From Mucilaginibacter saanensis (GTDB taxonomy: Bacteria > Bacteroidota > Bacteroidia > Sphingobacteriales > Sphingobacteriaceae): a DNA stretch of 64,000 nucleotides. The stretch is taken from assembly GCF_014200575.1 (NCBI RefSeq), contig NZ_JACHBZ010000006.1:124001-188000 (forward strand), read 5' to 3'. The translations under genes and the position numbers were made by a program. The first letter of the stretch is position 1; every line of letters starts with the position of its first letter. The notes under the pieces are model-generated. The model saw only the letters and a program-made list of their open reading frames with translations. It had not been told where the DNA came from and ran no database searches. Shown one piece after another: positions 1 through 64,000 of the stretch.

Positions 1-2
1 GT

Positions 3-788
3 GATGCACGTTTAGCCGGTACGGTAATGTTGCCTCACTTTTTCTGGAAAACCGCTTACATCGATATCTGGGGTGGGTATTTGCTGGCCAACGGAAGCAT
101 CATCAGCAGCGATGACGCTACGCACTATGCTACATTGCCTGGTACTACCACACAAATACAGGTGGTGGGTAAGGACGGTCCTACACCAACCGGCGAACCA
201 CTCAGAACTCAAACAGGTTTTTATATCCGTAAATACCTTGACCCAACAACAGGTTCGGGCCGCAGGGGGCGCCAGAGTGATGTTAACTTTATCCGTTACC
301 GTTACGGCGAAGTGTTGCTGAACGCTGCAGAAGCTGCTTATGAATTAGGCCAAACCAGTGATGCCGCACTTTACATGAACCAGGTGAGGGCACGTGCAGG
401 TTTAACCACACCGCTTACTGCCGCTGATATCACTTTTGATCGTATAGTTCACGAGCGCCGTGCAGAACTTTCATTTGAAGGCCACGTGCTTTTTGATATG
501 AAACGCTGGAGAATAGCCACCAAAGTTTGGGATGGAAATCCGCAAACGTTAACTGATTTAACCAGTAATATCAGTTCTGCAACAAAAAGAAATACACAAC
601 CGTGGGGTCTGTATCCTTATAAATATTACAATCCTGGTAGCCCTAATAATGGTAAATGGGTATTCAGGGAGGTTTTGCCATCGCCGGTAACAGGTGTTCT
701 TAATTTCAGATTAGGTAACTACTATTCACAAATTACTGATGCTATCATATCTGCCAATCCTAAAATCATCAGACAACCCAATCAATAA
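3..788 (+). CDS. SusD/RagB family glycan-binding lipoprotein, C-terminal part (5' end outside window)
   Basis: The frame is open from base 3, so only the last 261 residues are present and the gene starts upstream. The C-terminal SusD/RagB features are visible: a tyrosine-rich RYRYGEVLLNAAEAAYELG helix, the VRARAGL segment, and the HERRAELSFEGHVLFDMKRW block, which is typical of the family's last third. SusD proteins sit on the outer-membrane surface and deliver oligosaccharides to a SusC transporter, which would lie just upstream. The gene is followed 23 bases later by a DUF3823 lipoprotein, a usual arrangement in polysaccharide loci. The substrate cannot be read from this fragment. Confidence 0.93.
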   Translation, partial: DARLAGTVMLPHFFWKTAYIDIWGGYLLANGSIISSDDATHYATLPGTTTQIQVVGKDGPTPTGEPLRTQTGFYIRKYLDPTTGSGRRGRQSDVNFIRYRYGEVLLNAAEAAYELGQTSDAALYMNQVRARAGLTTPLTAADITFDRIVHERRAELSFEGHVLFDMKRWRIATKVWDGNPQTLTDLTSNISSATKRNTQPWGLYPYKYYNPGSPNNGKWVFREVLPSPVTGVLNFRLGNYYSQITDAIISANPKIIRQPNQ

Positions 789-811
789 GTTTAGCATATA
801 ATTCAAAAATC

Positions 812-1513
812 ATGAAAATAAAATTTCATCAAATAGCCATATTTGCCCTCATGCTTTCAAGCGCAGCCTGTAAGCTTGATAATGTTAAACCACCTTCGGT
901 AACATTAAAGGGGCAGCTCATGTACAAGGGTACCCCAATAGGCGTTGAGTATAACCAGGTTCCATTTCAGCTTTATCAAACGGGGTATAAAGGTAATACG
1001 CCTATAACCGGAACATTTGATCAGGATGGTAACTACTCTGTATTAACGTTTAATGGTAATTATAAATTTACTATTCCCGGCGGTCAGGGGCCTTTTCAAT
1101 GGAAAGAGCTTGCATCAGGTGGCAGGGATACCGTAAATATTGCCCTTAACGGCGATCAGACGGTAAATATCGAGGTAACTCCTTATTACATGATCCGCAA
1201 TGCACAAATAGCTGCATCGGGCGGTAATATCTCGGCCAAATTCAGTATCGAAAAAGATATTACCGATGCTACAGCCAAAAATATACAAACGGTAAGCCTT
1301 TTTGTCAATAAAACCCAGTTTGTATCCCCGGCAGATCATGCTGCCGAGATTGACCTGGATGGCGCGGCAATCACAGATCCGTCTAACGTATCATTAAGTG
1401 TAGCTATACCTACGTTTCCGGTTACCCAAAACTATGTGTATGCCCGTGTGGGTATCAGAATAGCCGGGGTAGAGGATATGATATTTTCGCCCGTTGTTAA
1501 AGTATCTTATTAA
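812..1513 (+). CDS. DUF3823-family lipoprotein of a polysaccharide locus
   Basis: This 233-residue protein has a lipoprotein signal ending at the SSAAC lipobox (Cys20). A beta-rich segment follows that begins KGQLMYKGTPI and reads like a carboxypeptidase-regulatory/transthyretin-like fold, then a second beta domain. The layout matches DUF3823 proteins, which in Bacteroidota usually sit directly after SusD. Their role is unknown; surface glycan binding is the usual guess. It lies 23 bases after the susD fragment and is followed by a strong hairpin, so it probably ends the SusC/SusD transcript. I recognise the family by pattern, not by alignment. Confidence 0.8.
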   Translation: MKIKFHQIAIFALMLSSAACKLDNVKPPSVTLKGQLMYKGTPIGVEYNQVPFQLYQTGYKGNTPITGTFDQDGNYSVLTFNGNYKFTIPGGQGPFQWKELASGGRDTVNIALNGDQTVNIEVTPYYMIRNAQIAASGGNISAKFSIEKDITDATAKNIQTVSLFVNKTQFVSPADHAAEIDLDGAAITDPSNVSLSVAIPTFPVTQNYVYARVGIRIAGVEDMIFSPVVKVSY

Positions 1514-1523
1514 TTACAATTTG

Positions 1524-1551
1524 AAGGGGCCATATCTTGATATGGCCCCTT
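1524..1551 (+). terminator. Strong hairpin terminator after the SusD/DUF3823 unit
   Basis: A perfect 12-bp stem (1524-1535 with 1540-1551) closes a 4-base loop 10 bases after the DUF3823 stop. The downstream run is AT-rich rather than a pure T tract. It separates the binding-protein genes from the enzyme genes that follow. Confidence 0.75.
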
Positions 1552-1595
1552 ATATTTATAAAATCAATACATCCTTACATATCTGTTAATACCTG

Positions 1596-3437
1596 ATGAA
1601 AAAACTGAATTTTTGCTTATCTCTCTTAGTTTCTGCATCCCTGTCAGCGAATGCGCAGCAAAGCGACTGGCACTTGATCAAAGACAAGATCACCACACCC
1701 TGGGCCGAAAAGGTTGACCCTAAAGCACCACTGCCCGAGTATCCTCGCCCTCAATTGGTAAGATCTAATTGGCAAAACCTGAATGGCTTGTGGAGCTATG
1801 CTATTGTGCCTAAAGCAACGACAGGCCCGGCCAATTACACTGGCAAAATATTGGTGCCATTTGCGGTAGAGTCGGCATTATCAGGTGTGGGTAAAACGGT
1901 TGGTAAGGATAGCATGTTATGGTATAAAACAAACATCACCCTTGATAAAACATTAAAAGGAAAAGATGTATTGCTGCATTTTGGCGCTGTTGACTGGCGT
2001 ACAGAAGTTTTTGTAAACGGTAAAAGCGCCGGGGTGCATGAAGGCGGCTTTGACCCCTTTACGTTTAATATTACGCCTTATTTAAAAGGGGGCTCTAAAC
2101 AGGAAATAAAGGTAAGCGTTTGGGACCCTACTGATGATGGCCCGCAGCCGCGTGGCAAACAGGTTAAAAAGCCCGAAGGTATCTGGTATACTCCGGTTAC
2201 CGGTATTTGGCAAACCGTTTGGCTGGAAGGCGTAGCCAAAACGCATATTGATGCCACCAAACAAACCCCCAACATTGACGATCACACAATTTCGGTTTCT
2301 GCCGAGGTTTCCAATAGCCAGCCCGGCGATCAATTAAAAATTACTGCCTGGGACGGCAAAACACAGGTTGACGAAAAAATTATAAATGCGGGTAGTACTG
2401 CTGTGCTTGATATTAAAGATCAAAAATTATGGTCAACCACCAGTCCTTTCCTGTATGATCTGCAGGTATCTGTTATTCGCGGCAACAAAACAGTTGACCA
2501 GGTAAAAAGCTATTTTGCCATGCGTAAAATATCCCTTGGTGCTGATGCCAATGGGGTGCAGCGCATGTTGCTGAATAACAAATTTGTATTTGAATATGGC
2601 CCGCTTGATCAGGGATGGTGGCCCGATGGTTTATACACCGCACCTACAGATGAGGCCATGACCTTTGATATTGATCAGCTGAAAGCTATGGGCTTTAACA
2701 TGATCCGCAAGCACATTAAGGTGGAGCCCGCCCGTTACTATACTTATTGCGATAAAACAGGGATGCTGCTATGGCAGGACATGCCCAGCGGTGATTTAGG
2801 TAACCACTGGGAAAACCGCCCGGGTGTGCTGGACAAAGCCACTGATCAGGTGCGTACACCCGAATCTGAAGGTTACTACCGCAAAGAGTGGAACGCCATT
2901 ATTAATGCCCTGTATAATTACCCATGCATTGTAGTATGGACACCATTTAACGAGGCCTGGGGCCAGTTTAAAACAGTTGAAATAACCGAGTGGACGATGA
3001 AAAAAGACCCTTCGCGCCTGGTTAACAGCGCCAGCGGCGGTAATTTTTATGCCACCGGTAATATAGTCGATTTGCATAACTATCCGCATCCGGCTATGCC
3101 GCGTCCTGAAATATTTGGTAAAACACAAGCAGTGGTATTAGGAGAGTTTGGCGGCCTGGGCTGGCCGGTGGAGGGCCACACCTGGCAGGCTAATAAAAAC
3201 TGGGGCTATCAGAACTTTAAAAATGGCGACGACCTGTTTAAGGTTTATGCCTCATTTACAGACAGGCTGCAGGAACTGATTAAAGCAGGGCTATCGGCAG
3301 CTGTATATACCCAAACTACTGATGTGGAAGGAGAGGTGAATGGTTTTATGACCTATGACCGTAAAGTAATTAAAATGCCGGTGGAATCATTACAGAAGGT
3401 AAACTCAAAACTGTATGATCCTGCATTAGTAAAATAA
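1596..3437 (+). CDS. Secreted glycoside hydrolase family 2 enzyme
   Basis: This 613-residue protein has a signal peptide ending near SLSANAQ. It has the GH2 order: a jelly-roll sugar-binding domain (about 45-205, with LNGLWSYAI and VDWRTEVFVNG), an immunoglobulin-like domain (about 215-310), and a TIM barrel. The acid/base is likely E453 in PFNEAWG and the nucleophile E517 in GEFGG, both at expected places. GH2 covers beta-galactosidase, beta-glucuronidase, beta-mannosidase and alpha-L-arabinopyranosidase activities; the exact one cannot be assigned. It is shorter than LacZ (about 1,000 residues) but normal for short Bacteroidota GH2 enzymes. The gene opens a tightly spaced enzyme cluster, with 12 bases to the next gene. 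Confidence 0.9.
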   Translation: MKKLNFCLSLLVSASLSANAQQSDWHLIKDKITTPWAEKVDPKAPLPEYPRPQLVRSNWQNLNGLWSYAIVPKATTGPANYTGKILVPFAVESALSGVGKTVGKDSMLWYKTNITLDKTLKGKDVLLHFGAVDWRTEVFVNGKSAGVHEGGFDPFTFNITPYLKGGSKQEIKVSVWDPTDDGPQPRGKQVKKPEGIWYTPVTGIWQTVWLEGVAKTHIDATKQTPNIDDHTISVSAEVSNSQPGDQLKITAWDGKTQVDEKIINAGSTAVLDIKDQKLWSTTSPFLYDLQVSVIRGNKTVDQVKSYFAMRKISLGADANGVQRMLLNNKFVFEYGPLDQGWWPDGLYTAPTDEAMTFDIDQLKAMGFNMIRKHIKVEPARYYTYCDKTGMLLWQDMPSGDLGNHWENRPGVLDKATDQVRTPESEGYYRKEWNAIINALYNYPCIVVWTPFNEAWGQFKTVEITEWTMKKDPSRLVNSASGGNFYATGNIVDLHNYPHPAMPRPEIFGKTQAVVLGEFGGLGWPVEGHTWQANKNWGYQNFKNGDDLFKVYASFTDRLQELIKAGLSAAVYTQTTDVEGEVNGFMTYDRKVIKMPVESLQKVNSKLYDPALVK

Positions 3438-3449
3438 TATATACAGTTA

Positions 3450-5528
3450 ATGATGCGTTTTAAAAACAAAATAAGCCAACTTAAAAATGGAATTTGCCTA
3501 ACTGCAGTTCTGGCATGTTCAGGTATGCTGGCTGCCATAGCTCAAACCGGGGTAAAGGCCACCACGGTTACAAAGGTTAGCAACCAGCAGGCCAATAGCT
3601 TTTATGTAAACAACCGCACGCCGCTGCAAAGGCAATATTTTACCAAACTGCCTGTAGGTAGCATCAAAGCGGGGGGCTGGTTAAAAAAGGCTTTGGAACT
3701 GCAGCGCGATGGCCTAACAGGTAACTTGGGCGAAATAAGTATCTGGCTCTCCAAAACAAACAATGCCTGGCTTAATAAGCAGGGCGAGGGTGAGTATGGT
3801 TGGGAAGAGCTGCCTTACTGGCTAAAAGGCTATGCAGATATTGGCTATATGCTCGGCGATAAAAAAATGATTGCCGAAGCCAAATTCTGGATTGATGCAG
3901 TGCTGAGCAATCAGCGGGATAATGGCGATTTTGGGCCTGCCAGAATGAACAAGGGCAACCGCGACTTGTGGACTAACATGCCCATGCTCTGGTGTCTGCA
4001 ATCATACTATGAGTACACTAAAGATCCGCGTGTTATACCGTTCATGACCAAATACTTTAGGTATGAACTATCGGTACCTGATGATAAGTTTTTGAAAGAT
4101 TACTGGGAAAACAGCCGCGGCGGTGATAATATGACCAGTGTTTACTGGCTGTATAACCGCACCGGCGATAAGTTTTTACTTGACCTGGCTACCAAGCTCG
4201 ACCGCAATACTGCCAACTGGAGGCAGGCTAATGACCTGCCCAACTGGCATAACGTAAACGTGGCCCAGTGTTTCAGGGAGCCTGCAACTTATTATCTGCA
4301 AAGCCATGATCAAAAAGATCTGGATGCTACTTATAACGACTTTAAACTGATCAGGGCCATATATGGCCAGGTTCCTGGCGGTATGTTTGGTGCAGATGAA
4401 AATGCCCGCAAAGGCTATGATGATCCCCGGCAGGCGGTTGAAACCTGTGGTATGGTGGAGCAAATGACCTCAGACCAAATGCTCCTGGGCAATACCGGCG
4501 ACCGTTTCTGGGCCGAAAACTGTGAAGATGTGGCATTTAACACTTTCTCTGCCGCTTTCATGCCCGACTATAAATCATTGCGCTACCTTACTGCACCCAA
4601 CATGGTTGTAAGTGACGGTAAAAATCATAATCCGGGTATAGCTAATGAGGGGCCGTTTCTGATGATGAACCCTTTCAGCAGCCGCTGCTGTCAGCATAAC
4701 CACGCCGCAGGCTGGGTTTACTATGCCGAAAATAGCTGGATGGCCACACCCGATAACGGGCTTGCAGCACCAATTTATGCGCAAGGCCAGGTTAATGCCA
4801 AGGTAGGTAACGGCACACCGGTTAGCCTTACAGAAACTACCCAATATCCGTTTCAGGATCAGATTGATTTTACGGTGAATACGCCCAAGGCGGTAAATTT
4901 TCCGCTTTACCTGCGTATCCCAGCCTGGTGTACCAACGCTTCTGTAAAAATAAATGGTGTAGCGGTAAACGTAAATACAAGCACCGGCGATTACGTGAAA
5001 CTGGCTAAAACCTGGAAAAACGGCGATAAAATAACCCTGCATCTACCTATGCAATTGAAAGTACGCCAATGGAACGCCAACAAAAACAGTGTGAGTGTAA
5101 ATTACGGGCCGCTTACCTACTCCCTGAAAATTGACGAGCAGTATACCCAGCAGGACGGCCGGACAGCCACGCAGGGTGATTCGCACTGGCAGCCAACCGC
5201 TGATCCGCAAAAATGGCCATCGTATGAAATTCATCCCGCATCAGCCTGGAACTATGGCTTGGTCATGGATGAAAAACATCCTGAAAACTCTATTCAAATT
5301 ATTCATCGCAGCTGGCCTAAGGATAATAATCCGTTTACCAATACCAATGCTCCCATTGAGCTAAAGGTTAAAGGTCGGCAAATTCCCGGATGGACAATTG
5401 ATCAGTATGGTCTTTGTGGTTTATTGCCGCAAAGCCCGGTAAAAACCAGCCAACCTGTATCCCAGCTAACACTGGTGCCCATGGGTGGTGCAAGGTTAAG
5501 GATCTCGGCATTTCCAGTAGTTGAATAA
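3450..5528 (+). CDS. GH127-type (DUF1680) beta-L-arabinofuranosidase-like enzyme
   Basis: The 692-residue secreted protein (signal ending near LAAIAQ) has an (alpha/alpha)6 barrel followed by beta-sandwich domains, as in DUF1680 proteins. The zinc-thiolate site of GH127 is intact: E331 and C333 in VETCGM and the adjacent pair C413-C414 in SSRCCQHN. Their spacing closely follows E338, C340, C417 and C418 of the characterised Bifidobacterium enzyme HypBA1, where one cysteine is the nucleophile. GH127 enzymes release beta-L-arabinofuranose. Related DUF1680 families (such as GH146) share the fold, so the fine specificity is inferred. It lies 12 bases after the GH2 gene, in the same operon. Confidence 0.88.
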   Translation: MMRFKNKISQLKNGICLTAVLACSGMLAAIAQTGVKATTVTKVSNQQANSFYVNNRTPLQRQYFTKLPVGSIKAGGWLKKALELQRDGLTGNLGEISIWLSKTNNAWLNKQGEGEYGWEELPYWLKGYADIGYMLGDKKMIAEAKFWIDAVLSNQRDNGDFGPARMNKGNRDLWTNMPMLWCLQSYYEYTKDPRVIPFMTKYFRYELSVPDDKFLKDYWENSRGGDNMTSVYWLYNRTGDKFLLDLATKLDRNTANWRQANDLPNWHNVNVAQCFREPATYYLQSHDQKDLDATYNDFKLIRAIYGQVPGGMFGADENARKGYDDPRQAVETCGMVEQMTSDQMLLGNTGDRFWAENCEDVAFNTFSAAFMPDYKSLRYLTAPNMVVSDGKNHNPGIANEGPFLMMNPFSSRCCQHNHAAGWVYYAENSWMATPDNGLAAPIYAQGQVNAKVGNGTPVSLTETTQYPFQDQIDFTVNTPKAVNFPLYLRIPAWCTNASVKINGVAVNVNTSTGDYVKLAKTWKNGDKITLHLPMQLKVRQWNANKNSVSVNYGPLTYSLKIDEQYTQQDGRTATQGDSHWQPTADPQKWPSYEIHPASAWNYGLVMDEKHPENSIQIIHRSWPKDNNPFTNTNAPIELKVKGRQIPGWTIDQYGLCGLLPQSPVKTSQPVSQLTLVPMGGARLRISAFPVVE

Positions 5529-5559
5529 TCATATTTTATAACCTATTACATCAATTAAA

Positions 5560-6594
5560 TTGAAAGGTATTATTAAGTTTTTGGTCCTGCTGTTTATAAG
5601 CAACGTATACTATGCCAAGGCACAAACGCCTGAGGCTATTGTTCATCAGCCGCCGTCGCCGCTTTACCGCGACCCGATTTATGATGGCGCTGCCGATCCT
5701 GTTTTGGCTTACAACCATGCCCAAAAAGAGTGGACTATGCTATATACCCAGCGCAGGGCCAATGTGCAATCGCCGGGTGTGGCCTTTTGCTATGGTACAG
5801 CTATAGGGGTAGCCACTTCAAAAGATCATGGGCATACCTGGGTATACAAAGGCGCACTTAACCTGGAATTTGAACAGGGACAAAATACCTTTTGGGCACC
5901 CGATGTAGTGTACGAAAAGGGGCTTTATCACATGTTTGTAGTTTATATCAAGGGCGTTTACAGCCAATGGGGCGGCGATTCGCACCTGGTGCATTACACC
6001 AGTAAAAACCTTTGGGACTGGAAATATGAGGGTAGGCTAAACTTGCCCGATCATAACATTATTGATCCTACATTAATTAAACTACCCGACGGTAAATGGC
6101 ACATGTGGTATAAAGACCAGAAGCTGGGCAGTATTACCATGACCGCCGAAAGTACCGACCTGGTGAACTGGAAGGCTGCCGACAAACCGGCTATTGATGG
6201 CAGGGCACATGAAGGGCCAAAGATATTCTGGTTTAAAAATTATTATTGGATGATAACTGACGAATGGCATGGCCAGCGGGTTTACCGCTCAAAGGATGCT
6301 CAAACCTGGGAGCATCAGGGCCTGGTACTCGACACTCCGGGGCATAGACCGGAGGATACGCCAACAGGTGCCCATGCTGATGTAGTAATTTCAGATGGGC
6401 ACGCATACATTGTTTACTTTACCCACCCCGGCCGTAAAACGCACCAGGATGATGGCGGGCTGGATAAAGATGGTGCCTATTCCTATTCAAGCAAACGTAC
6501 TTCGATACATGCTGCCGAACTGGAGTTTAACAACGGTACCCTAACCTGTGATAGAGATAAACCCTTTAACTTTTGGCTTGCCGATATTAAGTAA
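5560..6594 (+). CDS. GH43/GH32-like five-bladed propeller glycosidase
   Basis: The gene starts at TTG; no in-frame ATG gives a better signal peptide, and the TTG start yields a clean one ending at YYAKAQ. The 344-residue protein shows the three acidic signatures of five-bladed propeller glycosidases: DGAADPV (catalytic base), HNIIDPTLI (pKa modulator) and AHEGPKIF (catalytic acid). The middle region repeats W-and-Y-rich blade motifs. This fits clan GH-F, most likely a GH43-like exo-acting enzyme removing arabinose or galactose. Its position between GH127 and a sialidase-fold enzyme supports arabinan or arabinogalactan breakdown. Family membership is likely; the substrate is inference. Confidence 0.75.
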   Translation: MKGIIKFLVLLFISNVYYAKAQTPEAIVHQPPSPLYRDPIYDGAADPVLAYNHAQKEWTMLYTQRRANVQSPGVAFCYGTAIGVATSKDHGHTWVYKGALNLEFEQGQNTFWAPDVVYEKGLYHMFVVYIKGVYSQWGGDSHLVHYTSKNLWDWKYEGRLNLPDHNIIDPTLIKLPDGKWHMWYKDQKLGSITMTAESTDLVNWKAADKPAIDGRAHEGPKIFWFKNYYWMITDEWHGQRVYRSKDAQTWEHQGLVLDTPGHRPEDTPTGAHADVVISDGHAYIVYFTHPGRKTHQDDGGLDKDGAYSYSSKRTSIHAAELEFNNGTLTCDRDKPFNFWLADIK

Positions 6595-6630
6595 CTGAAC
6601 CAAGAATTTAAGCATAGAAAATAATCGGTA

Positions 6631-7803
6631 ATGAAGCAAATGAAAATTTGGATGGTCTGTGTTTTTGTTTCGCACCTGGCGTGGGGGCAGCAAAAGCATG
6701 CACCTCAGCAGGAGTTACCGGCAACCACTATTGTTTGGGATCAATCATCATTAAAACAGGTATCACCCTTGGTTGAAGGGCAAAACGCAAATTATGCCCG
6801 TATGATACAACTAAGTAACGGGAGTTTGCTATGCATTTATGAAAGCCGGGGCGGTATTGAGTGTACAACCAGTAATAACCTCGGTAAAACCTGGCTTAAA
6901 CCAGTGGTTATAGCAACAGCAACCACCGGTGTTAATATGGCTGTGCCGGATATTCTGGAATTGAAAGATCATTCTTTACTGGCGTCGTATAATCCCCGTC
7001 CGCATCAAATAAACGGGAGTTGGGATACTACAAGGCATTTTGCCATTTGCACCAAAAAAAGTTATGATCAGGGTAAAACCTGGCGCGATGAACGGCTGGT
7101 ATACCAGGCCAGTTATCAGTTTCAGGATGGCTGTTGGGAACCGTCGCAAATACAGCTCCCATCCGGCGAAATACAACTATACTTCTCTGACGAGGGCGTA
7201 TATACCCAATCCAACGAGCAAAACATATCCATTTTCAGATCAAAGGATGGCGGGCTTACCTGGAGCAGGAGTCCCGGGATAGTATCCTTTACGCCGGGCC
7301 ACCGCGATGGGATGCCGGTACCTATCATACTAAAGGGAACGCAGGAAATATTGTTTTCTATTGAGGATAATGCCGGGGGGCGTTTTAAGCCATCCATAAT
7401 CCGCAACAGTTTTACCCAGAACTGGCAAAAAACAGTAGGCCCTAACGATGCCGGGCGTACTAGTGCAATGATCCCTAAACTGCCCGATACCGTATATGCC
7501 GGCGCGCCTTACCTGCGTCAGCTGCATAGCGGTCAAACGGTGTTGTCATATCAAAGCACACAAAACAGGCAAAATAATGGCGATCTGGCCTGTATGCAGG
7601 TAGCCGTTGGCGATAGTAATGGCAAAAACTTTGTTAACGTAAACACACCTTTTCATATCCCGCTTAATAAGCATGGATTATGGAACTCCTTGTGCGTGCT
7701 TCATGATGATACTGTAGTTGCCCTGACATCAACCAATGCCTATAACAACTATACAGCCATCTGGATGATCAAGGGACATCTGATTAACAAAAAAACTAAT
7801 TAA
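6631..7803 (+). CDS. Secreted sialidase-fold (BNR/Asp-box) glycosidase, GH33/GH93-like
   Basis: The 390-residue protein has a signal peptide ending at HLAWGQQ and three Asp-box repeats (SNNLGKTW, SYDQGKTW and SKDGGLTW), the mark of six-bladed sialidase propellers. WEPSQIQL and HRDGMPVPI supply acidic residues near the expected active-site rim. GH33 sialidases and GH93 exo-arabinanases share this fold. With GH127 and GH43-like neighbours, an arabinan-acting GH93-like role seems more likely than sialic acid release, but I cannot decide from motifs alone. It lies 36 bases after the propeller gene and 20 bases before the GH5-like gene, so co-transcription is likely. Confidence 0.75.
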   Translation: MKQMKIWMVCVFVSHLAWGQQKHAPQQELPATTIVWDQSSLKQVSPLVEGQNANYARMIQLSNGSLLCIYESRGGIECTTSNNLGKTWLKPVVIATATTGVNMAVPDILELKDHSLLASYNPRPHQINGSWDTTRHFAICTKKSYDQGKTWRDERLVYQASYQFQDGCWEPSQIQLPSGEIQLYFSDEGVYTQSNEQNISIFRSKDGGLTWSRSPGIVSFTPGHRDGMPVPIILKGTQEILFSIEDNAGGRFKPSIIRNSFTQNWQKTVGPNDAGRTSAMIPKLPDTVYAGAPYLRQLHSGQTVLSYQSTQNRQNNGDLACMQVAVGDSNGKNFVNVNTPFHIPLNKHGLWNSLCVLHDDTVVALTSTNAYNNYTAIWMIKGHLINKKTN

Positions 7804-7823
7804 AAACTATTTAACACTTATAC

Positions 7824-8900
7824 ATGCAAACTAAACTAAAAGTATTGGCCGTAGCTTTATTAATGCCACTGAGCATAAAGCTGGCAGCCCAAACACAACC
7901 AGCGGCTAAGGTATGGTCGCAGGAAAAGGCAAATACCTGGTATGCCCGGCATCAATGGCTGGTAGGTAGCGATTTTATACCCAGCACGGCTATTAATCAG
8001 CTGGAAATGTGGCAGGCCGATTCTTTTGATCCGCAAACGATTGACAAGGAGCTTGGCTATGCACAAGGCATAGGTATGAATGTGATGCGGGTATTTTTAC
8101 ATCACCTGGCCTGGCAGCAGGACCCTGAAGGGTTTAAAAAACGGATGGATCAATACCTGGCCATATCCAGCAAACATGGAATACAAACGATGTTTGTATT
8201 TTTTGACGATTGCTGGAACAAAGAGCCTAAAACAGGAAAACAACCGGCTCCTAAACCTGGTGTACATAACTCTGGCTGGATGCAGGATCCGGGGCAGCCG
8301 GCTCCTGAAAATGCGGCCAATTTTCCCGAGCTCGAGAAATATGTTAAAGATGTATTAAAGCATTTTGCAGGCGATAAACGCATATTGCTTTGGGATTTAT
8401 ATAATGAACCCGGTAATTCAGGCAAAGAGAATAAGTCGCTGCCCTTGTTAAAGAGCGTTTTTAAATGGGCCAGGGAAATCAATCCGAGCCAGCCGATAAG
8501 CGCGGGTTTGTGGAGCTGGAGTTTAGAAAACCTTAATCGTTTTCAGGTAGCTAACTCCGATGTGATCACCTACCATGACTACTCACCAGAGGCAGACCAT
8601 TTAAAAACCGTTCAGTTCCTGAAAATGATTGGCAGGCCGTTAATTTGTACCGAATATATGGCCCGTCCGCGTAATAGCTTATTTGCTACGGTATTACCTA
8701 TGCTGAAAAAGGAAAACGTGGGTGCCATAAACTGGGGTTTTGTATCGGGTAAAACCAATACTATTTATGCCTGGGATACCCCAATGCCTGACGGTAGCGA
8801 ACCGAAACTATGGTTCCATGATATTTTCCATAAAGATGGTACGCCCTATAATACAGAAGAAACTGACCTGATTAAAAACTTAACCGGCAGGGGTAAATAG
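7824..8900 (+). CDS. GH5-like (cellulase-fold) secreted glycoside hydrolase
   Basis: The 358-residue protein has a signal peptide ending near KLAAQTQ and a single TIM-barrel domain. The clan GH-A catalytic pair is visible: the acid/base E195 in LYNEPGNSG at the end of strand 4 and the nucleophile E277 in ICTEYMARP at strand 7. The NVMRVFLHHLAW segment is the usual strand-2 region. Close relatives are often labelled cellulase or 1,4-beta-xylanase, but no such activity can be proved here. It ends the compact enzyme run; a hairpin follows before the next gene. Confidence 0.8.
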   Translation: MQTKLKVLAVALLMPLSIKLAAQTQPAAKVWSQEKANTWYARHQWLVGSDFIPSTAINQLEMWQADSFDPQTIDKELGYAQGIGMNVMRVFLHHLAWQQDPEGFKKRMDQYLAISSKHGIQTMFVFFDDCWNKEPKTGKQPAPKPGVHNSGWMQDPGQPAPENAANFPELEKYVKDVLKHFAGDKRILLWDLYNEPGNSGKENKSLPLLKSVFKWAREINPSQPISAGLWSWSLENLNRFQVANSDVITYHDYSPEADHLKTVQFLKMIGRPLICTEYMARPRNSLFATVLPMLKKENVGAINWGFVSGKTNTIYAWDTPMPDGSEPKLWFHDIFHKDGTPYNTEETDLIKNLTGRGK

Positions 8901-8913
8901 CTTGCCAGGTGAA

Positions 8914-8951
8914 AAAACAAGCTTCCATTAAGTATACAAGTAGCTTGTTTT
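8914..8951 (+). terminator. Hairpin between the GH5-like and PHP-like genes
   Basis: A perfect 10-bp stem (8914-8923 with 8942-8951) encloses an 18-base loop, and the 3' arm ends in TTTT. It could end the enzyme transcript or act as a partial terminator, since the next gene points the same way. Confidence 0.55.
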
Positions 8952-8971
8952 ATAATCACATAAATTAAACA

Positions 8972-11071
8972 ATGAGGCATCATCAATTTAAACATTTTGC
9001 GGTAAGTGCTTTAATGTTGTTACTGTTCTGTGCCAACAGGGCAAACGCACAGCAAATTGATCTGAAAAACTTTAACCCCAAAACAGGGGTAAGGGTACAA
9101 AACAATCAATCATTGCTAAGCGTAACCTGGCCTGCGGGCAGTAATAGTAACGGGCGCTTGCTGATCAGTTTAAAAAAAGATGCCCCATTGTTTCAAAGTA
9201 TCCAGCTTAGTAAAGGTGGGGTTTATCAGCCAATCATCAATGGCGTTGATCCGCAGTTTATACTTACCGAGGGGAAGCGCGATCTTATATCACAAAACGG
9301 CTGGAATATTTTTTTTGATAAGGTACCCTCAAAACCTCATCAATCTTATAAAGTTAATCTTGATAAAAAAAGTGTTAGCATAAGTTCTTCCAGTTCACGC
9401 ACCATTATAGCCATAGCTAACGTAACTGCGCCGAACTTTAGTGGTAGCCTGGAGATAACTTTATACAACGGGCAGCCGCTTTTTAACATAGCCGCGGTAA
9501 TAACAACACAGGTTGATTCAACCGCGATACTGTATGATGCCGGTTTAATAGCCCACGAGCAACCCATAAAAAAGGTGTCCTGGAGCAATGTTTATGAACA
9601 GCTGCAAACTGACAATATTGGTGATCCGGATACCGCCAGAAATGTAGCTGTAAAATACAGAACCATCATAGGCTCCAATAAAGGCGGAAGCATAGCGGTT
9701 TTCCCTGCGCCGCATCAATATTTTTATCCTCTTGATGAAGCCTTTAACCTTAAGTTTGTTTGGTACGGCAACAATTACCGCAACATGCTGGGCGGTTATG
9801 GTCTGGGTATAAGACAGGAGTTAAACGGCGACAAGCGTTATGTGCCTTGGTTTAACGCCCCGCCGGGAACCCAGCAGCGGCTTAATTTTTTCTGCTTGCT
9901 GGGTGCGGGTGATGCCGCGTCATTGCTTGCTGATGTTAAACAATACACCCATAATGACAGCTATAAACCGTTACCAGGATATAAAACTATGGCCAGTCAC
10001 TTTCATAATGAGTTTATTATGAGTGTGGTGCTGGCGGGTAAACCCGTTGCGGATAGCCCATCGTTTGTGAAGGTGTTAAAGCGGCAGGGGATAAATATTG
10101 TTCACCTAGCCGAGTTTCATTACACAGCACACCCCAAAGGGCCCGACGGGCAGCGTTTACTGGAACTGAAATCACTGTTTGAGCAATGCGAAAGATTGTC
10201 GTCATCAAGCTTTTTGCTGTTGCCTGGCGAGGAGCCCAATGAGTTTTTTGGCGGGCACTGGCTGGCGTTTTTCCCCAAACCGGTTTACTGGGTCATGGCG
10301 CGTAAGCCCGGAACACCTTTTGAAACCACAGATGCAGAACATGGTGAAATTTACCATATAGGCGATAAAAACGATATGCTGGCCCTGCTTAAAACCGAGA
10401 ATGGTTTGGCGTGGACAGCCCATGCCCGTACCAAGGGCTCAACAGGTTTTCCTGATGCCTATAAGGATGAACCATTTTACCGGTCAGACAGGTTTTTAGG
10501 TGCTGCATGGAAGGCCTTGCCTGCCGATCTTTCGCAACCGCGACTGGGTAAACGTGCGCTTGACTTACTTGATGATATGAATAACTGGGGGCTCCAAAAA
10601 AAGATGCTTTCAGAAGCTGATCTGTTCAGTATTGAGCCCGAGAATGAGATGTATGCCCACCTGAATGTGAACTATCTGCAGTTGGATAAGCAACCTCAAT
10701 TTAAAGAAGGGTGGCAGCCGGTACTTGATGTGCTGCAGCAGGGTAGGTTTTTTTCAACCACGGGAGAGGTGCTGATCACGGATTTTAACGTGAACAGACG
10801 TTCATCGGGTCAAACTATGCAGCTGCCCGCAAATGGAAAATGCAACGTTATGTTTAAGGTTGACTGGACATTTCCGTTAAGTTTTGCTGAGATTATATCC
10901 GGTGATGGTAAAAAGGTATACTGTAAACGCATTAACCTGGATTATACTAAAGCATTTGGCATGCAAACCTTTAATATACCCGTTGATATGAAAGGCAGAA
11001 CCTGGGCACGCCTGGAAGTGTGGGATGCGGCAACTAATGGCGCTTTTACGCAAACCGTTTGGTTTAAGTAA
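8972..11071 (+). CDS. Secreted PHP-domain-like protein of unknown function
   Basis: The 699-residue protein has a signal peptide (ending NRANAQ), a beta-rich N-terminal region of about 320 residues, then a segment resembling a PHP-type metallohydrolase. Possible metal ligands are H343 and H345 (HFHNEF), E381 and H383 (AEFHY), E420 and E421 (PGEEPN), the GGHW segment and the histidine in TAHARTKGS. This order recalls CehA/McbA-like PHP proteins. The C-terminal 100 residues look like another beta domain. I cannot name a reaction; a metal-dependent hydrolase acting on a glycan side group is one idea. It stands 71 bases after the GH5-like gene and closes the locus. Confidence 0.6.
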   Translation: MRHHQFKHFAVSALMLLLFCANRANAQQIDLKNFNPKTGVRVQNNQSLLSVTWPAGSNSNGRLLISLKKDAPLFQSIQLSKGGVYQPIINGVDPQFILTEGKRDLISQNGWNIFFDKVPSKPHQSYKVNLDKKSVSISSSSSRTIIAIANVTAPNFSGSLEITLYNGQPLFNIAAVITTQVDSTAILYDAGLIAHEQPIKKVSWSNVYEQLQTDNIGDPDTARNVAVKYRTIIGSNKGGSIAVFPAPHQYFYPLDEAFNLKFVWYGNNYRNMLGGYGLGIRQELNGDKRYVPWFNAPPGTQQRLNFFCLLGAGDAASLLADVKQYTHNDSYKPLPGYKTMASHFHNEFIMSVVLAGKPVADSPSFVKVLKRQGINIVHLAEFHYTAHPKGPDGQRLLELKSLFEQCERLSSSSFLLLPGEEPNEFFGGHWLAFFPKPVYWVMARKPGTPFETTDAEHGEIYHIGDKNDMLALLKTENGLAWTAHARTKGSTGFPDAYKDEPFYRSDRFLGAAWKALPADLSQPRLGKRALDLLDDMNNWGLQKKMLSEADLFSIEPENEMYAHLNVNYLQLDKQPQFKEGWQPVLDVLQQGRFFSTTGEVLITDFNVNRRSSGQTMQLPANGKCNVMFKVDWTFPLSFAEIISGDGKKVYCKRINLDYTKAFGMQTFNIPVDMKGRTWARLEVWDAATNGAFTQTVWFK

Positions 11072-11182
11072 TAAATTTTCAGGAAAAAATCTCCGCTGAA
11101 ATACAATGATAACCTATTGATTAGTAACTATAAACAGCTTAGTGTATTGTATACAACTGTTTGATTGTCAGTAGTTATGTAT

Positions 11183-11213
11183 TTTGAATTGCGTTTTTGT
11201 TAGCTTAGTTTTG
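11183..11213 (+). promoter_or_regulatory. Bacteroidota-type promoter of pckA
   Basis: TTTG at 11183-11186 and TAGTTTTG at 11206-11213 match the TTTG / TAnnTTTG consensus of the Bacteroidota primary sigma factor, with a 19-base spacer. The start codon is 27 bases beyond the -7 element, which predicts a leader of about 20 bases. Confidence 0.7.
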
Positions 11214-11240
11214 TCCTAACCAATTAAAACATAATGTGAT

Positions 11241-12839
11241 ATGGGACAAATCACTGATTCAAAAAAAACAACACAATTGGGATTTCCTGAATTTTATACC
11301 ACTGGGGAAATTCATTATCAACTATCGCCTGAAGATTTAGTAAAAGCTGCTTTGGAACGCGGAGAAGGCTATTTTACTGATCAGGAAGTGTTAGCTATTG
11401 ACACCGGGGAGTTTACTGGGCGTTCGCCTAAAGACCGTTTTATAGTTAGCGATAGTCTTACGGAAAATACAGTTTGGTGGGGCGATGTCAATATCGCCAT
11501 GGACGCGGAAGTATTTGATCGTCTGTACACTAAGGTGGTCGGCTATCTTGGTAACAGGGATGTTTTTGTACGTGATGCCATGGTTTGTGCCGAAGAAAGC
11601 AGCCGTTTAACCTTACGGGTGATCACTGAAACGGCCAGCCAGAATTTATTTGCCTATAACCTGTTTCTGCGGCCAGATCAAGACACAGAGGCCAATTGGA
11701 TCATTATATCGGCACCGGGATTTAAAGCTGATCCTGCTATTGATGGCACCAGGCAGCATAATTTTTCCATCCTTAACTTTACCCGCAAAATTATACTCAT
11801 AGGGGGCACAGGTTATACAGGCGAAATTAAAAAAGCTGTATTTACGGTGCTGAACTTTATACTGCCGCAGCAAAATATTTTACCCATGCACTGCGCTGCC
11901 AATAAAGGCGAGGATGGAGATACCGCAATCTTTTTTGGCTTATCGGGTACAGGTAAAACTACCTTGTCTGCCGATCCAGATAGGCAATTGATTGGGGACG
12001 ACGAGCATGGCTGGGACGAAAACACTGTATTTAATTTTGAAGGCGGCTGTTATGCCAAAATAGCCGGACTGAGCCTTGAAAAGGAGCCTCAGATATATAA
12101 GGCTATAAAACCAGGTGCACTCTTGGAAAATGTTTGTTTTTACCCATTGTCAAAAACTGTCGACTTTGATAATTTGTCGAAAACTGAAAACATCCGCTTG
12201 TCATACCCTTTGCATTATATCAGCAACACGGTAAGCCCAGCCGTGGGTGACATACCGCAAAATATATTTTTTCTTACTGCGGATGCTTTTGGTGTGCTTC
12301 CGCCTATTGCCAAGCTCAATAGGGCGCAGGCTATGTATTATTTTTTATCAGGATACACGGCTAAAGTTGCCGGTACCGAATACGGGATCAATGAGCCGCA
12401 GGCCACCTTTTCGGCTTGTTTTGGGCGGGCTTTTTTGCCATTGCATCCCACACAATATGCCCGCATGCTGGGCGAAAAGCTGGACAAGTATCCCATAAAT
12501 GTATGGCTGGTTAATACCGGCTGGACGGGTGGCTCATACGGCACCGGCGAACGGATAAATCTCAAGTATACACGGGCCATGATTAAAGCAGCCCTTAAAG
12601 GCCAGCTTAGTTATGTACCCTACCATAAACTGCCTGTATTTGATTTGATGATACCCGCATGGTGCCCCGGCGTGCCACCGGCTATCCTGAACCCGGTAAA
12701 TACCTGGGCCGATCAGTTTAGTTACGAAGATACGGCTAAGCACCTGGCCAGGTTGTTTCGCGAAAATTGCAGCCAGTACAAAGGTTTTGCCGATGGTTTG
12801 TTGTGTTCTGTAGGGCCAACTGCCGTTACTGCCGGCTAA
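11241..12839 (+). CDS. pckA: Phosphoenolpyruvate carboxykinase (ATP)
   Basis: This enzyme turns oxaloacetate and ATP into phosphoenolpyruvate, the first committed step of gluconeogenesis. The 532-residue length is normal for the ATP-dependent family. Visible hallmarks are the GRSPKDRF substrate loop, the kinase-1a P-loop GLSGTGKTTL (K239), the metal-binding LIGDDEHGW and the following FNFEGGCYAK. There is no signal peptide, so it is cytosolic. It has its own TTTG/TAnnTTTG promoter and converges with fbp, another gluconeogenic enzyme, across a shared terminator. The gene looks intact. Confidence 0.97.
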   Translation: MGQITDSKKTTQLGFPEFYTTGEIHYQLSPEDLVKAALERGEGYFTDQEVLAIDTGEFTGRSPKDRFIVSDSLTENTVWWGDVNIAMDAEVFDRLYTKVVGYLGNRDVFVRDAMVCAEESSRLTLRVITETASQNLFAYNLFLRPDQDTEANWIIISAPGFKADPAIDGTRQHNFSILNFTRKIILIGGTGYTGEIKKAVFTVLNFILPQQNILPMHCAANKGEDGDTAIFFGLSGTGKTTLSADPDRQLIGDDEHGWDENTVFNFEGGCYAKIAGLSLEKEPQIYKAIKPGALLENVCFYPLSKTVDFDNLSKTENIRLSYPLHYISNTVSPAVGDIPQNIFFLTADAFGVLPPIAKLNRAQAMYYFLSGYTAKVAGTEYGINEPQATFSACFGRAFLPLHPTQYARMLGEKLDKYPINVWLVNTGWTGGSYGTGERINLKYTRAMIKAALKGQLSYVPYHKLPVFDLMIPAWCPGVPPAILNPVNTWADQFSYEDTAKHLARLFRENCSQYKGFADGLLCSVGPTAVTAG

Positions 12840-12853
12840 CTTCAATAGAAAGG

Positions 12854-12885
12854 GGGTCGTTACTAATTAGCAATGACCCGCTTTT
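12854..12885. terminator. Bidirectional terminator between convergent pckA and fbp
   Basis: An 8-bp stem (12854-12861 with 12872-12879, one G-T pair) is followed on the plus strand by a T-rich run and preceded by GAAAGG. It sits in the 48-base gap between the two convergent stop codons, so it probably serves both genes. Confidence 0.65.
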
Positions 12886-12887
12886 AT

Positions 12888-13925
12888 TTATCCTACCATG
12901 CTAATTCGTCCCTGATCTTCCTCTTCGGCATCAGCCATAAATTCTTCGGCTTTCAGCACCATTTGTTCTGATCCTATGAAAATTGGGGTGCGTTGGTGTA
13001 GCGATTTAACTTCCAGTTCCAGTATACGGTTTTTACCGTCAGTAGCCCTGCCGCCGGCTTGTTCAATAATGAACGACATAGGGTTGCACTCATAAACCAG
13101 GCGAAGCTTACCGCCCGGGGTGGCCGCCGTTACCGGGTAAATAAATATGCCCCCCTTAATCATGCTGCGGTGCAGGTCGGCAATCATTGATCCTACATAA
13201 CGCGAGCTGTAAGGGCGATGGGTAGCTTCGTCTTCCACCTGGCAATATTTAATATATGATTTTACACCCTGCGGGAAGTGGACATAATAACCTTCGTTAA
13301 TAGAATAAATGATCCCGGTTTTAGGTATCTGCATTTCCGGGTGCGACAGGCAAAACTCACCAATAGATGGGTCAAGTGTAAAGCCGTTTACCCCCTTGCC
13401 CGTGGTATAAACCAACATGGTTGACGTACCATATATTACATAACCGGCGGCTACCTGGTTAACGCCCTTTTGCAAAACATCCTGCAACGTTGCCCGCCCT
13501 TGGGTAGTTTCCCGGCGGTAAATAGAAAATATGGTACCAACAGATACATTTACATCAATATTTGAAGAGCCGTCAAGCGGATCAATAGCCACAATATACT
13601 TGGCATTTAAGGATACATCGGTATCCAGCATTACAATCTCTTCGTTTTCTTCGGATGCTACAATACAGCATTCGCCGCCACTTTTCAAGGCCGATATAAA
13701 TTGTTCATTGGCATAAATGTCGAGTTTCTGCTGGCTTTCGCCCTGTATATTGGTACTGCCTGCCTGGCCAAGCATATCCATCAGGCCTGCTTTGTTCACC
13801 TCGCGGTTAACAATTTTGGCAGCTATACCTATATCGCGCAGCAGGCGCGAAAGCTCGCCCTTGGCAAAGGGGAAATCGGCCTGTTTTTCAATGATAAATT
13901 GTCCTAAAGTTTTAAATTGTGCCAT
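12888..13925 (-). CDS. fbp: Fructose-1,6-bisphosphatase class 1
   Basis: This enzyme hydrolyses fructose-1,6-bisphosphate to fructose-6-phosphate in gluconeogenesis. The 345-residue protein carries the class 1 metal-binding signature [10 protein letters not shown] (D115, D118), the upstream acidic SEENEE stretch (91-96) that binds the second metal, and the GGIFIYP and [12 protein letters not shown] segments near the active site. The [15 protein letters not shown] start matches family N-termini. It is encoded opposite pckA. A perfect palindrome about 100 bases upstream of its ATG may regulate it. The gene looks complete. Confidence 0.96.
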
Positions 13926-14025
13926 AGGCTTAGTATATTTTTTACGTAATTATAGTGTCGTTGTTTTGGACAAGATAATTATAAAAAAGCCTAAAAAACA
14001 ATTGATTGGCAATATTTATCGTCGG

Positions 14026-14045
14026 TAACGTTTGCGTAAACGTTA
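14026..14045. promoter_or_regulatory. Perfect palindrome upstream of fbp, possible operator
   Basis: TAACGTTT at 14026-14033 and AAACGTTA at 14038-14045 form perfect 8-base arms around GCGT. The symmetry and size suit a dimeric repressor of the LacI type. It lies 101 bases upstream of the fbp ATG and 47 bases beyond the helicase stop codon, so fbp is the likely target. No regulator gene is nearby. Confidence 0.4.
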
Positions 14046-14091
14046 ATTAATAGTGTATTTTTTGTTATTTAATGGTGCTGATGGTAATGGC

Positions 14092-15987
14092 TTATTCGCC
14101 GGCGTAGCTCCAGGCGCTTTCATAAGCATTTAAACGTTCGGTATAATCAATAAAACGGGCATAAAACGGCAGGCGGGTAAGGGTGGAACTATCGCCAATA
14201 ACCACCAGCTTCTTTTTGGCCCGGGTAAGGGCCACATTCATCCTGCGAATGTCTGATAGGAAACCGATCTCTCCTTCGGGATTACTGCGGGTCATGCTGA
14301 TATAAACTACATCCCGTTCCTGCCCCTGAAAGCTGTCAACCGTGTTTACAGTTATGTAGTCAGCATAAACAAGCAGTTCCGGATTAGCGGCGAGTTGCTC
14401 ATTCAATACCCTTATTTGCTCCTTATATGGGGCAATAATGGCAATCGTCGGGAATTTTTCGGGTTTATTTAAGTTGCTGATGAGTTTATTTAAATGTTTT
14501 AATAGAAACACGGCTTCCTCGGGATTGGCTAAACTGGTTCCTGCCTGATGTTCGTCAAAGCCGCAACCTGCAGTATCTACAAAAGAAACAGGCATATCAT
14601 CAGCAAATAATACTGCTTGCGCTACAGAAGCATGTGCTTTAAGTTTATTCTGATAAAATACTTCGGACGAAAAGCCCATAATAGCCTCGTGCATACGATA
14701 TTGCTCATCAAGCAATACAACCGCTTCGGGATGCAGTGTCACACATTTTTCGAGCAGGGTAGTGTTTAATCCTTCCTTTGCCGCCTCTGCCGATTTAATA
14801 GTAGGGGGGAGCTGACAATGGTCGCCAGCCAATATTACCTTTTGCGCTTTTAATATTGGTATCCAGCAGGCGGGTTCAAGGGCCTGGCCGGCCTCGTCAA
14901 TTATCACGGTATCAAACTTTACATCTCTTATGGTATAATGATTAGCGCCTACCAGCGTGGCAGTGATCACTTGGGCCTTGGCTACCAGGTCGTCAATAAT
15001 ATGTTGCTCCGTAGCCGCCACATCCTTCATAATGCGGTGTGCTTCCTGGAAAAGGGCCTTGCGCTGGTCGCGCTCCGCTTTGCCAAAGCTGCGCTTATAT
15101 TTATGGGCCATGTCTTTATAAGCACTGGCCTGTTTTTTTAATTTTCTTACCTCTTTATTATCCCGGTGCCCGGCCATTTTGCTATCAAGTGTCAGCGAAA
15201 ATAGTTTTTCAGATACGCGGGCCGGGTTGCCCATGCGTAGTACGTTAAGTCCCTGGTCGGTTAGTTTTTCGGTAAGCAGATCAACTGCGGTATTGCTTGG
15301 TGCAACCACCAGTATTTGCTTTTTATCCTGATTGATGAGCGCTTTAATTGCCTGTACCAGCGTAGTGGTTTTACCTGTACCCGGCGGCCCGTGAACTACG
15401 GCCAGGTCATGCGCCGAAATTATTTTTTGAACCGCTGCGGTTTGTGATATGTTTAAATAAGGAATAGCTACAGGCGCAAGCGTATTAAACGCGGGAGATT
15501 TTTCGCCGGTGAGTATGTTGATTAACCGCCCTTCCTGCGGTTTGGCTGCTAATGCCGAAGCCTGTTTAAGGGCATTCTGCATTTCATCATAACTGTTGTT
15601 ATCAAAAAGCAGGTCGATACCCAGTTTGCTATCTCGGCTCCAGTCGGGCAGTTCTTCGGTATATAAGGTTATCTTCAGTCTATCCCCGCCCTGGTAGGTG
15701 ATGATGCCCTCTACGCGGTCTTTTTTAGGGTCATGATTACTGAATAAAGCTGCCGGAACACCAAATCTTAATTGATGTGCCAGGTCTTTGTGGGTTGTGC
15801 GCTCTACCTCAACATTCAGGTAATCGCCCCGGCCGGGTTCTGTGCCACGTATGGCAACGGGGTACCAGCTTAATCCCTGAACTCTGCGGTCTGCTGCTGA
15901 TGTGTTTTCAGTTAACTTTAAATAAGCATTACGATCTTCATCCTTTTCTTTATTCAGCAGATCAAGGAGGTTTTTGAAATAGTCCAT
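14092..15987 (-). CDS. SF1B (UPF1/IGHMBP2-like) ATP-dependent helicase
   Basis: The 631-residue protein has a beta-barrel-like N-terminal part (about 35-115) and two RecA domains. Motif I is GPPGTGKTT (200-208), motif II is DEAGQA (from 364), motif III is GDHCQLPP (388-395), followed by LDEQYRMHE, DSFQGQERDVVYIS and NVALTRAKKKLVVIGD. This set matches the UPF1-like branch of superfamily 1, enzymes that move 5' to 3' on nucleic acid. A coiled, charged insert (about 275-330) separates motifs Ia and II, as in IGHMBP2-like proteins. The bacterial role is unclear. Its -7 element sits almost on the ATG, suggesting a leaderless message. Confidence 0.9.
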   Translation of the reverse strand: MDYFKNLLDLLNKEKDEDRNAYLKLTENTSAADRRVQGLSWYPVAIRGTEPGRGDYLNVEVERTTHKDLAHQLRFGVPAALFSNHDPKKDRVEGIITYQGGDRLKITLYTEELPDWSRDSKLGIDLLFDNNSYDEMQNALKQASALAAKPQEGRLINILTGEKSPAFNTLAPVAIPYLNISQTAAVQKIISAHDLAVVHGPPGTGKTTTLVQAIKALINQDKKQILVVAPSNTAVDLLTEKLTDQGLNVLRMGNPARVSEKLFSLTLDSKMAGHRDNKEVRKLKKQASAYKDMAHKYKRSFGKAERDQRKALFQEAHRIMKDVAATEQHIIDDLVAKAQVITATLVGANHYTIRDVKFDTVIIDEAGQALEPACWIPILKAQKVILAGDHCQLPPTIKSAEAAKEGLNTTLLEKCVTLHPEAVVLLDEQYRMHEAIMGFSSEVFYQNKLKAHASVAQAVLFADDMPVSFVDTAGCGFDEHQAGTSLANPEEAVFLLKHLNKLISNLNKPEKFPTIAIIAPYKEQIRVLNEQLAANPELLVYADYITVNTVDSFQGQERDVVYISMTRSNPEGEIGFLSDIRRMNVALTRAKKKLVVIGDSSTLTRLPFYARFIDYTERLNAYESAWSYAGE

Positions 15988-15992
15988 TCCTG

Positions 15993-16000
15993 CAAAGGTA
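15993..16000 (-). promoter_or_regulatory. -7 element of the helicase promoter (leaderless candidate)
   Basis: Read on the minus strand, TACCTTTG matches TAnnTTTG exactly and ends only 5 bases before the ATG at 15987. No clear TTTG is seen at the -33 position. Confidence 0.5.
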
Positions 16001-16034
16001 ACAATGATTTTTTTGTAAGGAGAGGGGTGGGAAG

Positions 16035-16054
16035 GGACGGAAGGATAAAGAGAC
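16035..16054. repeat. Purine-rich 20-base repeat, copy 1
   Basis: This GGACGGAAGG-type 20-mer recurs with one mismatch at 16225-16244. The two copies flank the 16113-16206 inverted repeat. Confidence 0.7.
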
Positions 16055-16112
16055 TTTTAGACGAAAGATGAAAGGAAAAGGAGGGTAGAATATGGAAAAA
16101 AATAGAAACCAT

Positions 16113-16206
16113 GTCATTGCGAGGTACGAAGCAATCTCTACATAAGCACATCAACTATACTATTTCCTCTGTAAAGCATAGAGATTGCTTCGTACCTTGC
16201 AATGAC
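16113..16206. repeat. Palindromic interspersed repeat (GTCATTGCGAGG family)
   Basis: Two 28-base arms (16113-16140 and 16179-16206) are inverted copies with one mismatch, around a 38-base loop. The GTCATTGCGAGG...GAAGCAATCTCT type is, to my knowledge, common between genes in Sphingobacteriaceae genomes. Such elements carry no gene and may be moved by REP-associated transposases. None is encoded in this window. Confidence 0.8.
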
Positions 16207-16213
16207 GCGTAGG

Positions 16214-16287
16214 AAAAAGACAAAGGACGGAAGGATAAAAAGACGAAGAATAGGGCGAAAATAAAGTCTTCCGTCCTTTGTCTTTTT
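16214..16287. repeat. Inverted purine/pyrimidine repeat, long hairpin
   Basis: A perfect 20-base arm (16214-16233) is inverted at 16268-16287, with further partial copies up to about 16325. It overlaps copy 2 of the purine-rich repeat (16225-16244). The T-rich 3' flanks could act as a terminator. Together with the repeats just upstream it fills the 347-base gap between the helicase start (15987) and the ABM stop (16335). Confidence 0.75.
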
Positions 16288-16334
16288 ATCTTTTCGTCCC
16301 TTGTCCGTCCTTCTATCTTTTTGTCTAAAAAAGG

Positions 16335-16628
16335 TTACTTTACGGCTAACAGGTCTACCTGCTCAATAATCGGGTCTTTAGCCAGTAATTCAGGAGCTTT
16401 TGCCATTAATGCCTGCGCAATTTGCCCTCCAAGATGTGCTTTCCGTCCTTCTTCGTTTTCAAAAGTGTCAAAAATGCCAAAAGTTGAAGGGCCCAGCTGC
16501 AGGGCGTACCAGCTAACGGTACCTGGTTCCTGCTCTGCCAGCGGCAGCGCACTTTTTATAAAATCTGCTACTTCTTGTTCCTTACCTGGTTTGGCTTCTA
16601 ACCGGGCCAGTAATGCGAATTTAACCAT
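16335..16628 (-). CDS. ABM-domain (quinol monooxygenase-like) small protein
   Basis: The 97-residue cytosolic protein matches the antibiotic-biosynthesis-monooxygenase (ABM) fold. It has the N-terminal strand VKFALLARLEAKPGKEQEV, a helix with FIKSALPLAEQEPGT, the central WYALQLG strand, and the FGIFDTFENEEGRKAHL segment with its conserved D-F-x-N-E pattern. Family members act as dimers and range from quinol monooxygenases (YgiN) to autoinducer-2 degrading LsrG-like proteins. No cofactor motif decides between these. It is a single gene flanked by repeats on its 3' side and a 421-base gap on its 5' side. Confidence 0.82.
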   Translation of the reverse strand: MVKFALLARLEAKPGKEQEVADFIKSALPLAEQEPGTVSWYALQLGPSTFGIFDTFENEEGRKAHLGGQIAQALMAKAPELLAKDPIIEQVDLLAVK

Positions 16629-17049
16629 TGCTTTGTTTTTAAATAGTGATTGTTTTTAAATAGAACTGATTATCAAAATTGCGCGGGAGGTAAAACTACA
16701 ACAGCGTTTGTGGCGTAATGTTGCTGCGGTTTATCAACCTTTGTTTAATTCGATTTGTTTATTTGTCGGCCGGGGCGTGATGTCCTTACAGAAAAAATGA
16801 AAAAATTATGTGGGTGTTGCTGCCTGCAAAATCGTTTCAGTAACAATTTACTTACAATATTTAAAGTATTGCACATGGGTGTATTAAATACACAATAAAT
16901 GTTAATATTGTAGTAGCCAATTGATTAACCGGTAGTATTTTATCATTGCATGATACTTTTTTAGCATCTGTTTAAAAACAGCCATTACGGTTGGTTTAAA
17001 ATGATGATATGGCCGGTTGATATATTAAACATCAACTAAATCTCACATC
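16629..17049. other. Divergent intergenic region between the ABM gene and the ThuA-fusion gene
   Basis: No convincing ORF is present. The stretch is AT-rich near both ends. It contains a palindrome, GTGTATT-a-AATACAC at 16879-16893, about 155 bases upstream of the ThuA-fusion gene, which could be an operator. No strong TTTG/TAnnTTTG pair stands out. Confidence 0.5.
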
Positions 17050-20000
17050 ATGTCACTAAAATTAAAACTCACCTGTATTTTATTGATTGGGCTCAGTTTT
17101 TTTCTGTACTCGTTTAAAAAGCCCGCCCCCGAACCCCGTATCCTGGTTTTTTCAAAAACACTGGGATGGCACCATTCCTGTATTCCGTTTGGGATAGCGG
17201 CTATTCAAAAACTGGGCAAGGAGAACCGGTTTGAGGTAGATACTACCACCAATGCCGAAGATATTAACGATGACAATTTAAAAAAATACCAGGCAGTAGT
17301 ATTTAATTGTACTACCGGCAACGTGCTTAATGCCATACAGCAGGCTGCTTTTGAGCGTTATATACAGGCTGGTGGCGGCTTTGCAGGTGTACACTCCGCT
17401 GCTGATACAGAATACGACTGGCCGTGGTACGGCAAACTGGTTGGCGCATACTTTTCAAGTCACCCTAACAATTCCAATATCCGTAAGGCTACTATTGATG
17501 TTACCGACCGTACAAACCCCATCACCGCAAACCTGCCTGCGCGTTGGGAACGTACCGACGAATGGTATAACTATAAATCAATATACAGCGGCATACACGT
17601 TTTGGCAAGCCTGGATGAAAATACGTATGACGGTGGTACCAATGGCGCCAATCACCCTATTACCTGGTACCACGAGTTTGATGGCGGCAGGTCATTTTAC
17701 ACCGGTTGCGGACATACTGACGAAAGCTACAGCGATCCTTTATTTTTGGGGCAATTACTGGGCGGTATCAGGTACGCCATGGGCAATGGCAAACCATTGG
17801 ATTATGGCAAAGCTTACTCCAAAGTAGCTCCTGATCAAAGTCGTTTTACAAAAACAGTTCTGGTGAGCAACATTGCATCGCCAATGGAGCTGGCCGTTGC
17901 CAAGGACGGACGCGTATTTTTTACACAGCTCCTGGGTAATTTTTCTGTTTATAATACCCATACCAAGCAGTTTAAGGTTATTCATAAATTTCCTATCACA
18001 GATGACAGCGGTACTGGGGTAATTGGCTTAACCATCGACCCTAATTTTGAAACTAATCAGTTTGTTTATATTTATTATATGCCTGCCGGACAAACACTGG
18101 AACCGCTTAATTTCCAGTTGTCGCGGTTTAAGCTGAGCCCCCAAAACGTGCTTGATCTGGCATCTGAGAAAATATTATTTAAAGTTCCGGTGCAAAAGGT
18201 AAGCGGGGCTCACCACGGCGGCTCATTAGCCTGGGACAAAAACGGAAACCTGTACCTCTCAACGGGCGATAGTTCAAGCCCGTTCCCCTCTGATGGTTAT
18301 GCACCGCTGGACGAACGGCCCGGTCAGGAGCATTACAGCCTTGATGCGCAGCGCAGTGCAGGTAATACCAATGATTTGAAAGGTAAAGTATTGAGGATAC
18401 ATCCCGAACCGGACGGTACCTATACCATTCCTGAAGGTAATCTTTTCCCTAAAGGTATGGCCAAAACCCGTCCCGAAATTTATGTAATGGGGTGCCGTAA
18501 CCCGTATCGTATAGCAGTTAATCCAAAAACTTCGGTATTATACTGGGGCGAGGTAGGCCCTGATGCTGGTAAGGATTCGCCGCGTGGCCCGCGTGGGTAC
18601 GACGAGTTTAACCAGGCAAAAAAGGCAGGTAATTTTGGCTGGCCGTATTTTGTAGGTAACAACTTCCCGTACTCGCACTGGGATTTTACTACTGCTACTC
18701 CCGGCCCTATGTTTGATGCCAAGGCCCCGGTAAATAATTCGCCTAATAATACCGGTTTAAATGTGTTGCCGCCAGCCATGCCAGCCATGATCTGGTATCC
18801 TTATGCTGCATCAGATGAGTTTCCTGAGTTGGGTTTGGGCGGCAGATGTGCCATTGGCGGTGATTTTTATATGTATGATGCCAATGTGAAAAATCCTAAT
18901 AAGTTTCCTGAATACTATGATGGTACCTTATTTGTTGCCGACTGGATGCGGAACTGGGTAATTGACCTGCGGTTTGATCAGAATGAAAATTATGTGCGCA
19001 ATGAAGCCTTTATGCCTTTAACCGGCGATTTCAGACGACCTATCGATATGGAATTTGGTCCGGATGGTGCATTTTACATGCTGGAATATGGCTCTGTTTA
19101 CGGTGCCCAAAATGAAGACGCCCGCCTGGTGAAAATTGAATATAATACAGGTAATCGCGCTCCGATTGCTAAAGCTGCCATAGTAGATACAGCCATGATA
19201 TCGCTGTATCAGCATACTAAATATTTAACGGCAGAGCTAAGAACCATCCCTGTAAAAAAATCAATAGCAGGGCAGGCCCCTTTAACCGTTAGCTTTAGCG
19301 GTAAGGACAGCCGCGACCTTGACGACGATGACCAAATAACCTACCAATGGCTGTTTGACGGTAAAATTGTTGGCGCAAGTACTGCATCAGCCAGCTACAC
19401 TTATACCAGGCCGGGAACCTACAGGGCAATATTGAAAGTAACGGATAAGGCCGGAGCTGTTGGTCGTGATACCATCATGGTAAAGGTAGGTAATACCGTA
19501 CCATCGGTAACCATTGCGAGTGTTGATAATAAATCATTTATATGGAAAGGTAAGCCATTCAAATATAACGTGGTGGTAAAGGATAAGGAAGATAAAATAA
19601 TTGATCCGCGTAAGGTAAAGCTGTTCTATATTTATAATCCGCAGCCATCAACTGATAATAAAGCAGTGCAAAATCTGGCTGCACTATCAGCCGCAGAGGT
19701 AAGTTACCCGGGTAAGGCGCTTATGGCGGCAAGCGATTGCAAATCATGCCATACCATTAACAAAGTAGCTGTTGGGCCAAGCTTTATATCTATAGCTAAC
19801 CGTTACAAAAGTCAAAAAGGCTCCACAGATAAGCTGGCCAAAAAAATCATCAGCGGCGGTGCCGGCAGCTGGGGAACCGAACATTTGATGAGCGCGCATC
19901 CGCAACTATCAAATGCCGATACCAAGGAAATTGTGAAGTACATATTTTCGCTGACTGACAAAAAGAACAAGGTTTTGCCGCTGCCATTACACGGAACGCT

Positions 20001-20490
20001 TAACCTGAAGTTTAATGATGCCGAACCGCGTGGCGAATACACCATACTGGCCTCTTATACCGATAAGGGTGGCAAGGTTGTTGGCCCGCTAACGGGTACC
20101 GATGTAGTTACATTGCGCAATGCGGATGTAAAAGCGGTATATGCCGACGATTTGAAAGGCTTTAACCGTTTTAAGGATAATCTTTCGCCTGGAAATCATA
20201 AATCGTATGTGATGTTCAGGGATATTGACCTCACCAACATTAAGCAGTTTGCTTACCAGTATGCCTCTAAAGATGCTGCCGGCGAAATTGAGGTGCGTAT
20301 TGACTCGCAGGCTGGTCCGGTGATAAGTTCAACGGCATATAGCGAAACCGGCGACTGGAAAAAACTGGCCTGGCTAACCGGCGAAGTACAGAAACCGGTG
20401 AGCGGCAAACATGATATTTACTTTTTTGCCATTAAGCGTACCAAACCAAGTGATGGTATTCTTACTTTAAAAGATATTCAGTTTCAATAA
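17050..20490 (+). CDS. Multidomain secreted ThuA / PQQ-dehydrogenase-like / PKD / cytochrome c protein
   Basis: The 1,146-residue exported protein has a signal anchor (SFFLYSF), a ThuA domain (about 28-245, with VHSAADTEYDWPW), a six-bladed glucose/sorbosone dehydrogenase-like propeller (about 265-700), a PKD domain (about 725-815, with SGKDSRDLDDDD), a cytochrome c domain with C897-K-S-C900-H901 and a likely distal methionine in LMSAHPQLS, and a C-terminal CBM6-like beta domain (about 1015-1146). PQQ-type propellers oxidise sugars and the heme domain could pass electrons on. ThuA proteins are tied to keto-sugar use. This architecture recurs in Bacteroidota; the substrate is unknown. Two exported isomerase-family genes follow. 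Confidence 0.88.
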   Translation: MSLKLKLTCILLIGLSFFLYSFKKPAPEPRILVFSKTLGWHHSCIPFGIAAIQKLGKENRFEVDTTTNAEDINDDNLKKYQAVVFNCTTGNVLNAIQQAAFERYIQAGGGFAGVHSAADTEYDWPWYGKLVGAYFSSHPNNSNIRKATIDVTDRTNPITANLPARWERTDEWYNYKSIYSGIHVLASLDENTYDGGTNGANHPITWYHEFDGGRSFYTGCGHTDESYSDPLFLGQLLGGIRYAMGNGKPLDYGKAYSKVAPDQSRFTKTVLVSNIASPMELAVAKDGRVFFTQLLGNFSVYNTHTKQFKVIHKFPITDDSGTGVIGLTIDPNFETNQFVYIYYMPAGQTLEPLNFQLSRFKLSPQNVLDLASEKILFKVPVQKVSGAHHGGSLAWDKNGNLYLSTGDSSSPFPSDGYAPLDERPGQEHYSLDAQRSAGNTNDLKGKVLRIHPEPDGTYTIPEGNLFPKGMAKTRPEIYVMGCRNPYRIAVNPKTSVLYWGEVGPDAGKDSPRGPRGYDEFNQAKKAGNFGWPYFVGNNFPYSHWDFTTATPGPMFDAKAPVNNSPNNTGLNVLPPAMPAMIWYPYAASDEFPELGLGGRCAIGGDFYMYDANVKNPNKFPEYYDGTLFVADWMRNWVIDLRFDQNENYVRNEAFMPLTGDFRRPIDMEFGPDGAFYMLEYGSVYGAQNEDARLVKIEYNTGNRAPIAKAAIVDTAMISLYQHTKYLTAELRTIPVKKSIAGQAPLTVSFSGKDSRDLDDDDQITYQWLFDGKIVGASTASASYTYTRPGTYRAILKVTDKAGAVGRDTIMVKVGNTVPSVTIASVDNKSFIWKGKPFKYNVVVKDKEDKIIDPRKVKLFYIYNPQPSTDNKAVQNLAALSAAEVSYPGKALMAASDCKSCHTINKVAVGPSFISIANRYKSQKGSTDKLAKKIISGGAGSWGTEHLMSAHPQLSNADTKEIVKYIFSLTDKKNKVLPLPLHGTLNLKFNDAEPRGEYTILASYTDKGGKVVGPLTGTDVVTLRNADVKAVYADDLKGFNRFKDNLSPGNHKSYVMFRDIDLTNIKQFAYQYASKDAAGEIEVRIDSQAGPVISSTAYSETGDWKKLAWLTGEVQKPVSGKHDIYFFAIKRTKPSDGILTLKDIQFQ

Positions 20491-20540
20491 TAGATCAGGG
20501 ATAAATAGCAAAAAGGGAGGGTTGCATGCGAGGCCACATC

Positions 20541-20570
20541 ATCATGCTTCGACGGAGCTCAGGATGACAC
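20541..20570 (-). repeat. Dispersed repeat, minus-strand copy
   Basis: Read on the minus strand this gives GTCATCCTGAGC...GTCGAAGCAT, a member of the same family as the copies at 22468 and 22624. It lies in the 140-base gap before the next gene. Confidence 0.6.
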
Positions 20571-20630
20571 ATGTTTCAAGCCGCTTAAGGAGAATTTAAT
20601 TTAGATAAATACCTTATAATAAAATTGTTT

Positions 20631-21491
20631 ATGAAAAGATATTCTGTTTTTTTTACTGTCTGTATGGCCATGGCTATAGGAGGCACCAGCAGTTTTGCGC
20701 AAAAGGGCAAGCCGCTTTTTACCAATGCTATAGGCGTGCAGGCATACACTTTCCGGAGCAGTATGCCCAAGGCAACAGTTGCCGTTTTGGATACCATTAA
20801 AAAGCTGGGTATAACCGAATTGGAGGGAGAGGGGCCCAAAGGTATGGCAACCGAAGAGTTCAGGAAACTGTGCGACCAGCGGGGCATCAAAATACCATCC
20901 ATAGGTGCGGGGTATGACGATATAGTAAAAGACCCGCAAGCTGTTATTAAACAGGCCAAAGTACTGGGTGCAAGCTACGTTATGGTTGCCTGGATACCAC
21001 ATGGCAAAGAGTTTGATATTAATGACGCCAAAAAAGCTGTGGTCGATTTTAACCGCGTTGGCAAAATATTAAAAGAAAGCGGCCTTACCTTTTGCTACCA
21101 TAATCATGGTTATGAATTTGGTAAATATGAAGATGGTACCCTGTTTGATTATATTGCTAAAAACACCAACCCTAAGTATGTGTCCTTTGAGATCGATATC
21201 CTGTGGTCTTTTCATGGCGGGCAGGATCCGGCGCAGCTCATTAACAAATATCCGTCGCGCATGAAGCTGATGCACCTTAAGGATATCAGGAAAGGCATCG
21301 CCAATGACCTTACCGGCGGCACCGATACTAAAAATGATGTAGCCCTGGGTGCTGGGCAAATCAATATTCCCGAGGTGCTAAAGGCAGCAAAAAAAGCAGG
21401 TATCAGGCATTACTTTATCGAGGATGAAAGTCCGTCATACAGCAAGCAGCTGCCAGTTACCATTGCTTATATTAAAGGCTTAACTTATTAA
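20631..21491 (+). CDS. Exported TIM-barrel sugar isomerase/epimerase-family protein
   Basis: The ATG at 20631 is preferred to the in-frame TTG at 20625, because it gives a normal signal peptide (MKRYSVFFTV..., cut near SSFAQ). The 286-residue protein is a xylose-isomerase-like TIM barrel. Likely metal and sugar ligands are the YHNHGYEF segment (H157, H159, E162), E187 and D189 in FEID, H215 and D218 in MHLKD, and E264 in FIEDES. Enzymes of this family isomerise, epimerise or dehydrate sugars. An exported one suggests action on free or oxidised sugars rather than phosphates. Its neighbours are the ThuA/PQQ protein and a second family member. Confidence 0.85.
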   Translation: MKRYSVFFTVCMAMAIGGTSSFAQKGKPLFTNAIGVQAYTFRSSMPKATVAVLDTIKKLGITELEGEGPKGMATEEFRKLCDQRGIKIPSIGAGYDDIVKDPQAVIKQAKVLGASYVMVAWIPHGKEFDINDAKKAVVDFNRVGKILKESGLTFCYHNHGYEFGKYEDGTLFDYIAKNTNPKYVSFEIDILWSFHGGQDPAQLINKYPSRMKLMHLKDIRKGIANDLTGGTDTKNDVALGAGQINIPEVLKAAKKAGIRHYFIEDESPSYSKQLPVTIAYIKGLTY

Positions 21492-21502
21492 TAAAACAAC
21501 TA

Positions 21503-22447
21503 ATGGCTGATAATTCATTAAACCGAAGACAGGTGTTGAAAACTATAGGTTTGGCGGCTGGCGCGGCAGCATTAGGCGGCGGCGCCCAGGCTGTAATTAA
21601 AGTGGATAAGCAGGAGCAGGGCTTTGTGTATTCGCTCAACATGAGTACTATACGCGGGCATAACCTGGGCTTTGTTAAGGAACTGGAGGTGGCGGCCAAA
21701 GCCGGGTTTACTTCTGTAGAAATATGGATGGATACGCTGCAAACCTATTTGAAAAATGGTGGTTCGGTAGCTGAAGCAAAAAAGATCATCGATGGCCTGG
21801 GGATCAGGGTGGAGAATGTTATTGGTTTTGCCCAGTGGATAGTGGATGACGAGGCTACCCGCAAACAGGGGCTTACGCAGCTACAGGGTGAAATGGACTT
21901 ACTGGCTAAAATTGGCTGCCACAGAATTGCCGCCCCACCCGCCGGGGCCACCAAAGCCGCGGTAATTGATCTTGATGTAGTTACAGAGCGATATAATACC
22001 ATTCTGAACATGGGCCGCGAAGCCGGTGTTATGCCCCAGCTGGAAATGTGGGGAGGCTCAACCAATTTGAAACATATAAGCCAGGTATTATATGTAGCAA
22101 CCCAATGCGGACATGCGGATGCCCGGATACTGTTGGATATATTTCATGTGTACAAGGGGCAATCTGCGGTGGAGAGCCTGCAGTTTGTGGGGAAGCCTGC
22201 TTTGGAGATCTTCCACGTAAATGATTACCCCTCGGGTATTGATCCCAGCCAAATTTCGGAACCCGATCGTGTTTACCCCGGGGACGGGGTTGCACCGGTA
22301 AAACGGATATTGCAGCTGGTTAAAAACCCGGCGAGGCCGCTCATTATATCCTGCGAGGTGTTTAATAAAAGCTATTATGCGCAGGACGCCCTGCTGGTAG
22401 CCAAAACAGCACTCCGTAAAATGAAAGCGGTTACTGCCGACGTTTAA
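21503..22447 (+). CDS. TIM-barrel sugar isomerase/epimerase-family protein with Tat-like signal
   Basis: The 314-residue protein begins with a twin-arginine-like signal (LNRRQVLKTIGLAAGAAALG), suggesting export in a folded, probably metal-loaded state. The barrel keeps four likely metal ligands: E181 (PQLEMWG), D212 (LLDIFHV), H238 (FHVND) and E285 (SCEVF), as in xylose-isomerase-like enzymes. It lies 11 bases after the preceding isomerase, so the two are almost surely one transcript. The two proteins are only distantly similar, so they probably act on different substrates or steps. The reaction is not known. Confidence 0.83.
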   Translation: MADNSLNRRQVLKTIGLAAGAAALGGGAQAVIKVDKQEQGFVYSLNMSTIRGHNLGFVKELEVAAKAGFTSVEIWMDTLQTYLKNGGSVAEAKKIIDGLGIRVENVIGFAQWIVDDEATRKQGLTQLQGEMDLLAKIGCHRIAAPPAGATKAAVIDLDVVTERYNTILNMGREAGVMPQLEMWGGSTNLKHISQVLYVATQCGHADARILLDIFHVYKGQSAVESLQFVGKPALEIFHVNDYPSGIDPSQISEPDRVYPGDGVAPVKRILQLVKNPARPLIISCEVFNKSYYAQDALLVAKTALRKMKAVTADV

Positions 22448-22467
22448 ACAGAATACCTAAAAAGGGA

Positions 22468-22584
22468 CTGTCAGTCTGAGCTTGTCGAAGACTTGTGCAT
22501 AGGGCCAGCCCACCACGGTTCGATAAGCTCTCCATGACACCTTTTTTAAACATCATTACTCCTTTCAAATCATATGCCTCCTGG
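22468..22584 (+). repeat. Interspersed repeat, tandem copy 1
   Basis: This 117-base unit starts CTGTCAGTCTGAGC and ends CCTCCTGG. It recurs at 22624-22722 with scattered changes. It contains about 20 extra bases (CGGTTCGATAAGCTC...) that the second copy lacks. Confidence 0.85.
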
Positions 22585-22623
22585 CTGGTGTATAAAAGTT
22601 GTATAAAGAATATAAAAAAGAGG

Positions 22624-22722
22624 CTGTCAGTCTGAGCTTGTCGAAGACTCGCGCATATGGCCAGCCCACCATGGCACCCCGTTTTAAACATCATTACTCT
22701 CTCCAAATCATATACCTCCTGG
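22624..22722 (+). repeat. Interspersed repeat, tandem copy 2
   Basis: This 99-base copy of the 22468-22584 unit is nearly identical over its first 50 and last 40 bases, with an internal deletion. Together the two copies fill the space upstream of the cobalamin-riboswitch promoter. Confidence 0.85.
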
Positions 22723-22761
22723 GGGGATCTACAAATTCAAACTCCCTGTATTTTTTATTCC

Positions 22762-22769
22762 TATATTTG
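22762..22769 (+). promoter_or_regulatory. -7 promoter element for the cobalamin-uptake operon
   Basis: TATATTTG fits TAnnTTTG exactly. A transcript starting 6-9 bases later would begin at the 5' edge of the riboswitch. The -33 element is weak. Confidence 0.5.
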
Positions 22770-22777
22770 CATCGCTT

Positions 22778-22945
22778 TTGGTTCCGCGGCATTATTGGTC
22801 CGTGGATTAAAAGGGAATCCGGTGTAATTCCGGAACTGTCCCGCAGCTGTAAGCTCCGTTAAATGCTATCCATTCTTTTGCCACTGTCCCGATAAGGGAT
22901 GGGAAGGCCGGATAAGCAGGGGAGTAAGTCAGAAGACCTGCCATT
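22778..22945 (+). promoter_or_regulatory. Cobalamin (AdoCbl-type) riboswitch
   Basis: The conserved parts of the class appear in order: TTGGTTCC at the 5' end, AAAAGGGAATCCGGTG at 22810-22825, the CCGGAACTGTCCCGCAGCTG core at 22830-22849, and AGTCAGAAGACCTGCC at 22927-22942. This is the standard cobalamin aptamer. It ends about 118 bases before the TonB-receptor start codon. Cobalamin riboswitches turn off uptake genes when B12 is plentiful. No clear terminator hairpin follows, so control may be at translation. Confidence 0.95.
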
Positions 22946-23063
22946 GCATTATATGTATTCATAGCTTTCGGGGATTGAAGCTGGAATGAAGATACCTCAT
23001 GTGTATTTCCATCTGTTATGGCCCTGTTTGCTGTTTGTTTAATTTTATTACGGACAGAAACTA

Positions 23064-25133
23064 TTGCAACACTTTTACAACTATTTGCGCCTTTTATTTT
23101 TGTCGTTTTGCATGGTAGCAATACAGGGGGCGCTTTGCGGTAATTTGCAGGCGCAAAGTGCTGATACCGTCAGATCGGCATCAAAAGATACTTTAAAAAA
23201 TCATCATCTTAAAGAGGTTGCCATTCGTGCGGGCCGGATCTCGTCGCGTAATACGTCGGCCACACCGCTGCAAATTTTAAAAGGAGCTGAACTTGAAAAG
23301 CTCAACAGCTTTTCTGTAGCCGACGCCATTCGTTTTTTCTCGGGTGTACAGTTAAAGGACTATGGCGGTATCGGCGGATTAAAGACCATTAACGTACGTA
23401 GCCTGGGCAGTAATCACTTAGCCGTTTTTTACGATGGCGTGGAGTTTGGCAATTCGCAGAACGGGCAGGTTGATCTTGGTAAGTTTTCGCTTGACAACAT
23501 AGAAGAAATAGCGCTGTACAATGCGCAAAAAGGTACCATATTTCAGCCAGCAAAAGGATTTTCTGCGGGCAGCGCCATTTATCTCACATCCAGGCACCCC
23601 AATTTTGAACCGGGTAGTAATTCAATCGGGAAAATCAGCCTTAAAACAGGATCATCAGGTTTAATAAATCCATCCTTCTTTTGGCAGTATAAGTTAAGCG
23701 ATAATGTATATAGTACCGTAAGCACTGAAATTATACACGCCAATGGGCGCTATAAATTCACCTATACCAATGGCGTTTACGACACAACAGCCGTAAGGCA
23801 AAATGGCGATATTACCGCACAACGTGTGGAACTTGGATTAAACGGCAAGCTAAGGGATAGCAGTAAATGGGCGGTTAAGGGCTATTTATATAACTCAGAC
23901 AGAGGATTACCCGCCGCAATAGTATCCAACAAATTTGATTCAAACGAACGCCTGTGGGACAGGGATATATTTGTTCAGTCGTCATATAATAAAAAATTTA
24001 GTGATCAGTATAGTTTAATGATGAGCGCTAAGTATGCAAATACCTATAGCCATTATGTTAACCCCGATATTACTACCACTACAGGCTTGCTTAATGATCG
24101 GTATTATGAGGACGAACTTTATTTTTCGGTAGCTAATAAATACCGTATCAATCCATTCTGGGATGTAGACCTGTCTGCAGATTATCAGTGGAATACGCTG
24201 CATATTACCGAAAATGATTCGGCAAAATACCGTTTTGTGCCGCCTGTACGTAATACGCTGTTAACTGCACTGGCCACTGAATTGCATTTTAAACGGCTCA
24301 ATATACAAGCCAATGTGCTGGGTACCTTTGTTAAGGATAAGGTTCCCATACTGAGCAATGCTGACAATACTACGGAGTACACCCCGGCTGTGCTGTTTTC
24401 ATGGCAGCCAACTGATAATCCTGATTTTAGGTTGCGTGGCTTTTACAAAAGCATTTTCAGGCTGCCAACCTTTAATGATCTGTATTACACGTTTGTGGGT
24501 TATGCTGCTGTAAAGCCCGAATTTAACAAGCAGTACGATGTTGGCTTTACCTACAATAAAACCCTGCATCAACAAACCCTGGTATATTTTGCCGTACAAA
24601 CCGATGTTTACTACAACCATGTGAGGGATAAAATTGTGGCCGTTCCCGGGGCCGATTTGGGCCGGTGGTCAATCATTAACCTGGGCAAGGTGCATATTCA
24701 GGGAATTGATGTAAACGCGCAGGCCACGTGGCAGGTATTGCAGGATGTGTTTATAAATACGGGTATTGCTTATACTCACCAAAAATCGGTTGATGTAACC
24801 AACCCAAACGATTTGTTTTATAACCAGCAGATAGCTTATACCCCGGTTAACAACGGGTCGGTATTAATTGGGGGCGAGTGGCGCAAATGGTACTTTACTT
24901 ACAGCTACATATATACCGGCGAGCGTTATAGCCAGAAATATCATGAGGTATCAAACTATTTGCCGCCCTGGTATACGCATGATGCGGGTTTTACCTATAC
25001 CACCAACTACAACAAGCATAAGTTAAAACTCACTGCGGAAATAAACAACCTGCTCAATCAAACCTATGATGTGATTTTCAATTTTCCTTTGCCGGGGCGC
25101 AATTACCGGTTTACCATAAGTTCAACTTTTTAA
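23064..25133 (+). CDS. btuB: TonB-dependent outer-membrane cobalamin receptor, BtuB-like
   Basis: The start is TTG, which gives a good signal peptide (cut near GNLQAQ); the next in-frame ATG would remove half of it. The 689-residue protein has a plug domain (about 50-160, with SVADAIRFFSGVQLKDYGG and the VRSLGSNHLAVFYDGV segment) and a 22-strand barrel ending in the aromatic RFTISSTF, typical of TonB receptors. Its place directly behind a cobalamin riboswitch and in front of a BtuG-like lipoprotein indicates corrinoid import. It is followed after 4 bases by the propeller gene. The specificity rests on context, not on substrate residues. Confidence 0.9.
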   Translation: MQHFYNYLRLLFLSFCMVAIQGALCGNLQAQSADTVRSASKDTLKNHHLKEVAIRAGRISSRNTSATPLQILKGAELEKLNSFSVADAIRFFSGVQLKDYGGIGGLKTINVRSLGSNHLAVFYDGVEFGNSQNGQVDLGKFSLDNIEEIALYNAQKGTIFQPAKGFSAGSAIYLTSRHPNFEPGSNSIGKISLKTGSSGLINPSFFWQYKLSDNVYSTVSTEIIHANGRYKFTYTNGVYDTTAVRQNGDITAQRVELGLNGKLRDSSKWAVKGYLYNSDRGLPAAIVSNKFDSNERLWDRDIFVQSSYNKKFSDQYSLMMSAKYANTYSHYVNPDITTTTGLLNDRYYEDELYFSVANKYRINPFWDVDLSADYQWNTLHITENDSAKYRFVPPVRNTLLTALATELHFKRLNIQANVLGTFVKDKVPILSNADNTTEYTPAVLFSWQPTDNPDFRLRGFYKSIFRLPTFNDLYYTFVGYAAVKPEFNKQYDVGFTYNKTLHQQTLVYFAVQTDVYYNHVRDKIVAVPGADLGRWSIINLGKVHIQGIDVNAQATWQVLQDVFINTGIAYTHQKSVDVTNPNDLFYNQQIAYTPVNNGSVLIGGEWRKWYFTYSYIYTGERYSQKYHEVSNYLPPWYTHDAGFTYTTNYNKHKLKLTAEINNLLNQTYDVIFNFPLPGRNYRFTISSTF

Positions 25134-25137
25134 TGTC

Positions 25138-26283
25138 ATGATGAAAAAGATAAGTTATACCATAAAATGCCTGCTGTTTGGATGCCTCATACTCACCTAC
25201 AGCGCGTGCCGCAAGGCTGCCCAGCCTATACCTGAGCAGGATAAAGCATTGCTGCCGCCTGATCCTACAAGCGTGGTAAAAGGGTTTTACCTGCTTAACG
25301 AGGGTAATATGAATATGAACAAGGCATCGCTTGATTACCTTGACTATACCACCGGGCAATACCGTCGTGATATTTATAACCAAACCAACCCTGATGTAAC
25401 CAAGGGGCTTGGCGATGTGGGGAACGATATTGGCATCTACGGTTCAAAGATGTATGTGGTAGTTAATGTGTCAAACAAGCTAGAGATATTAAATGCACAT
25501 ACCGGCAAGCGTATATCGCTCATCACCATAGCCAACTGCCGTTACGTTACCTTTCATAATGGTAAGGCTTACGTAAGTGCCTACCTGGGCAAAGTGGGTG
25601 ACCCTAATGCACCCAACGGTGCGGTTGATGAAATTGATACGGCAAGTTTGCAGATTACCCGAACGGTAACCGTAGGCCGCCAGCCCGAAGAAATGGCCAT
25701 TGTAGGCGAGAAACTATATGTAGCCAACTCCGGCGGTTACAGCCCGCCAAATTATGAGCGTACGGTTTCTGTAATTGATATAGCAACCTTTAAAGAGCTT
25801 AAACGCATTGATGTAGCAATAAACCTTGACCGTGTAAAGGCTGATAAATACGGTGATATATACGTAACCTCCCGGGGCGATTATTACAAAATCCCCTCCA
25901 AGCTGTTCGTGATCGATACCCAGACAGATATGGTTAAAAAGGAATTTGATTTTGGGGTAAGCAACCTGTGGATAGATGATGACACTGCTTACATGTACAG
26001 TTTTGAGTTTAGTTATATAACGGGTAAAAATACCACCACTTACTCCATGCTCAATGTCAAGGACGAAACCGTATTGGATCGTAAATTTATTACTGACGGT
26101 ACCGACTCGCAGATAAAAGTGCCCTACGGTATTGCGGTAAACCCGGTTACCAAGGATGTGCTGGTTACCGATGCCAAGGACTACGTAAGTCCCGGAACCC
26201 TGTACTGTTTTGACCCTAACGGGAAGAAAAAATGGTCGGTAACGGCAGGCGATATCCCTGCACACTTTGCCTTTACTTATTAA
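25138..26283 (+). CDS. BtuG-like beta-propeller surface lipoprotein (DUF5074/YncE-type)
   Basis: The 381-residue lipoprotein has a lipobox at YSACRKAA and a propeller built of repeated YVTN-like blades (SLDYLDYTTGQ, SKMYVVVNVSNKLEILNAHTGK, KLYVANSGGY, TVSVIDIATFKELKRIDV). In Bacteroides thetaiotaomicron BtuG2, a protein of this type, binds B12 very tightly on the surface and hands it to BtuB. Here it is encoded 4 bases after the btuB-like gene under the same riboswitch, which supports that role. It is the most canonical of three related propellers in this operon. Confidence 0.85.
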   Translation: MMKKISYTIKCLLFGCLILTYSACRKAAQPIPEQDKALLPPDPTSVVKGFYLLNEGNMNMNKASLDYLDYTTGQYRRDIYNQTNPDVTKGLGDVGNDIGIYGSKMYVVVNVSNKLEILNAHTGKRISLITIANCRYVTFHNGKAYVSAYLGKVGDPNAPNGAVDEIDTASLQITRTVTVGRQPEEMAIVGEKLYVANSGGYSPPNYERTVSVIDIATFKELKRIDVAINLDRVKADKYGDIYVTSRGDYYKIPSKLFVIDTQTDMVKKEFDFGVSNLWIDDDTAYMYSFEFSYITGKNTTTYSMLNVKDETVLDRKFITDGTDSQIKVPYGIAVNPVTKDVLVTDAKDYVSPGTLYCFDPNGKKKWSVTAGDIPAHFAFTY

Positions 26284-26311
26284 TAAATACTTATAAATAC
26301 ATACTAATAAA

Positions 26312-27253
26312 ATGATCAAACTAAATCCTAATCGCAGCTTTATTATACCGGCATTGTTTGTCCTGAGTCTTGCATTGTTGGCTTCGTGTAAAAAAGATAT
26401 TGTCGAAAAACTTGTTGTAGTACATGATACGGTAGCCCCGGTAAGTCATGATACGCTATCGCCTATACGGCCGGTAACCGCAACAAGTAATGCTTATGTA
26501 ACCGCACTTTTTGAATACAAACCGACACCGGGCCAGTTTATCAATACCGATTTGGGTAACCAGAAAGGTGCCGAAGGTGTTTTAAAAGGTAACCAGGGCC
26601 TAGTATCGCTTGGTGCGTATGGTGGTTACATCGTTCTTGGGTTTGACCACACCGTTTTAAATGTGCCTAACAGTAATGATTTTATTGTGTTTGGTAACGC
26701 CTTTAACCTGTTTGCCGAACCCGGAGTAATATGGGTTATGGACGATAAAAACGGCAACGGAAAACCTGATGATACCTGGTATGAGCTTAAAGGCAGCCAA
26801 TATGGTCATGACGGTTATATCCGCAATTACGAGGTTACCTACACCCGTCCTGCAGCCGATACCAGCGACATACCATGGAAAGACAACATGGGCGGTACCG
26901 GCTTTGTAAAAAGGAATATTTACAACCAGCAAACTACCTACTTTCCGGAATGGGTAAACGCTAAGGAATTTACCGTAACCGGTTCATTACTGCCCTCTAC
27001 CAATATCGATGACAGTAATCCAGAATACATCATCAGCCGTTCTTTTGATTTTGGTTATGCTGATAACACCGCAGGCGGCGACAAGGTTGATATTTCCAAC
27101 GCTATTGATAAAAATGGCAATAGGGTAAAACTTAAAGGTATCGATTTTATAAAGGTACAAACCGGCGTATTGTATGATATGGGCTGGCTGGGCGAGCAAT
27201 CAACCGAGGTATGCGGCGCTGCCGACCTTAGTATGGTAAAACTGGATCAGTAA
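26312..27253 (+). CDS. Cell-surface lipoprotein of cobalamin-uptake operons
   Basis: The 313-residue lipoprotein has a lipobox at LLASCKKD and one compact beta-rich domain. Striking segments are FEYKPTPGQFIN, NDFIVFGNAF, and DDKNGNGKPDDTWYELKGS, where DKNGNGKPDD looks like a calcium-binding loop. Proteins with this domain commonly sit beside BtuB and BtuG genes in Bacteroidota. I think it belongs to that accessory group, possibly a corrinoid-binding or docking partner, but its function is not established. It lies 28 bases after the BtuG-like gene. Confidence 0.7.
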   Translation: MIKLNPNRSFIIPALFVLSLALLASCKKDIVEKLVVVHDTVAPVSHDTLSPIRPVTATSNAYVTALFEYKPTPGQFINTDLGNQKGAEGVLKGNQGLVSLGAYGGYIVLGFDHTVLNVPNSNDFIVFGNAFNLFAEPGVIWVMDDKNGNGKPDDTWYELKGSQYGHDGYIRNYEVTYTRPAADTSDIPWKDNMGGTGFVKRNIYNQQTTYFPEWVNAKEFTVTGSLLPSTNIDDSNPEYIISRSFDFGYADNTAGGDKVDISNAIDKNGNRVKLKGIDFIKVQTGVLYDMGWLGEQSTEVCGAADLSMVKLDQ

Positions 27254-27284
27254 TTAACCATGAATTTAAATTAGAAACATCCAT

Positions 27285-28412
27285 ATGAAAAAATCTGCCT
27301 TAAAACTACTACCCTGTATTTTTCCTGTACTGTTACTGGTAAGTTCCTGTAAAAAGGATATTATCAATAAAGCACAGGGTGTAAATTCTGTCACTGATAA
27401 AGCCCTTACCATACGGAGTGTAGGGAAATATGATAATGGCTTTTTCCTGATAAACGAAGGCTGGTACGCTCATGGTACCGGTACAGTTAGCTTTTATGAC
27501 TATGGCACCGGTACTATAACTGATAGTGTTTTTACTAAAGAAAACCCGGGCCTGAATCTGAATCCCACCAGCAGCACTTTACAGTATGGTACCATTTTTA
27601 ATGATAAGTTATTTTTGGTAAGTAAAGTAGGCGGGCCCTTTGTAATTGTCAATTCGCATACCTTAAAAGAAATTAACCGCATTGCCGCAAAAAGCACTAA
27701 TGATTTCAGGGCCTTTGTAGGTATTGACACTACCAAAGGTTTAATAAGTACCGGCAGCGGCATTTATCCTGTTAATTTGCAAACACTGGCTTTGGGTACC
27801 AAAATAAGCGGTGTAACCGGCCAGGTTGGCGATATGATAAAAGCAGGAAATTATGTTTTTGTGTTATCACAATCAAGCGGAGTGATTGTATTAAATGCAT
27901 CAACCAATGCGGTTGTTAAAACCATAACGGGTATGTTATGCGCATTTGCACGCAGTATGGATGGTGCCATCTGGGCTGCGGGCGGTACACAGCTTATTCG
28001 GATTGATCCGGCTACTTTGGTGGTGCAAACAATCACAGTACCCTTCCAGATCTATGGCTCATGGTCTGCATGGCACCCGGGATCAATCACTGCGTCAACT
28101 ACCGAAAATGCTATTTTTATAGCCCGTAATGCAACATCATCAGGTGGTACACAGGTTTATAAATACACCGCAGCTAACAGTGCATCATTTACCACACCGT
28201 TTATAACTGTGCCAACCGGCCGGGAATTATACGGCGCTGGTGTGGCTTATGCCCCTGCGCATAATCAGGTTATCGTAAATACCGTTCACTCTGGGTTTAC
28301 CACTAATTTCAGCTTTAACGACCTTGTTTTTTATAATGCATCAAGCGGGGCACAAATAAACGATATTGCTTATACCGGCTATTATTTTCCATCTGTAGCC
28401 GTATTTCACTAA
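27285..28412 (+). CDS. DUF5074-like propeller lipoprotein, tandem paralogue A
   Basis: The 375-residue lipoprotein (lipobox LLVSSCKKD) is a propeller-like protein with repeated strands (NGFFLINEGW, GTVSFYDYGTG, NDKLFLVSKVGGPFVIV, GNYVFVLSQSSGVIVLN). It is clearly a duplicate of the next gene: long stretches match almost word for word, such as AFVGID, KAGNYVF, DGAIWAAGG and AWHPGSITASTT. It is more distant from the BtuG-like protein upstream. The position 31 bases after the third operon gene suggests corrinoid capture too, perhaps with another specificity. This is inference. Confidence 0.75.
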   Translation: MKKSALKLLPCIFPVLLLVSSCKKDIINKAQGVNSVTDKALTIRSVGKYDNGFFLINEGWYAHGTGTVSFYDYGTGTITDSVFTKENPGLNLNPTSSTLQYGTIFNDKLFLVSKVGGPFVIVNSHTLKEINRIAAKSTNDFRAFVGIDTTKGLISTGSGIYPVNLQTLALGTKISGVTGQVGDMIKAGNYVFVLSQSSGVIVLNASTNAVVKTITGMLCAFARSMDGAIWAAGGTQLIRIDPATLVVQTITVPFQIYGSWSAWHPGSITASTTENAIFIARNATSSGGTQVYKYTAANSASFTTPFITVPTGRELYGAGVAYAPAHNQVIVNTVHSGFTTNFSFNDLVFYNASSGAQINDIAYTGYYFPSVAVFH

Positions 28413-28422
28413 TTAATCAATG

Positions 28423-28451
28423 TAATGAACGGGCGTTAAGTCCGTTCATTA
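28423..28451 (+). terminator. Hairpin between the two tandem propeller genes
   Basis: A perfect 10-bp stem (28423-28432 with 28442-28451) closes a 9-base loop in the 72-base gap. It lacks a T tract, so it may be a partial terminator or an RNA-processing site that sets lower expression of the last gene. Confidence 0.5.
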
Positions 28452-28484
28452 TGTTAACATCAACAACTTAAAAAAGAAAGAACA

Positions 28485-29579
28485 ATGAAAAAAACAATTA
28501 CTTTAAAACTGCTTCCATACATTTTCCCGGTGCTGTTAATGGCTGTGGTAAGCTCTTGTAAAAAAGACCATGATGTTAAGATAGAGCCGGTAGGTAAATA
28601 CGAAAATGGCTTTTTTATCATCAACGAAGGTTCGTACGGAACGGTAGACGGCTCTGTAAGCTTTTTTGACTACACCAAAGGCACATTGACCGACAGTATC
28701 TTCACTAAAGAAAACACAGGTAAAAACCTTGATCCAAATACTTCAACGCTTGAGTTTGGTACAGTTTATAACCATAAATTGTATTTGTTAAGTAAGTCCG
28801 GCGGTCCGCTGGTAGTAACCGACGATAATTCATTGAAAGAAACTGGCCGTATAGCTGCCGCTCCTGCTAATGACTGGCGCGCATTTGTTGGGATTGATAA
28901 TAATACCGGCCTGGTAAGTACCGGTGATGGTATTTACCCGCTTAATCTGCAAGCCGTTACCCTGGGTTCAAAAATAGCTGGTGTAAACGGCGAAGTAGGC
29001 GACCTGGTAAAAGCCGGCAACTATGTATTTGCTTTATCAAAAACAGACGGTGTGGTGATATTAAATGCCTCTACTTATGCGGTTGTTAAATCAATTCCAG
29101 GTATGGTGGTTGCATTTGCGCGCAGTAAAGATGGCGCTATATGGGCTGCAGGCGGCAAAGTGCTGGTACGTATTGATCCGTCTACACTGGCGGTGCAAAA
29201 CATCCCGGTATCATTTACGGTTAATGACAGCTGGGGTGCATGGCATCCGGGCTCTATCACGGCTTCAACTACTGACAATGCTATTTTCCTGGCCAACAAT
29301 AATGGTCCGTATAACAGCGGTGGTACTGATATTTATAAATACACCGCTACCAACAGCGCATCATTTGCAGCACCTTTTATTACTATACCTGCCGGTAAAG
29401 CATTATATGGCGCAGGCCTGGCTTATAGTGCCAAGCTCAATCAGTTGGTAGTTACCGCAGTAAATGCCGACTACAGCAGCGGTAATGATCTGTATTTTTA
29501 TGATACTACAAGTGGCTCTCAAATTAAGGATGTTACTTATCCGGGTTACTTTTTCCCGGCTACTCCTGCATTTCATTAA
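28485..29579 (+). CDS. DUF5074-like propeller lipoprotein, tandem paralogue B
   Basis: The 364-residue lipoprotein (lipobox VVSSCKKD) is the sister of the preceding gene. The two share the same order of blade motifs and similar lengths, and by eye well over half their residues match. Differences cluster at the N-terminus and in loops between blades, where ligand contacts would be expected. A strong terminator follows, so it is the last gene of the riboswitch-controlled operon. The role in corrinoid binding is inferred from family and position. Confidence 0.75.
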   Translation: MKKTITLKLLPYIFPVLLMAVVSSCKKDHDVKIEPVGKYENGFFIINEGSYGTVDGSVSFFDYTKGTLTDSIFTKENTGKNLDPNTSTLEFGTVYNHKLYLLSKSGGPLVVTDDNSLKETGRIAAAPANDWRAFVGIDNNTGLVSTGDGIYPLNLQAVTLGSKIAGVNGEVGDLVKAGNYVFALSKTDGVVILNASTYAVVKSIPGMVVAFARSKDGAIWAAGGKVLVRIDPSTLAVQNIPVSFTVNDSWGAWHPGSITASTTDNAIFLANNNGPYNSGGTDIYKYTATNSASFAAPFITIPAGKALYGAGLAYSAKLNQLVVTAVNADYSSGNDLYFYDTTSGSQIKDVTYPGYFFPATPAFH

Positions 29580-29621
29580 TTAAGGCTTTTGCCACAGTAT
29601 TTAATCGCCAGTTAATCAAAT

Positions 29622-29650
29622 AGAAAGGCTACCGAAAGGTGGCCTTTCTT
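29622..29650 (+). terminator. Terminator of the cobalamin-uptake operon
   Basis: A 12-bp stem (AGAAAGGCTACC with GGTGGCCTTTCT, one G-T pair) closes a GAAA tetraloop 42 bases after the last stop codon. Confidence 0.8.
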
Positions 29651-29903
29651 ATGCGATAATTTGCTGTTATTATGATGTAATAAGATAAAACTTTTATTAG
29701 TTTAGGCGCTTTTGGCAGTGATTTAAAGACTTTTTTGATGCGTTTTTAACTAATTCATTTTATCAATATCATTTGCGAAATGAACAAGAAAAACAAAGAG
29801 TGTTGTTGTGAATAAATTGGAGTTTTTATCAATTTATGAACAGGAATACCATCAAGGTTTAAATTATTTTAGGAGTTGAAACGTTTAGTTATTTAACCAC
29901 ATT
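29651..29903. other. AT-rich upstream region of the hybrid histidine kinase gene
   Basis: No ORF or clear promoter pair was found. The stretch after the terminator is very AT-rich and includes GAAACGTTTAG at 29878-29888, holding a short AAACGTTT self-complementary core like the half-sites upstream of fbp. Confidence 0.35.
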
Positions 29904-31964
29904 ATGCAGGCATTTTTTTTAGTAAGGTGGTTTAAGGATATCCCGATTGCAAAAAAGCTATATTTTACCATTGGTATTATGGCATTTTTAATAGTGGTTG
30001 AATTATTTACGCTGAGTTTTGCAGTAAATACACTTTCGGCTATACGATCATTAGTTGGGGGTGAGGGGCTTTGGTCAAAATCGCAAAAGGACGCCTTGTC
30101 ACATTTGCGCGTATATGCCTACTCGCATAACGAGAAGGATTACCGTGCTTTTCAGGAGTTTTTAAAAGTGCCTTTGGGCGATGGGCTGGCGCGTACAGCG
30201 CTTGAGAAAAAGATACCCGATTATGACATGGCCCGCAAAGGCTTCCTAATTGGTCGTAACCATCCCGATGACGTTGAGGGTATGATTCAATTGCTGATCC
30301 GTTTTAATCAGATCAAATACCTTAAAAATACCATATTTTACTGGAAAAAAGCCGAAGCCATACTGAAAGAGATGATTCCCGTAAGCGAGCAATTGCATAA
30401 ACGGATAAGTTCAGGTACTATTACGGCGGCAGAAACTCAACATTTTTTGAACTATTTAGAGTTAATAGATCATGGTCTTACGCCTATTGAGGATAGTTTT
30501 TCATTTAGCCTGGGCGAGGGTTCGCGCTGGTTTGAGAACCTTATTTTGCGAATATTGATCGGTCTTGCCGTTACGGTTGAATTTACCGGGATACTCATTG
30601 CCATTTCTATCAGCAAAGGGATGCAGAAGGGGATAACCGAGATAATCAGAGGGGCCGGCATGGTATCAAAGGAGTCATTTGATACCCGCGTAAAAGTATA
30701 CTCAAGGGATGAAATTGGTGTTTTGGCTACTGCCTTTAACCAAATGACGGATAAGCTTGAACAAACCATTGCCGATTTAAAGGATGCAGAAATAAAAGCC
30801 AAAAGGCAAAACGACAGGGCCGAGCCTTCAGAAAAAATTAAACAGGTGTTTATTGCCAATATGAGTCATGAAATTTTAACGCCCATGAACTCTATTATTG
30901 GTTTTGCCGCTCTTTTGGAAGATACGGAAATGAACAAGGAGCAGCGTGAATATATTGGTGCCATTACCAAATCGGGCGATTTCTTGAAAGGCTTGCTCAA
31001 CAATATCCTTGATCTGTCAAAAATTGAATCGGGTAAAGTACAGCTCGAGCGTAAACCTATTAATATTCATGAAATTGTGCTGAGCGCCATATCCATGCTA
31101 AAACCGGAGGTGCATAAGAAATCGCTTTTAATGAAACAGCGTATTGATGCGGATGTACCAACGCTGGTTTATGGGGATGAAGTGCGTTTGAGTCATGTTT
31201 TGTTAAACCTGATCTCAAATGCTATCAAGTACACATTAATGGGTTCTGTTTTTGTTGAAGTGTACGTTATTGACGACACGGAAGACATTATATGGATAGG
31301 ATTTAGCGTACAGGATACCGGTGTTGGCGTACCGGCAGAAAAGCACAATAAAATATTTGAAAGCCTTGACCAGTTAAGGCACAACCGCGAGCTTGGTGGC
31401 ATAGGCCTTGGGCTTAGTATGGCTAAACATTTAGTTGATTTACACGGCGGGGATATATTTATAAAAACAAGCTCTCCTGATGGCTCGGACTTTAGATTTT
31501 TGCTGCCATTTTATAAACATGGCGCAGCTACCGACGATCAATACCGGCTCACCTGTGTTAACGAAAGCGTTATCCAGAAAGAAGAAATAAAAAGTGCCCG
31601 GGTGTTGGTAGCAGATGACAACCAGCTTAACCAGCTGCTTATTAGCAAGGTTTTACAAAAACGCGGTTATCATGTTGATGTGGTTGATAATGGCAGGTTG
31701 GCGCTTGATAAGTTAGCAACAGATAGTTACGATATCATCCTGATGGATCTGGATATGCCCGAGTTAAATGGTTATGAAGCCACCGCCGCTATCAGGAACG
31801 GGAATGATGCCATAAGGGCTATCCCAATTATTGCCATCACCGCCCATGCTACAAGGGAAGTGATGGCAAAATGTATGGATTATGGCATGAATGATTTTAT
31901 AGCCAAGCCATTTGACGCTCAGGACCTGCATCAAAAAATAATGTCATTTTTAATTAGCGCCTGA
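29904..31964 (+). CDS. Hybrid sensor histidine kinase with receiver domain
   Basis: The 686-residue membrane protein has two transmembrane segments (about 20-40 and 210-232) around a helical sensor region of about 170 residues, a HAMP linker (about 235-290), a HisKA domain with H322 in NMSHEILTPMN, an ATPase domain (LNLISNAIKYT, DTGVGVP, GGIGLGLSMA) and a C-terminal receiver domain with D615 in LMDLDMP. The arginine that normally follows H-E-(I/L) is leucine (L325), an odd change at a conserved place. No DNA-binding domain or partner regulator is encoded nearby, so the phosphate must pass elsewhere. The ligand is unknown. It converges with the DUF885 gene. Confidence 0.92.
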   Translation: MQAFFLVRWFKDIPIAKKLYFTIGIMAFLIVVELFTLSFAVNTLSAIRSLVGGEGLWSKSQKDALSHLRVYAYSHNEKDYRAFQEFLKVPLGDGLARTALEKKIPDYDMARKGFLIGRNHPDDVEGMIQLLIRFNQIKYLKNTIFYWKKAEAILKEMIPVSEQLHKRISSGTITAAETQHFLNYLELIDHGLTPIEDSFSFSLGEGSRWFENLILRILIGLAVTVEFTGILIAISISKGMQKGITEIIRGAGMVSKESFDTRVKVYSRDEIGVLATAFNQMTDKLEQTIADLKDAEIKAKRQNDRAEPSEKIKQVFIANMSHEILTPMNSIIGFAALLEDTEMNKEQREYIGAITKSGDFLKGLLNNILDLSKIESGKVQLERKPINIHEIVLSAISMLKPEVHKKSLLMKQRIDADVPTLVYGDEVRLSHVLLNLISNAIKYTLMGSVFVEVYVIDDTEDIIWIGFSVQDTGVGVPAEKHNKIFESLDQLRHNRELGGIGLGLSMAKHLVDLHGGDIFIKTSSPDGSDFRFLLPFYKHGAATDDQYRLTCVNESVIQKEEIKSARVLVADDNQLNQLLISKVLQKRGYHVDVVDNGRLALDKLATDSYDIILMDLDMPELNGYEATAAIRNGNDAIRAIPIIAITAHATREVMAKCMDYGMNDFIAKPFDAQDLHQKIMSFLISA

Positions 31965-31984
31965 AAATAAAATCATAATTAGCT

Positions 31985-33778
31985 TTATTTTTTTTCAGCA
32001 GGCACAAAATCATTCATTACTGCATCCCTGATCAGTGCGGGCGGTAACAAACCCTGTGATAAAATAAAATCATGGAAACGCAATGCACTAAACTTACTGC
32101 CTAAAGCCTGCTCTGCATCTTTACGTAAAGCCAGCATTTTGGTAAATCCATAAAAATAGCTGTTGGCTTGTCCTGGTGCTTTAATGCTATAACGTTCTAC
32201 TTCCTGCTGTGCAAATGCGTTTGATTGTACTACATCGTGGGTCAACACATTCAGGGCCTGTTGCTGGGTAATGGTACCGGCCTGCAATTCAGGATCAAGG
32301 AAGGCGCGTGCAGCACGTAAAAGCAAATAATCCAATGATACCAGCCTGCCTTCCAGTGGCATGTAGGGGCGGGTAATGTATTCAGAATATAAACCCCAGC
32401 CCTCGGCATTGGTTGAGTTAAAAGCATATAAGGCACGCGCTTTGGATACCCCTTCCTCAACCATTTTATCAAATTGCAGCTCGTGACCCGGGCGGGCTTC
32501 ATGCGCGGTAATGGTCCATGAGGCGGCATCAAAGGTAAAGTCATCAAATTTATTAGTAGCTTTTTCGCCAGGGGCAGCAGGCATATTAAGCGGTAATACA
32601 AAAACGCCGCGTTGGCCGGTATTATTTAAAAACGGCGGCGGTACCATGTGCGGTGCAGGTACCTGCGCAGTTTCTGCAGCGGTAGCCAGGCGTATAATAG
32701 CCGGGCGGTTTGGTAAGGTAACCAATTGATGTTCGCGGATAATGGCTTCAATATCTTTTAAATGACGCTCATACAAAGGGATGATCGAATCGCCGTGAAT
32801 CTGTTCCTTTTTCAACTCGCGGATAACATCGCGGTAATCAGTTGATGGCAAGTGGCGTTGCTTGGCTATCTGCACAGCAAGCGGTTTCATTTGGGCCTGA
32901 ATGTCGGTAAAGGCAGCGTGTGCCATTTTTGCAATTTGTGCCGGTGGTATGTCTATGCCATAATCTTCCAGTGCAAGGGCATATTCCTCAGGCGGCAGGC
33001 GGAAATCTGTACGGGCGTTGATCAGTACATGCTCACGCGTCCATTGGTCATAATTTTCCAGTTGTTTTTTTAGCTGGGCATACGGTTGTTCCCAACCGGT
33101 CAGTTTATATTTTGTGCAAAGTTCTGCTATGCCATCAACAATACTGGCGTTGCGTGATAAATCAACTTCCATTTGTTGTTTTGAAGGATATATCATGTTT
33201 TTGCCTGCAATTTGCTGCGCAACGCGTTCCTGCAAAATGGTAGTAAACGGACGGTAGCCTTTTGCCAGGCCCGCGTATTTAATAATACGGGCAACAGCTG
33301 CACTTCGGCGTTCGGGAGGTGTTTGGTCGTCTAACAGCACTTCCAGGCCGTCATATATGCTGGCTGCTGCGTTATTAAAAGGTACTTTACGTTGTTGCTG
33401 AAAATCCTGCTCGCGGAAACCCAGCTTTAAGTGGGCTATTAAAATGTTCAGATCCTGTACTACAGGTGCCGATTTTTCTGTTTTAATAGCATTCTGAAAG
33501 GTGGTTACCAGCGCTTCTTCGTCTTTTCTTTCCGCCTGCTGATTGGCCAGCGTAGGTACGGATATCAGCGTGTCATACTCGGCTAAACCTTGCGACGAGC
33601 CATATTCAGGCGAATACTTTTTGTCAAGGTCAACCAGCATTTGGGTGTACTTGTCAGATACGGCTACCCAGGTTTTGGTATTCTCGGCCGGTTTTGCCTG
33701 TTGGGCAAGCAGGGCAAACGGGGCCATGCAAAAAATAATTGCAGCCGACGTGCGGGTGAGTAATGGATTTTTGATCAT
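31985..33778 (-). CDS. Exported DUF885-family protein, putative metallopeptidase-like
   Basis: The 597-residue protein has a signal peptide (cut near LLAQQAK) and the all-helical DUF885 fold. The family's HExxPGH signature is present as H426-E427-A-R-P-G-H432, followed by ELQF, and a later glutamate in NAEGWGLYSEY completes a gluzincin-like metal site. DUF885 proteins are common exported proteins in Bacteroidota and resemble zinc carboxypeptidases, but their substrates are mostly unknown. It has no obvious operon partner. The upstream 264 bases are non-coding and divergent from the efflux operon. Confidence 0.88.
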   Translation of the reverse strand: MIKNPLLTRTSAAIIFCMAPFALLAQQAKPAENTKTWVAVSDKYTQMLVDLDKKYSPEYGSSQGLAEYDTLISVPTLANQQAERKDEEALVTTFQNAIKTEKSAPVVQDLNILIAHLKLGFREQDFQQQRKVPFNNAAASIYDGLEVLLDDQTPPERRSAAVARIIKYAGLAKGYRPFTTILQERVAQQIAGKNMIYPSKQQMEVDLSRNASIVDGIAELCTKYKLTGWEQPYAQLKKQLENYDQWTREHVLINARTDFRLPPEEYALALEDYGIDIPPAQIAKMAHAAFTDIQAQMKPLAVQIAKQRHLPSTDYRDVIRELKKEQIHGDSIIPLYERHLKDIEAIIREHQLVTLPNRPAIIRLATAAETAQVPAPHMVPPPFLNNTGQRGVFVLPLNMPAAPGEKATNKFDDFTFDAASWTITAHEARPGHELQFDKMVEEGVSKARALYAFNSTNAEGWGLYSEYITRPYMPLEGRLVSLDYLLLRAARAFLDPELQAGTITQQQALNVLTHDVVQSNAFAQQEVERYSIKAPGQANSYFYGFTKMLALRKDAEQALGSKFSALRFHDFILSQGLLPPALIRDAVMNDFVPAEKK

Positions 33779-34078
33779 AATAGTTAATAATTATGCAGCT
33801 TAGATGCTCAAGATAAGTGTTCTGTTACAGATTATAAAAAGTTTGCAGGTCGAAGTTTCTAACGTTGCTGTTGGGTTTTAATTTGCCCTTGAAAATTAGT
33901 GGTTAATAACGGTTGTATCCACACCATTGCATTACTAAGGCTCACGGCTTTTTGCAATGCATATATCATTTAAAAACAGGTTGTAACATTAACATCTTTT
34001 AACTGTCTAACAAAAAGTTTATACCGTATTTAGCGGCTGGTAATGCTATGCCTAAATATTTTCACGATTATTTTACCT

Positions 34079-35281
34079 ATGATGCCCAGCAAAAAATATC
34101 ATCCTTTGTTCCCAAAAAATCTGACGCTGTTATTCACGGCTGTTTCATTAGCAACCATCTTTGCATCCTGCGGGGATAGTAAAAAACAGGAAGCCGGTGG
34201 TCCAGGGGGCGCCGAAGAGGTGCTGGACTATAAGGTACTTACCCTGCAAGCACGTCCGGCTACGTTAAATGTTGATTATCCGGCGAGTATTCAGGGGCAG
34301 CAAAATATTGAGATCAGGCCGAAGGTTGATGGTTATGTGGAGACAATATTTGTTGACGAAGGCGCTGTGGTGACCAAAGGCCAGCTGTTATTTAAAATAA
34401 ATGCGCCGCAATATGAGCAGGATGTACGCACCGCCGAAGCCGGTATTAAAACCGCCGAAGCCGATTTAAGCATGGCCAAAATGCAGGTGAACAAAGTGAA
34501 ACCGCTGGTTGAAAAAGATATCATCAGTCATTACGAACTGGAGTCGGCCGAGTATACGCAGCAATCAAAGGCAGCAGCTTTGGCACAGGCTAAAGCAAGT
34601 CTGGTAAATGCCAGAGTTAATTTAGGTTATACTACTATTACCAGTCCGGTAAATGGTGTAATTGGCTCATTGCCTTATAAGTTGGGCAGCCTGGTAACCG
34701 GTACCACTACAGATCCGCTAACAACCGTTTATAACACCTCCAATATTTACGCTTACTTTGCACTTAACGAAAAGCAGTTACTTGATTTTAGCCGCGACAG
34801 CGCCGGGACAACTTCTTTCAAATCAAAATTAAGCAAGCTGCCCAACGTATCATTAATACTGCCAGATGGCACAACGTATGAGCATACCGGCCGTGTGGAA
34901 ACCGTTAATGGCTTAATTAATACCGCTACAGGTGCCGCCAATGTAAGGGCAGATTTTATTAACCCCAGGGGACTTATCCGCAGCGGAAGCAGTGCTACCG
35001 TGAGGATACCTAACACTATCAAATCTGGCTTGCTGGTTCCTGAAAGTGCTACGTATGAATTGCAGGATAAGCGGTTTGTGTACGTGGTTGATGCACAAAA
35101 TAAGATAAAAAATGTAGCCATAAAGGTAATGGATAATACTGCCGGCCAATTTTATGTAGTAACCGACGGCTTACACGCCGGCGATAAAATAGTGCTGGAA
35201 AGTTCAAATAATTTAAGGGATGGTACTACTATTAAACCAACTGAGGTTAGTGCATCGTCGGTTTACAGCGCCCTTAAATAA
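34079..35281 (+). CDS. RND efflux periplasmic adaptor lipoprotein (membrane fusion protein)
   Basis: I chose the ATG at 34079, which gives a normal lipoprotein signal (MMPSKKYHP... to the lipobox TIFASC). An in-frame ATG at 34043 would add 12 residues. The mature protein shows the hairpin-lipoyl-barrel order: IEIRPKVDGYVETIFVDEG and TTITSPVNGVIGSLPYKLGS are the two lipoyl halves. Between them lies an alpha-helical hairpin (about 110-175, with EAGIKTAEADLSMAKMQ), and after them a beta-barrel. It links the inner-membrane pump to the outer-membrane channel encoded downstream. The gap to the pump gene is 40 bases. Confidence 0.93.
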   Translation: MMPSKKYHPLFPKNLTLLFTAVSLATIFASCGDSKKQEAGGPGGAEEVLDYKVLTLQARPATLNVDYPASIQGQQNIEIRPKVDGYVETIFVDEGAVVTKGQLLFKINAPQYEQDVRTAEAGIKTAEADLSMAKMQVNKVKPLVEKDIISHYELESAEYTQQSKAAALAQAKASLVNARVNLGYTTITSPVNGVIGSLPYKLGSLVTGTTTDPLTTVYNTSNIYAYFALNEKQLLDFSRDSAGTTSFKSKLSKLPNVSLILPDGTTYEHTGRVETVNGLINTATGAANVRADFINPRGLIRSGSSATVRIPNTIKSGLLVPESATYELQDKRFVYVVDAQNKIKNVAIKVMDNTAGQFYVVTDGLHAGDKIVLESSNNLRDGTTIKPTEVSASSVYSALK

Positions 35282-35321
35282 TTGATCGTTTAATTTATCA
35301 AATCCTGCTAAAAGCAATATT

Positions 35322-38300
35322 ATGCTTAAAAAATTCATACAACGCCCGGTACTGTCAACCGTTATTTCGGTTCTGTTGCTGATACTGGGTATATTGGGCC
35401 TTATTAACCTGCCCATATCACAATACCCCGATATAGCGCCGCCAACGGTACAGGTATCGGCCTTTTATAGCGGCGCTAACGCCGACGTAGTACTCAAGAG
35501 CGTGATCATCCCGATGGAGGAGCAGATTAATGGGGTGGAGAACATGACCTACATGACCTCCTCTGCCAGTAACGATGGTTCGGCCTCCATCACCGTTTAT
35601 TTTAAAGTAGGTACCAACCCCGATCTGGCCGCTGTAAATGTGCAGAACCGGGTGTCAAGGGCAACCAGTTTGCTGCCACTGGTAGTTACCCAATCGGGTG
35701 TTACTGTGGCCAAAAGCCAAAGCAGTAACCTCATCATATTTTCGTTATACAGCGAAAACAAAACCTACGACGAAACCTTTTTGCAAAATTATGCCAAAAT
35801 AAACCTGGTGCCGCAAATACAGCGTGTTACCGGGGTAGGTAATGCCGAGGTTTTTGGTTCAAGGGATTACTCGATGCGTATTTGGCTTAAGCCCGATGTA
35901 ATGTCGCGCTATGGCTTAATACCTGATGATATTACCGATGCGCTGAATGAACAAAATATTGAGGCTGCGCCTGGTAAGTTTGGCGAAAACAGCAATCAGT
36001 CTTTCCAATACGTGATCAGGTATAAGGGGCGGTTACAAACCGCTGCCGAGTTTGGCAACATCGTGATCAAATCTGCAGGGAACGGACAGTTGCTGCGTTT
36101 AAATGACGTGGCCCGGGTTGAGCTGGGTTCGCTGGATTATTCTTTCCATATTATTACCAATGGCCTGCCATCGGTAGGGGTAGCCATTAGCCAAACCGCG
36201 GGCTCCAACGCGCGCGACGTGATCAACGAATCAAAGAAGATCCTGGATGCCGCATCAGAAACCTTTCCCAAGGGAATGAAGATCACTTACTTGGTTGATG
36301 CCAATGAGTTTTTGAATGCCTCTATAGAAAAAGTGATCAGTACGCTGATAGAGGCTTTCATATTGGTGTTTATTGTGGTGTTTGTTTTTCTGCAGGATTT
36401 CCGGTCAACCCTGATCCCGGCCATTGCGGTTCCGGTAGCCATTGTAGGTACCTTCTTTTTCCTGAACCTATTCGGCTTTACTATAAATCTGCTTACGCTG
36501 TTTGCATTGGTCCTGGCCATAGGTATTGTGGTTGATGATGCCATTGTCGTCGTCGAGGCGGTACACGCCAAGCTCGATATGGGTTATAAATCAGCCCGCA
36601 AAGCATCAATTGACGCTATGAGCGAAATATCTGGCGCTATCATCTCCATTACACTGGTGATGTCGGCGGTGTTTTTGCCGGTAACATTTATATCGGGTTC
36701 AACCGGGGTGTTTTATAAGCAGTTTGGTATTACGCTGGCCGTGGCCATTTTGCTTTCGGCGGTAAATGCGTTAACGCTTAGTCCGGCTTTGTGCGCGCTG
36801 TTTTTAAAGCCGCATGAAAAAGGCACCCCTAAACATGGTTTTATCAATCATTTTTATGTAGTATTCAACACCGCCTTTACGGCGGTAACGGGCAAGTATA
36901 AAAAGTCGGTTAATTTTTTGGCGCATAAAAAATGGATAGCACTTGCAGCTGTAGCCATATTTGCCACTATACTTATTTACCTGGTTAAAACAACGCCATC
37001 CAGCTTTGTGCCTAATGAGGATCAGGGGACGGTATTTGCTGCCATTAGTTTGCCGCCGGCATCGTCAATGGAGCGTACCGATGCGGTTGCCAACAAGATT
37101 GATAGTATCGGGCATACCTTCCCGGCGGTAACCAATACCTTAAAGCTGGTAGGTTTTAACTTTATTGCGGGCTCGGGCAGCGCCTACGCCATGGTGATCA
37201 TGAAACTGAAAACCTGGGATCAGCGCAAGGGAAAAAATGAAAGTCTGCAAAGCATTATACAACAGCTTTCGGCCAAAACCAGCGGACTACGGGAAGCTAA
37301 TGTGTTTTACTTTTCGCCGCCAACTTTACAAGGATTCGGTAACAGCGATGGTTTTGAATTTCAATTGCAGGACAAAGGCGGTCATACCGTTGATGAACTG
37401 TTTAAGGTAAGTAACGATTTTTTGGCAGCACTTAAAAAACGTCCCGAAATTCAAAGTCTTAACTCATCCTTTAATCCCAACTTTCCGCAATTTCAGGTTG
37501 ATGTAAATGTGGCCAAGTGTAAAGAGGCCGGCGTAACCGTTAACTCGGTATTAAATACCTTGCAGGGGTACTATGGTGGTTTGTATGCCTCTAACTTTAA
37601 CCAGTTTGGCAAGCAATACCGTGTAATGGTACAGGCCGATTATGATTATCGCGCCAATGAAACCGGCTTAAGTAAAATATTTGTGCGTAACAGTGCAGGT
37701 GCCATGGCGCCAATCACCTCGTTTATTACCCTGAAAAGGGTATTTGGCCCTGAGTCTATTTCGCGGTTTAATCTGTTTACCGCTATATCGGTTTCAGGCT
37801 CGCCCAATCCCGGTTTTAGTACCGGAGATGCTATCAAAGCCATTAAAGAAACAGCTATTGAACACATGCCGGCAGGCTATGGCTACGAGTTTTCGGGCCT
37901 GACCCGTGAGGAATTGACTACGGGCACACAATCGGCCTATATATTTTTGCTTTGCCTGGTGTTTGTTTACTTTTTGCTAAGTGCGCAGTATGAAAGCTAT
38001 ATTTTGCCGTTTGCGGTGCTGCTTTCATTGCCGGTGGGTTTGGCGGGCACTTATTTGTTTGCTAAAATCTTCGGTATCGACAGTAATATTTACCTGCAGA
38101 TCTCGCTGATCATGCTCATTGGGTTGCTGGCCAAAAACGCCATCTTGATTGTGGAGTTTGCGCTGGAAAGGCGACGTGCCGGGATGGAAATAATTCCGGC
38201 CGCCATTGCAGGTGCCGAAGCGCGTTTGCGCCCCATACTCATGACCTCCTTTGCCTTTATATTTGGTATAATGCCGTTGATGTTTTCAACAGGGGCGGGA

Positions 38301-38486
38301 GCAAATGGTAACCGTTCCATAGGGACCGGAGCAGTAGGCGGTATGTTTGTGGGTACGGTGTTTGGCGTGTTTGTAATACCTATATTATTTATCATTTTTC
38401 AGAGCCTGCAGGAAAAATTAAGCGGACCGCCAAAAGATGATGACGATGATGACAATGAGGAAGTTGTAATAAAACCAGCCCATTAA
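35322..38486 (+). CDS. RND efflux pump, HAE1 (AcrB-like) family
   Basis: The 1,054-residue inner-membrane pump has the AcrB plan: N-terminal FIQRPVLSTVISVLLL, twelve membrane segments in two halves, large periplasmic loops, and the proton-relay aspartates in GIVVDDAIVVVE on TM4. The second half repeats the pattern with LIGLLAKNAILIVEFA. The tail ends in an acidic stretch (DDDDDDNEE). Such pumps export hydrophobic drugs, dyes or bile-like compounds; the substrate cannot be told from sequence. It is the middle gene of a complete three-part operon. Confidence 0.96.
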   Translation: MLKKFIQRPVLSTVISVLLLILGILGLINLPISQYPDIAPPTVQVSAFYSGANADVVLKSVIIPMEEQINGVENMTYMTSSASNDGSASITVYFKVGTNPDLAAVNVQNRVSRATSLLPLVVTQSGVTVAKSQSSNLIIFSLYSENKTYDETFLQNYAKINLVPQIQRVTGVGNAEVFGSRDYSMRIWLKPDVMSRYGLIPDDITDALNEQNIEAAPGKFGENSNQSFQYVIRYKGRLQTAAEFGNIVIKSAGNGQLLRLNDVARVELGSLDYSFHIITNGLPSVGVAISQTAGSNARDVINESKKILDAASETFPKGMKITYLVDANEFLNASIEKVISTLIEAFILVFIVVFVFLQDFRSTLIPAIAVPVAIVGTFFFLNLFGFTINLLTLFALVLAIGIVVDDAIVVVEAVHAKLDMGYKSARKASIDAMSEISGAIISITLVMSAVFLPVTFISGSTGVFYKQFGITLAVAILLSAVNALTLSPALCALFLKPHEKGTPKHGFINHFYVVFNTAFTAVTGKYKKSVNFLAHKKWIALAAVAIFATILIYLVKTTPSSFVPNEDQGTVFAAISLPPASSMERTDAVANKIDSIGHTFPAVTNTLKLVGFNFIAGSGSAYAMVIMKLKTWDQRKGKNESLQSIIQQLSAKTSGLREANVFYFSPPTLQGFGNSDGFEFQLQDKGGHTVDELFKVSNDFLAALKKRPEIQSLNSSFNPNFPQFQVDVNVAKCKEAGVTVNSVLNTLQGYYGGLYASNFNQFGKQYRVMVQADYDYRANETGLSKIFVRNSAGAMAPITSFITLKRVFGPESISRFNLFTAISVSGSPNPGFSTGDAIKAIKETAIEHMPAGYGYEFSGLTREELTTGTQSAYIFLLCLVFVYFLLSAQYESYILPFAVLLSLPVGLAGTYLFAKIFGIDSNIYLQISLIMLIGLLAKNAILIVEFALERRRAGMEIIPAAIAGAEARLRPILMTSFAFIFGIMPLMFSTGAGANGNRSIGTGAVGGMFVGTVFGVFVIPILFIIFQSLQEKLSGPPKDDDDDDNEEVVIKPAH

Positions 38487-38508
38487 CCCATCAATTAAAA
38501 GATCCTTT

Positions 38509-39915
38509 ATGAACAGAAACTGTTTTAAATATACTTTTTTTATTGCGCTGGCTTTGGGTGTGCTGGTATCATGTAAAGTAACCAAAACTTATAAGCACCC
38601 TGATGTAAGCACCAACGGCCTTTACCGCGATCAGCAATCGGCAGATACTGCAACGCTGGCCTCCATGCCATGGCAAAGCCTGTTTGCAGATACTACTTTA
38701 AAGTCATTGATACAGGAGGGGCTTACTAACAATCTTGACCTGAAAACTGCTGTGCAAAAAATATTGGAAGCAAAGGCATCATTACAACAAAGCAAGGCAT
38801 CATTTTTACCAAGTTTAAGTGGTAACGCCAGTGCATCAAGATCAAAACAATCAGAAGCGGGTTTAAACTTTCCCCCCGGTATTGATATTAACACCTTAAC
38901 TACCACTTACCAGGCAGGTTTAAGCACCTCTTGGGAGGCCGATGTGTGGGGCAAGCTGAGCAGTACCAAAAGGGCAGCATTGGCTACCTTTTTGCAAAAT
39001 GACGCTGCCAAAAGAGCGGTGCAAACCCAACTGATAGCCGATATTGCCAACAATTATTTCAGCTTGCTGGCTTTAGATCAGCAATTAGAGATCACCAAAC
39101 AAACGCTCAAAAACCGGATCAAGGATGTAACCACCATGAAAGAGCTTAAAGAAGGAGCAGTAGTAAACGGCGCTGCAGTGGTACAAAGCGAAGCCAACCG
39201 CTACGCTGCCGAAGTATCTATCCCTGACATTAAGCGCAGCATCCGCGAAACAGAAAATGCATTGGATATATTGCTTTCACGGCCTTCGGGCCCGGTAAAT
39301 CGCGGCACCCTTGCCAATCAAAAGCTATCCGGCGATCTGCAAACCGGCGTGCCAACTCAATTGCTTACCAACCGGCCTGATGTACAGCAAGGCGAATATG
39401 CTTTCAGGGCTGCGTTTGAAAACACTAATCTGGCGCGTACCTACTTTTATCCATCGTTCACCATAACCGCATCCGGTGGCCTGTCCAGTTTAACGTTAAA
39501 GGACTTTTTTACCAAATCCATATTTTATAATGCGGCGGTAGGTTTAACCCAACCTATTTTTAACCAGGGTATAAACAAAGCCCGCCTGCATACCGCGCAG
39601 GCGCAGCAGCAAGAGGCATTAAACAGTTTTCAAAAAACCTTGCTTGTGGCAGGGCAGGAGGTATCAAATGCTTTGTATGCCCACCAAACAGCGGTTGAAA
39701 AGCAGGATGCACGCAGTAAGCAGATCATAGCCCTGCAAAAATCTGTTGACTACACCCAGGAACTGTTAAGGTACAGTTCGGCAACAAATTATACTGATGT
39801 ATTAACCTCTGAACAAAACCTGTTGGCCGCCCAGTTAAGCGGCGTAAGCGATAGGTTGCAGGAGTTACAGGCTATCGTAAATCTGTACCGTGCATTAGGC
39901 GGCGGCTGGCGATAA
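38509..39915 (+). CDS. RND outer-membrane channel lipoprotein (TolC/NodT family)
   Basis: The 468-residue lipoprotein (C22 in VLVSCKV) has the repeated TolC layout: two related halves, each with long coiled helices and a short membrane beta-strand segment. Visible features are SLIQEGLTNNLDLKTAVQKI, SWEADVWGKLSSTKRAALA, LLTNRPDVQQGEYAFRAA and AAVGLTQPIFNQGINKARL, all usual in the NodT/OprM group. It finishes the efflux operon 22 bases after the pump gene. A T-rich hairpin follows. Confidence 0.94.
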   Translation: MNRNCFKYTFFIALALGVLVSCKVTKTYKHPDVSTNGLYRDQQSADTATLASMPWQSLFADTTLKSLIQEGLTNNLDLKTAVQKILEAKASLQQSKASFLPSLSGNASASRSKQSEAGLNFPPGIDINTLTTTYQAGLSTSWEADVWGKLSSTKRAALATFLQNDAAKRAVQTQLIADIANNYFSLLALDQQLEITKQTLKNRIKDVTTMKELKEGAVVNGAAVVQSEANRYAAEVSIPDIKRSIRETENALDILLSRPSGPVNRGTLANQKLSGDLQTGVPTQLLTNRPDVQQGEYAFRAAFENTNLARTYFYPSFTITASGGLSSLTLKDFFTKSIFYNAAVGLTQPIFNQGINKARLHTAQAQQQEALNSFQKTLLVAGQEVSNALYAHQTAVEKQDARSKQIIALQKSVDYTQELLRYSSATNYTDVLTSEQNLLAAQLSGVSDRLQELQAIVNLYRALGGGWR

Positions 39916-39952
39916 GCTACCCCATCGTTATCATCTTATTTATATATATTTT

Positions 39953-39989
39953 AACCCGGGCACATTGGTGTTCCGGGTTTTTCTTTTTG
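39953..39989 (+). terminator. Rho-independent terminator of the RND operon
   Basis: A 7-bp stem (39953-39959 with 39973-39979) with a 13-base loop is followed by TTTCTTTTT, 37 bases after the last stop codon. Confidence 0.8.
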
Positions 39990-40328
39990 ATACGATTACC
40001 CGTAATAATATATCGGGTAGTTATAGTTTATGAAATATTTATTATTTAATAAATCATAAAAGTTGCTTAATAGGTATAATTTGTTGGGTTTTATTGGTTT
40101 TTTATTTAATAACACTTTAAAAATTAAGCAATTATTAAGTATTTTTTAATATTGTTGGGCTTAATTTATAGTTAATAACCAATTATAACGGGTATGCTTT
40201 ATTCTCAAAAGCTACCAGTTTCATTTTAACTATTAACTATGAAAAATTATGTTTTTGTACCTCCTTAGGGGTATTGCGCCTGTTTTAAATATTAACCAAC
40301 ATTAAACCAATTATTAAACACTCAAATT
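39990..40328. other. AT-rich upstream region of the GH99-like gene
   Basis: The 339 bases hold no ORF. The stretch is extremely AT-rich, with short self-complementary runs (for example ATTTATT/AATAAAT near 40030-40060). A promoter for the GH99-like gene must lie here, but no clean TTTG/TAnnTTTG pair could be fixed. Confidence 0.4.
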
Positions 40329-42008
40329 ATGAATCTGAAAAATATTAGCGCAATATTTTTATTAACCGCATTTGCTTTATTAAGCAGTTGTCAAAAAAAA
40401 GACCTGAACAATAATGCCGCTGGCGGTGCCAATGCAAAAAACAAAAAAACATTTTCGTCGCCTGCCGGCGATGTGGTAGGTAAAGTTACCGTGGGCTACC
40501 AGGGCTGGTTTGCTGCCATAGGCGATGGATCGCCAATTAACGCCTGGTGGCACTGGTGCAATCCTAATAATCAAACGCCATCATCATCAAACATCGGTGT
40601 AAAATCATGGCCGGATGTACGTGAGTATACCAGTACTTACCAAACTGCCTTTGCAAACCTGGGTAATGGGAGTCCGGCTAAGTTGTTTTCATCTTACGAT
40701 GCTCAAACGGTAAATACGCAGTTCCTTTGGATGCAGCAAAACGGTATTGATTGTGCAGCGCTGCAGCGCTTTAACCCTACAGGTGGCGAAGGCCCGGTTC
40801 GTGATGCCATTACTGCCAAGGTAAAAACCGCGGCAGAATCAACCGGACGTAAGTTTTATATCATGTACGATATAACCGGGTGGACTAGCATGCAATCGGA
40901 AATTAAAACAGACTGGACTAACAAAATGTCGGCCTATACTTCATCTACAGCTTATGCTAAACAAAACGGAAAGCCTGTAGTGTGTATATGGGGTATGGGT
41001 TTTAATGACAGCGACCATCCATTTTCTGCAGCTGTTTGTCTTGATGTGATCAATTGGTTCAAGGGTCAGGGCTGTTATGTAATAGGCGGCGTGCCTGCAT
41101 CATGGCGTGATACCAATTCAAGCGATATACAGCCTGACTTTTTACCAACTTTTAACGCGATGAACATGATCAGCCCCTGGATGATTGGTAAAATAGGAAG
41201 TGTAAACGATGCTAATAGTTTTTACACGGCCCACCAGGCAGGCGATCAAACCTATTGCAATGCCAACGGTATTGATTATCAGCCATGCGTATTGCCTGGC
41301 GATCTGCAGCTGCGTCAAAGGGCACATGGCGATTTAATGTGGACCCAGTTTTACAATTTGATTAAAGGCGGGGCACAGGGCCTTTATATCTCTATGTTTG
41401 ATGAATATAATGAGGGTAACCAGATTGCCAAAACCTCTGAAAACGCATCATTTGTACCTGCCGGCTCCACGTTTTTATCATTGGATGAAGATGGTACAGC
41501 TTGTTCTGCCGATTATTACCTGCGTTTAACCGGCGATGGCGGTAAAATGCTCAAAGGTCAGATAGGCCTTACCGCAACACGGCCTACGCAGCCTGTAGTA
41601 GGGAGCGGCACAGGTGGTGGCGGAACCGTACCTATTGGACAAACCGTTACCTTTAAAAGTTCCAACAACTTGTATGTAACCAGCGAAAATGGTACCCAGG
41701 CAATGAATTGTGACCGCACGGTTGCACAAGGCTGGGAGCAGTTTTCTGTTGTTAATGGCGGTAGCGGTAAGGTTTCGCTCATGAGTCAGGGTAAATACGT
41801 TTCGTCTGAGAATGGTACACAGGCCATTACTTGTAACCGTACCGCTATTGGTCCATGGGAACAGTTTGACTGGGTAAACAATGCCGACGGAACCGTATCC
41901 CTGAGAGGTAACAACGGGAAATATGTTTCGAGCGAGGGCGGCACACAAGCCATGACCTGTACGCGATCAACTATAACTGCTACAGAATCGTTCAGAATAA
42001 ATCAATAG
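40329..42008 (+). CDS. GH99-like lipoprotein with C-terminal fascin-like beta-trefoil
   Basis: The 559-residue lipoprotein (lipobox LLSSCQKK, C21) has a GH99-like TIM barrel (about 45-415). The catalytic-loop motif FDEYNEG places E359 and E362 three residues apart, like the NEWHEG motif of GH99 endo-alpha-mannosidases. The C-terminal 130 residues form three repeats around TSENGTQAM, SSENGTQAI and SSEGGTQAM, a fascin-like beta-trefoil that probably binds sugar. Relatives are sometimes labelled xylosidase/arabinosidase. A second GH99-like enzyme lies 6 kb downstream, after a SusC/SusD pair, suggesting an alpha-mannan or similar target. This is inference. Confidence 0.8.
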   Translation: MNLKNISAIFLLTAFALLSSCQKKDLNNNAAGGANAKNKKTFSSPAGDVVGKVTVGYQGWFAAIGDGSPINAWWHWCNPNNQTPSSSNIGVKSWPDVREYTSTYQTAFANLGNGSPAKLFSSYDAQTVNTQFLWMQQNGIDCAALQRFNPTGGEGPVRDAITAKVKTAAESTGRKFYIMYDITGWTSMQSEIKTDWTNKMSAYTSSTAYAKQNGKPVVCIWGMGFNDSDHPFSAAVCLDVINWFKGQGCYVIGGVPASWRDTNSSDIQPDFLPTFNAMNMISPWMIGKIGSVNDANSFYTAHQAGDQTYCNANGIDYQPCVLPGDLQLRQRAHGDLMWTQFYNLIKGGAQGLYISMFDEYNEGNQIAKTSENASFVPAGSTFLSLDEDGTACSADYYLRLTGDGGKMLKGQIGLTATRPTQPVVGSGTGGGGTVPIGQTVTFKSSNNLYVTSENGTQAMNCDRTVAQGWEQFSVVNGGSGKVSLMSQGKYVSSENGTQAITCNRTAIGPWEQFDWVNNADGTVSLRGNNGKYVSSEGGTQAMTCTRSTITATESFRINQ

Positions 42009-42025
42009 ATTTTTGAACCGTACTT

Positions 42026-42066
42026 AATAATTCAGGCGATCGTGATTGATCGCCTGAATTATTTTC
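42026..42066. terminator. Strong bidirectional terminator after the GH99-like gene
   Basis: A perfect 16-bp stem (42026-42041 with 42048-42063) closes a 6-base loop and is followed by TTTT. It lies between the GH99-like gene and the convergent SMR gene, so it can serve both. Confidence 0.85.
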
Positions 42067-42091
42067 TGGAGATAAAGAATGATATAAAATC

Positions 42092-42418
42092 TTATTCAGA
42101 AACAAACTTGATCCCAACAACAGAGATTATCAAAGTGCTCAGAAAAAAAAGCCGCCAAAAGTTCACGGGATCTTTAAACACAAGTATGCCTACCAATACG
42201 GTGCCGGCGGCACCAATTCCCGTCCAAACGGCGTAGGCTGTTCCAATAGGTAAAGTTTGTGCGGCTTTAATTAATAATAACATGCTAATAGTCATTGTTA
42301 TTAAAAAGCCACCATACCATAGGTAAACGTCATTCCCTGCCGCTTCCTTTGCTTTGCCTAAACATGCTGCAAATGCTACTTCGCAGAAACCGGCAATAAT
42401 TAATAAGATCCAATTCAT
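42092..42418 (-). CDS. SMR family transporter, SugE/Gdx-like
   Basis: I prefer the ATG at 42418, because it gives MNWILLIIAG, as in SugE, with the essential glutamate at E13. An in-frame TTG at 42439 would add seven residues. The 108-residue protein has four membrane helices and the TLPIGTAYAVWTGIGAAG segment that closely matches SugE/Gdx guanidinium exporters rather than EmrE. It would work as an antiparallel or parallel dimer using proton exchange. It lies 71 bases after a Crp/Fnr-type regulator gene on the same strand, so the two may be co-transcribed. No guanidine riboswitch was recognised. Confidence 0.88.
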   Translation of the reverse strand: MNWILLIIAGFCEVAFAACLGKAKEAAGNDVYLWYGGFLITMTISMLLLIKAAQTLPIGTAYAVWTGIGAAGTVLVGILVFKDPVNFWRLFFLSTLIISVVGIKFVSE

Positions 42419-42489
42419 AGTTATATTATCTGGCTGCAAAGATCATTATGCCCACCAGCTTAATATTTAACATAGGATAAAAAATAGCG

Positions 42490-43053
42490 TCATCTGATTT
42501 CTGATCGTATCCTGCTCAGGCTAACTTGTGTAATGCCGAGATAAGATGCTATATGACATAATTGTACCCTTTGAATCAATTCAGGGCTATTGATAAGGAT
42601 GGCTTTATACCTATCAGCAGCCATGCTGAATTGTCTGGAAATAAGTCTTTCTTCCGTTTTTATAAGTTCTATCTCCGCAAACCTCCGTCCCCAGTTGGCA
42701 ATATATAGGTCTTCTTCAAATAGCTTTTGCAAATCCTGGGTTTTAATACGGTACAATACACACTCTTCCAGGAGTTCAATGTTTTCGTATCCGGGTTTGT
42801 TTTCAACATAGCTTCTCATGGAAATAATCGCGTCACCCTCCTTGCCGAACCAAAAGGTCACCTCGTTATCATTCTGATATAAATAAGCTCTTACAATACC
42901 TTTTTTAATGAAATAAACACTTCTCTCTGTTTTGTGAGCTTCAAAAAGGATGTACCCTTTTGGTAAGGTTATTTGTTCAATGGTTTGCTGCAGCTTTAAT
43001 CCCGAAGCTTTTGGGATGGCATGAATCTGATTTATAATTTGTTCAATGTTCAC
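42490..43053 (-). CDS. Crp/Fnr-family transcriptional regulator
   Basis: The start codon is GTG. The 187-residue protein has a cyclic-nucleotide-binding-type beta-roll (about 25-115, with GYILFEAHKTERSVYFIKKG) and a dimer helix. A short helix-turn-helix at the C-terminus (about 160-187) reads QLCHIASYLGITQVSLSRI. This size is normal for the small Bacteroidota Crp-like family, whose ligands are generally unknown. It precedes the SMR transporter gene and may control it or the divergent SusC gene 305 bases away. Neither link is shown by the sequence. Confidence 0.9.
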   Translation of the reverse strand: MNIEQIINQIHAIPKASGLKLQQTIEQITLPKGYILFEAHKTERSVYFIKKGIVRAYLYQNDNEVTFWFGKEGDAIISMRSYVENKPGYENIELLEECVLYRIKTQDLQKLFEEDLYIANWGRRFAEIELIKTEERLISRQFSMAADRYKAILINSPELIQRVQLCHIASYLGITQVSLSRIRSEIR

Positions 43054-43358
43054 TCTCTAACTGATTACTATTTAAACACACTCCACGCAGCAAATTTCCT
43101 CATTTTTGGCAATAATAAAGGAAAATTACCTCGTTTTTCTGAAATAAGGCTGCTTGTGCATGAAGTAAACAATTGTTTCAGGACATGGAAAGATATTAAT
43201 AATGATTATTCAAAGTGCTGATAATCAGTGTTTAATTTTTATTAATTAATAGTTACCTAAGCATTAATCACTTATTAAGATTTTATTAAGCCTCAGGATA
43301 GTTATTTACCTCAGTTATCTAAACCAACCAATTTTTAATAAACCTAATTTAATAAAGC
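43054..43358. other. Divergent promoter region between the Crp/Fnr and SusC genes
   Basis: The 305 bases carry no credible gene. The part next to susC is AT-rich with several TTATTAAG/TTAATCA-like runs. Promoters for both directions should be here, but no exact TAnnTTTG element was found for susC. Confidence 0.4.
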
Positions 43359-46300
43359 ATGAAAAGATTTCTATTTATGTTACTGGTATGCTGTATAACA
43401 TTAAATGGTTATGCAAGCGTCGTACATTTAAAAGGCTACAAAAGCGCCTTTCTTGTCGCCCAGGTAAGCGGAAAAGTTAAAGACGACAAAGGTAATCCGC
43501 TGGCTGGTGTTTCGGTAAAAGTACAGGGGAGCACAACTGTTGCCCTTACCGATATAAACGGCGTATTTAAAGTACAGGCACCCGATGGCGCCACGCTGAT
43601 ATTTACCTATGTTGGCTTTGAAGACCAAAAAGTAGTACTGAACGGACAAACCACACTTGCGATAACCCTGGTTGAAAAAACCATTGGGTTAAATGAGGTA
43701 GTGGCAGTTGGTTACGGTATACAACAAAAAAGAGATGTAACCGGTGCCACCAGCACGGTAACTGCTAGAGAAATAGCTAAACGCCCGTTAGTAAGGGTTG
43801 AGCAAGCTTTGCAGGGTACCACCGCCGGTGTTACAGTTTCAAGTAACAGTGGCCAGCCAGGCGCAGGTTTAAGCGTAAAAATCAGGGGTGCAAACTCTAT
43901 TACTGGCTCAACCGATCCCCTGTATGTAATTGACGGGTATATTGGTGGTAATATCGAATCTATTACGCCAAGCGATATCCAGTCGTTAGAGATCCTGAAA
44001 GATGCATCGGCAACTGCAATTTACGGTTCAAGGGGGGCAAATGGCGTAGTGCTCATTACCACCAAAACGGGTAAAGTTGGTAAGCCGGTAGTCAGCATCA
44101 ATACCTGGTTCAGCAAGGCAAGCATCCCTAAAGAGCTTGATTTAATGAATGCCTATGATTTTGCACGCACGGTAAATGCTCAATTTGCTACAACCGGCAA
44201 TCCTGCAGCATTTTCAGATGCTGATCTTGCAGGGTTCAAAAATAAGCCGGGTACCGACTGGCAAAGGGCGGTTCAGCAAAAGCCGTGGATAAGAAATTAC
44301 CAGGCCGATGTATCAGGCGGGTCAGATAATGTTAACTACCTGGTATCGTTTAATCACCTTGATCAGCCAGGATTAATTTTAAACCAATACTATAAAAGAA
44401 CCACTTTTAGAGCCAATTTGGGCATCAAGCTGAACGACAGGATGGATGTTAAAATTAATTTAACCACCCTGTTGCCGCAAAGCCGCAATACGGGTTATCA
44501 GGGAGATATTACCGATCCGTTTGCACAATCATCTCAGTGGGATCCCACATCGCCAATCAGGGATGCAAGCGGTAATTATATTTTCAAGTCAAAATATGCT
44601 TCCAACCAGATTAATCCGGTTGCACAGGCTAATAACCAGCAGGTTGATGTAAGTAGCACCAACATTACCGGTACAGGTGTATTTACCTATCGCATCCTGA
44701 ATGATCTGACACTGACTTCAAACAATACTTACGAAACCCAATCGCAGTTAACGCAAACGCTTTATGGGCTTAATACCGGTTTAGGATTGGTTGGTGGCGA
44801 TTATGCCGCCGTTGAAAGCGGCAAATACCGTTCTTATCAAACCAGTGATTTCCTTACCTATAAGAAAAAACTGGGCGACCATTCCTTAACCGTAACCGCG
44901 TTGTATGAGTTTTCGAGCAGGGAAAATACTGGTGTAAAGGCACAGGCAAATAACCTGTCGTCATACGCATTGGGATATTATAACTTAGGTTTGGGCGCTA
45001 CCCAGCTTACTACATCCAACTATTATGAGGATGCACTGCAGTCATTCATGGGCAGGGTAAATTATACATATAAAGATAAATACCTGTTAACTGCCAGCGT
45101 ACGTTCTGATGGTTCATCACACTTAACCCAAAAGTATAGCACATTCCCATCGTTAGCAGTAGGATGGAACGCGGCACGCGAAAGGTTTATTCAAAAACTA
45201 GACATTTTTTCTGATCTGAAACTTCGTGCCAGCTGGGGCAAAACCGGTAACCAGGCCGTGGGTGCTTATGCAACCATTCCGCAATACGTTAGCGGCAGCC
45301 CTGCCTATTATTTTGATGGCGTAAAACCGTCAGTGGCTACTCCATTAGGTTCGCCTGTATCAAACACCCTTAAATGGGAAACTACCACTACTACAGATGC
45401 AGGTTTGGATGTATCGTTTTTTAGCGGCCGTTTAACCTTTACTGCCGATGCTTATCATAAAAAGATCACCAATTTATTGTATAACTACCAGGCGCCTTAT
45501 TATTTAGGCGGTGGCTTATACCAGCGTAACATTGGTAGTCTGGATAATAAAGGTATTGAGTTTGCCCTGGGCGGCACACCATTGGTAGGCAAAGTAAAAT
45601 GGAGTACCAATTTTACCATATCATTTAACCGTAACCGGGTAGTTGATCTGGGCGGACTGGACAACGTAGTGGTTAACAATATAGGATCGGCCCAAAACGG
45701 GGTTGCTATATTAAAGATAGGCAAGCCCCTTGGCGAATTTTACGGCTACCAGTTTTTAGGTACCTGGAAAACCAGCGAAGCTGCACAGGCTGCTCAATTT
45801 GGTATGAAACCAGGCGATGCCAAATATACCGATGTTAACGGCGACCATAAGTATACCAGTGATGACCTGATGCCGATAGGTAATGGATCGCCTAAATACA
45901 GTTTTGGATTTATAAATGATGTAAGCTATGGCAATTTTACCCTGAGCTTTATGTTCCAGGGTACTTATGGCAACCAGATTTACAGTGGTACTATCCCGTA
46001 CACACTTGGAGGTCTTGGCGATGCGCGTAATGCCACCTCAACTACAGCTTTAAGCATTTGGACACCAACTAACGAAACCAATAACCCAACCTTTAGCAGC
46101 ACCAGCCAGAATTTTATAAACAGCAGCCGCTTTGTGTACAATGCAAGCTATATCAAGCTTAAAAACCTTTCATTAGGTTATACCATACCTACAGCTGTTT
46201 TAAGCAGGGTCGGGATACGCAGTTTAGAAATATATGTAAGCGGGCAAAACATCTGGACCATTACCAAATATCCTGGCTATGATCCGGAGGTTTCCAATTC

Positions 46301-46385
46301 AACCAACGCCATTACACAGGGCTTGGAAACGGGCGTTATCCCGAATCCTAAAACCTACACCGTTGGATTAAGAGCCACTTTATAA
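43359..46385 (+). CDS. SusC/RagA family TonB-dependent glycan transporter
   Basis: The 1,008-residue outer-membrane protein has a signal peptide, a carboxypeptidase-regulatory-like domain (about 38-110, with GNPLAGVSVKVQGS and TDINGVFKV), the TonB-box region EVVAVGYGIQQKRDVTGA, a plug domain with the SusC hallmark IRGANSITGSTDPLYVIDG, and a long beta-barrel ending TVGLRATL. It lacks an N-terminal STN domain, so it is probably not tied to an ECF sigma/anti-sigma pair. It pairs with the SusD gene 39 bases downstream. The two GH99-like enzymes on either side suggest the imported glycan, perhaps a mannan fragment. Confidence 0.95.
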   Translation: MKRFLFMLLVCCITLNGYASVVHLKGYKSAFLVAQVSGKVKDDKGNPLAGVSVKVQGSTTVALTDINGVFKVQAPDGATLIFTYVGFEDQKVVLNGQTTLAITLVEKTIGLNEVVAVGYGIQQKRDVTGATSTVTAREIAKRPLVRVEQALQGTTAGVTVSSNSGQPGAGLSVKIRGANSITGSTDPLYVIDGYIGGNIESITPSDIQSLEILKDASATAIYGSRGANGVVLITTKTGKVGKPVVSINTWFSKASIPKELDLMNAYDFARTVNAQFATTGNPAAFSDADLAGFKNKPGTDWQRAVQQKPWIRNYQADVSGGSDNVNYLVSFNHLDQPGLILNQYYKRTTFRANLGIKLNDRMDVKINLTTLLPQSRNTGYQGDITDPFAQSSQWDPTSPIRDASGNYIFKSKYASNQINPVAQANNQQVDVSSTNITGTGVFTYRILNDLTLTSNNTYETQSQLTQTLYGLNTGLGLVGGDYAAVESGKYRSYQTSDFLTYKKKLGDHSLTVTALYEFSSRENTGVKAQANNLSSYALGYYNLGLGATQLTTSNYYEDALQSFMGRVNYTYKDKYLLTASVRSDGSSHLTQKYSTFPSLAVGWNAARERFIQKLDIFSDLKLRASWGKTGNQAVGAYATIPQYVSGSPAYYFDGVKPSVATPLGSPVSNTLKWETTTTTDAGLDVSFFSGRLTFTADAYHKKITNLLYNYQAPYYLGGGLYQRNIGSLDNKGIEFALGGTPLVGKVKWSTNFTISFNRNRVVDLGGLDNVVVNNIGSAQNGVAILKIGKPLGEFYGYQFLGTWKTSEAAQAAQFGMKPGDAKYTDVNGDHKYTSDDLMPIGNGSPKYSFGFINDVSYGNFTLSFMFQGTYGNQIYSGTIPYTLGGLGDARNATSTTALSIWTPTNETNNPTFSSTSQNFINSSRFVYNASYIKLKNLSLGYTIPTAVLSRVGIRSLEIYVSGQNIWTITKYPGYDPEVSNSTNAITQGLETGVIPNPKTYTVGLRATL

Positions 46386-46424
46386 TCATAAAATTATTTG
46401 CTTTCTATATTAAAAATATAAAAG

Positions 46425-47954
46425 ATGAAAACAAGATATTCCATACCATTAGCATTTATTGTACTGGCATCGCTATTTGGCTGTCAAAAAAAGCTTACCG
46501 AGGATCCCAAGGCTAACCTCACCCCGGTTAATTATTTAAAAACACAGGCCGATCTTGATGCAGCAGTGGCCTCCATTTATGCTAAATATGCGGTTGATGG
46601 TGCTTATGCATTCACCAATAAAAGTACCTCCTATTTTGGAGCTGATGACCTTACTACAGATCCGGGCTTAAATAAGGGGGACATGCGCGCATTTGACCAA
46701 CTGAACGGTAGTAGTGGTAACACCAGTATGCAGGCCCAGTGGAACGGTCCGTGGACTGCCATATACCAGGCCAACAACGTAATTACCAATTACAAACAAG
46801 TTAGCTCAACAGATCTGTTAAAGAACCAGGCCGTAGGGCAGGCCTATTTTTTACGGGCCTGGGGTTATTATAACCTGGTCAGGACGTTTGGGCAGGTGCC
46901 GCTTATTGATAAAGTTATATCTGTTGATGACAGACCCGCGCGGAGCAGTGTAAGCGATGTATATACTTTAATAGTTAACGACCTTAAAATTGCCAAACGC
47001 CTTTTGCCAACCTCTTTTCCGGGGCAGCCGGGTAGGGCAAACCAACTTGCGGCACGATCAATGCTGGCCGACGTGTATTTAACTATGGCAGGCTGGCCGC
47101 TTAAAAAAACAGATAGTTATGCTTTGGCCGCCACCGAGGCCGACTCGGTTATTCAAAGCAATACGTATAGCCTTGTTAACGATTATGGCACCGTTTTTAC
47201 AACCAATAACAATTCAGAGTCGGTTTTTGCTATTCAGTTTAACGTGGGTGGCGGGTCGCCAAACCGTACCTTTGGTTCATCAAGTGTACCGTTGGATGAG
47301 GTTGCCTCAAACGGTTCAAGCGGCTGGGATGATTATTATCCGGAGATCAATTTTTTCCTGAATGCGCCAAAATGTGCCCGTACCGATGCTACTTTTTATA
47401 CCACACTTAAATTGATACAACCGGATAAAAGCTTTAAGCTGGTTCCGTGGAGTTCAAGCGAAACACATGCTGGGCACCCTTATTACAAAAAATTCAGGGC
47501 CGGTGTTAACGATGGTGTTATAGAAACAGCAACCGGTATACAGGGTATCAACCCAAGTACCAATAAAACAACCGATATTATCCGCTACCCGCTGGTGCTG
47601 CTGGATTATGCCGAGGCGTCAGCTATGTCATCAGGTGGTCCGTCTGCTGCTGCTTATGCAGCAATCAATAAAGTGCGTGTACGTGCGGGCCTGCCTAACT
47701 TAACTCCGGGCCTGTCGGCAACTGATTTTCAAAAGGCGGTGGTTAATGAGCGTGGTTATGAATTTGCCGGGGAGTTTGGCATCAGGTGGTTTGATATTGT
47801 ACGCCTGCAAATGCTACCCGAAATTATAGCCGCCCGTGGCGACAAAGAAAATCCTATAAACTTTACCGGGGATATCAGCCAGAGATACATTGCACCCATA
47901 CCACAAAATGAGATGTACCGTAACCCTTCATGGACACAAAACCCGGGATATTAA
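46425..47954 (+). CDS. SusD/RagB family glycan-binding lipoprotein
   Basis: The 509-residue lipoprotein (C20 in SLFGCQKK) has the SusD plan: N-terminal TPR-like helices (DLDAAVASIYAKY, QAYFLRAWGYYNLVRTFGQVPLI), a variable binding region, and the C-terminal blocks INKVRVRAGLPNL, NERGYEFAGEFGIRWFDIVRL and YIAPIPQNEMYRNPSWTQN. It lies 39 bases after SusC, forming the usual outer-membrane pair in which SusD acts as a lid over the transporter. A terminator follows, then a GH99-like enzyme. Confidence 0.96.
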   Translation: MKTRYSIPLAFIVLASLFGCQKKLTEDPKANLTPVNYLKTQADLDAAVASIYAKYAVDGAYAFTNKSTSYFGADDLTTDPGLNKGDMRAFDQLNGSSGNTSMQAQWNGPWTAIYQANNVITNYKQVSSTDLLKNQAVGQAYFLRAWGYYNLVRTFGQVPLIDKVISVDDRPARSSVSDVYTLIVNDLKIAKRLLPTSFPGQPGRANQLAARSMLADVYLTMAGWPLKKTDSYALAATEADSVIQSNTYSLVNDYGTVFTTNNNSESVFAIQFNVGGGSPNRTFGSSSVPLDEVASNGSSGWDDYYPEINFFLNAPKCARTDATFYTTLKLIQPDKSFKLVPWSSSETHAGHPYYKKFRAGVNDGVIETATGIQGINPSTNKTTDIIRYPLVLLDYAEASAMSSGGPSAAAYAAINKVRVRAGLPNLTPGLSATDFQKAVVNERGYEFAGEFGIRWFDIVRLQMLPEIIAARGDKENPINFTGDISQRYIAPIPQNEMYRNPSWTQNPGY

Positions 47955-47987
47955 TAATGCCTGAACCTTATCACCTATAAAACAATT

Positions 47988-48018
47988 GCCCGGCTATGCT
48001 CCTGCATGGCCGGGCTTT
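47988..48018 (+). terminator. Terminator after the SusD gene
   Basis: A stem of 7 G-C rich pairs (47988-47994 with 48009-48015), extendable inward by ATGC/GCAT, is followed by TTT. It may limit read-through into the GH99-like gene 50 bases on. Confidence 0.75.
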
Positions 48019-48067
48019 ATCAATGCCTTAAGTAAGAATAAAACCGATTAAAGTATACCATGCAATT

Positions 48068-49351
48068 ATGAAAAAAATACACTTTGCAATAATGTGTTTT
48101 TTAATGTTAAGTGTAGCTGTTAACGCTCAAAACAAACATTCAAAAGTTACTAAATACCCAAGCTACCATGGCTTGGTAATGGCCGGTTACCAAGGCTGGT
48201 TCAGGGCCGAAGGTGATGGCACCAACTCGGGCTTTAGTCATTACTTTGCCAACGAAACTCATTGCGGCGTTGATGCCTGGCCCGATGTAAGTGAGTATAA
48301 AAACACCTACAATACACCGTTTAAACTGGCCGACGGAAGTAGTGCCAAATTGTTTAGCTCTTATGATAAAAGTACTGTTGACCTACATTTTAAATGGATG
48401 CAGGAGTATGGGGTAGATGGTGTTTTTATGCAGCGCTTTATAGGTTATACCAAAAGTCCCCGTGCGCGCAGGGAAACCGGTGTGGTGATAAAAAACGCAT
48501 TGGATGCCGCCTCAAAATATGGCAGGGCAATTGCCATTATGTACGACTTGTCTGGCCTTAATGCATCCGGCGAAGATTGCTCAGCCATTATCAGTGACTG
48601 GAAATACCTTGTTGATTCATTAAAGGTTACAAACCAGGCTGGTGCCAAAACCTACCTCAACAACAATAATAAGCCGATTGTGGCTATATGGGGGCTTGGC
48701 TTTCCGGACAGGCCGTATAATATCCGTAATATTGGTATTTTAAAGTTGATAGATTTTTTAAAGAATGACCCGATTTACGGCGGTTGTGCCGTGATGCTGG
48801 GCGTACCAACCTTTTGGCGCGATTTGAACGCTGACAGTCAGAACGACCCGTTTTTGCATGAGGTTATTAAACAAGCCGATATTGTGTTACCCTGGACGGT
48901 ACAGCGTTTTTCGCCATTGCTGCATAACGATATGGACCGTTACCGCGACCTGATGATTGGCGATATGCAATGGTGCAAAACTAATCATCTGGATTATGTA
49001 CCTTGTGTTTATCCAGGTTTTAGCTGGCATAACCTAAGTACTTATGAGTTTCCGGACGATGTAAAGCCGGTAGCATCAATACCAAGGCAGGGAGGCCGTT
49101 TTTACTGGCAGCAAATATCAACAGCGCTACAGGCCGGCGCACAAATGCTTTATGTAGCCATGTTTGACGAAGTAAACGAGGGTACAGCAATTTTTAAAGT
49201 AACCGATAAACCACCGGTAAGCAACAACGCCAAATTTATAGATATGGACGGCAAGCCGGGCGATCAGTATTTATGGTTAACCGGCGAGGCCGCAAAGATG
49301 CTCAGGAATGAAAAACCGTTGAGTTATACGCTTCCGGTACGTAGTAATTAA
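48068..49351 (+). CDS. Secreted GH99-like glycoside hydrolase
   Basis: The 427-residue protein has a signal peptide (cut near AVNAQ) and a single GH99-like barrel without the trefoil of its homologue at 40329. Shared segments include MAGYQGWFRAEGDG, the WPDVSEYKNTY region, SAKLFSSYD, HFKWMQEYGVDGVFMQRF and the catalytic-loop motif FDEVNEG (E368 and E371). The paired glutamates fit the GH99 type, which acts on alpha-mannosides by a neighbouring-group route, but a wider GH71/GH99-like activity is possible. It comes directly after the SusC/SusD pair. Confidence 0.82.
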   Translation: MKKIHFAIMCFLMLSVAVNAQNKHSKVTKYPSYHGLVMAGYQGWFRAEGDGTNSGFSHYFANETHCGVDAWPDVSEYKNTYNTPFKLADGSSAKLFSSYDKSTVDLHFKWMQEYGVDGVFMQRFIGYTKSPRARRETGVVIKNALDAASKYGRAIAIMYDLSGLNASGEDCSAIISDWKYLVDSLKVTNQAGAKTYLNNNNKPIVAIWGLGFPDRPYNIRNIGILKLIDFLKNDPIYGGCAVMLGVPTFWRDLNADSQNDPFLHEVIKQADIVLPWTVQRFSPLLHNDMDRYRDLMIGDMQWCKTNHLDYVPCVYPGFSWHNLSTYEFPDDVKPVASIPRQGGRFYWQQISTALQAGAQMLYVAMFDEVNEGTAIFKVTDKPPVSNNAKFIDMDGKPGDQYLWLTGEAAKMLRNEKPLSYTLPVRSN

Positions 49352-49419
49352 GGGTTAATTTATGGCCTGGGATATATGAAAACAGCATAACACAATGCTG
49401 CAAAAAATACATTAAAAAT

Positions 49420-51471
49420 ATGCCTGAGAGAAAAAAAATGGCTCTTTCTAAAAACAAGATCATCTTGTTTAAAGGTATCAGCATTACGCTGATACCTTTA
49501 CTGCTTTTGTTTTTACTTGAATTAACGTTAAGGCTGTTTCATTATGGCCATAATCTTAGTGTGTTTGTAGACTATAAAGGCAATAGGAATTATCTTGTTT
49601 TAAATCCGGATGCATCAAAAAAGTACTTTACTGATGATGACATGGCCACTACTGGTAACAGCGAGCCTTTTAAAAAACAAAAGGATGCCAATACCTTAAG
49701 AATATTTGTACTGGGCGAATCAACTACTATTGGTTATCCGTTTTTCCACAACGGTTCATTTCATCGTTGGCTACAATACCGTTTAATGCATGAGCTGCCT
49801 GATAAAAACCTGGAGATCATCAATCTGTCTTTAACGGCAGTTAACTCCTACACAGTGGCTGGCTTTGCAAAAGAAATTGTGAATTATGAGCCTGATGCCG
49901 TATTCATCTACACCGGCCATAACGAATATTATGGCGCACTTGGTGCGGGTTCAACCCAGCATATAGGCGGTAACCGGAATATGGTTAAGTTATTGCTGCA
50001 TTTGCGCGAGTTTAAAATATGGCAGCTGCTCTCTAATGTTTACAGCAGTATTCAAAATTTGATTCATACGGATAAGCGCGCGGGAGCAAGCCGGATGCGA
50101 TTAATGGTGGGTAATCAGCAAATACCCTATCAGTCAGAATTATACCAGAAAGGGGTAAAACAATTTACCAATAATATGACCGAAGTAGTAAAATTATTCA
50201 GCCAAAAGCATATTCCACTTTATTTGAGCAACCTGGTCAGCAATCAAAAAAGCCTGAAACCATTTATCAGCGTGGAGCCGGGCAGTTTAAAATATCCCTT
50301 ATTCCAAAAAAACTATGCCGATGGGTTGAATGCCTTTAAAGCGAACAATTTACCCGTTGCCGAAAAATACTTCACCGCAGCTGATGAGTTGTTTGACACC
50401 AATGCACTTTGCAATTTTTACCTCGGTGCTGTATTTTATAAAAAAGGGGACTATACGTATGCCCAAAAATATTTTTCAAAAGCCAAAGATCTGGACGCAT
50501 TACGTTTCAGAGCCCCTGATCAGTTTAACAACATCATTACACAGCTTTGCAAGCAATATCCCGGTACACATTTGGTTGATACCCAAACTGCATTTGAAAA
50601 GTATACCCCCCAGCACATCATTGGCGACGAACTCATGGTTGATCACGTTCATCCCAACCTGATGGGCTACGCCATTATGGCTGATGCATTTTATAAAGCC
50701 ATGGTAAATAATCATTTTATTACGGTTGATAAAGCACGCGCCATGAGCTTTGAGCAGCTTTTGCAAAATATGCCAGTAACCCGGGTTGATTCACTTGCGG
50801 GGATGGACCGTATCAAAAACCTTAAAAAGCGGTGGCCTTATAATGATACCACCGGCACAGCCATAAATACCACCACCGACGAAGAAAAGCTGGCAGCCGA
50901 TAACGTATTTAATAAAGTAGGCTGGCCCGAAACAATGGACAGACTGTACAACATTTATTTGAATAAGCATCAATTAGTAAACGCAAAAAAGGTGCTGGAA
51001 GGGCTGGTGCTCGAAAATCCGCTGGATACCGCGCTTTACGAAAAAACAGCCATGCTAAGCGGCGAGATAAAGGATTACGACAGCGCTGTTTTCTACTTTG
51101 AAAAAGCATTTAACCTGTCCCCTTCGTTTGATAACGCCCGGTATCTTTTCGTACTGTGTTTAAAATTGGATAAACCTGCTGAGGCATTACCTTATATTGA
51201 TTATGCCATCAGCAACAATACAAGCCGCTTCAACCTGCAGGCCGTTAAGGAGTATACCCAGCAAATCGTCCATCTGAAACAAGTCCATGAGGCTAACCCC
51301 ACGGCATTGCCAATTTTAAATCGCATTGCCCAAACCTATTATAAAATGGATAATACCGATGCTGCTGTAAAATATGCGCAGGAGGTATTAAAAACCGATA
51401 ATCAAAATGCCGGGGCACTGCAGTTATTGACCCAGATCAAAACCCGGCAACTTAACAATGTACGGCATTAG
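49420..51471 (+). CDS. Membrane-anchored SGNH hydrolase with C-terminal TPR repeats
   Basis: The 683-residue protein (an in-frame ATG at 49438 would remove six residues) has one N-terminal membrane helix (about 19-40). Then comes an SGNH/GDSL hydrolase domain: the nucleophile S101 in VLGESTTIG, the GHNEYYG block (N168), and the D408-H-V-H411 pair. A TPR-like segment (about 300-350) is inserted before the last catalytic block, and the C-terminal 200 residues are further TPRs. SGNH enzymes are esterases or acyl transferases, often acting on polysaccharide O-acetyl groups. The next gene is a tiny DUF5989 membrane protein. The substrate is unknown. Confidence 0.85.
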   Translation: MPERKKMALSKNKIILFKGISITLIPLLLLFLLELTLRLFHYGHNLSVFVDYKGNRNYLVLNPDASKKYFTDDDMATTGNSEPFKKQKDANTLRIFVLGESTTIGYPFFHNGSFHRWLQYRLMHELPDKNLEIINLSLTAVNSYTVAGFAKEIVNYEPDAVFIYTGHNEYYGALGAGSTQHIGGNRNMVKLLLHLREFKIWQLLSNVYSSIQNLIHTDKRAGASRMRLMVGNQQIPYQSELYQKGVKQFTNNMTEVVKLFSQKHIPLYLSNLVSNQKSLKPFISVEPGSLKYPLFQKNYADGLNAFKANNLPVAEKYFTAADELFDTNALCNFYLGAVFYKKGDYTYAQKYFSKAKDLDALRFRAPDQFNNIITQLCKQYPGTHLVDTQTAFEKYTPQHIIGDELMVDHVHPNLMGYAIMADAFYKAMVNNHFITVDKARAMSFEQLLQNMPVTRVDSLAGMDRIKNLKKRWPYNDTTGTAINTTTDEEKLAADNVFNKVGWPETMDRLYNIYLNKHQLVNAKKVLEGLVLENPLDTALYEKTAMLSGEIKDYDSAVFYFEKAFNLSPSFDNARYLFVLCLKLDKPAEALPYIDYAISNNTSRFNLQAVKEYTQQIVHLKQVHEANPTALPILNRIAQTYYKMDNTDAAVKYAQEVLKTDNQNAGALQLLTQIKTRQLNNVRH

Positions 51472-51529
51472 ATCAATATCAATGCAGGGCGCTGACCTTG
51501 GCTGTAATAAATTATTAATATAAAAGTGT

Positions 51530-51679
51530 ATGGAATTTTTAACCGAACTGTGGCTGTTTATCAAAACCCGTAAAAAGTTTTGGCTGCTGCCTATTGTGGT
51601 TGTTCTGCTGCTATTGTCGGCACTTGTTATACTAAGCAGCGTACCGGCCATTGGCCCTTTCATTTATGCCTTATTTTAA
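51530..51679 (+). CDS. DUF5989-family small membrane protein (49 residues)
   Basis: This short gene is real by its pattern: an ATG with a 49-residue product starting MEFLTELWLFIKTRKKFWLL, one hydrophobic helix (about 19-37), and a conserved-looking end in GPFIYALF. These features match DUF5989 proteins, which are about 50 residues long. In other genomes they are often found with SxtJ-like membrane proteins, carbamoyltransferases and SGNH proteins. Here it follows the SGNH-TPR gene by 58 bases and no carbamoyltransferase is present. It may be a small subunit of a surface-polymer modifying complex. That role is only a guess. Confidence 0.85.
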   Translation: MEFLTELWLFIKTRKKFWLLPIVVVLLLLSALVILSSVPAIGPFIYALF

Positions 51680-51772
51680 TTAGGGGGTAAATATTGTTTA
51701 AATAATACCCCTACAAAAGCTCTCAGAACGGCATTAACCCTCATTAATTAGCCGTCGGTTTAATTAGCCATG

Positions 51773-51780
51773 TATATTTG
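51773..51780 (+). promoter_or_regulatory. Possible -7 element upstream of the MFS transporter operon
   Basis: TATATTTG fits TAnnTTTG exactly, but no TTTG is seen at -33 and the start codon is 170 bases away. The rest of the 271-base gap (51680-51950) is AT-rich and shows no ORF. Confidence 0.3.
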
Positions 51781-51950
51781 ACAAGGTGCTGTAATTTCCT
51801 GCTTATCAGCTGTTGCCTTGCATCAGATCAAATAAATAGTTTTTAATTTTTTTTAAGAAGTTATTGTAACAAATTAAATAAATTGTATTTTAAATGGAAT
51901 TTATTTAGGATATTAACCTAATCAAAATTATGAACCTTTAATCTTAGCTA

Positions 51951-53204
51951 ATGAAACGTAACTACTACATTGTAGCATTAATCATGCTGATCTTTTTTGT
52001 TATCTCCTTTTTAACCAACGTGATTGGTCCGTTAATTCCCGATATCATTAAAGTGTTCAAGCTAAGTTATACCATGGCAGGGGTGCTTCCATTAGCATTT
52101 TTTATTGCCTATGGGGTTATGTCGGTTCCATCGGCTATTATGCTGGAAACGTTTAAGGAGAAAAAAATAATGGTAGCGGCATTTATAGTCGCTTTTTTAG
52201 GTTCGCTGTTACTGGCCATGGAGCCTAATTACCTGAGTGCTATTGTGTCGTTATTTTTGATAGGTTGCGGGATGGCTATGCTACAGGTAGTTATTAATCC
52301 GCTGTTAAGAACTTCGGGCGGCGAAGAGAATTACGCTTTCACTTCGGTTCTTGCACAACTCATATTTGGTTTAGCATCGTTTCTTAGTCCTTTGGTTTAT
52401 TCCTATATGGTTAAAGCATTAAAGGAGGACAGCCATGGCGGAATAATGGGCTTGTTACACTCGCTGGTACCCGGTAATTTACCATGGATCTCTCTTTATT
52501 GGCTCTTTGCGGTAATTTGCCTGGCCATGATTGTTTTGCTGTTATTTACCCGTTTCCCTAAGGTTGAACTAAAGGAGGACGAGCAGGCAGGCTCATTACA
52601 AACCCATTTTGCCCTGTTCAAACAACCTGTCGTTATTTTGTTTCTGGTAGCCATGTTTTGTTATGTAGGTACTGAACAGGGTATTGCCAACTGGATATCG
52701 CAGTTTTTGAGCACTTATCACGGGCTCGATCCGCAAACCAAAGGGGCCGATACGGTTGCCTATTTCTGGGGATTAATGACTGCCGGTGGTATTCTGGGTT
52801 TATTTTTATTAAAGATTATGGATAGCCGTAAGGTACTCATCAGCTTTACCGTACTGGCGCTGGTGTGCTTAACGGTTGCTTTATTTGGCCCAACAGGCGT
52901 AGCCCTTGTGGCATTTCCGCTGGTTGGTTTCTTTGCATCGGTTATGTATCCTATTATTTTTTCGCTGGCACTTAATTCTATCAATAAAGATCATGGTTCC
53001 TTTGCCGGATTACTGGTTACGGCCATTATTGGCGGCGCAATAATACCGCCGGTTATTGGTTTGCTGGGCGATGCCTTTGGCCTGCGGGCAGGCATGTTCT
53101 TTTTGTACATCACCCTGGGTTATATATTAAGCGTAGGTTTTTGGGCAAAGCCACTCATCACCAATAAAACCATCGACATTAAAAAGAAAACAAACAATGA
53201 CTAA
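51951..53204 (+). CDS. MFS sugar transporter (FucP/NagP-like)
   Basis: The 417-residue inner-membrane protein has twelve hydrophobic helices in two halves with a central cytoplasmic loop (about 205-222, FPKVELKEDEQAG). The start MKRNYYIVALIMLIFFVISFLTNV and the mid-helix ATG-rich pattern resemble proton-linked sugar carriers of the FucP family. It overlaps the next gene, a ROK-family kinase, by 8 bases, so the imported sugar is probably phosphorylated at once. With a GH2 exo-glucosaminidase-like enzyme next, glucosamine or N-acetylglucosamine is the best guess for the substrate. Confidence 0.85.
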   Translation: MKRNYYIVALIMLIFFVISFLTNVIGPLIPDIIKVFKLSYTMAGVLPLAFFIAYGVMSVPSAIMLETFKEKKIMVAAFIVAFLGSLLLAMEPNYLSAIVSLFLIGCGMAMLQVVINPLLRTSGGEENYAFTSVLAQLIFGLASFLSPLVYSYMVKALKEDSHGGIMGLLHSLVPGNLPWISLYWLFAVICLAMIVLLLFTRFPKVELKEDEQAGSLQTHFALFKQPVVILFLVAMFCYVGTEQGIANWISQFLSTYHGLDPQTKGADTVAYFWGLMTAGGILGLFLLKIMDSRKVLISFTVLALVCLTVALFGPTGVALVAFPLVGFFASVMYPIIFSLALNSINKDHGSFAGLLVTAIIGGAIIPPVIGLLGDAFGLRAGMFFLYITLGYILSVGFWAKPLITNKTIDIKKKTNND

Positions 53205-54051
53205 TACCAAAGTTATAGGGATTGATCTGGGTGCAACCAACATACGGGGCGCTGTTGTAAATAATAATTCATTGTCAGCCATCGTATCGCAAAAAATAAA
53301 GAGCGACGGCAGTGTTGAGGATGTGCTGAATGATATTTATAAGGTGGTTGATGCTTTGCTGCAAAAGGATGAGGCAACAGCTATAGGTATCGGCGTACCC
53401 AGCGTGGTTGATGTAGCCGAGGGTATTGTATATGATGTACAATATATTCCGTCATGGAAAGAAGTGCATTTAAAACAGCTTATGGAAGCGCGCTACCATA
53501 TCCCGGTGTATGTAAATAACGATGCTAATTGCTTTGCCGTGGGTGAGTATCATTTTGGCAAGGGAAATAATGCAGGTTCCATGATTGGTTTAACACTCGG
53601 TACCGGGCTCGGCGCAGGCATTATCATCAATAAACGTCTGTACGCCGGTTTTAACTGTGGTGCGGGCGAATTTGGCCTTTTTCCTTATCTGGACAACATA
53701 CTGGAGTTTTATAGCAGCGGTTCTTTTTTTAGCAACGTTTACCGGTTAGATGGGGTACAGGTATTTGAAGATGCCAAAAAAGGTGATACCCAAGCATTAA
53801 AACTATATCAGGAACTGGGTACACACATTGGCCATGCTATAAAACAGGTAATGTACGCTTATGATCCGCAGTTGATTGTGCTGGGTGGTTCTGTGAGGTA
53901 TGCTTATGAGTTTTTTGAACAAACCATGTGGCAGGAGATCAAAACATTTGTTTATACCAAAGCGGTCGAACGTATCCGGGTGGAGGTATCTGAGCTGCAA
54001 AACAGCGGCATTATAGGTGCTGCAGCATTGTATTATGACAGTCAATTATAA
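53197..54051 (+). CDS. ROK-family sugar kinase without the usual zinc motif
   Basis: The 284-residue protein has the phosphate-1 motif GIDLGATNIRG, the NNDANCFAVGEY sugar-binding and catalytic segment (catalytic Asp in NDAN), and the LTLGTGLGAGIII phosphate-2 motif. A typical ROK protein then has a CxCGxxGC zinc site; here the region reads FNCGAGEFGLF, with one cysteine and no cluster. It is cytosolic and lacks a DNA-binding domain, so it is a kinase, not a repressor. Context suggests glucosamine or glucose as substrate. The start overlaps the transporter's last codons (ATGACTAA). Confidence 0.88.
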   Translation: MTNTKVIGIDLGATNIRGAVVNNNSLSAIVSQKIKSDGSVEDVLNDIYKVVDALLQKDEATAIGIGVPSVVDVAEGIVYDVQYIPSWKEVHLKQLMEARYHIPVYVNNDANCFAVGEYHFGKGNNAGSMIGLTLGTGLGAGIIINKRLYAGFNCGAGEFGLFPYLDNILEFYSSGSFFSNVYRLDGVQVFEDAKKGDTQALKLYQELGTHIGHAIKQVMYAYDPQLIVLGGSVRYAYEFFEQTMWQEIKTFVYTKAVERIRVEVSELQNSGIIGAAALYYDSQL

Positions 54052-54063
54052 ACAGCTATAACC

Positions 54064-56739
54064 ATGAAAAAACTGATCCTTGTACTGTTACTGCCGTTTT
54101 GCTTTTACCAGGCATTTAGCCAGGCCCGGCATGAAACTTTTCAAATGATCCTGAAGGATGATTGGAAAATGCAATCGGCCGTAACGGATGCGGCTTCGGC
54201 TGATAAAATATCAAACCTCGATTTTGATACGCAAGGCTGGTACAAGGTAAGCGTGCCAACAACGCTGATAGGTGGCCTGCTGGCAAATAAGGTTTATGAT
54301 TTTGATCCCTTTATGGGGCGCAACTTGCTTAAGCTAAAGGATGCCAAACTGGATAAGCCCTGGTGGTTTAGGCGTGAGTTTGCCTTACCCGTGTCTGAAA
54401 GCGGAAAAAATGTTGTACTGCGCCTGCATGGTATCAATTACAAGGCAAATGTTTGGCTCAATGGTGTAAAAATAGCCGATTCAACCCAGGTGCAGGGCAC
54501 TTTCCGGATCATACAGCTGGATGTAACCAGTCACATTAATTATAAAGGTAATAATGTGCTTGCGCTTGAAATAGTAAGGCCCTTTAATCCCAATAAGGAA
54601 AAAGGCGACCTGGCTATTGATTATGCCGACTGGATACCTTACCCGCCTGATTATAATGGCGGTATAGTGAACAATGTAGAAATAAAAACCTATGATAAGG
54701 TGGGCGTACAATACCCGCTGGTTACTACTCATTTTGATCTGCCCTCGTTGAGTGTAGCTCATTTAACGGTTGATGCGCAGGTAACCAACTACACCAACAC
54801 CGCGCAGGAAGCAGTTATAAAAGGCCGTATTAATGCCGATGTTAGCTTTGAGCAAAGGGTACATTTACTACCTAAAGAATCAAAGAATGTAACTTTTACC
54901 CCCGAAGAGTTTTCGCAGCTGAATATCCGGAATCCGCGTATCTGGTGGCCCTGGCAATATGGTAAACCCGAGTTAAACCGGGTTGAACTATGGGCAGTGG
55001 TGGGTGGAGAGGTCAGTAACAAGTTGTGGGAGAAATTTGGTATCCGCCAGATGGATTCGCGAATGATTGATAATAAATCAAGGGAGTTTATCGTGAATGG
55101 TAAGCCTATCCTCATTCGCGGAGCGGCATGGTCGCCTGATATTTTTCAGCGCAGGAGCGAAGAACGCCAGGAGCAGGAGGTAAAACTGGTGCGCGATATG
55201 AATATGAACATCATCCGTTCAGAAGGTAAAATGGAAGATGACCATTTCTATGATCTTTGCGATCAATATGGTATGCTGGTTATGACCGGCTGGATGTGCT
55301 GTGGCGTATGGCAACACCCCGAAAAGTGGGATGCCGGGGAACGCAAGGTAGCAATGGCATCAGACAGCAGCGTAATGTACTGGCTGCGTAATAAGGCCAG
55401 CCTACTGGTGTGGCTCAACGGCAGTGATATGCCCCCAACAGATACCACTGTTGAAAGTGATTATCTGAAAATTGAAAAAGCTTTAAAATGGCCAAACCCT
55501 ATCCTGGCAACAGCAAACGAGGGCAAGTCAAAAGTATCGGGTTATAGCGGTGTAAAAATGGCAGGCCCTTATGAGTGGGTGCCACCAATATATTGGGAAA
55601 CCGATAGTACACGTAAATTTGGCGGTACCTGGAGTTTTGCCACAGAAATATCTCCGGGTCCGTCTATTCCTCCCTATGAAAGTTTGATCAAGTTTATTCC
55701 TGCAGATTCACTTTCTACTACTTCGCCTGCGTGGTTATTCCATTGCGGTACCGGCTCTTTTGGTTCAACAAAAGTATTTGATAAGGCATTAACCGGGCGA
55801 TACGGGGCGTCAACCTCTATTAAAAATTACGTGGCCAAGGCACAGGCTCAAAACTATGAGGCGCACCGCGCCATGATGGAGGCTTACGGACTAAAAAAAT
55901 ATCAAACAGCTACAGGTGTGGTGCAATGGATGTTAAGCAATCCCTGGCCGGGTACTATTTGGCATACGTATGATTACTATCTGTACCCTGCCGGTACCTA
56001 TTTCGGTATGAAAAAGTCAATGGAGCCATTGCATATCATGTATTCTTACAAATCAAATGAGGTAGCGGTTATTAATTCTTACCTCAAAAAGTTCACCGGT
56101 TTGGTGGCAAAGGCAACGGTTTATAATATTGATGGTTCAGAGGCATTCCGCAAATCGGTACCGGTAGATATTGATGCCGATGCATCTAAGGTTGCCTATA
56201 AACTACCAGCAATTGGCGAAATGCCGAAGCTGTCATCAACTTATTTGGTAAGGTTGCAGCTTACGGATAGCAAAGGCATATCGCAAAGTATCAACTGGTA
56301 CTGGTTATCGCAAAAGCAAGAAGTGCTGAACTGGAAAAAATCAAACTGGTATACCACGCCTGAGTCTGCCTATGCCGATTATACGGCATTACAGCAAATA
56401 CCCAAAACAGCGCTTGAACTTAGCCATACTGAAGCGTCTGCAGGGGCTGATAGTATTAGCCACACCATCACCATTACTAACAAAGGTAAATCGGTAGCCT
56501 TTTTTGTGCACTTGCGCGTTTTAAAAGGCAAGGGTGGCGATGATATACTTCCGGTGATATTCAGCGATAATTATATATCATTGGCCCCGGGCGAAATACG
56601 GATAATTAAATGCACCTATAAGAAAAAGGATGCTCAAAACACAAGCCCTTATTTCCTGACCTCGGCCTGGAACCTGGACAGGGCAAAAAGTACCGCCAAT
56701 GAACAAGCCGGTTTTGAAGATGGTCTTCCGGTTAATTGA
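54064..56739 (+). CDS. GH2 exo-beta-D-glucosaminidase-like enzyme
   Basis: The 891-residue secreted protein (signal cut near QAFSQA) has the five-domain build of exo-beta-glucosaminidases and related GH2 enzymes: a sugar-binding domain (about 45-190), an Ig-like domain (about 210-320), a TIM barrel (about 330-690) and beta domains. The likely acid/base is D455 in LNGSDMPP and the nucleophile E528 in ATEISPGPSIPP. The D-then-E pair, 73 residues apart, matches D469/E541 of the characterised CsxA. An aspartate acid/base is typical of that subgroup. It would release glucosamine from chitosan-like chains for the adjacent MFS/ROK pair. The substrate is inferred. Confidence 0.85.
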   Translation: MKKLILVLLLPFCFYQAFSQARHETFQMILKDDWKMQSAVTDAASADKISNLDFDTQGWYKVSVPTTLIGGLLANKVYDFDPFMGRNLLKLKDAKLDKPWWFRREFALPVSESGKNVVLRLHGINYKANVWLNGVKIADSTQVQGTFRIIQLDVTSHINYKGNNVLALEIVRPFNPNKEKGDLAIDYADWIPYPPDYNGGIVNNVEIKTYDKVGVQYPLVTTHFDLPSLSVAHLTVDAQVTNYTNTAQEAVIKGRINADVSFEQRVHLLPKESKNVTFTPEEFSQLNIRNPRIWWPWQYGKPELNRVELWAVVGGEVSNKLWEKFGIRQMDSRMIDNKSREFIVNGKPILIRGAAWSPDIFQRRSEERQEQEVKLVRDMNMNIIRSEGKMEDDHFYDLCDQYGMLVMTGWMCCGVWQHPEKWDAGERKVAMASDSSVMYWLRNKASLLVWLNGSDMPPTDTTVESDYLKIEKALKWPNPILATANEGKSKVSGYSGVKMAGPYEWVPPIYWETDSTRKFGGTWSFATEISPGPSIPPYESLIKFIPADSLSTTSPAWLFHCGTGSFGSTKVFDKALTGRYGASTSIKNYVAKAQAQNYEAHRAMMEAYGLKKYQTATGVVQWMLSNPWPGTIWHTYDYYLYPAGTYFGMKKSMEPLHIMYSYKSNEVAVINSYLKKFTGLVAKATVYNIDGSEAFRKSVPVDIDADASKVAYKLPAIGEMPKLSSTYLVRLQLTDSKGISQSINWYWLSQKQEVLNWKKSNWYTTPESAYADYTALQQIPKTALELSHTEASAGADSISHTITITNKGKSVAFFVHLRVLKGKGGDDILPVIFSDNYISLAPGEIRIIKCTYKKKDAQNTSPYFLTSAWNLDRAKSTANEQAGFEDGLPVN

Positions 56740-56783
56740 TTTGGAATGTTTAAGGGGAGATAGGCTTTTTGAAAATATAATTT

Positions 56784-56857
56784 GTCATTCTGAGCATAGC
56801 GGAGAATCTATTGAACAACAGGTAAGTTGCAAAATAGATCCTTCGTTCCAGGATGAC
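56784..56857. repeat. Palindromic interspersed repeat (GTCATTCTGAGC family)
   Basis: GTCATTCTGAGCATAGC... on the plus strand is mirrored, imperfectly, by ...CGTTCCAGGATGAC, with inner arms sharing an AATCTATT/AATAGATC core. This is the same general class as the repeats at 16113, 20541, 22468 and 59360. Confidence 0.7.
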
Positions 56858-56879
56858 AACCTGAAATGACTCTAACCCA

Positions 56880-56995
56880 TGGTAATAACTACCCGTTTGC
56901 CCTGTGTAGTAGTATCGACCACTGCTTCAAGCTGAAAGCGCAGTACATTGCGCTTCGGTATTCGGGCTATGGTCACTTAGTGCCTGTGGCACCGG
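56880..56995 (+). other. Structured non-coding stretch, function unknown
   Basis: No ORF is visible. The stretch contains the perfect stem AAGCGCA/TGCGCTT (56936-56942 with 56949-56955) and the stem GTGCC/GGCAC with a 3-base loop (56980-56992), and runs straight into a terminator at 56996. It could be a small RNA with its own terminator, or a worn mobile-element end. Confidence 0.4.
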
Positions 56996-57026
56996 CTCGG
57001 CAGGTTTGCTGAGTTATTTTTTTTTA
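56996..57026 (+). terminator. Rho-independent terminator upstream of the thi promoter
   Basis: A 7-bp stem with one G-T pair (56996-57002 with 57007-57013) closes a 4-base loop and is followed by TTATTTTTTTTTT. It lies about 257 bases after the GH2 stop and just before the thiamin promoter, insulating the operon. Confidence 0.7.
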
Positions 57027-57030
57027 CAGC

Positions 57031-57060
57031 TTGTTTGTTTAAAAAAATTAGTTACGTTTA
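57031..57060 (+). promoter_or_regulatory. Promoter of the thiamin operon
   Basis: TTG at 57031-57033 and TACGTTTA at 57053-57060 are separated by 19 bases, close to the TTTG / TAnnTTTG consensus with one mismatch. The predicted start falls at the first bases of the TPP aptamer. Confidence 0.55.
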
Positions 57061-57065
57061 CAGCA

Positions 57066-57142
57066 ACTTTAGGGGTGTCCCGATGCGGACTGAGATAATA
57101 CCCTTTGAACCTGATGCAGTTAGTACTGCCGAAGGGAAAAGT
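57066..57142 (+). promoter_or_regulatory. TPP (thiamin pyrophosphate) riboswitch
   Basis: The THI-box aptamer is complete. P1 is formed by ACTTT (57066-57070) with AAAGT (57138-57142). The GGGGTG, GCGGACTGAGAT, CCCTTTGAACCTGAT and GCAGTTAGTACTGCCGAAGGG conserved parts follow in order. TPP binding shuts down thiamin synthesis genes. It controls the thiS-to-thiD operon directly downstream. Confidence 0.97.
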
Positions 57143-57168
57143 GAAAGCAACCTTGTACGTTGTTTTTT
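57143..57168 (+). terminator. Terminator (expression platform) of the TPP riboswitch
   Basis: A 9-bp stem with two G-T pairs (57143-57151 with 57159-57167) closes a 7-base loop and runs into a T-rich tail (TTTTTTCCTT). It starts right after the aptamer's P1 helix, suggesting control by premature termination when TPP is bound. Confidence 0.65.
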
Positions 57169-57221
57169 CCTTCCTTAATACGGGGCCATTCCTATAGTTA
57201 TTTTTTATTTAAAATAATTGA

Positions 57222-59325
<2,104 letters not shown>

Positions 59326-59359
59326 ACGAATTTTAAAATCGAAGTATAAAAAATGGGAT

Positions 59360-59380
59360 GTTATGCTGAGCTTGTCGGAG
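59360..59380 (+). repeat. Degenerate dispersed repeat between thiC and the TenI-like gene
   Basis: GTTATGCTGAGCTTGTCGGAG matches the CTGAGCTTGTCGAAG core of the copies at 22468 and 22624, with changes. It lies inside the thi operon gap of 116 bases. Confidence 0.55.
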
Positions 59381-59441
59381 TGGTGTTAATACGCGCGAGT
59401 ATTCAATATGTTCAAACTGACAGGCCTTTATATGATGTATT

Positions 59442-60044
59442 ATGCAATTGATAGTGATATCAAATCCTGATGCAATAGCAAACGAGGCCCGTATAATTAA
59501 CCAATTATTTGAGGCGGGTTTAACACGTTTCCATTTGCGAAAACCGGCGTATGACGCCGGCCAGATTGTGCACTTGTTAAATCAGATTGATGAGCAATAT
59601 CACTACCGGATTGTCTTACACCAGCACCATGCCGTTGCGCAGGATTTTAATATTGAACGATTGCATTATACAGAGCAGCACAGGCAAAATACTGATGCAG
59701 AACAGCTGACATTGCAAAATTACTGTGGGTATATATTAAGTACATCGGTGCATAACCTGGCGGCTTTGCAACAGTTAAAATGGTTTGACAATGTGTTTTT
59801 TGGACCGGTATTCAACAGCATATCAAAGCCAGGTTATGAAACAACGTTACCTGCTGATTTTGCTTTAGATAAAAAGGACATTGCTGTTAAAGTGATTGCT
59901 TTGGGTGGGGTAGAAGCAGCCAATCTGTGCCAAATAAAAGCCATGAATTTTGATGGCGCCGCTGTTTTAGGCAGCATCTGGAATAATCCTGAGCTGGCTG
60001 TGGCAAATTTAAAAAACTTACAAAAGGGCTGTTTGCCTGATTAA
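59442..60044 (+). CDS. TenI/ThiE-like thiamin phosphate synthase family protein
   Basis: The 200-residue TIM-barrel protein belongs to the ThiE/TenI family: FHLRKPAYD replaces the usual LRxK phosphate-binding strand, and FFGPVFNSISKPGY and VIALGGVEAANL are the later family motifs. A true thiE follows immediately, so this copy is more likely a TenI-type thiazole tautomerase or an accessory form. The middle section (VLHQHHAVAQDFNIERLHY) keeps the HH position used by TenI rather than the ND of ThiE. Activity as either enzyme is possible. It lies 8 bases before thiE. Confidence 0.75.
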   Translation: MQLIVISNPDAIANEARIINQLFEAGLTRFHLRKPAYDAGQIVHLLNQIDEQYHYRIVLHQHHAVAQDFNIERLHYTEQHRQNTDAEQLTLQNYCGYILSTSVHNLAALQQLKWFDNVFFGPVFNSISKPGYETTLPADFALDKKDIAVKVIALGGVEAANLCQIKAMNFDGAAVLGSIWNNPELAVANLKNLQKGCLPD

Positions 60045-60052
60045 AAAATAAC

Positions 60053-60697
60053 ATGATAGATAAACTTCATTATATATCGCAACAACCAGAAAGCGGTACA
60101 CACCTTACCGCTATTAAAACGGCGCTTGATGCCGGTTGCAAATGGATACAGTTGAGGGTTAAGGATCAGCCGGATGCGGTTATGCTGGCTTATGCACTGG
60201 AGGCCAGTAAGCTATGTGCCGATTATGGCGCAAAACTCATCGTGAATGACCATCCCGAAATTGCATTGCAATCGGCTGCTTATGGTTTGCATTTAGGTTT
60301 ACAGGATATGCCGATAGCGCAGGCCCGTAAAATTGTTGGCCCGAAAATGATCATAGGCGGCACGGCCAATACCTTTGAGCATATCCTTCAACGGGTTGCC
60401 GACGGGGCAAATTATATTGGTTTAGGGCCCTTCAGGTTTACTAAAACCAAACAAAAGCTAAGCCCTATACTCGGAATAGCAGGGTATCAAAGTATTATGA
60501 GCCAGGTACTTACCGCGGGTATCCAGATCCCCATAATTGCCATCGGGGGTATTTTACCCGAGGATGTTGCAGCCATTATGCAGACTGGTGTTTATGGCGT
60601 TGCCGTATCGGGGGCTATAACCCATGCCGGTTATCCGGCACAAACCGTTAAAAATTTGTATGAGCAGCTTCACGCGGCTCAATTAATTGAAGACTAA
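60053..60697 (+). CDS. thiE: Thiamin-phosphate synthase ThiE
   Basis: ThiE joins HMP-pyrophosphate to thiazole phosphate. The 214-residue TIM barrel has WIQLRVKDQ, KLIVNDHPEIAL, GLHLGLQDMP, GGTANTFEHI, YIGLGPFRFTKTK and AIGGILPED, each in the expected place, including the ND and GPxFxTxTK substrate-binding segments. It is cytosolic, sits between the TenI-like gene and thiG, and is 13 bases from thiG. Confidence 0.95.
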   Translation: MIDKLHYISQQPESGTHLTAIKTALDAGCKWIQLRVKDQPDAVMLAYALEASKLCADYGAKLIVNDHPEIALQSAAYGLHLGLQDMPIAQARKIVGPKMIIGGTANTFEHILQRVADGANYIGLGPFRFTKTKQKLSPILGIAGYQSIMSQVLTAGIQIPIIAIGGILPEDVAAIMQTGVYGVAVSGAITHAGYPAQTVKNLYEQLHAAQLIED

Positions 60698-60710
60698 ATA
60701 CTAAATAACA

Positions 60711-61478
60711 ATGTTAAAAATAGCCGGTAAAACATTTACCTCGCGTTTATTTACGGGTACAGGCAAGTTCAGTTCATCTCATTTAATGGAGGATGCCCTG
60801 CTTGCCTCCGGTTCCGAACTGGTAACCGTGGCCTTAAAACGTGTCGATGTAAAAAACAATCATCAGGACGATATCCTGATCCGTTTAAAATACCCGCATA
60901 TTAACCTGCTACCCAACACATCAGGTGTCAGGAACGCCAAAGAGGCGGTTTTTGCGGCTCAGCTGGCACGTGAGGCTTTGGAAACTAACTGGATAAAACT
61001 GGAAATTCATCCAGACCCTAAATACTTAATGCCCGATCCCATTGAAACTTTAAAGGCAACGGAAGAACTGGCTAAGCTGGGGTTTGTGGTGTTACCCTAC
61101 ATTCATGCCGATCCTGTTTTGTGTAAGCGGCTTGAGGATGCCGGTACTGCTGCCGTAATGCCCCTGGGCTCGCCTATAGGGAGTAATAAAGGGTTAAAAA
61201 CAATTGATTTTTTAGAGATCATTATTAGCCAAAGCAATGTGCCGGTTATTGTTGATGCCGGTATTGGTTCACCGTCTGATGCTGCCTGGGCACTCGAAAT
61301 TGGTGCCGATGCCGTATTGGTAAACACGGCAATTGCGGTGTCAAGCAATCCTGTACAAATGGCTGCAGCATTTAAAATGGCTGTTGAGGCCGGTCGTATG
61401 GCTTTTGAAGCAAAATTGGCATTGCCGGTGGCTCATGCAATTGCCAGTAGCCCCTTAACCTCGTTTTTAGATGAATAA
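60711..61478 (+). CDS. thiG: Thiazole synthase ThiG
   Basis: ThiG builds the thiazole ring from deoxyxylulose-5-phosphate, the ThiS thiocarboxylate and dehydroglycine. The 255-residue TIM barrel has the imine-forming lysine K96 in [11 protein letters not shown], plus [24 protein letters not shown] and [11 protein letters not shown], all typical. It needs ThiH for dehydroglycine and the ThiS/ThiF pair for sulfur, all in this operon. Its end overlaps the thiH start by 8 bases (ATGAATAA), so translation is likely coupled. Confidence 0.97.
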
Positions 61479-62586
61479 CTTTAACGATATTTTTGAAGCC
61501 TATGACTGGGACGATACCAAGGCCAGCATCTATGCCAAAACCAGCGACGATGTGGAACGGGCATTAGCATCACCCAAGCGCACTTTAGAGGATTTTAAAG
61601 CCTTGGTATCGCCTGCTGCTGCACCTTATCTGGAGCAAATGGCAGGCATCAGCCAGCAATTGACTCAAAAACGCTTCGGCAAGGTTGTGCAAATGTATGT
61701 ACCGCTGTATCTCTCCAACGCGTGTAATAACATTTGTACCTATTGTGGCTTTAGCTATGATAATAAGGTAAGGCGCAAAACATTATCGCCTATGGAGATT
61801 ATGCAGGAGGTAGCCGTGATTAAGGATATGGGGTACGATCATGTGCTGCTGGTTACCGGCGAAGCTAACCAAACGGTACATGTTGACTACTTTAAAAAAA
61901 CGCTCGACCTGATACGCCCGCATTTTTCACACATTTCCATGGAAGTGCAGCCGCTTGATCTGGAAGATTATGAGCAGCTAACCCCTTATGGCTTAAATAC
62001 CGTGCTGGTTTATCAGGAAACCTACCATGAGGACGATTATAAAAAACATCACCCCAAAGGAAAAAAATCAAATTTTCAATACCGTTTGGAAACCCCCGAC
62101 AGGCTTGGCCAGGCGGGAATCCATAAAATGGGGTTGGGGGTGCTGATTGGCCTGGAGGATTGGCGTACGGATTGCTTTTTTACTGCCCTGCATCTTAATT
62201 ACCTTGAAAAACGATACTGGCAAAGCAAGTACAGCCTTTCCTTTCCACGCCTGCGCCCTTTTAGCGGTGGCCTGGAACCCAAAGTTGAAATGAACGACCG
62301 CGAACTGGTACAACTCATTTGCGCATACCGTTTGTTTAATGAGGAAGTAGAATTGTCAATTTCCACCCGTGAGTCACCCAATTTCAGGAACAACATTATC
62401 AAACTGGGCATTACCTCCATCAGCGCGGGATCAAAAACAAACCCGGGTGGTTATGCAGTGGAGCCGGCATCATTGGAGCAGTTTGAAATATCAGATGAAC
62501 GCAGTCCGCGGGAAATAGCCAAAGTGATTAGCGCCCAGGGTTACGAACCGGTGTGGAAAGATTGGGATAATTGTTTGGCTACTTGA
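61471..62586 (+). CDS. thiH: 2-iminoacetate synthase ThiH (tyrosine lyase, radical SAM)
   Basis: ThiH cleaves tyrosine to dehydroglycine and p-cresol for ThiG. The 371-residue protein has the radical SAM cluster C85, C89 and C92 in [14 protein letters not shown], followed by the family's [11 protein letters not shown] and LLVTGEANQ. Using ThiH rather than an oxidase (ThiO) is common in Bacteroidota. It starts within thiG and ends 9 bases before the thiF-like gene, so it is fully operonic. Confidence 0.96.
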
Positions 62587-62595
62587 TTTTTACAG

Positions 62596-63648
62596 ATGTT
62601 TGAACGCGACGAGTTAAAACGATATAACCGGCAAATGATGCTGCCTGAATTAGGCTTGCACGGGCAGGAGCGCCTTAAAAAAGCCAAAGTGCTGATGATT
62701 GGCGCAGGTGGTTTAGGTTGCCCCATTTTGCAATACCTGGCAGCTGCCGGAGTGGGCGTAATAGGTATTGTTGATGCGGATATTATAGATATCAGCAATC
62801 TGCACAGGCAAATATTATACGGCATTACTGATATTGGTAAGCCTAAAGTTATGGTTGCCAAACAAAAATTGGGATGGCTTAACCCTTTTGTAATTATAAA
62901 TGCCTATCAGGAAAGGTTAACCGCCAAAAATGCGCAGAAGCTGATGAGCAATTATGACCTGGTTATTGATGGTTCTGATAATTTTAGCACACGTTACCTG
63001 GTTAACGATACCTGTGTTGAACTGGGTAAACCGCTGGTGTTTGGTTCTATATTTAAGTTTGAAGGGCATGTGGCGGTATTCAACTATAAAAATGGCCCCA
63101 ATTACCGGGACGTATTTCGGGATACACCGGCTGATCATGAGGTGCCTAACTGTTCAGAAATTGGCGTAATTGGCGTTTTACCCGGAATGATCGGGACGTA
63201 CATGGCCAACGAGGCCATCAAGATCATCTGTGATATGGGGGAAATACTGTCATGTAAGTTTTTGACCATCAATGCGCTCAATAATAGCATGGGCATATTT
63301 AATGTGGCTAAACGGAAGAATAAATCAGCAGTATCAACAGCACTTAAAACAGTTGAAGCTGAAACTATTGTTGACGAGGTTAGCTTAGGAGAAGTAAATC
63401 AATGGCTGGAGCACACTCCCGATAAAATTTACCTGATTGATGTACGTGAAAGTTATGAATATGAGGATTATAATATAGGGGGAGTTAATATTCCCCTGTA
63501 TGAACTGGCAGAACAGGTAAACACCCTGCCGTTAAATAAAAAATTGGTGTTTTGCTGCCAAAGCGGACAAAGGAGTAAAATGGCTATTCAGTTGTTAAAA
63601 CCGGCTTATACAGGGGAAATGTACAGTGTGAAAAATGGCATCTTTTAA
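62596..63648 (+). CDS. thiF: ThiF/MoeB-type adenylyltransferase fused to a rhodanese domain
   Basis: The 350-residue protein has an E1-like ATP-binding domain (GAGGLGC, from 36, and D60 at the end of the next strand) and a likely catalytic Cys186 in [17 protein letters not shown]-terminal rhodanese domain (about 255-350) carries the active-site loop CQSGQRS with C321. It would adenylate the ThiS C-terminus and move sulfur onto it. The two CxxC pairs that bind zinc in MoeB and E. coli ThiF are missing: YRDVFR replaces the first and RKNKSAVS occupies the second. The next gene starts 3 bases later. Confidence 0.9.
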
Positions 63649-63651
63649 ATA

Positions 63652-64000
63652 ATGATCGAAAAATATAAGTACCACGCTGTGCTGAGTATAGCCGGTTCAG
63701 ACAGTGGCGGCGGAGCCGGGATACAGGCTGATCTTAAAACTTTTAGCGCTCTGGGTTGCTTTGGAACATCGGCTATTACTGCAGTCACCGTACAAAACAC
63801 AATGGGGGTAAAGGCCGTACATCACATTCCGCCAGTAATTGTTGCGCAACAGATAAGCACGGTTGTGGATGATATACAGCCACAGGCTATCAAAATAGGG
63901 CTGATACCTACCGAAGAAGTAGCAATAGCTGTTGCGGCTGTTTTAAAGTTATATCCCCATATACCCATAATTTTTGATCCTGTAATGGTATCAAGCAGCG
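63652..64000 (+). CDS. thiD: Phosphomethylpyrimidine kinase ThiD, N-terminal part (cut by window end)
   Basis: The first 116 codons are present and the frame is still open at base 64000. The protein starts [18 protein letters not shown], with the [13 protein letters not shown] substrate- and ATP-binding segment of ThiD, then [14 protein letters not shown] and the DPVMVSSS block near the cut. ThiD phosphorylates HMP and HMP-phosphate to feed ThiE. It follows the thiF fusion by 3 bases, so it is in the operon. The C-terminal half is unseen. Confidence 0.95.

Follow-up and report, generated by a model that had tools for sequence, protein, structure and literature searches.

The closest described system is cobamide locus 1 of Bacteroides thetaiotaomicron (BT_1486-1491), which according to the available text of PMC12751083 comprises BtuK1, BtuK2, BtuH1, BtuB1, BtuGH and BtuJ1. 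The same text reports no corrinoid binding by BtuK2, and places BtuK2 among the proteins with the highest relative enrichment in vesicles (PMC12751083). In the related BtuG2 protein the "pliers" loop is formed by Asn54-Thr64, as given in an excerpt of PMC10404256, and eight B12-contact residues of BtuH2 are given in an excerpt of PMC8941943. Excerpts of a further study report PF16819, a Pfam family without an assigned function, in the neighbourhood of 40% of one DUF4465 cluster (PMC13398666), and so a link between PF16819 and B12 loci is already in print. Literature searches for Mucilaginibacter with cobalamin and BtuB, and for a paper describing PDB 9s6c, found nothing. The literature match for DUF5074 is reportedly a vesicle proteomics paper.

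Here we describe a related locus in a window of 64,000 nucleotides (the whole stretch of DNA analysed) from Mucilaginibacter saanensis. The host, a Mucilaginibacter, is a soil-type Bacteroidota bacterium.

Results

Five genes on the same strand, btuB, btuG, btuH and those for propellers B and C, lie downstream of an RF00174 aptamer. The features are as follows.

22761..22959, + strand: cobalamin riboswitch aptamer (RF00174, 111.4 bits, full model 1-189, E 4.4e-27)
23064..25133, + strand: btuB, predicted TonB-dependent corrinoid receptor of BtuB1 type (PF00593, PF07715; TTG start as listed)
25138..26283, + strand: btuG, predicted propeller surface lipoprotein of BtuG1 type (PF16819, 59.7 bits)
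26312..27253, + strand: btuH, predicted BtuH-domain lipoprotein lacking PKD and propeller parts (structure-profile matches; no Pfam match)
27285..28412, + strand: predicted btuK-type propeller lipoprotein B (PF16819, 337 bits)
27453..27485, + strand: codons of the B loop N57-T67 (NEGWYAHGTGT), aligned to the BtuG2 pliers loop Asn54-Thr64
28419..28455, + strand: intercistronic stem-loop between B and C, without T-run (16-bp stem, -20.9 kcal/mol, z -6.36)
28485..29579, + strand: predicted btuK-type propeller lipoprotein C (PF16819, 293.3 bits)
about 29620-29652, + strand: stem-loop 3' of the last gene, likely terminator (-21.7 kcal/mol, z -6.15)

The aptamer scores well over the gathering score of the covariance model (31.5 bits), its 3' end is 104 nt upstream of the listed btuB TTG start, and the intergenic gaps from btuB to C are, in order, 4, 28, 31 and 72 nt. 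The initial annotation had placed a cobalamin riboswitch ahead of a receptor, a BtuG-like propeller, an accessory lipoprotein and two tandem propellers; the Pfam and structure matches of the five genes agree with this order, and there is good support for a corrinoid-capture operon under riboswitch control that includes three propeller lipoproteins. The segment separating the riboswitch from btuB folded no better than shuffles (z -0.09), and we therefore claim no expression platform. Promoter-like sites were at chance level (17 found vs 18.4 expected in shuffles) and were not used as evidence. The products of btuG, btuH, B and C carry YSAC, LASC, VSSC and VSSC, respectively, which we take to be lipobox-like signals. 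It had also been proposed that all five genes precede one terminator. The strong stem-loop after the last gene stands, albeit absent from the list of a simple consensus terminator scan, but the stem-loop between B and C leaves a single terminator unproven. The possibility that this second stem-loop is a dispersed repeat was discarded, since its 21-base core has one genome occurrence at up to 2 mismatches. In four other tandem loci the copies are spaced by 12 to 26 nt, compared with 72 nt here, and this gap and stem-loop ahead of C could lower read-through into C.

The btuB product has as its best solved match the receptor BtuB1 (8blw_A, E 5e-129), a full-length match covering residues 41-686 of 689, with 8bmx_C second at E 9.1e-24. 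It scores far below the NCBIfam equivalog cut-offs for BtuB (TIGR01779, 76.7 vs 599.7; PRK10641, 55.4 vs 836), as does B. faecis BtuB1 (74.6), and these models thus look too narrow for Bacteroidota. The adjoining btuG gene encodes a PF16819 propeller that matches the solved structures 8ptf, 8ptd and 8blw_B (BtuG1) at E 4.3e-49 to 8.9e-49; 8ptf is titled BtuG2, yet its aligned stretch is identical to that of 8ptd, titled BtuG1. The window BtuG is predicted to form a stable lid complex with BtuB. The accessory surface lipoprotein of the initial annotation is present and can now be named as a BtuH-domain protein: among solved structures it matches BtuH2 best (7biz, E 3.5e-60), the C-terminal B12 domain of which matches residues 63-308 of 313, and it also matches the BtuH part of BtuG1 (8blw_B, E 2.8e-55). 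Unlike BtuH2 it has no PKD domains found by Pfam, and it retains six of the eight published BtuH2 contacts (Gln333, Asn399, Phe401, Tyr510, Trp577 and Leu578), the other two being changed (His476 to Asn and Trp511 to Ile). Two marker families, CbiC (PF02570) and CobT (PF02277), were sought genome-wide and neither was found. No PF01497 (BtuF-type) protein was found within the window; three genome matches all lie on other contigs, and the strongest candidate for BtuF falls short of the NCBI cut-off (70.8 bits vs 234).

Propellers B and C are, by sequence and predicted fold, BtuK-type and not BtuG-type. Their profile match to BtuK1 (9s6c) reaches 277.8 bits, compared with 63.1 bits to the best BtuG, and covers the whole length; structural alignment of the predicted folds gives 27% (B) and 25% (C) identity to BtuK1, as against 20% and 19% to BtuG2 (8bmx). 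The two had been described as further BtuG-like proteins, a description rejected on this closer match in sequence and fold. The solved BtuG2-BtuB2 complex (8bmx) shares with them the propeller fold and an equivalent pliers loop, but the window's own BtuG is the gene at 25138-26283. No Pfam match to the N-terminal PKD_3 domain (PF16820) of Bacteroides BtuK was found in B or C, in contrast to K1 and K2 of L008; among 120 homologues listed from 259 found, 43 have PKD_3 in their precomputed annotation and 77 lack it, so the domain varies across the family. Low-score PF16819 matches also occur in other, larger proteins of Mucilaginibacter.

An upstream cobalamin riboswitch is present at 29 of 34 related loci as well as in the window. 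None was found at L020, L021, L026, L034 and L041; in L026 and L034 the contig begins close to the gene, and L041 yielded no btuK-type protein. Pedobacter L018 likewise has three propellers, and L019 has four by protein search. Tandem btuK duplications in Bacteroidota comprise Bacteroides K1/K2, Mucilaginibacter B/C and one further Mucilaginibacter pair (L086). In the tree the B/C pair is a tandem duplication within Mucilaginibacter, of separate origin from the B. theta btuK pair. This tree carries a long-branch warning that includes the Bacteroides branches; it leaves out L013 and L031 (the same records as L092 and L078), L040, which was removed by hand, and matches of 60 bits or less (the second propeller of L011). 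For the Bacteroides loci L008-L010, the K2 rows were chosen by position and then included. The alignments A1 and A2 hold 38 of the 120 listed homologues (259 found) and 12 locus proteins.

The loop at which BtuG2 grips its ligand differs between the neighbouring copies. In an alignment of 175 rows, in which a few proteins are duplicated (e.g. P0047 = L093_7760 and P0010 = L089_8632), Trp60 is present in 14/14 rows of the B clade and 136/142 other rows, but in only 4/19 of the C clade; a separate count with 134 other rows omits the Bacteroides rows L008-L011 and L043. Window B has a complete NEGW-x-GH loop. C-clade rows have lost Trp60 (15/19), Gly64 (14/19) and His63 (7/19), and window C has lost all three, its loop reading NEGS-x-x-T; N-E-G, Trp260 and Trp263 are retained in 19/19 C rows. 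In BtuK2 (BT1487, 4r5o) the entire NEG loop is absent. The C copies of L080 and L081 retain the full NEGW-x-GH loop, and both copies of the L086 pair keep the loop. The binder BtuG2 has Asn at the Trp60 position, so this Trp is not required in general.

Discussion

All parts of the window operon are known from gut Bacteroides, and it is mostly an ordinary system. It shares with B. theta locus 1 cobalamin riboswitch control, a BtuB1-type receptor, a BtuG1-type lid, a BtuH domain and two tandem BtuK-type propellers. It differs in that the window operon opens with btuB and the B. theta locus with btuK, BtuG and BtuH are encoded separately in the window instead of as a fusion, there is one riboswitch rather than two, and no match to BtuJ (DUF4465) was found in the genome; the solved protein nearest to the window BtuH, BtuH2, is the product of locus 2 and not locus 1. 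The contrast previously drawn with Bacteroides, in which one BtuG was said to pair with one BtuB, is mostly wrong, as the B. theta locus itself has three propellers and one BtuB in the available text of PMC12751083. A locus unlike those of Bacteroides was likewise rejected on the related-locus comparison and the BtuB1 match.

We consider it highly likely (probability about 0.88) that the locus is an operon of BtuB1-BtuG1-BtuH-BtuK type for scavenging corrinoids, with a tight-binding B and an altered C. Several observations count against this reading: the window has no BtuF-type gene, BtuB scores low on the equivalog models, five related loci show no upstream riboswitch, a stem-loop and a 72-nt gap precede C, and two BtuH contacts are changed. 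The computation shows which genes are present and in what order, the riboswitch, the families and predicted folds, the duplication and the loop changes; from these we infer how the operon is regulated, that its products reach the surface, that they bind corrinoids and that they pass them to BtuBG. Low intracellular cobamide would allow the riboswitch to keep the message on; BtuB would be the outer-membrane channel and BtuG its hinged lid, and BtuH and the BtuK-type propellers would be surface lipoproteins catching corrinoids and handing them to BtuBG. By comparison with BtuG2, the BtuK loop would contact the ligand. B is probably a corrinoid binder, and with its loop complete would be expected to bind tightly, like BtuK1. 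Window C is probably altered: the predicted fold is kept, as is the NEG core, in contrast to BtuK2, but the near-invariant Trp60 and His63, present in BtuK1, are gone, and this loss probably means weaker binding, binding of other corrinoids or a different surface role.

One alternative, somewhat unlikely in our estimate, is that C is a degenerate paralogue that does not bind, like BtuK2, and is disappearing or retained for another task, for example in surface vesicles. The frequent loss of loop residues in the C clade, complete for these three residues in window C, is consistent with this, as are the missing loop of non-binding BtuK2 and the strong vesicle enrichment of that protein in the available text of PMC12751083. 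Against it, the C gene of the window is intact, the NEG core, Trp260 and Trp263 are invariant in the clade rows, the L080 and L081 C copies have complete loops, and BtuG2 binds despite its Asn. With the copies diverged at a likely ligand site, the sharper hypothesis is that binding has been partitioned or lost. A tentative and rather unlikely generalisation is that tandem btuK pairs divide capture between a tight binder of general range and a second copy adapted either to different corrinoids or to a surface function that involves no binding. The loop is changed in one copy in two of three tandem pairs, deleted in BtuK2 and without Trp across most of the C clade; the L086 pair, with both loops retained, reduces the odds of such a split, and the Trp of C in L080 and L081 also speaks against it.

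The proposal that three BtuG-like propellers cooperate at one BtuB or broaden the range of corrinoids now appears quite improbable. It had drawn on the presence of three propellers in one operon, but B and C are closer to BtuK1 than to any BtuG, BtuK2 was not seen to bind in the available text of the B. theta study (PMC12751083), and btuK is not bound to one BtuB, since it stands with btuH apart from btuB-btuG in L082 and L083, and without btuH or btuB-btuG in Flavobacterium. It is very improbable that B and C serve as surface propellers of a general kind, with no link to corrinoids and in the operon by chance, as the unknown function of PF16819 and its scattered low-score matches might allow, given the riboswitches at related loci, the best match of both to a B12-binding protein and a Chitinophaga btuK (L020) next to cobU, cobT and cobS.

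The preferred reading, a scavenging operon with a tight-binding B and an altered C, carries the capture set of B. theta locus 1 from gut Bacteroides into Mucilaginibacter and related genera, and ties most fetched relatives (29/34) of the BtuK branch of PF16819 to cobalamin riboswitches. The new part is small: a loop difference between neighbouring BtuK-type copies at the expected vitamin-gripping site. It suggests that one loop, in three states (intact, Trp lost or deleted), may underlie the difference between binding by BtuK1 and non-binding by BtuK2.

A known kind of locus with two BtuK proteins

The initial annotation described a riboswitch-controlled operon, and this observation is borne out: the operon is real, with a cobalamin riboswitch (RF00174, 111.4 bits), five same-strand genes separated by 4, 28, 31 and 72 nt, and a closing stem-loop.

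22761-22959 (+), cobalamin riboswitch, same strand as the operon genes
23064-25133 (+), btuB
25138-26283 (+), btuG
26312-27253 (+), btuH
27285-28412 (+), btuK-type propeller lipoprotein B
28419-28455, stem-loop between B and C, 16-bp stem, T-run absent
28485-29579 (+), tandem propeller lipoprotein C
near 29620-29652, strong stem-loop after the last gene

Among solved structures, the TonB receptor encoded first in the operon is closest to B. thetaiotaomicron BtuB1 (8blw_A, E 5e-129), the next-best chains reaching only E 9e-24 or weaker. The second is BtuG, its closest solved relatives being BtuG1 chains (E 4.3e-49 to 8.9e-49), and the third, for which a Pfam search gave no match, aligns best with BtuH2 (7biz, E 3.5e-60) and then, at E 2.8e-55, with the BtuH portion of BtuG1. 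Both B (337 bits) and C (293.3 bits) are full-length members of PF16819; all three propellers had been called BtuG-like, a label that is wrong for B and C and should read BtuK. Nor are three propellers per receptor new, being already known in B. thetaiotaomicron, and the operon belongs to an already known kind of locus.

The stem-loop between B and C is possibly an attenuator or an mRNA-stabilising end; the gap that holds it measures 72 nt, against only 12-26 nt between copies in four other tandem btuK loci. Just 5' of the riboswitch (22459-22722) are direct repeats of 60 and 41 nt, two copies each, 90% alike, with copies spaced at 156 and 138 nt, respectively. Further upstream (20625-22447), two adjacent genes encode AP_endonuc_2 proteins (TIM barrels of the xylose isomerase type), of which the second weakly matches a TAT signal. 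A TPP riboswitch (73.4 bits) is at 57061-57154 of the window.

Ligand contacts were placed in the window proteins from printed pairwise alignments. Of eight BtuH2 contacts given in PMC8941943, BtuH retains six (Gln333, Asn399, Phe401, Tyr510, Trp577 and Leu578; 7biz alignment), while His476 is Asn and Trp511 is Ile. For the BtuG2 residues given in PMC10404256, BtuG retains the N-E-G-N start of loop Asn54-Thr64 and has counterparts of Tyr239, Trp272 and Tyr316, and none of Trp194.

Related loci and host physiology

A piece of the BtuK1 structure (9s6c) used as query gave 36 loci in named genomes, 12 with the order btuB-btuG-btuH-btuK (Mucilaginibacter, Pedobacter, Sinomicrobium and Gelidibacter), some of the Pedobacter having extra btuG- and btuH-like genes interposed. 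One Pedobacter (L018) has three PF16819 propellers and another (L019) four, the latter by protein search alone. In Bacteroides faecis (L008) the locus reads K1 (PKD_3 + DUF5074), K2 (PKD_3), H1, riboswitch, B1, GH and a DUF4465 protein, with an additional riboswitch before K1; the published layout of B. thetaiotaomicron locus 1 is the same. In the Flavobacterium loci btuK lies 268-335 nt downstream of a riboswitch, and no btuB, btuG or btuH relatives were found in the fetched stretches. In Chitinophaga (L020), btuK is flanked by a TonB receptor and a DUF6580 gene and by cobU-cobT-cobS; the DUF6580 protein (8915-9511), between receptor and btuK, is a candidate for corrinoid transport or salvage. 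In 29 of the 34 loci whose genomes were searchable (all but L019 and L029), a riboswitch lies 5' of btuK on its own strand within the fetched stretch, none being found there in L020, L021, L026, L034 and L041; positions were matched without contig names, and direct scans of seven loci agreed.

Among 100 Mucilaginibacter genomes, evenly drawn from a larger group and including that of the window, 17 contain a btuK-type protein scoring over 280 bits, five of them two such proteins. The 16 fetched loci besides the window comprise 14 with btuB-btuG-btuH-btuK, all four of those directly scanned (L080, L081, L086 and L089) having a riboswitch, and two with btuH-btuK alone, which form riboswitch-btuH-btuK units (L082 7628-10345; L083 6249-9042) with btuB and btuG absent from the fetched stretch. 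One Mucilaginibacter (L094) has a second cobalamin riboswitch at 10063-10253, just 3' of btuB-btuG.

The only other cobalamin riboswitch of the host genome (L007) stands before a gene that we take from its sequence to be metE, the B12-independent methionine synthase. The genome also has metH (1699 bits) and a methylmalonyl-CoA mutase C-terminal domain protein, each above its cut-off, an IcmF-like protein truncated by the edge of the fetched sequence, as well as two radical-SAM proteins matching B12 families below cut-off; BtuF had no secure identification. CbiC, CobT and DUF4465 were not found in the genome. Together these data fit a host that uses and scavenges corrinoids without making them.

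Duplication of btuK and the putative ligand loop

In a tree of 57 propellers, B and C fall in two sister clades within Mucilaginibacter, both supported (B 100/100, C 99/96, joint 96/98). Far from them, on long branches, stands the Bacteroides K1/K2 pair, and the L086 pair is separate. L089 has one B-clade copy and one just outside both clades, weakly supported, and L093 and L079 have single copies, so copies may have been lost or the duplication may be slightly older.

In the simulations of PMC10404256, the ligand is gripped by BtuG2 Asn54-Thr64 and loop beta5A "like a pair of pliers". By alignment, the counterpart of this segment (NEGNFQYSNAT) in B is N57-T67 (NEGWYAHGTGT). Across the 175 rows of the family alignment, in which some proteins occur twice, Trp60 is retained in 14/14 B-clade rows, 136/142 other rows and 4/19 C-clade rows, where the site is mostly Ser (8) or Asn (7); N-E-G is retained in 19/19 C-clade rows. 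Seventy-five columns are at least 90% conserved among 134 other, non-Bacteroides rows, and for nine of them conservation drops below 60% in B or C. Losses in C are greatest at Trp60 and Gly64, two positions of the loop, and those in B at Trp141 (Phe in 14/14) and Gly297. BtuK2 (BT1487) is missing the loop, both in 4r5o and in the K2 rows of the family alignment, and is reported as non-binding in PMC12751083. There are counter-cases to the Trp60 reading, however: BtuG2 has Asn at that place and binds well, C of L080 and L081 retains the full loop motif, and so do both copies of the L086 pair.

From these sequences, tandem duplication of btuK is recurrent, with the putative ligand loop of one copy lost or changed in two of three cases. 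This repeated duplication with one altered loop copy is the noteworthy part of the operon, and it is testable using two purified proteins.
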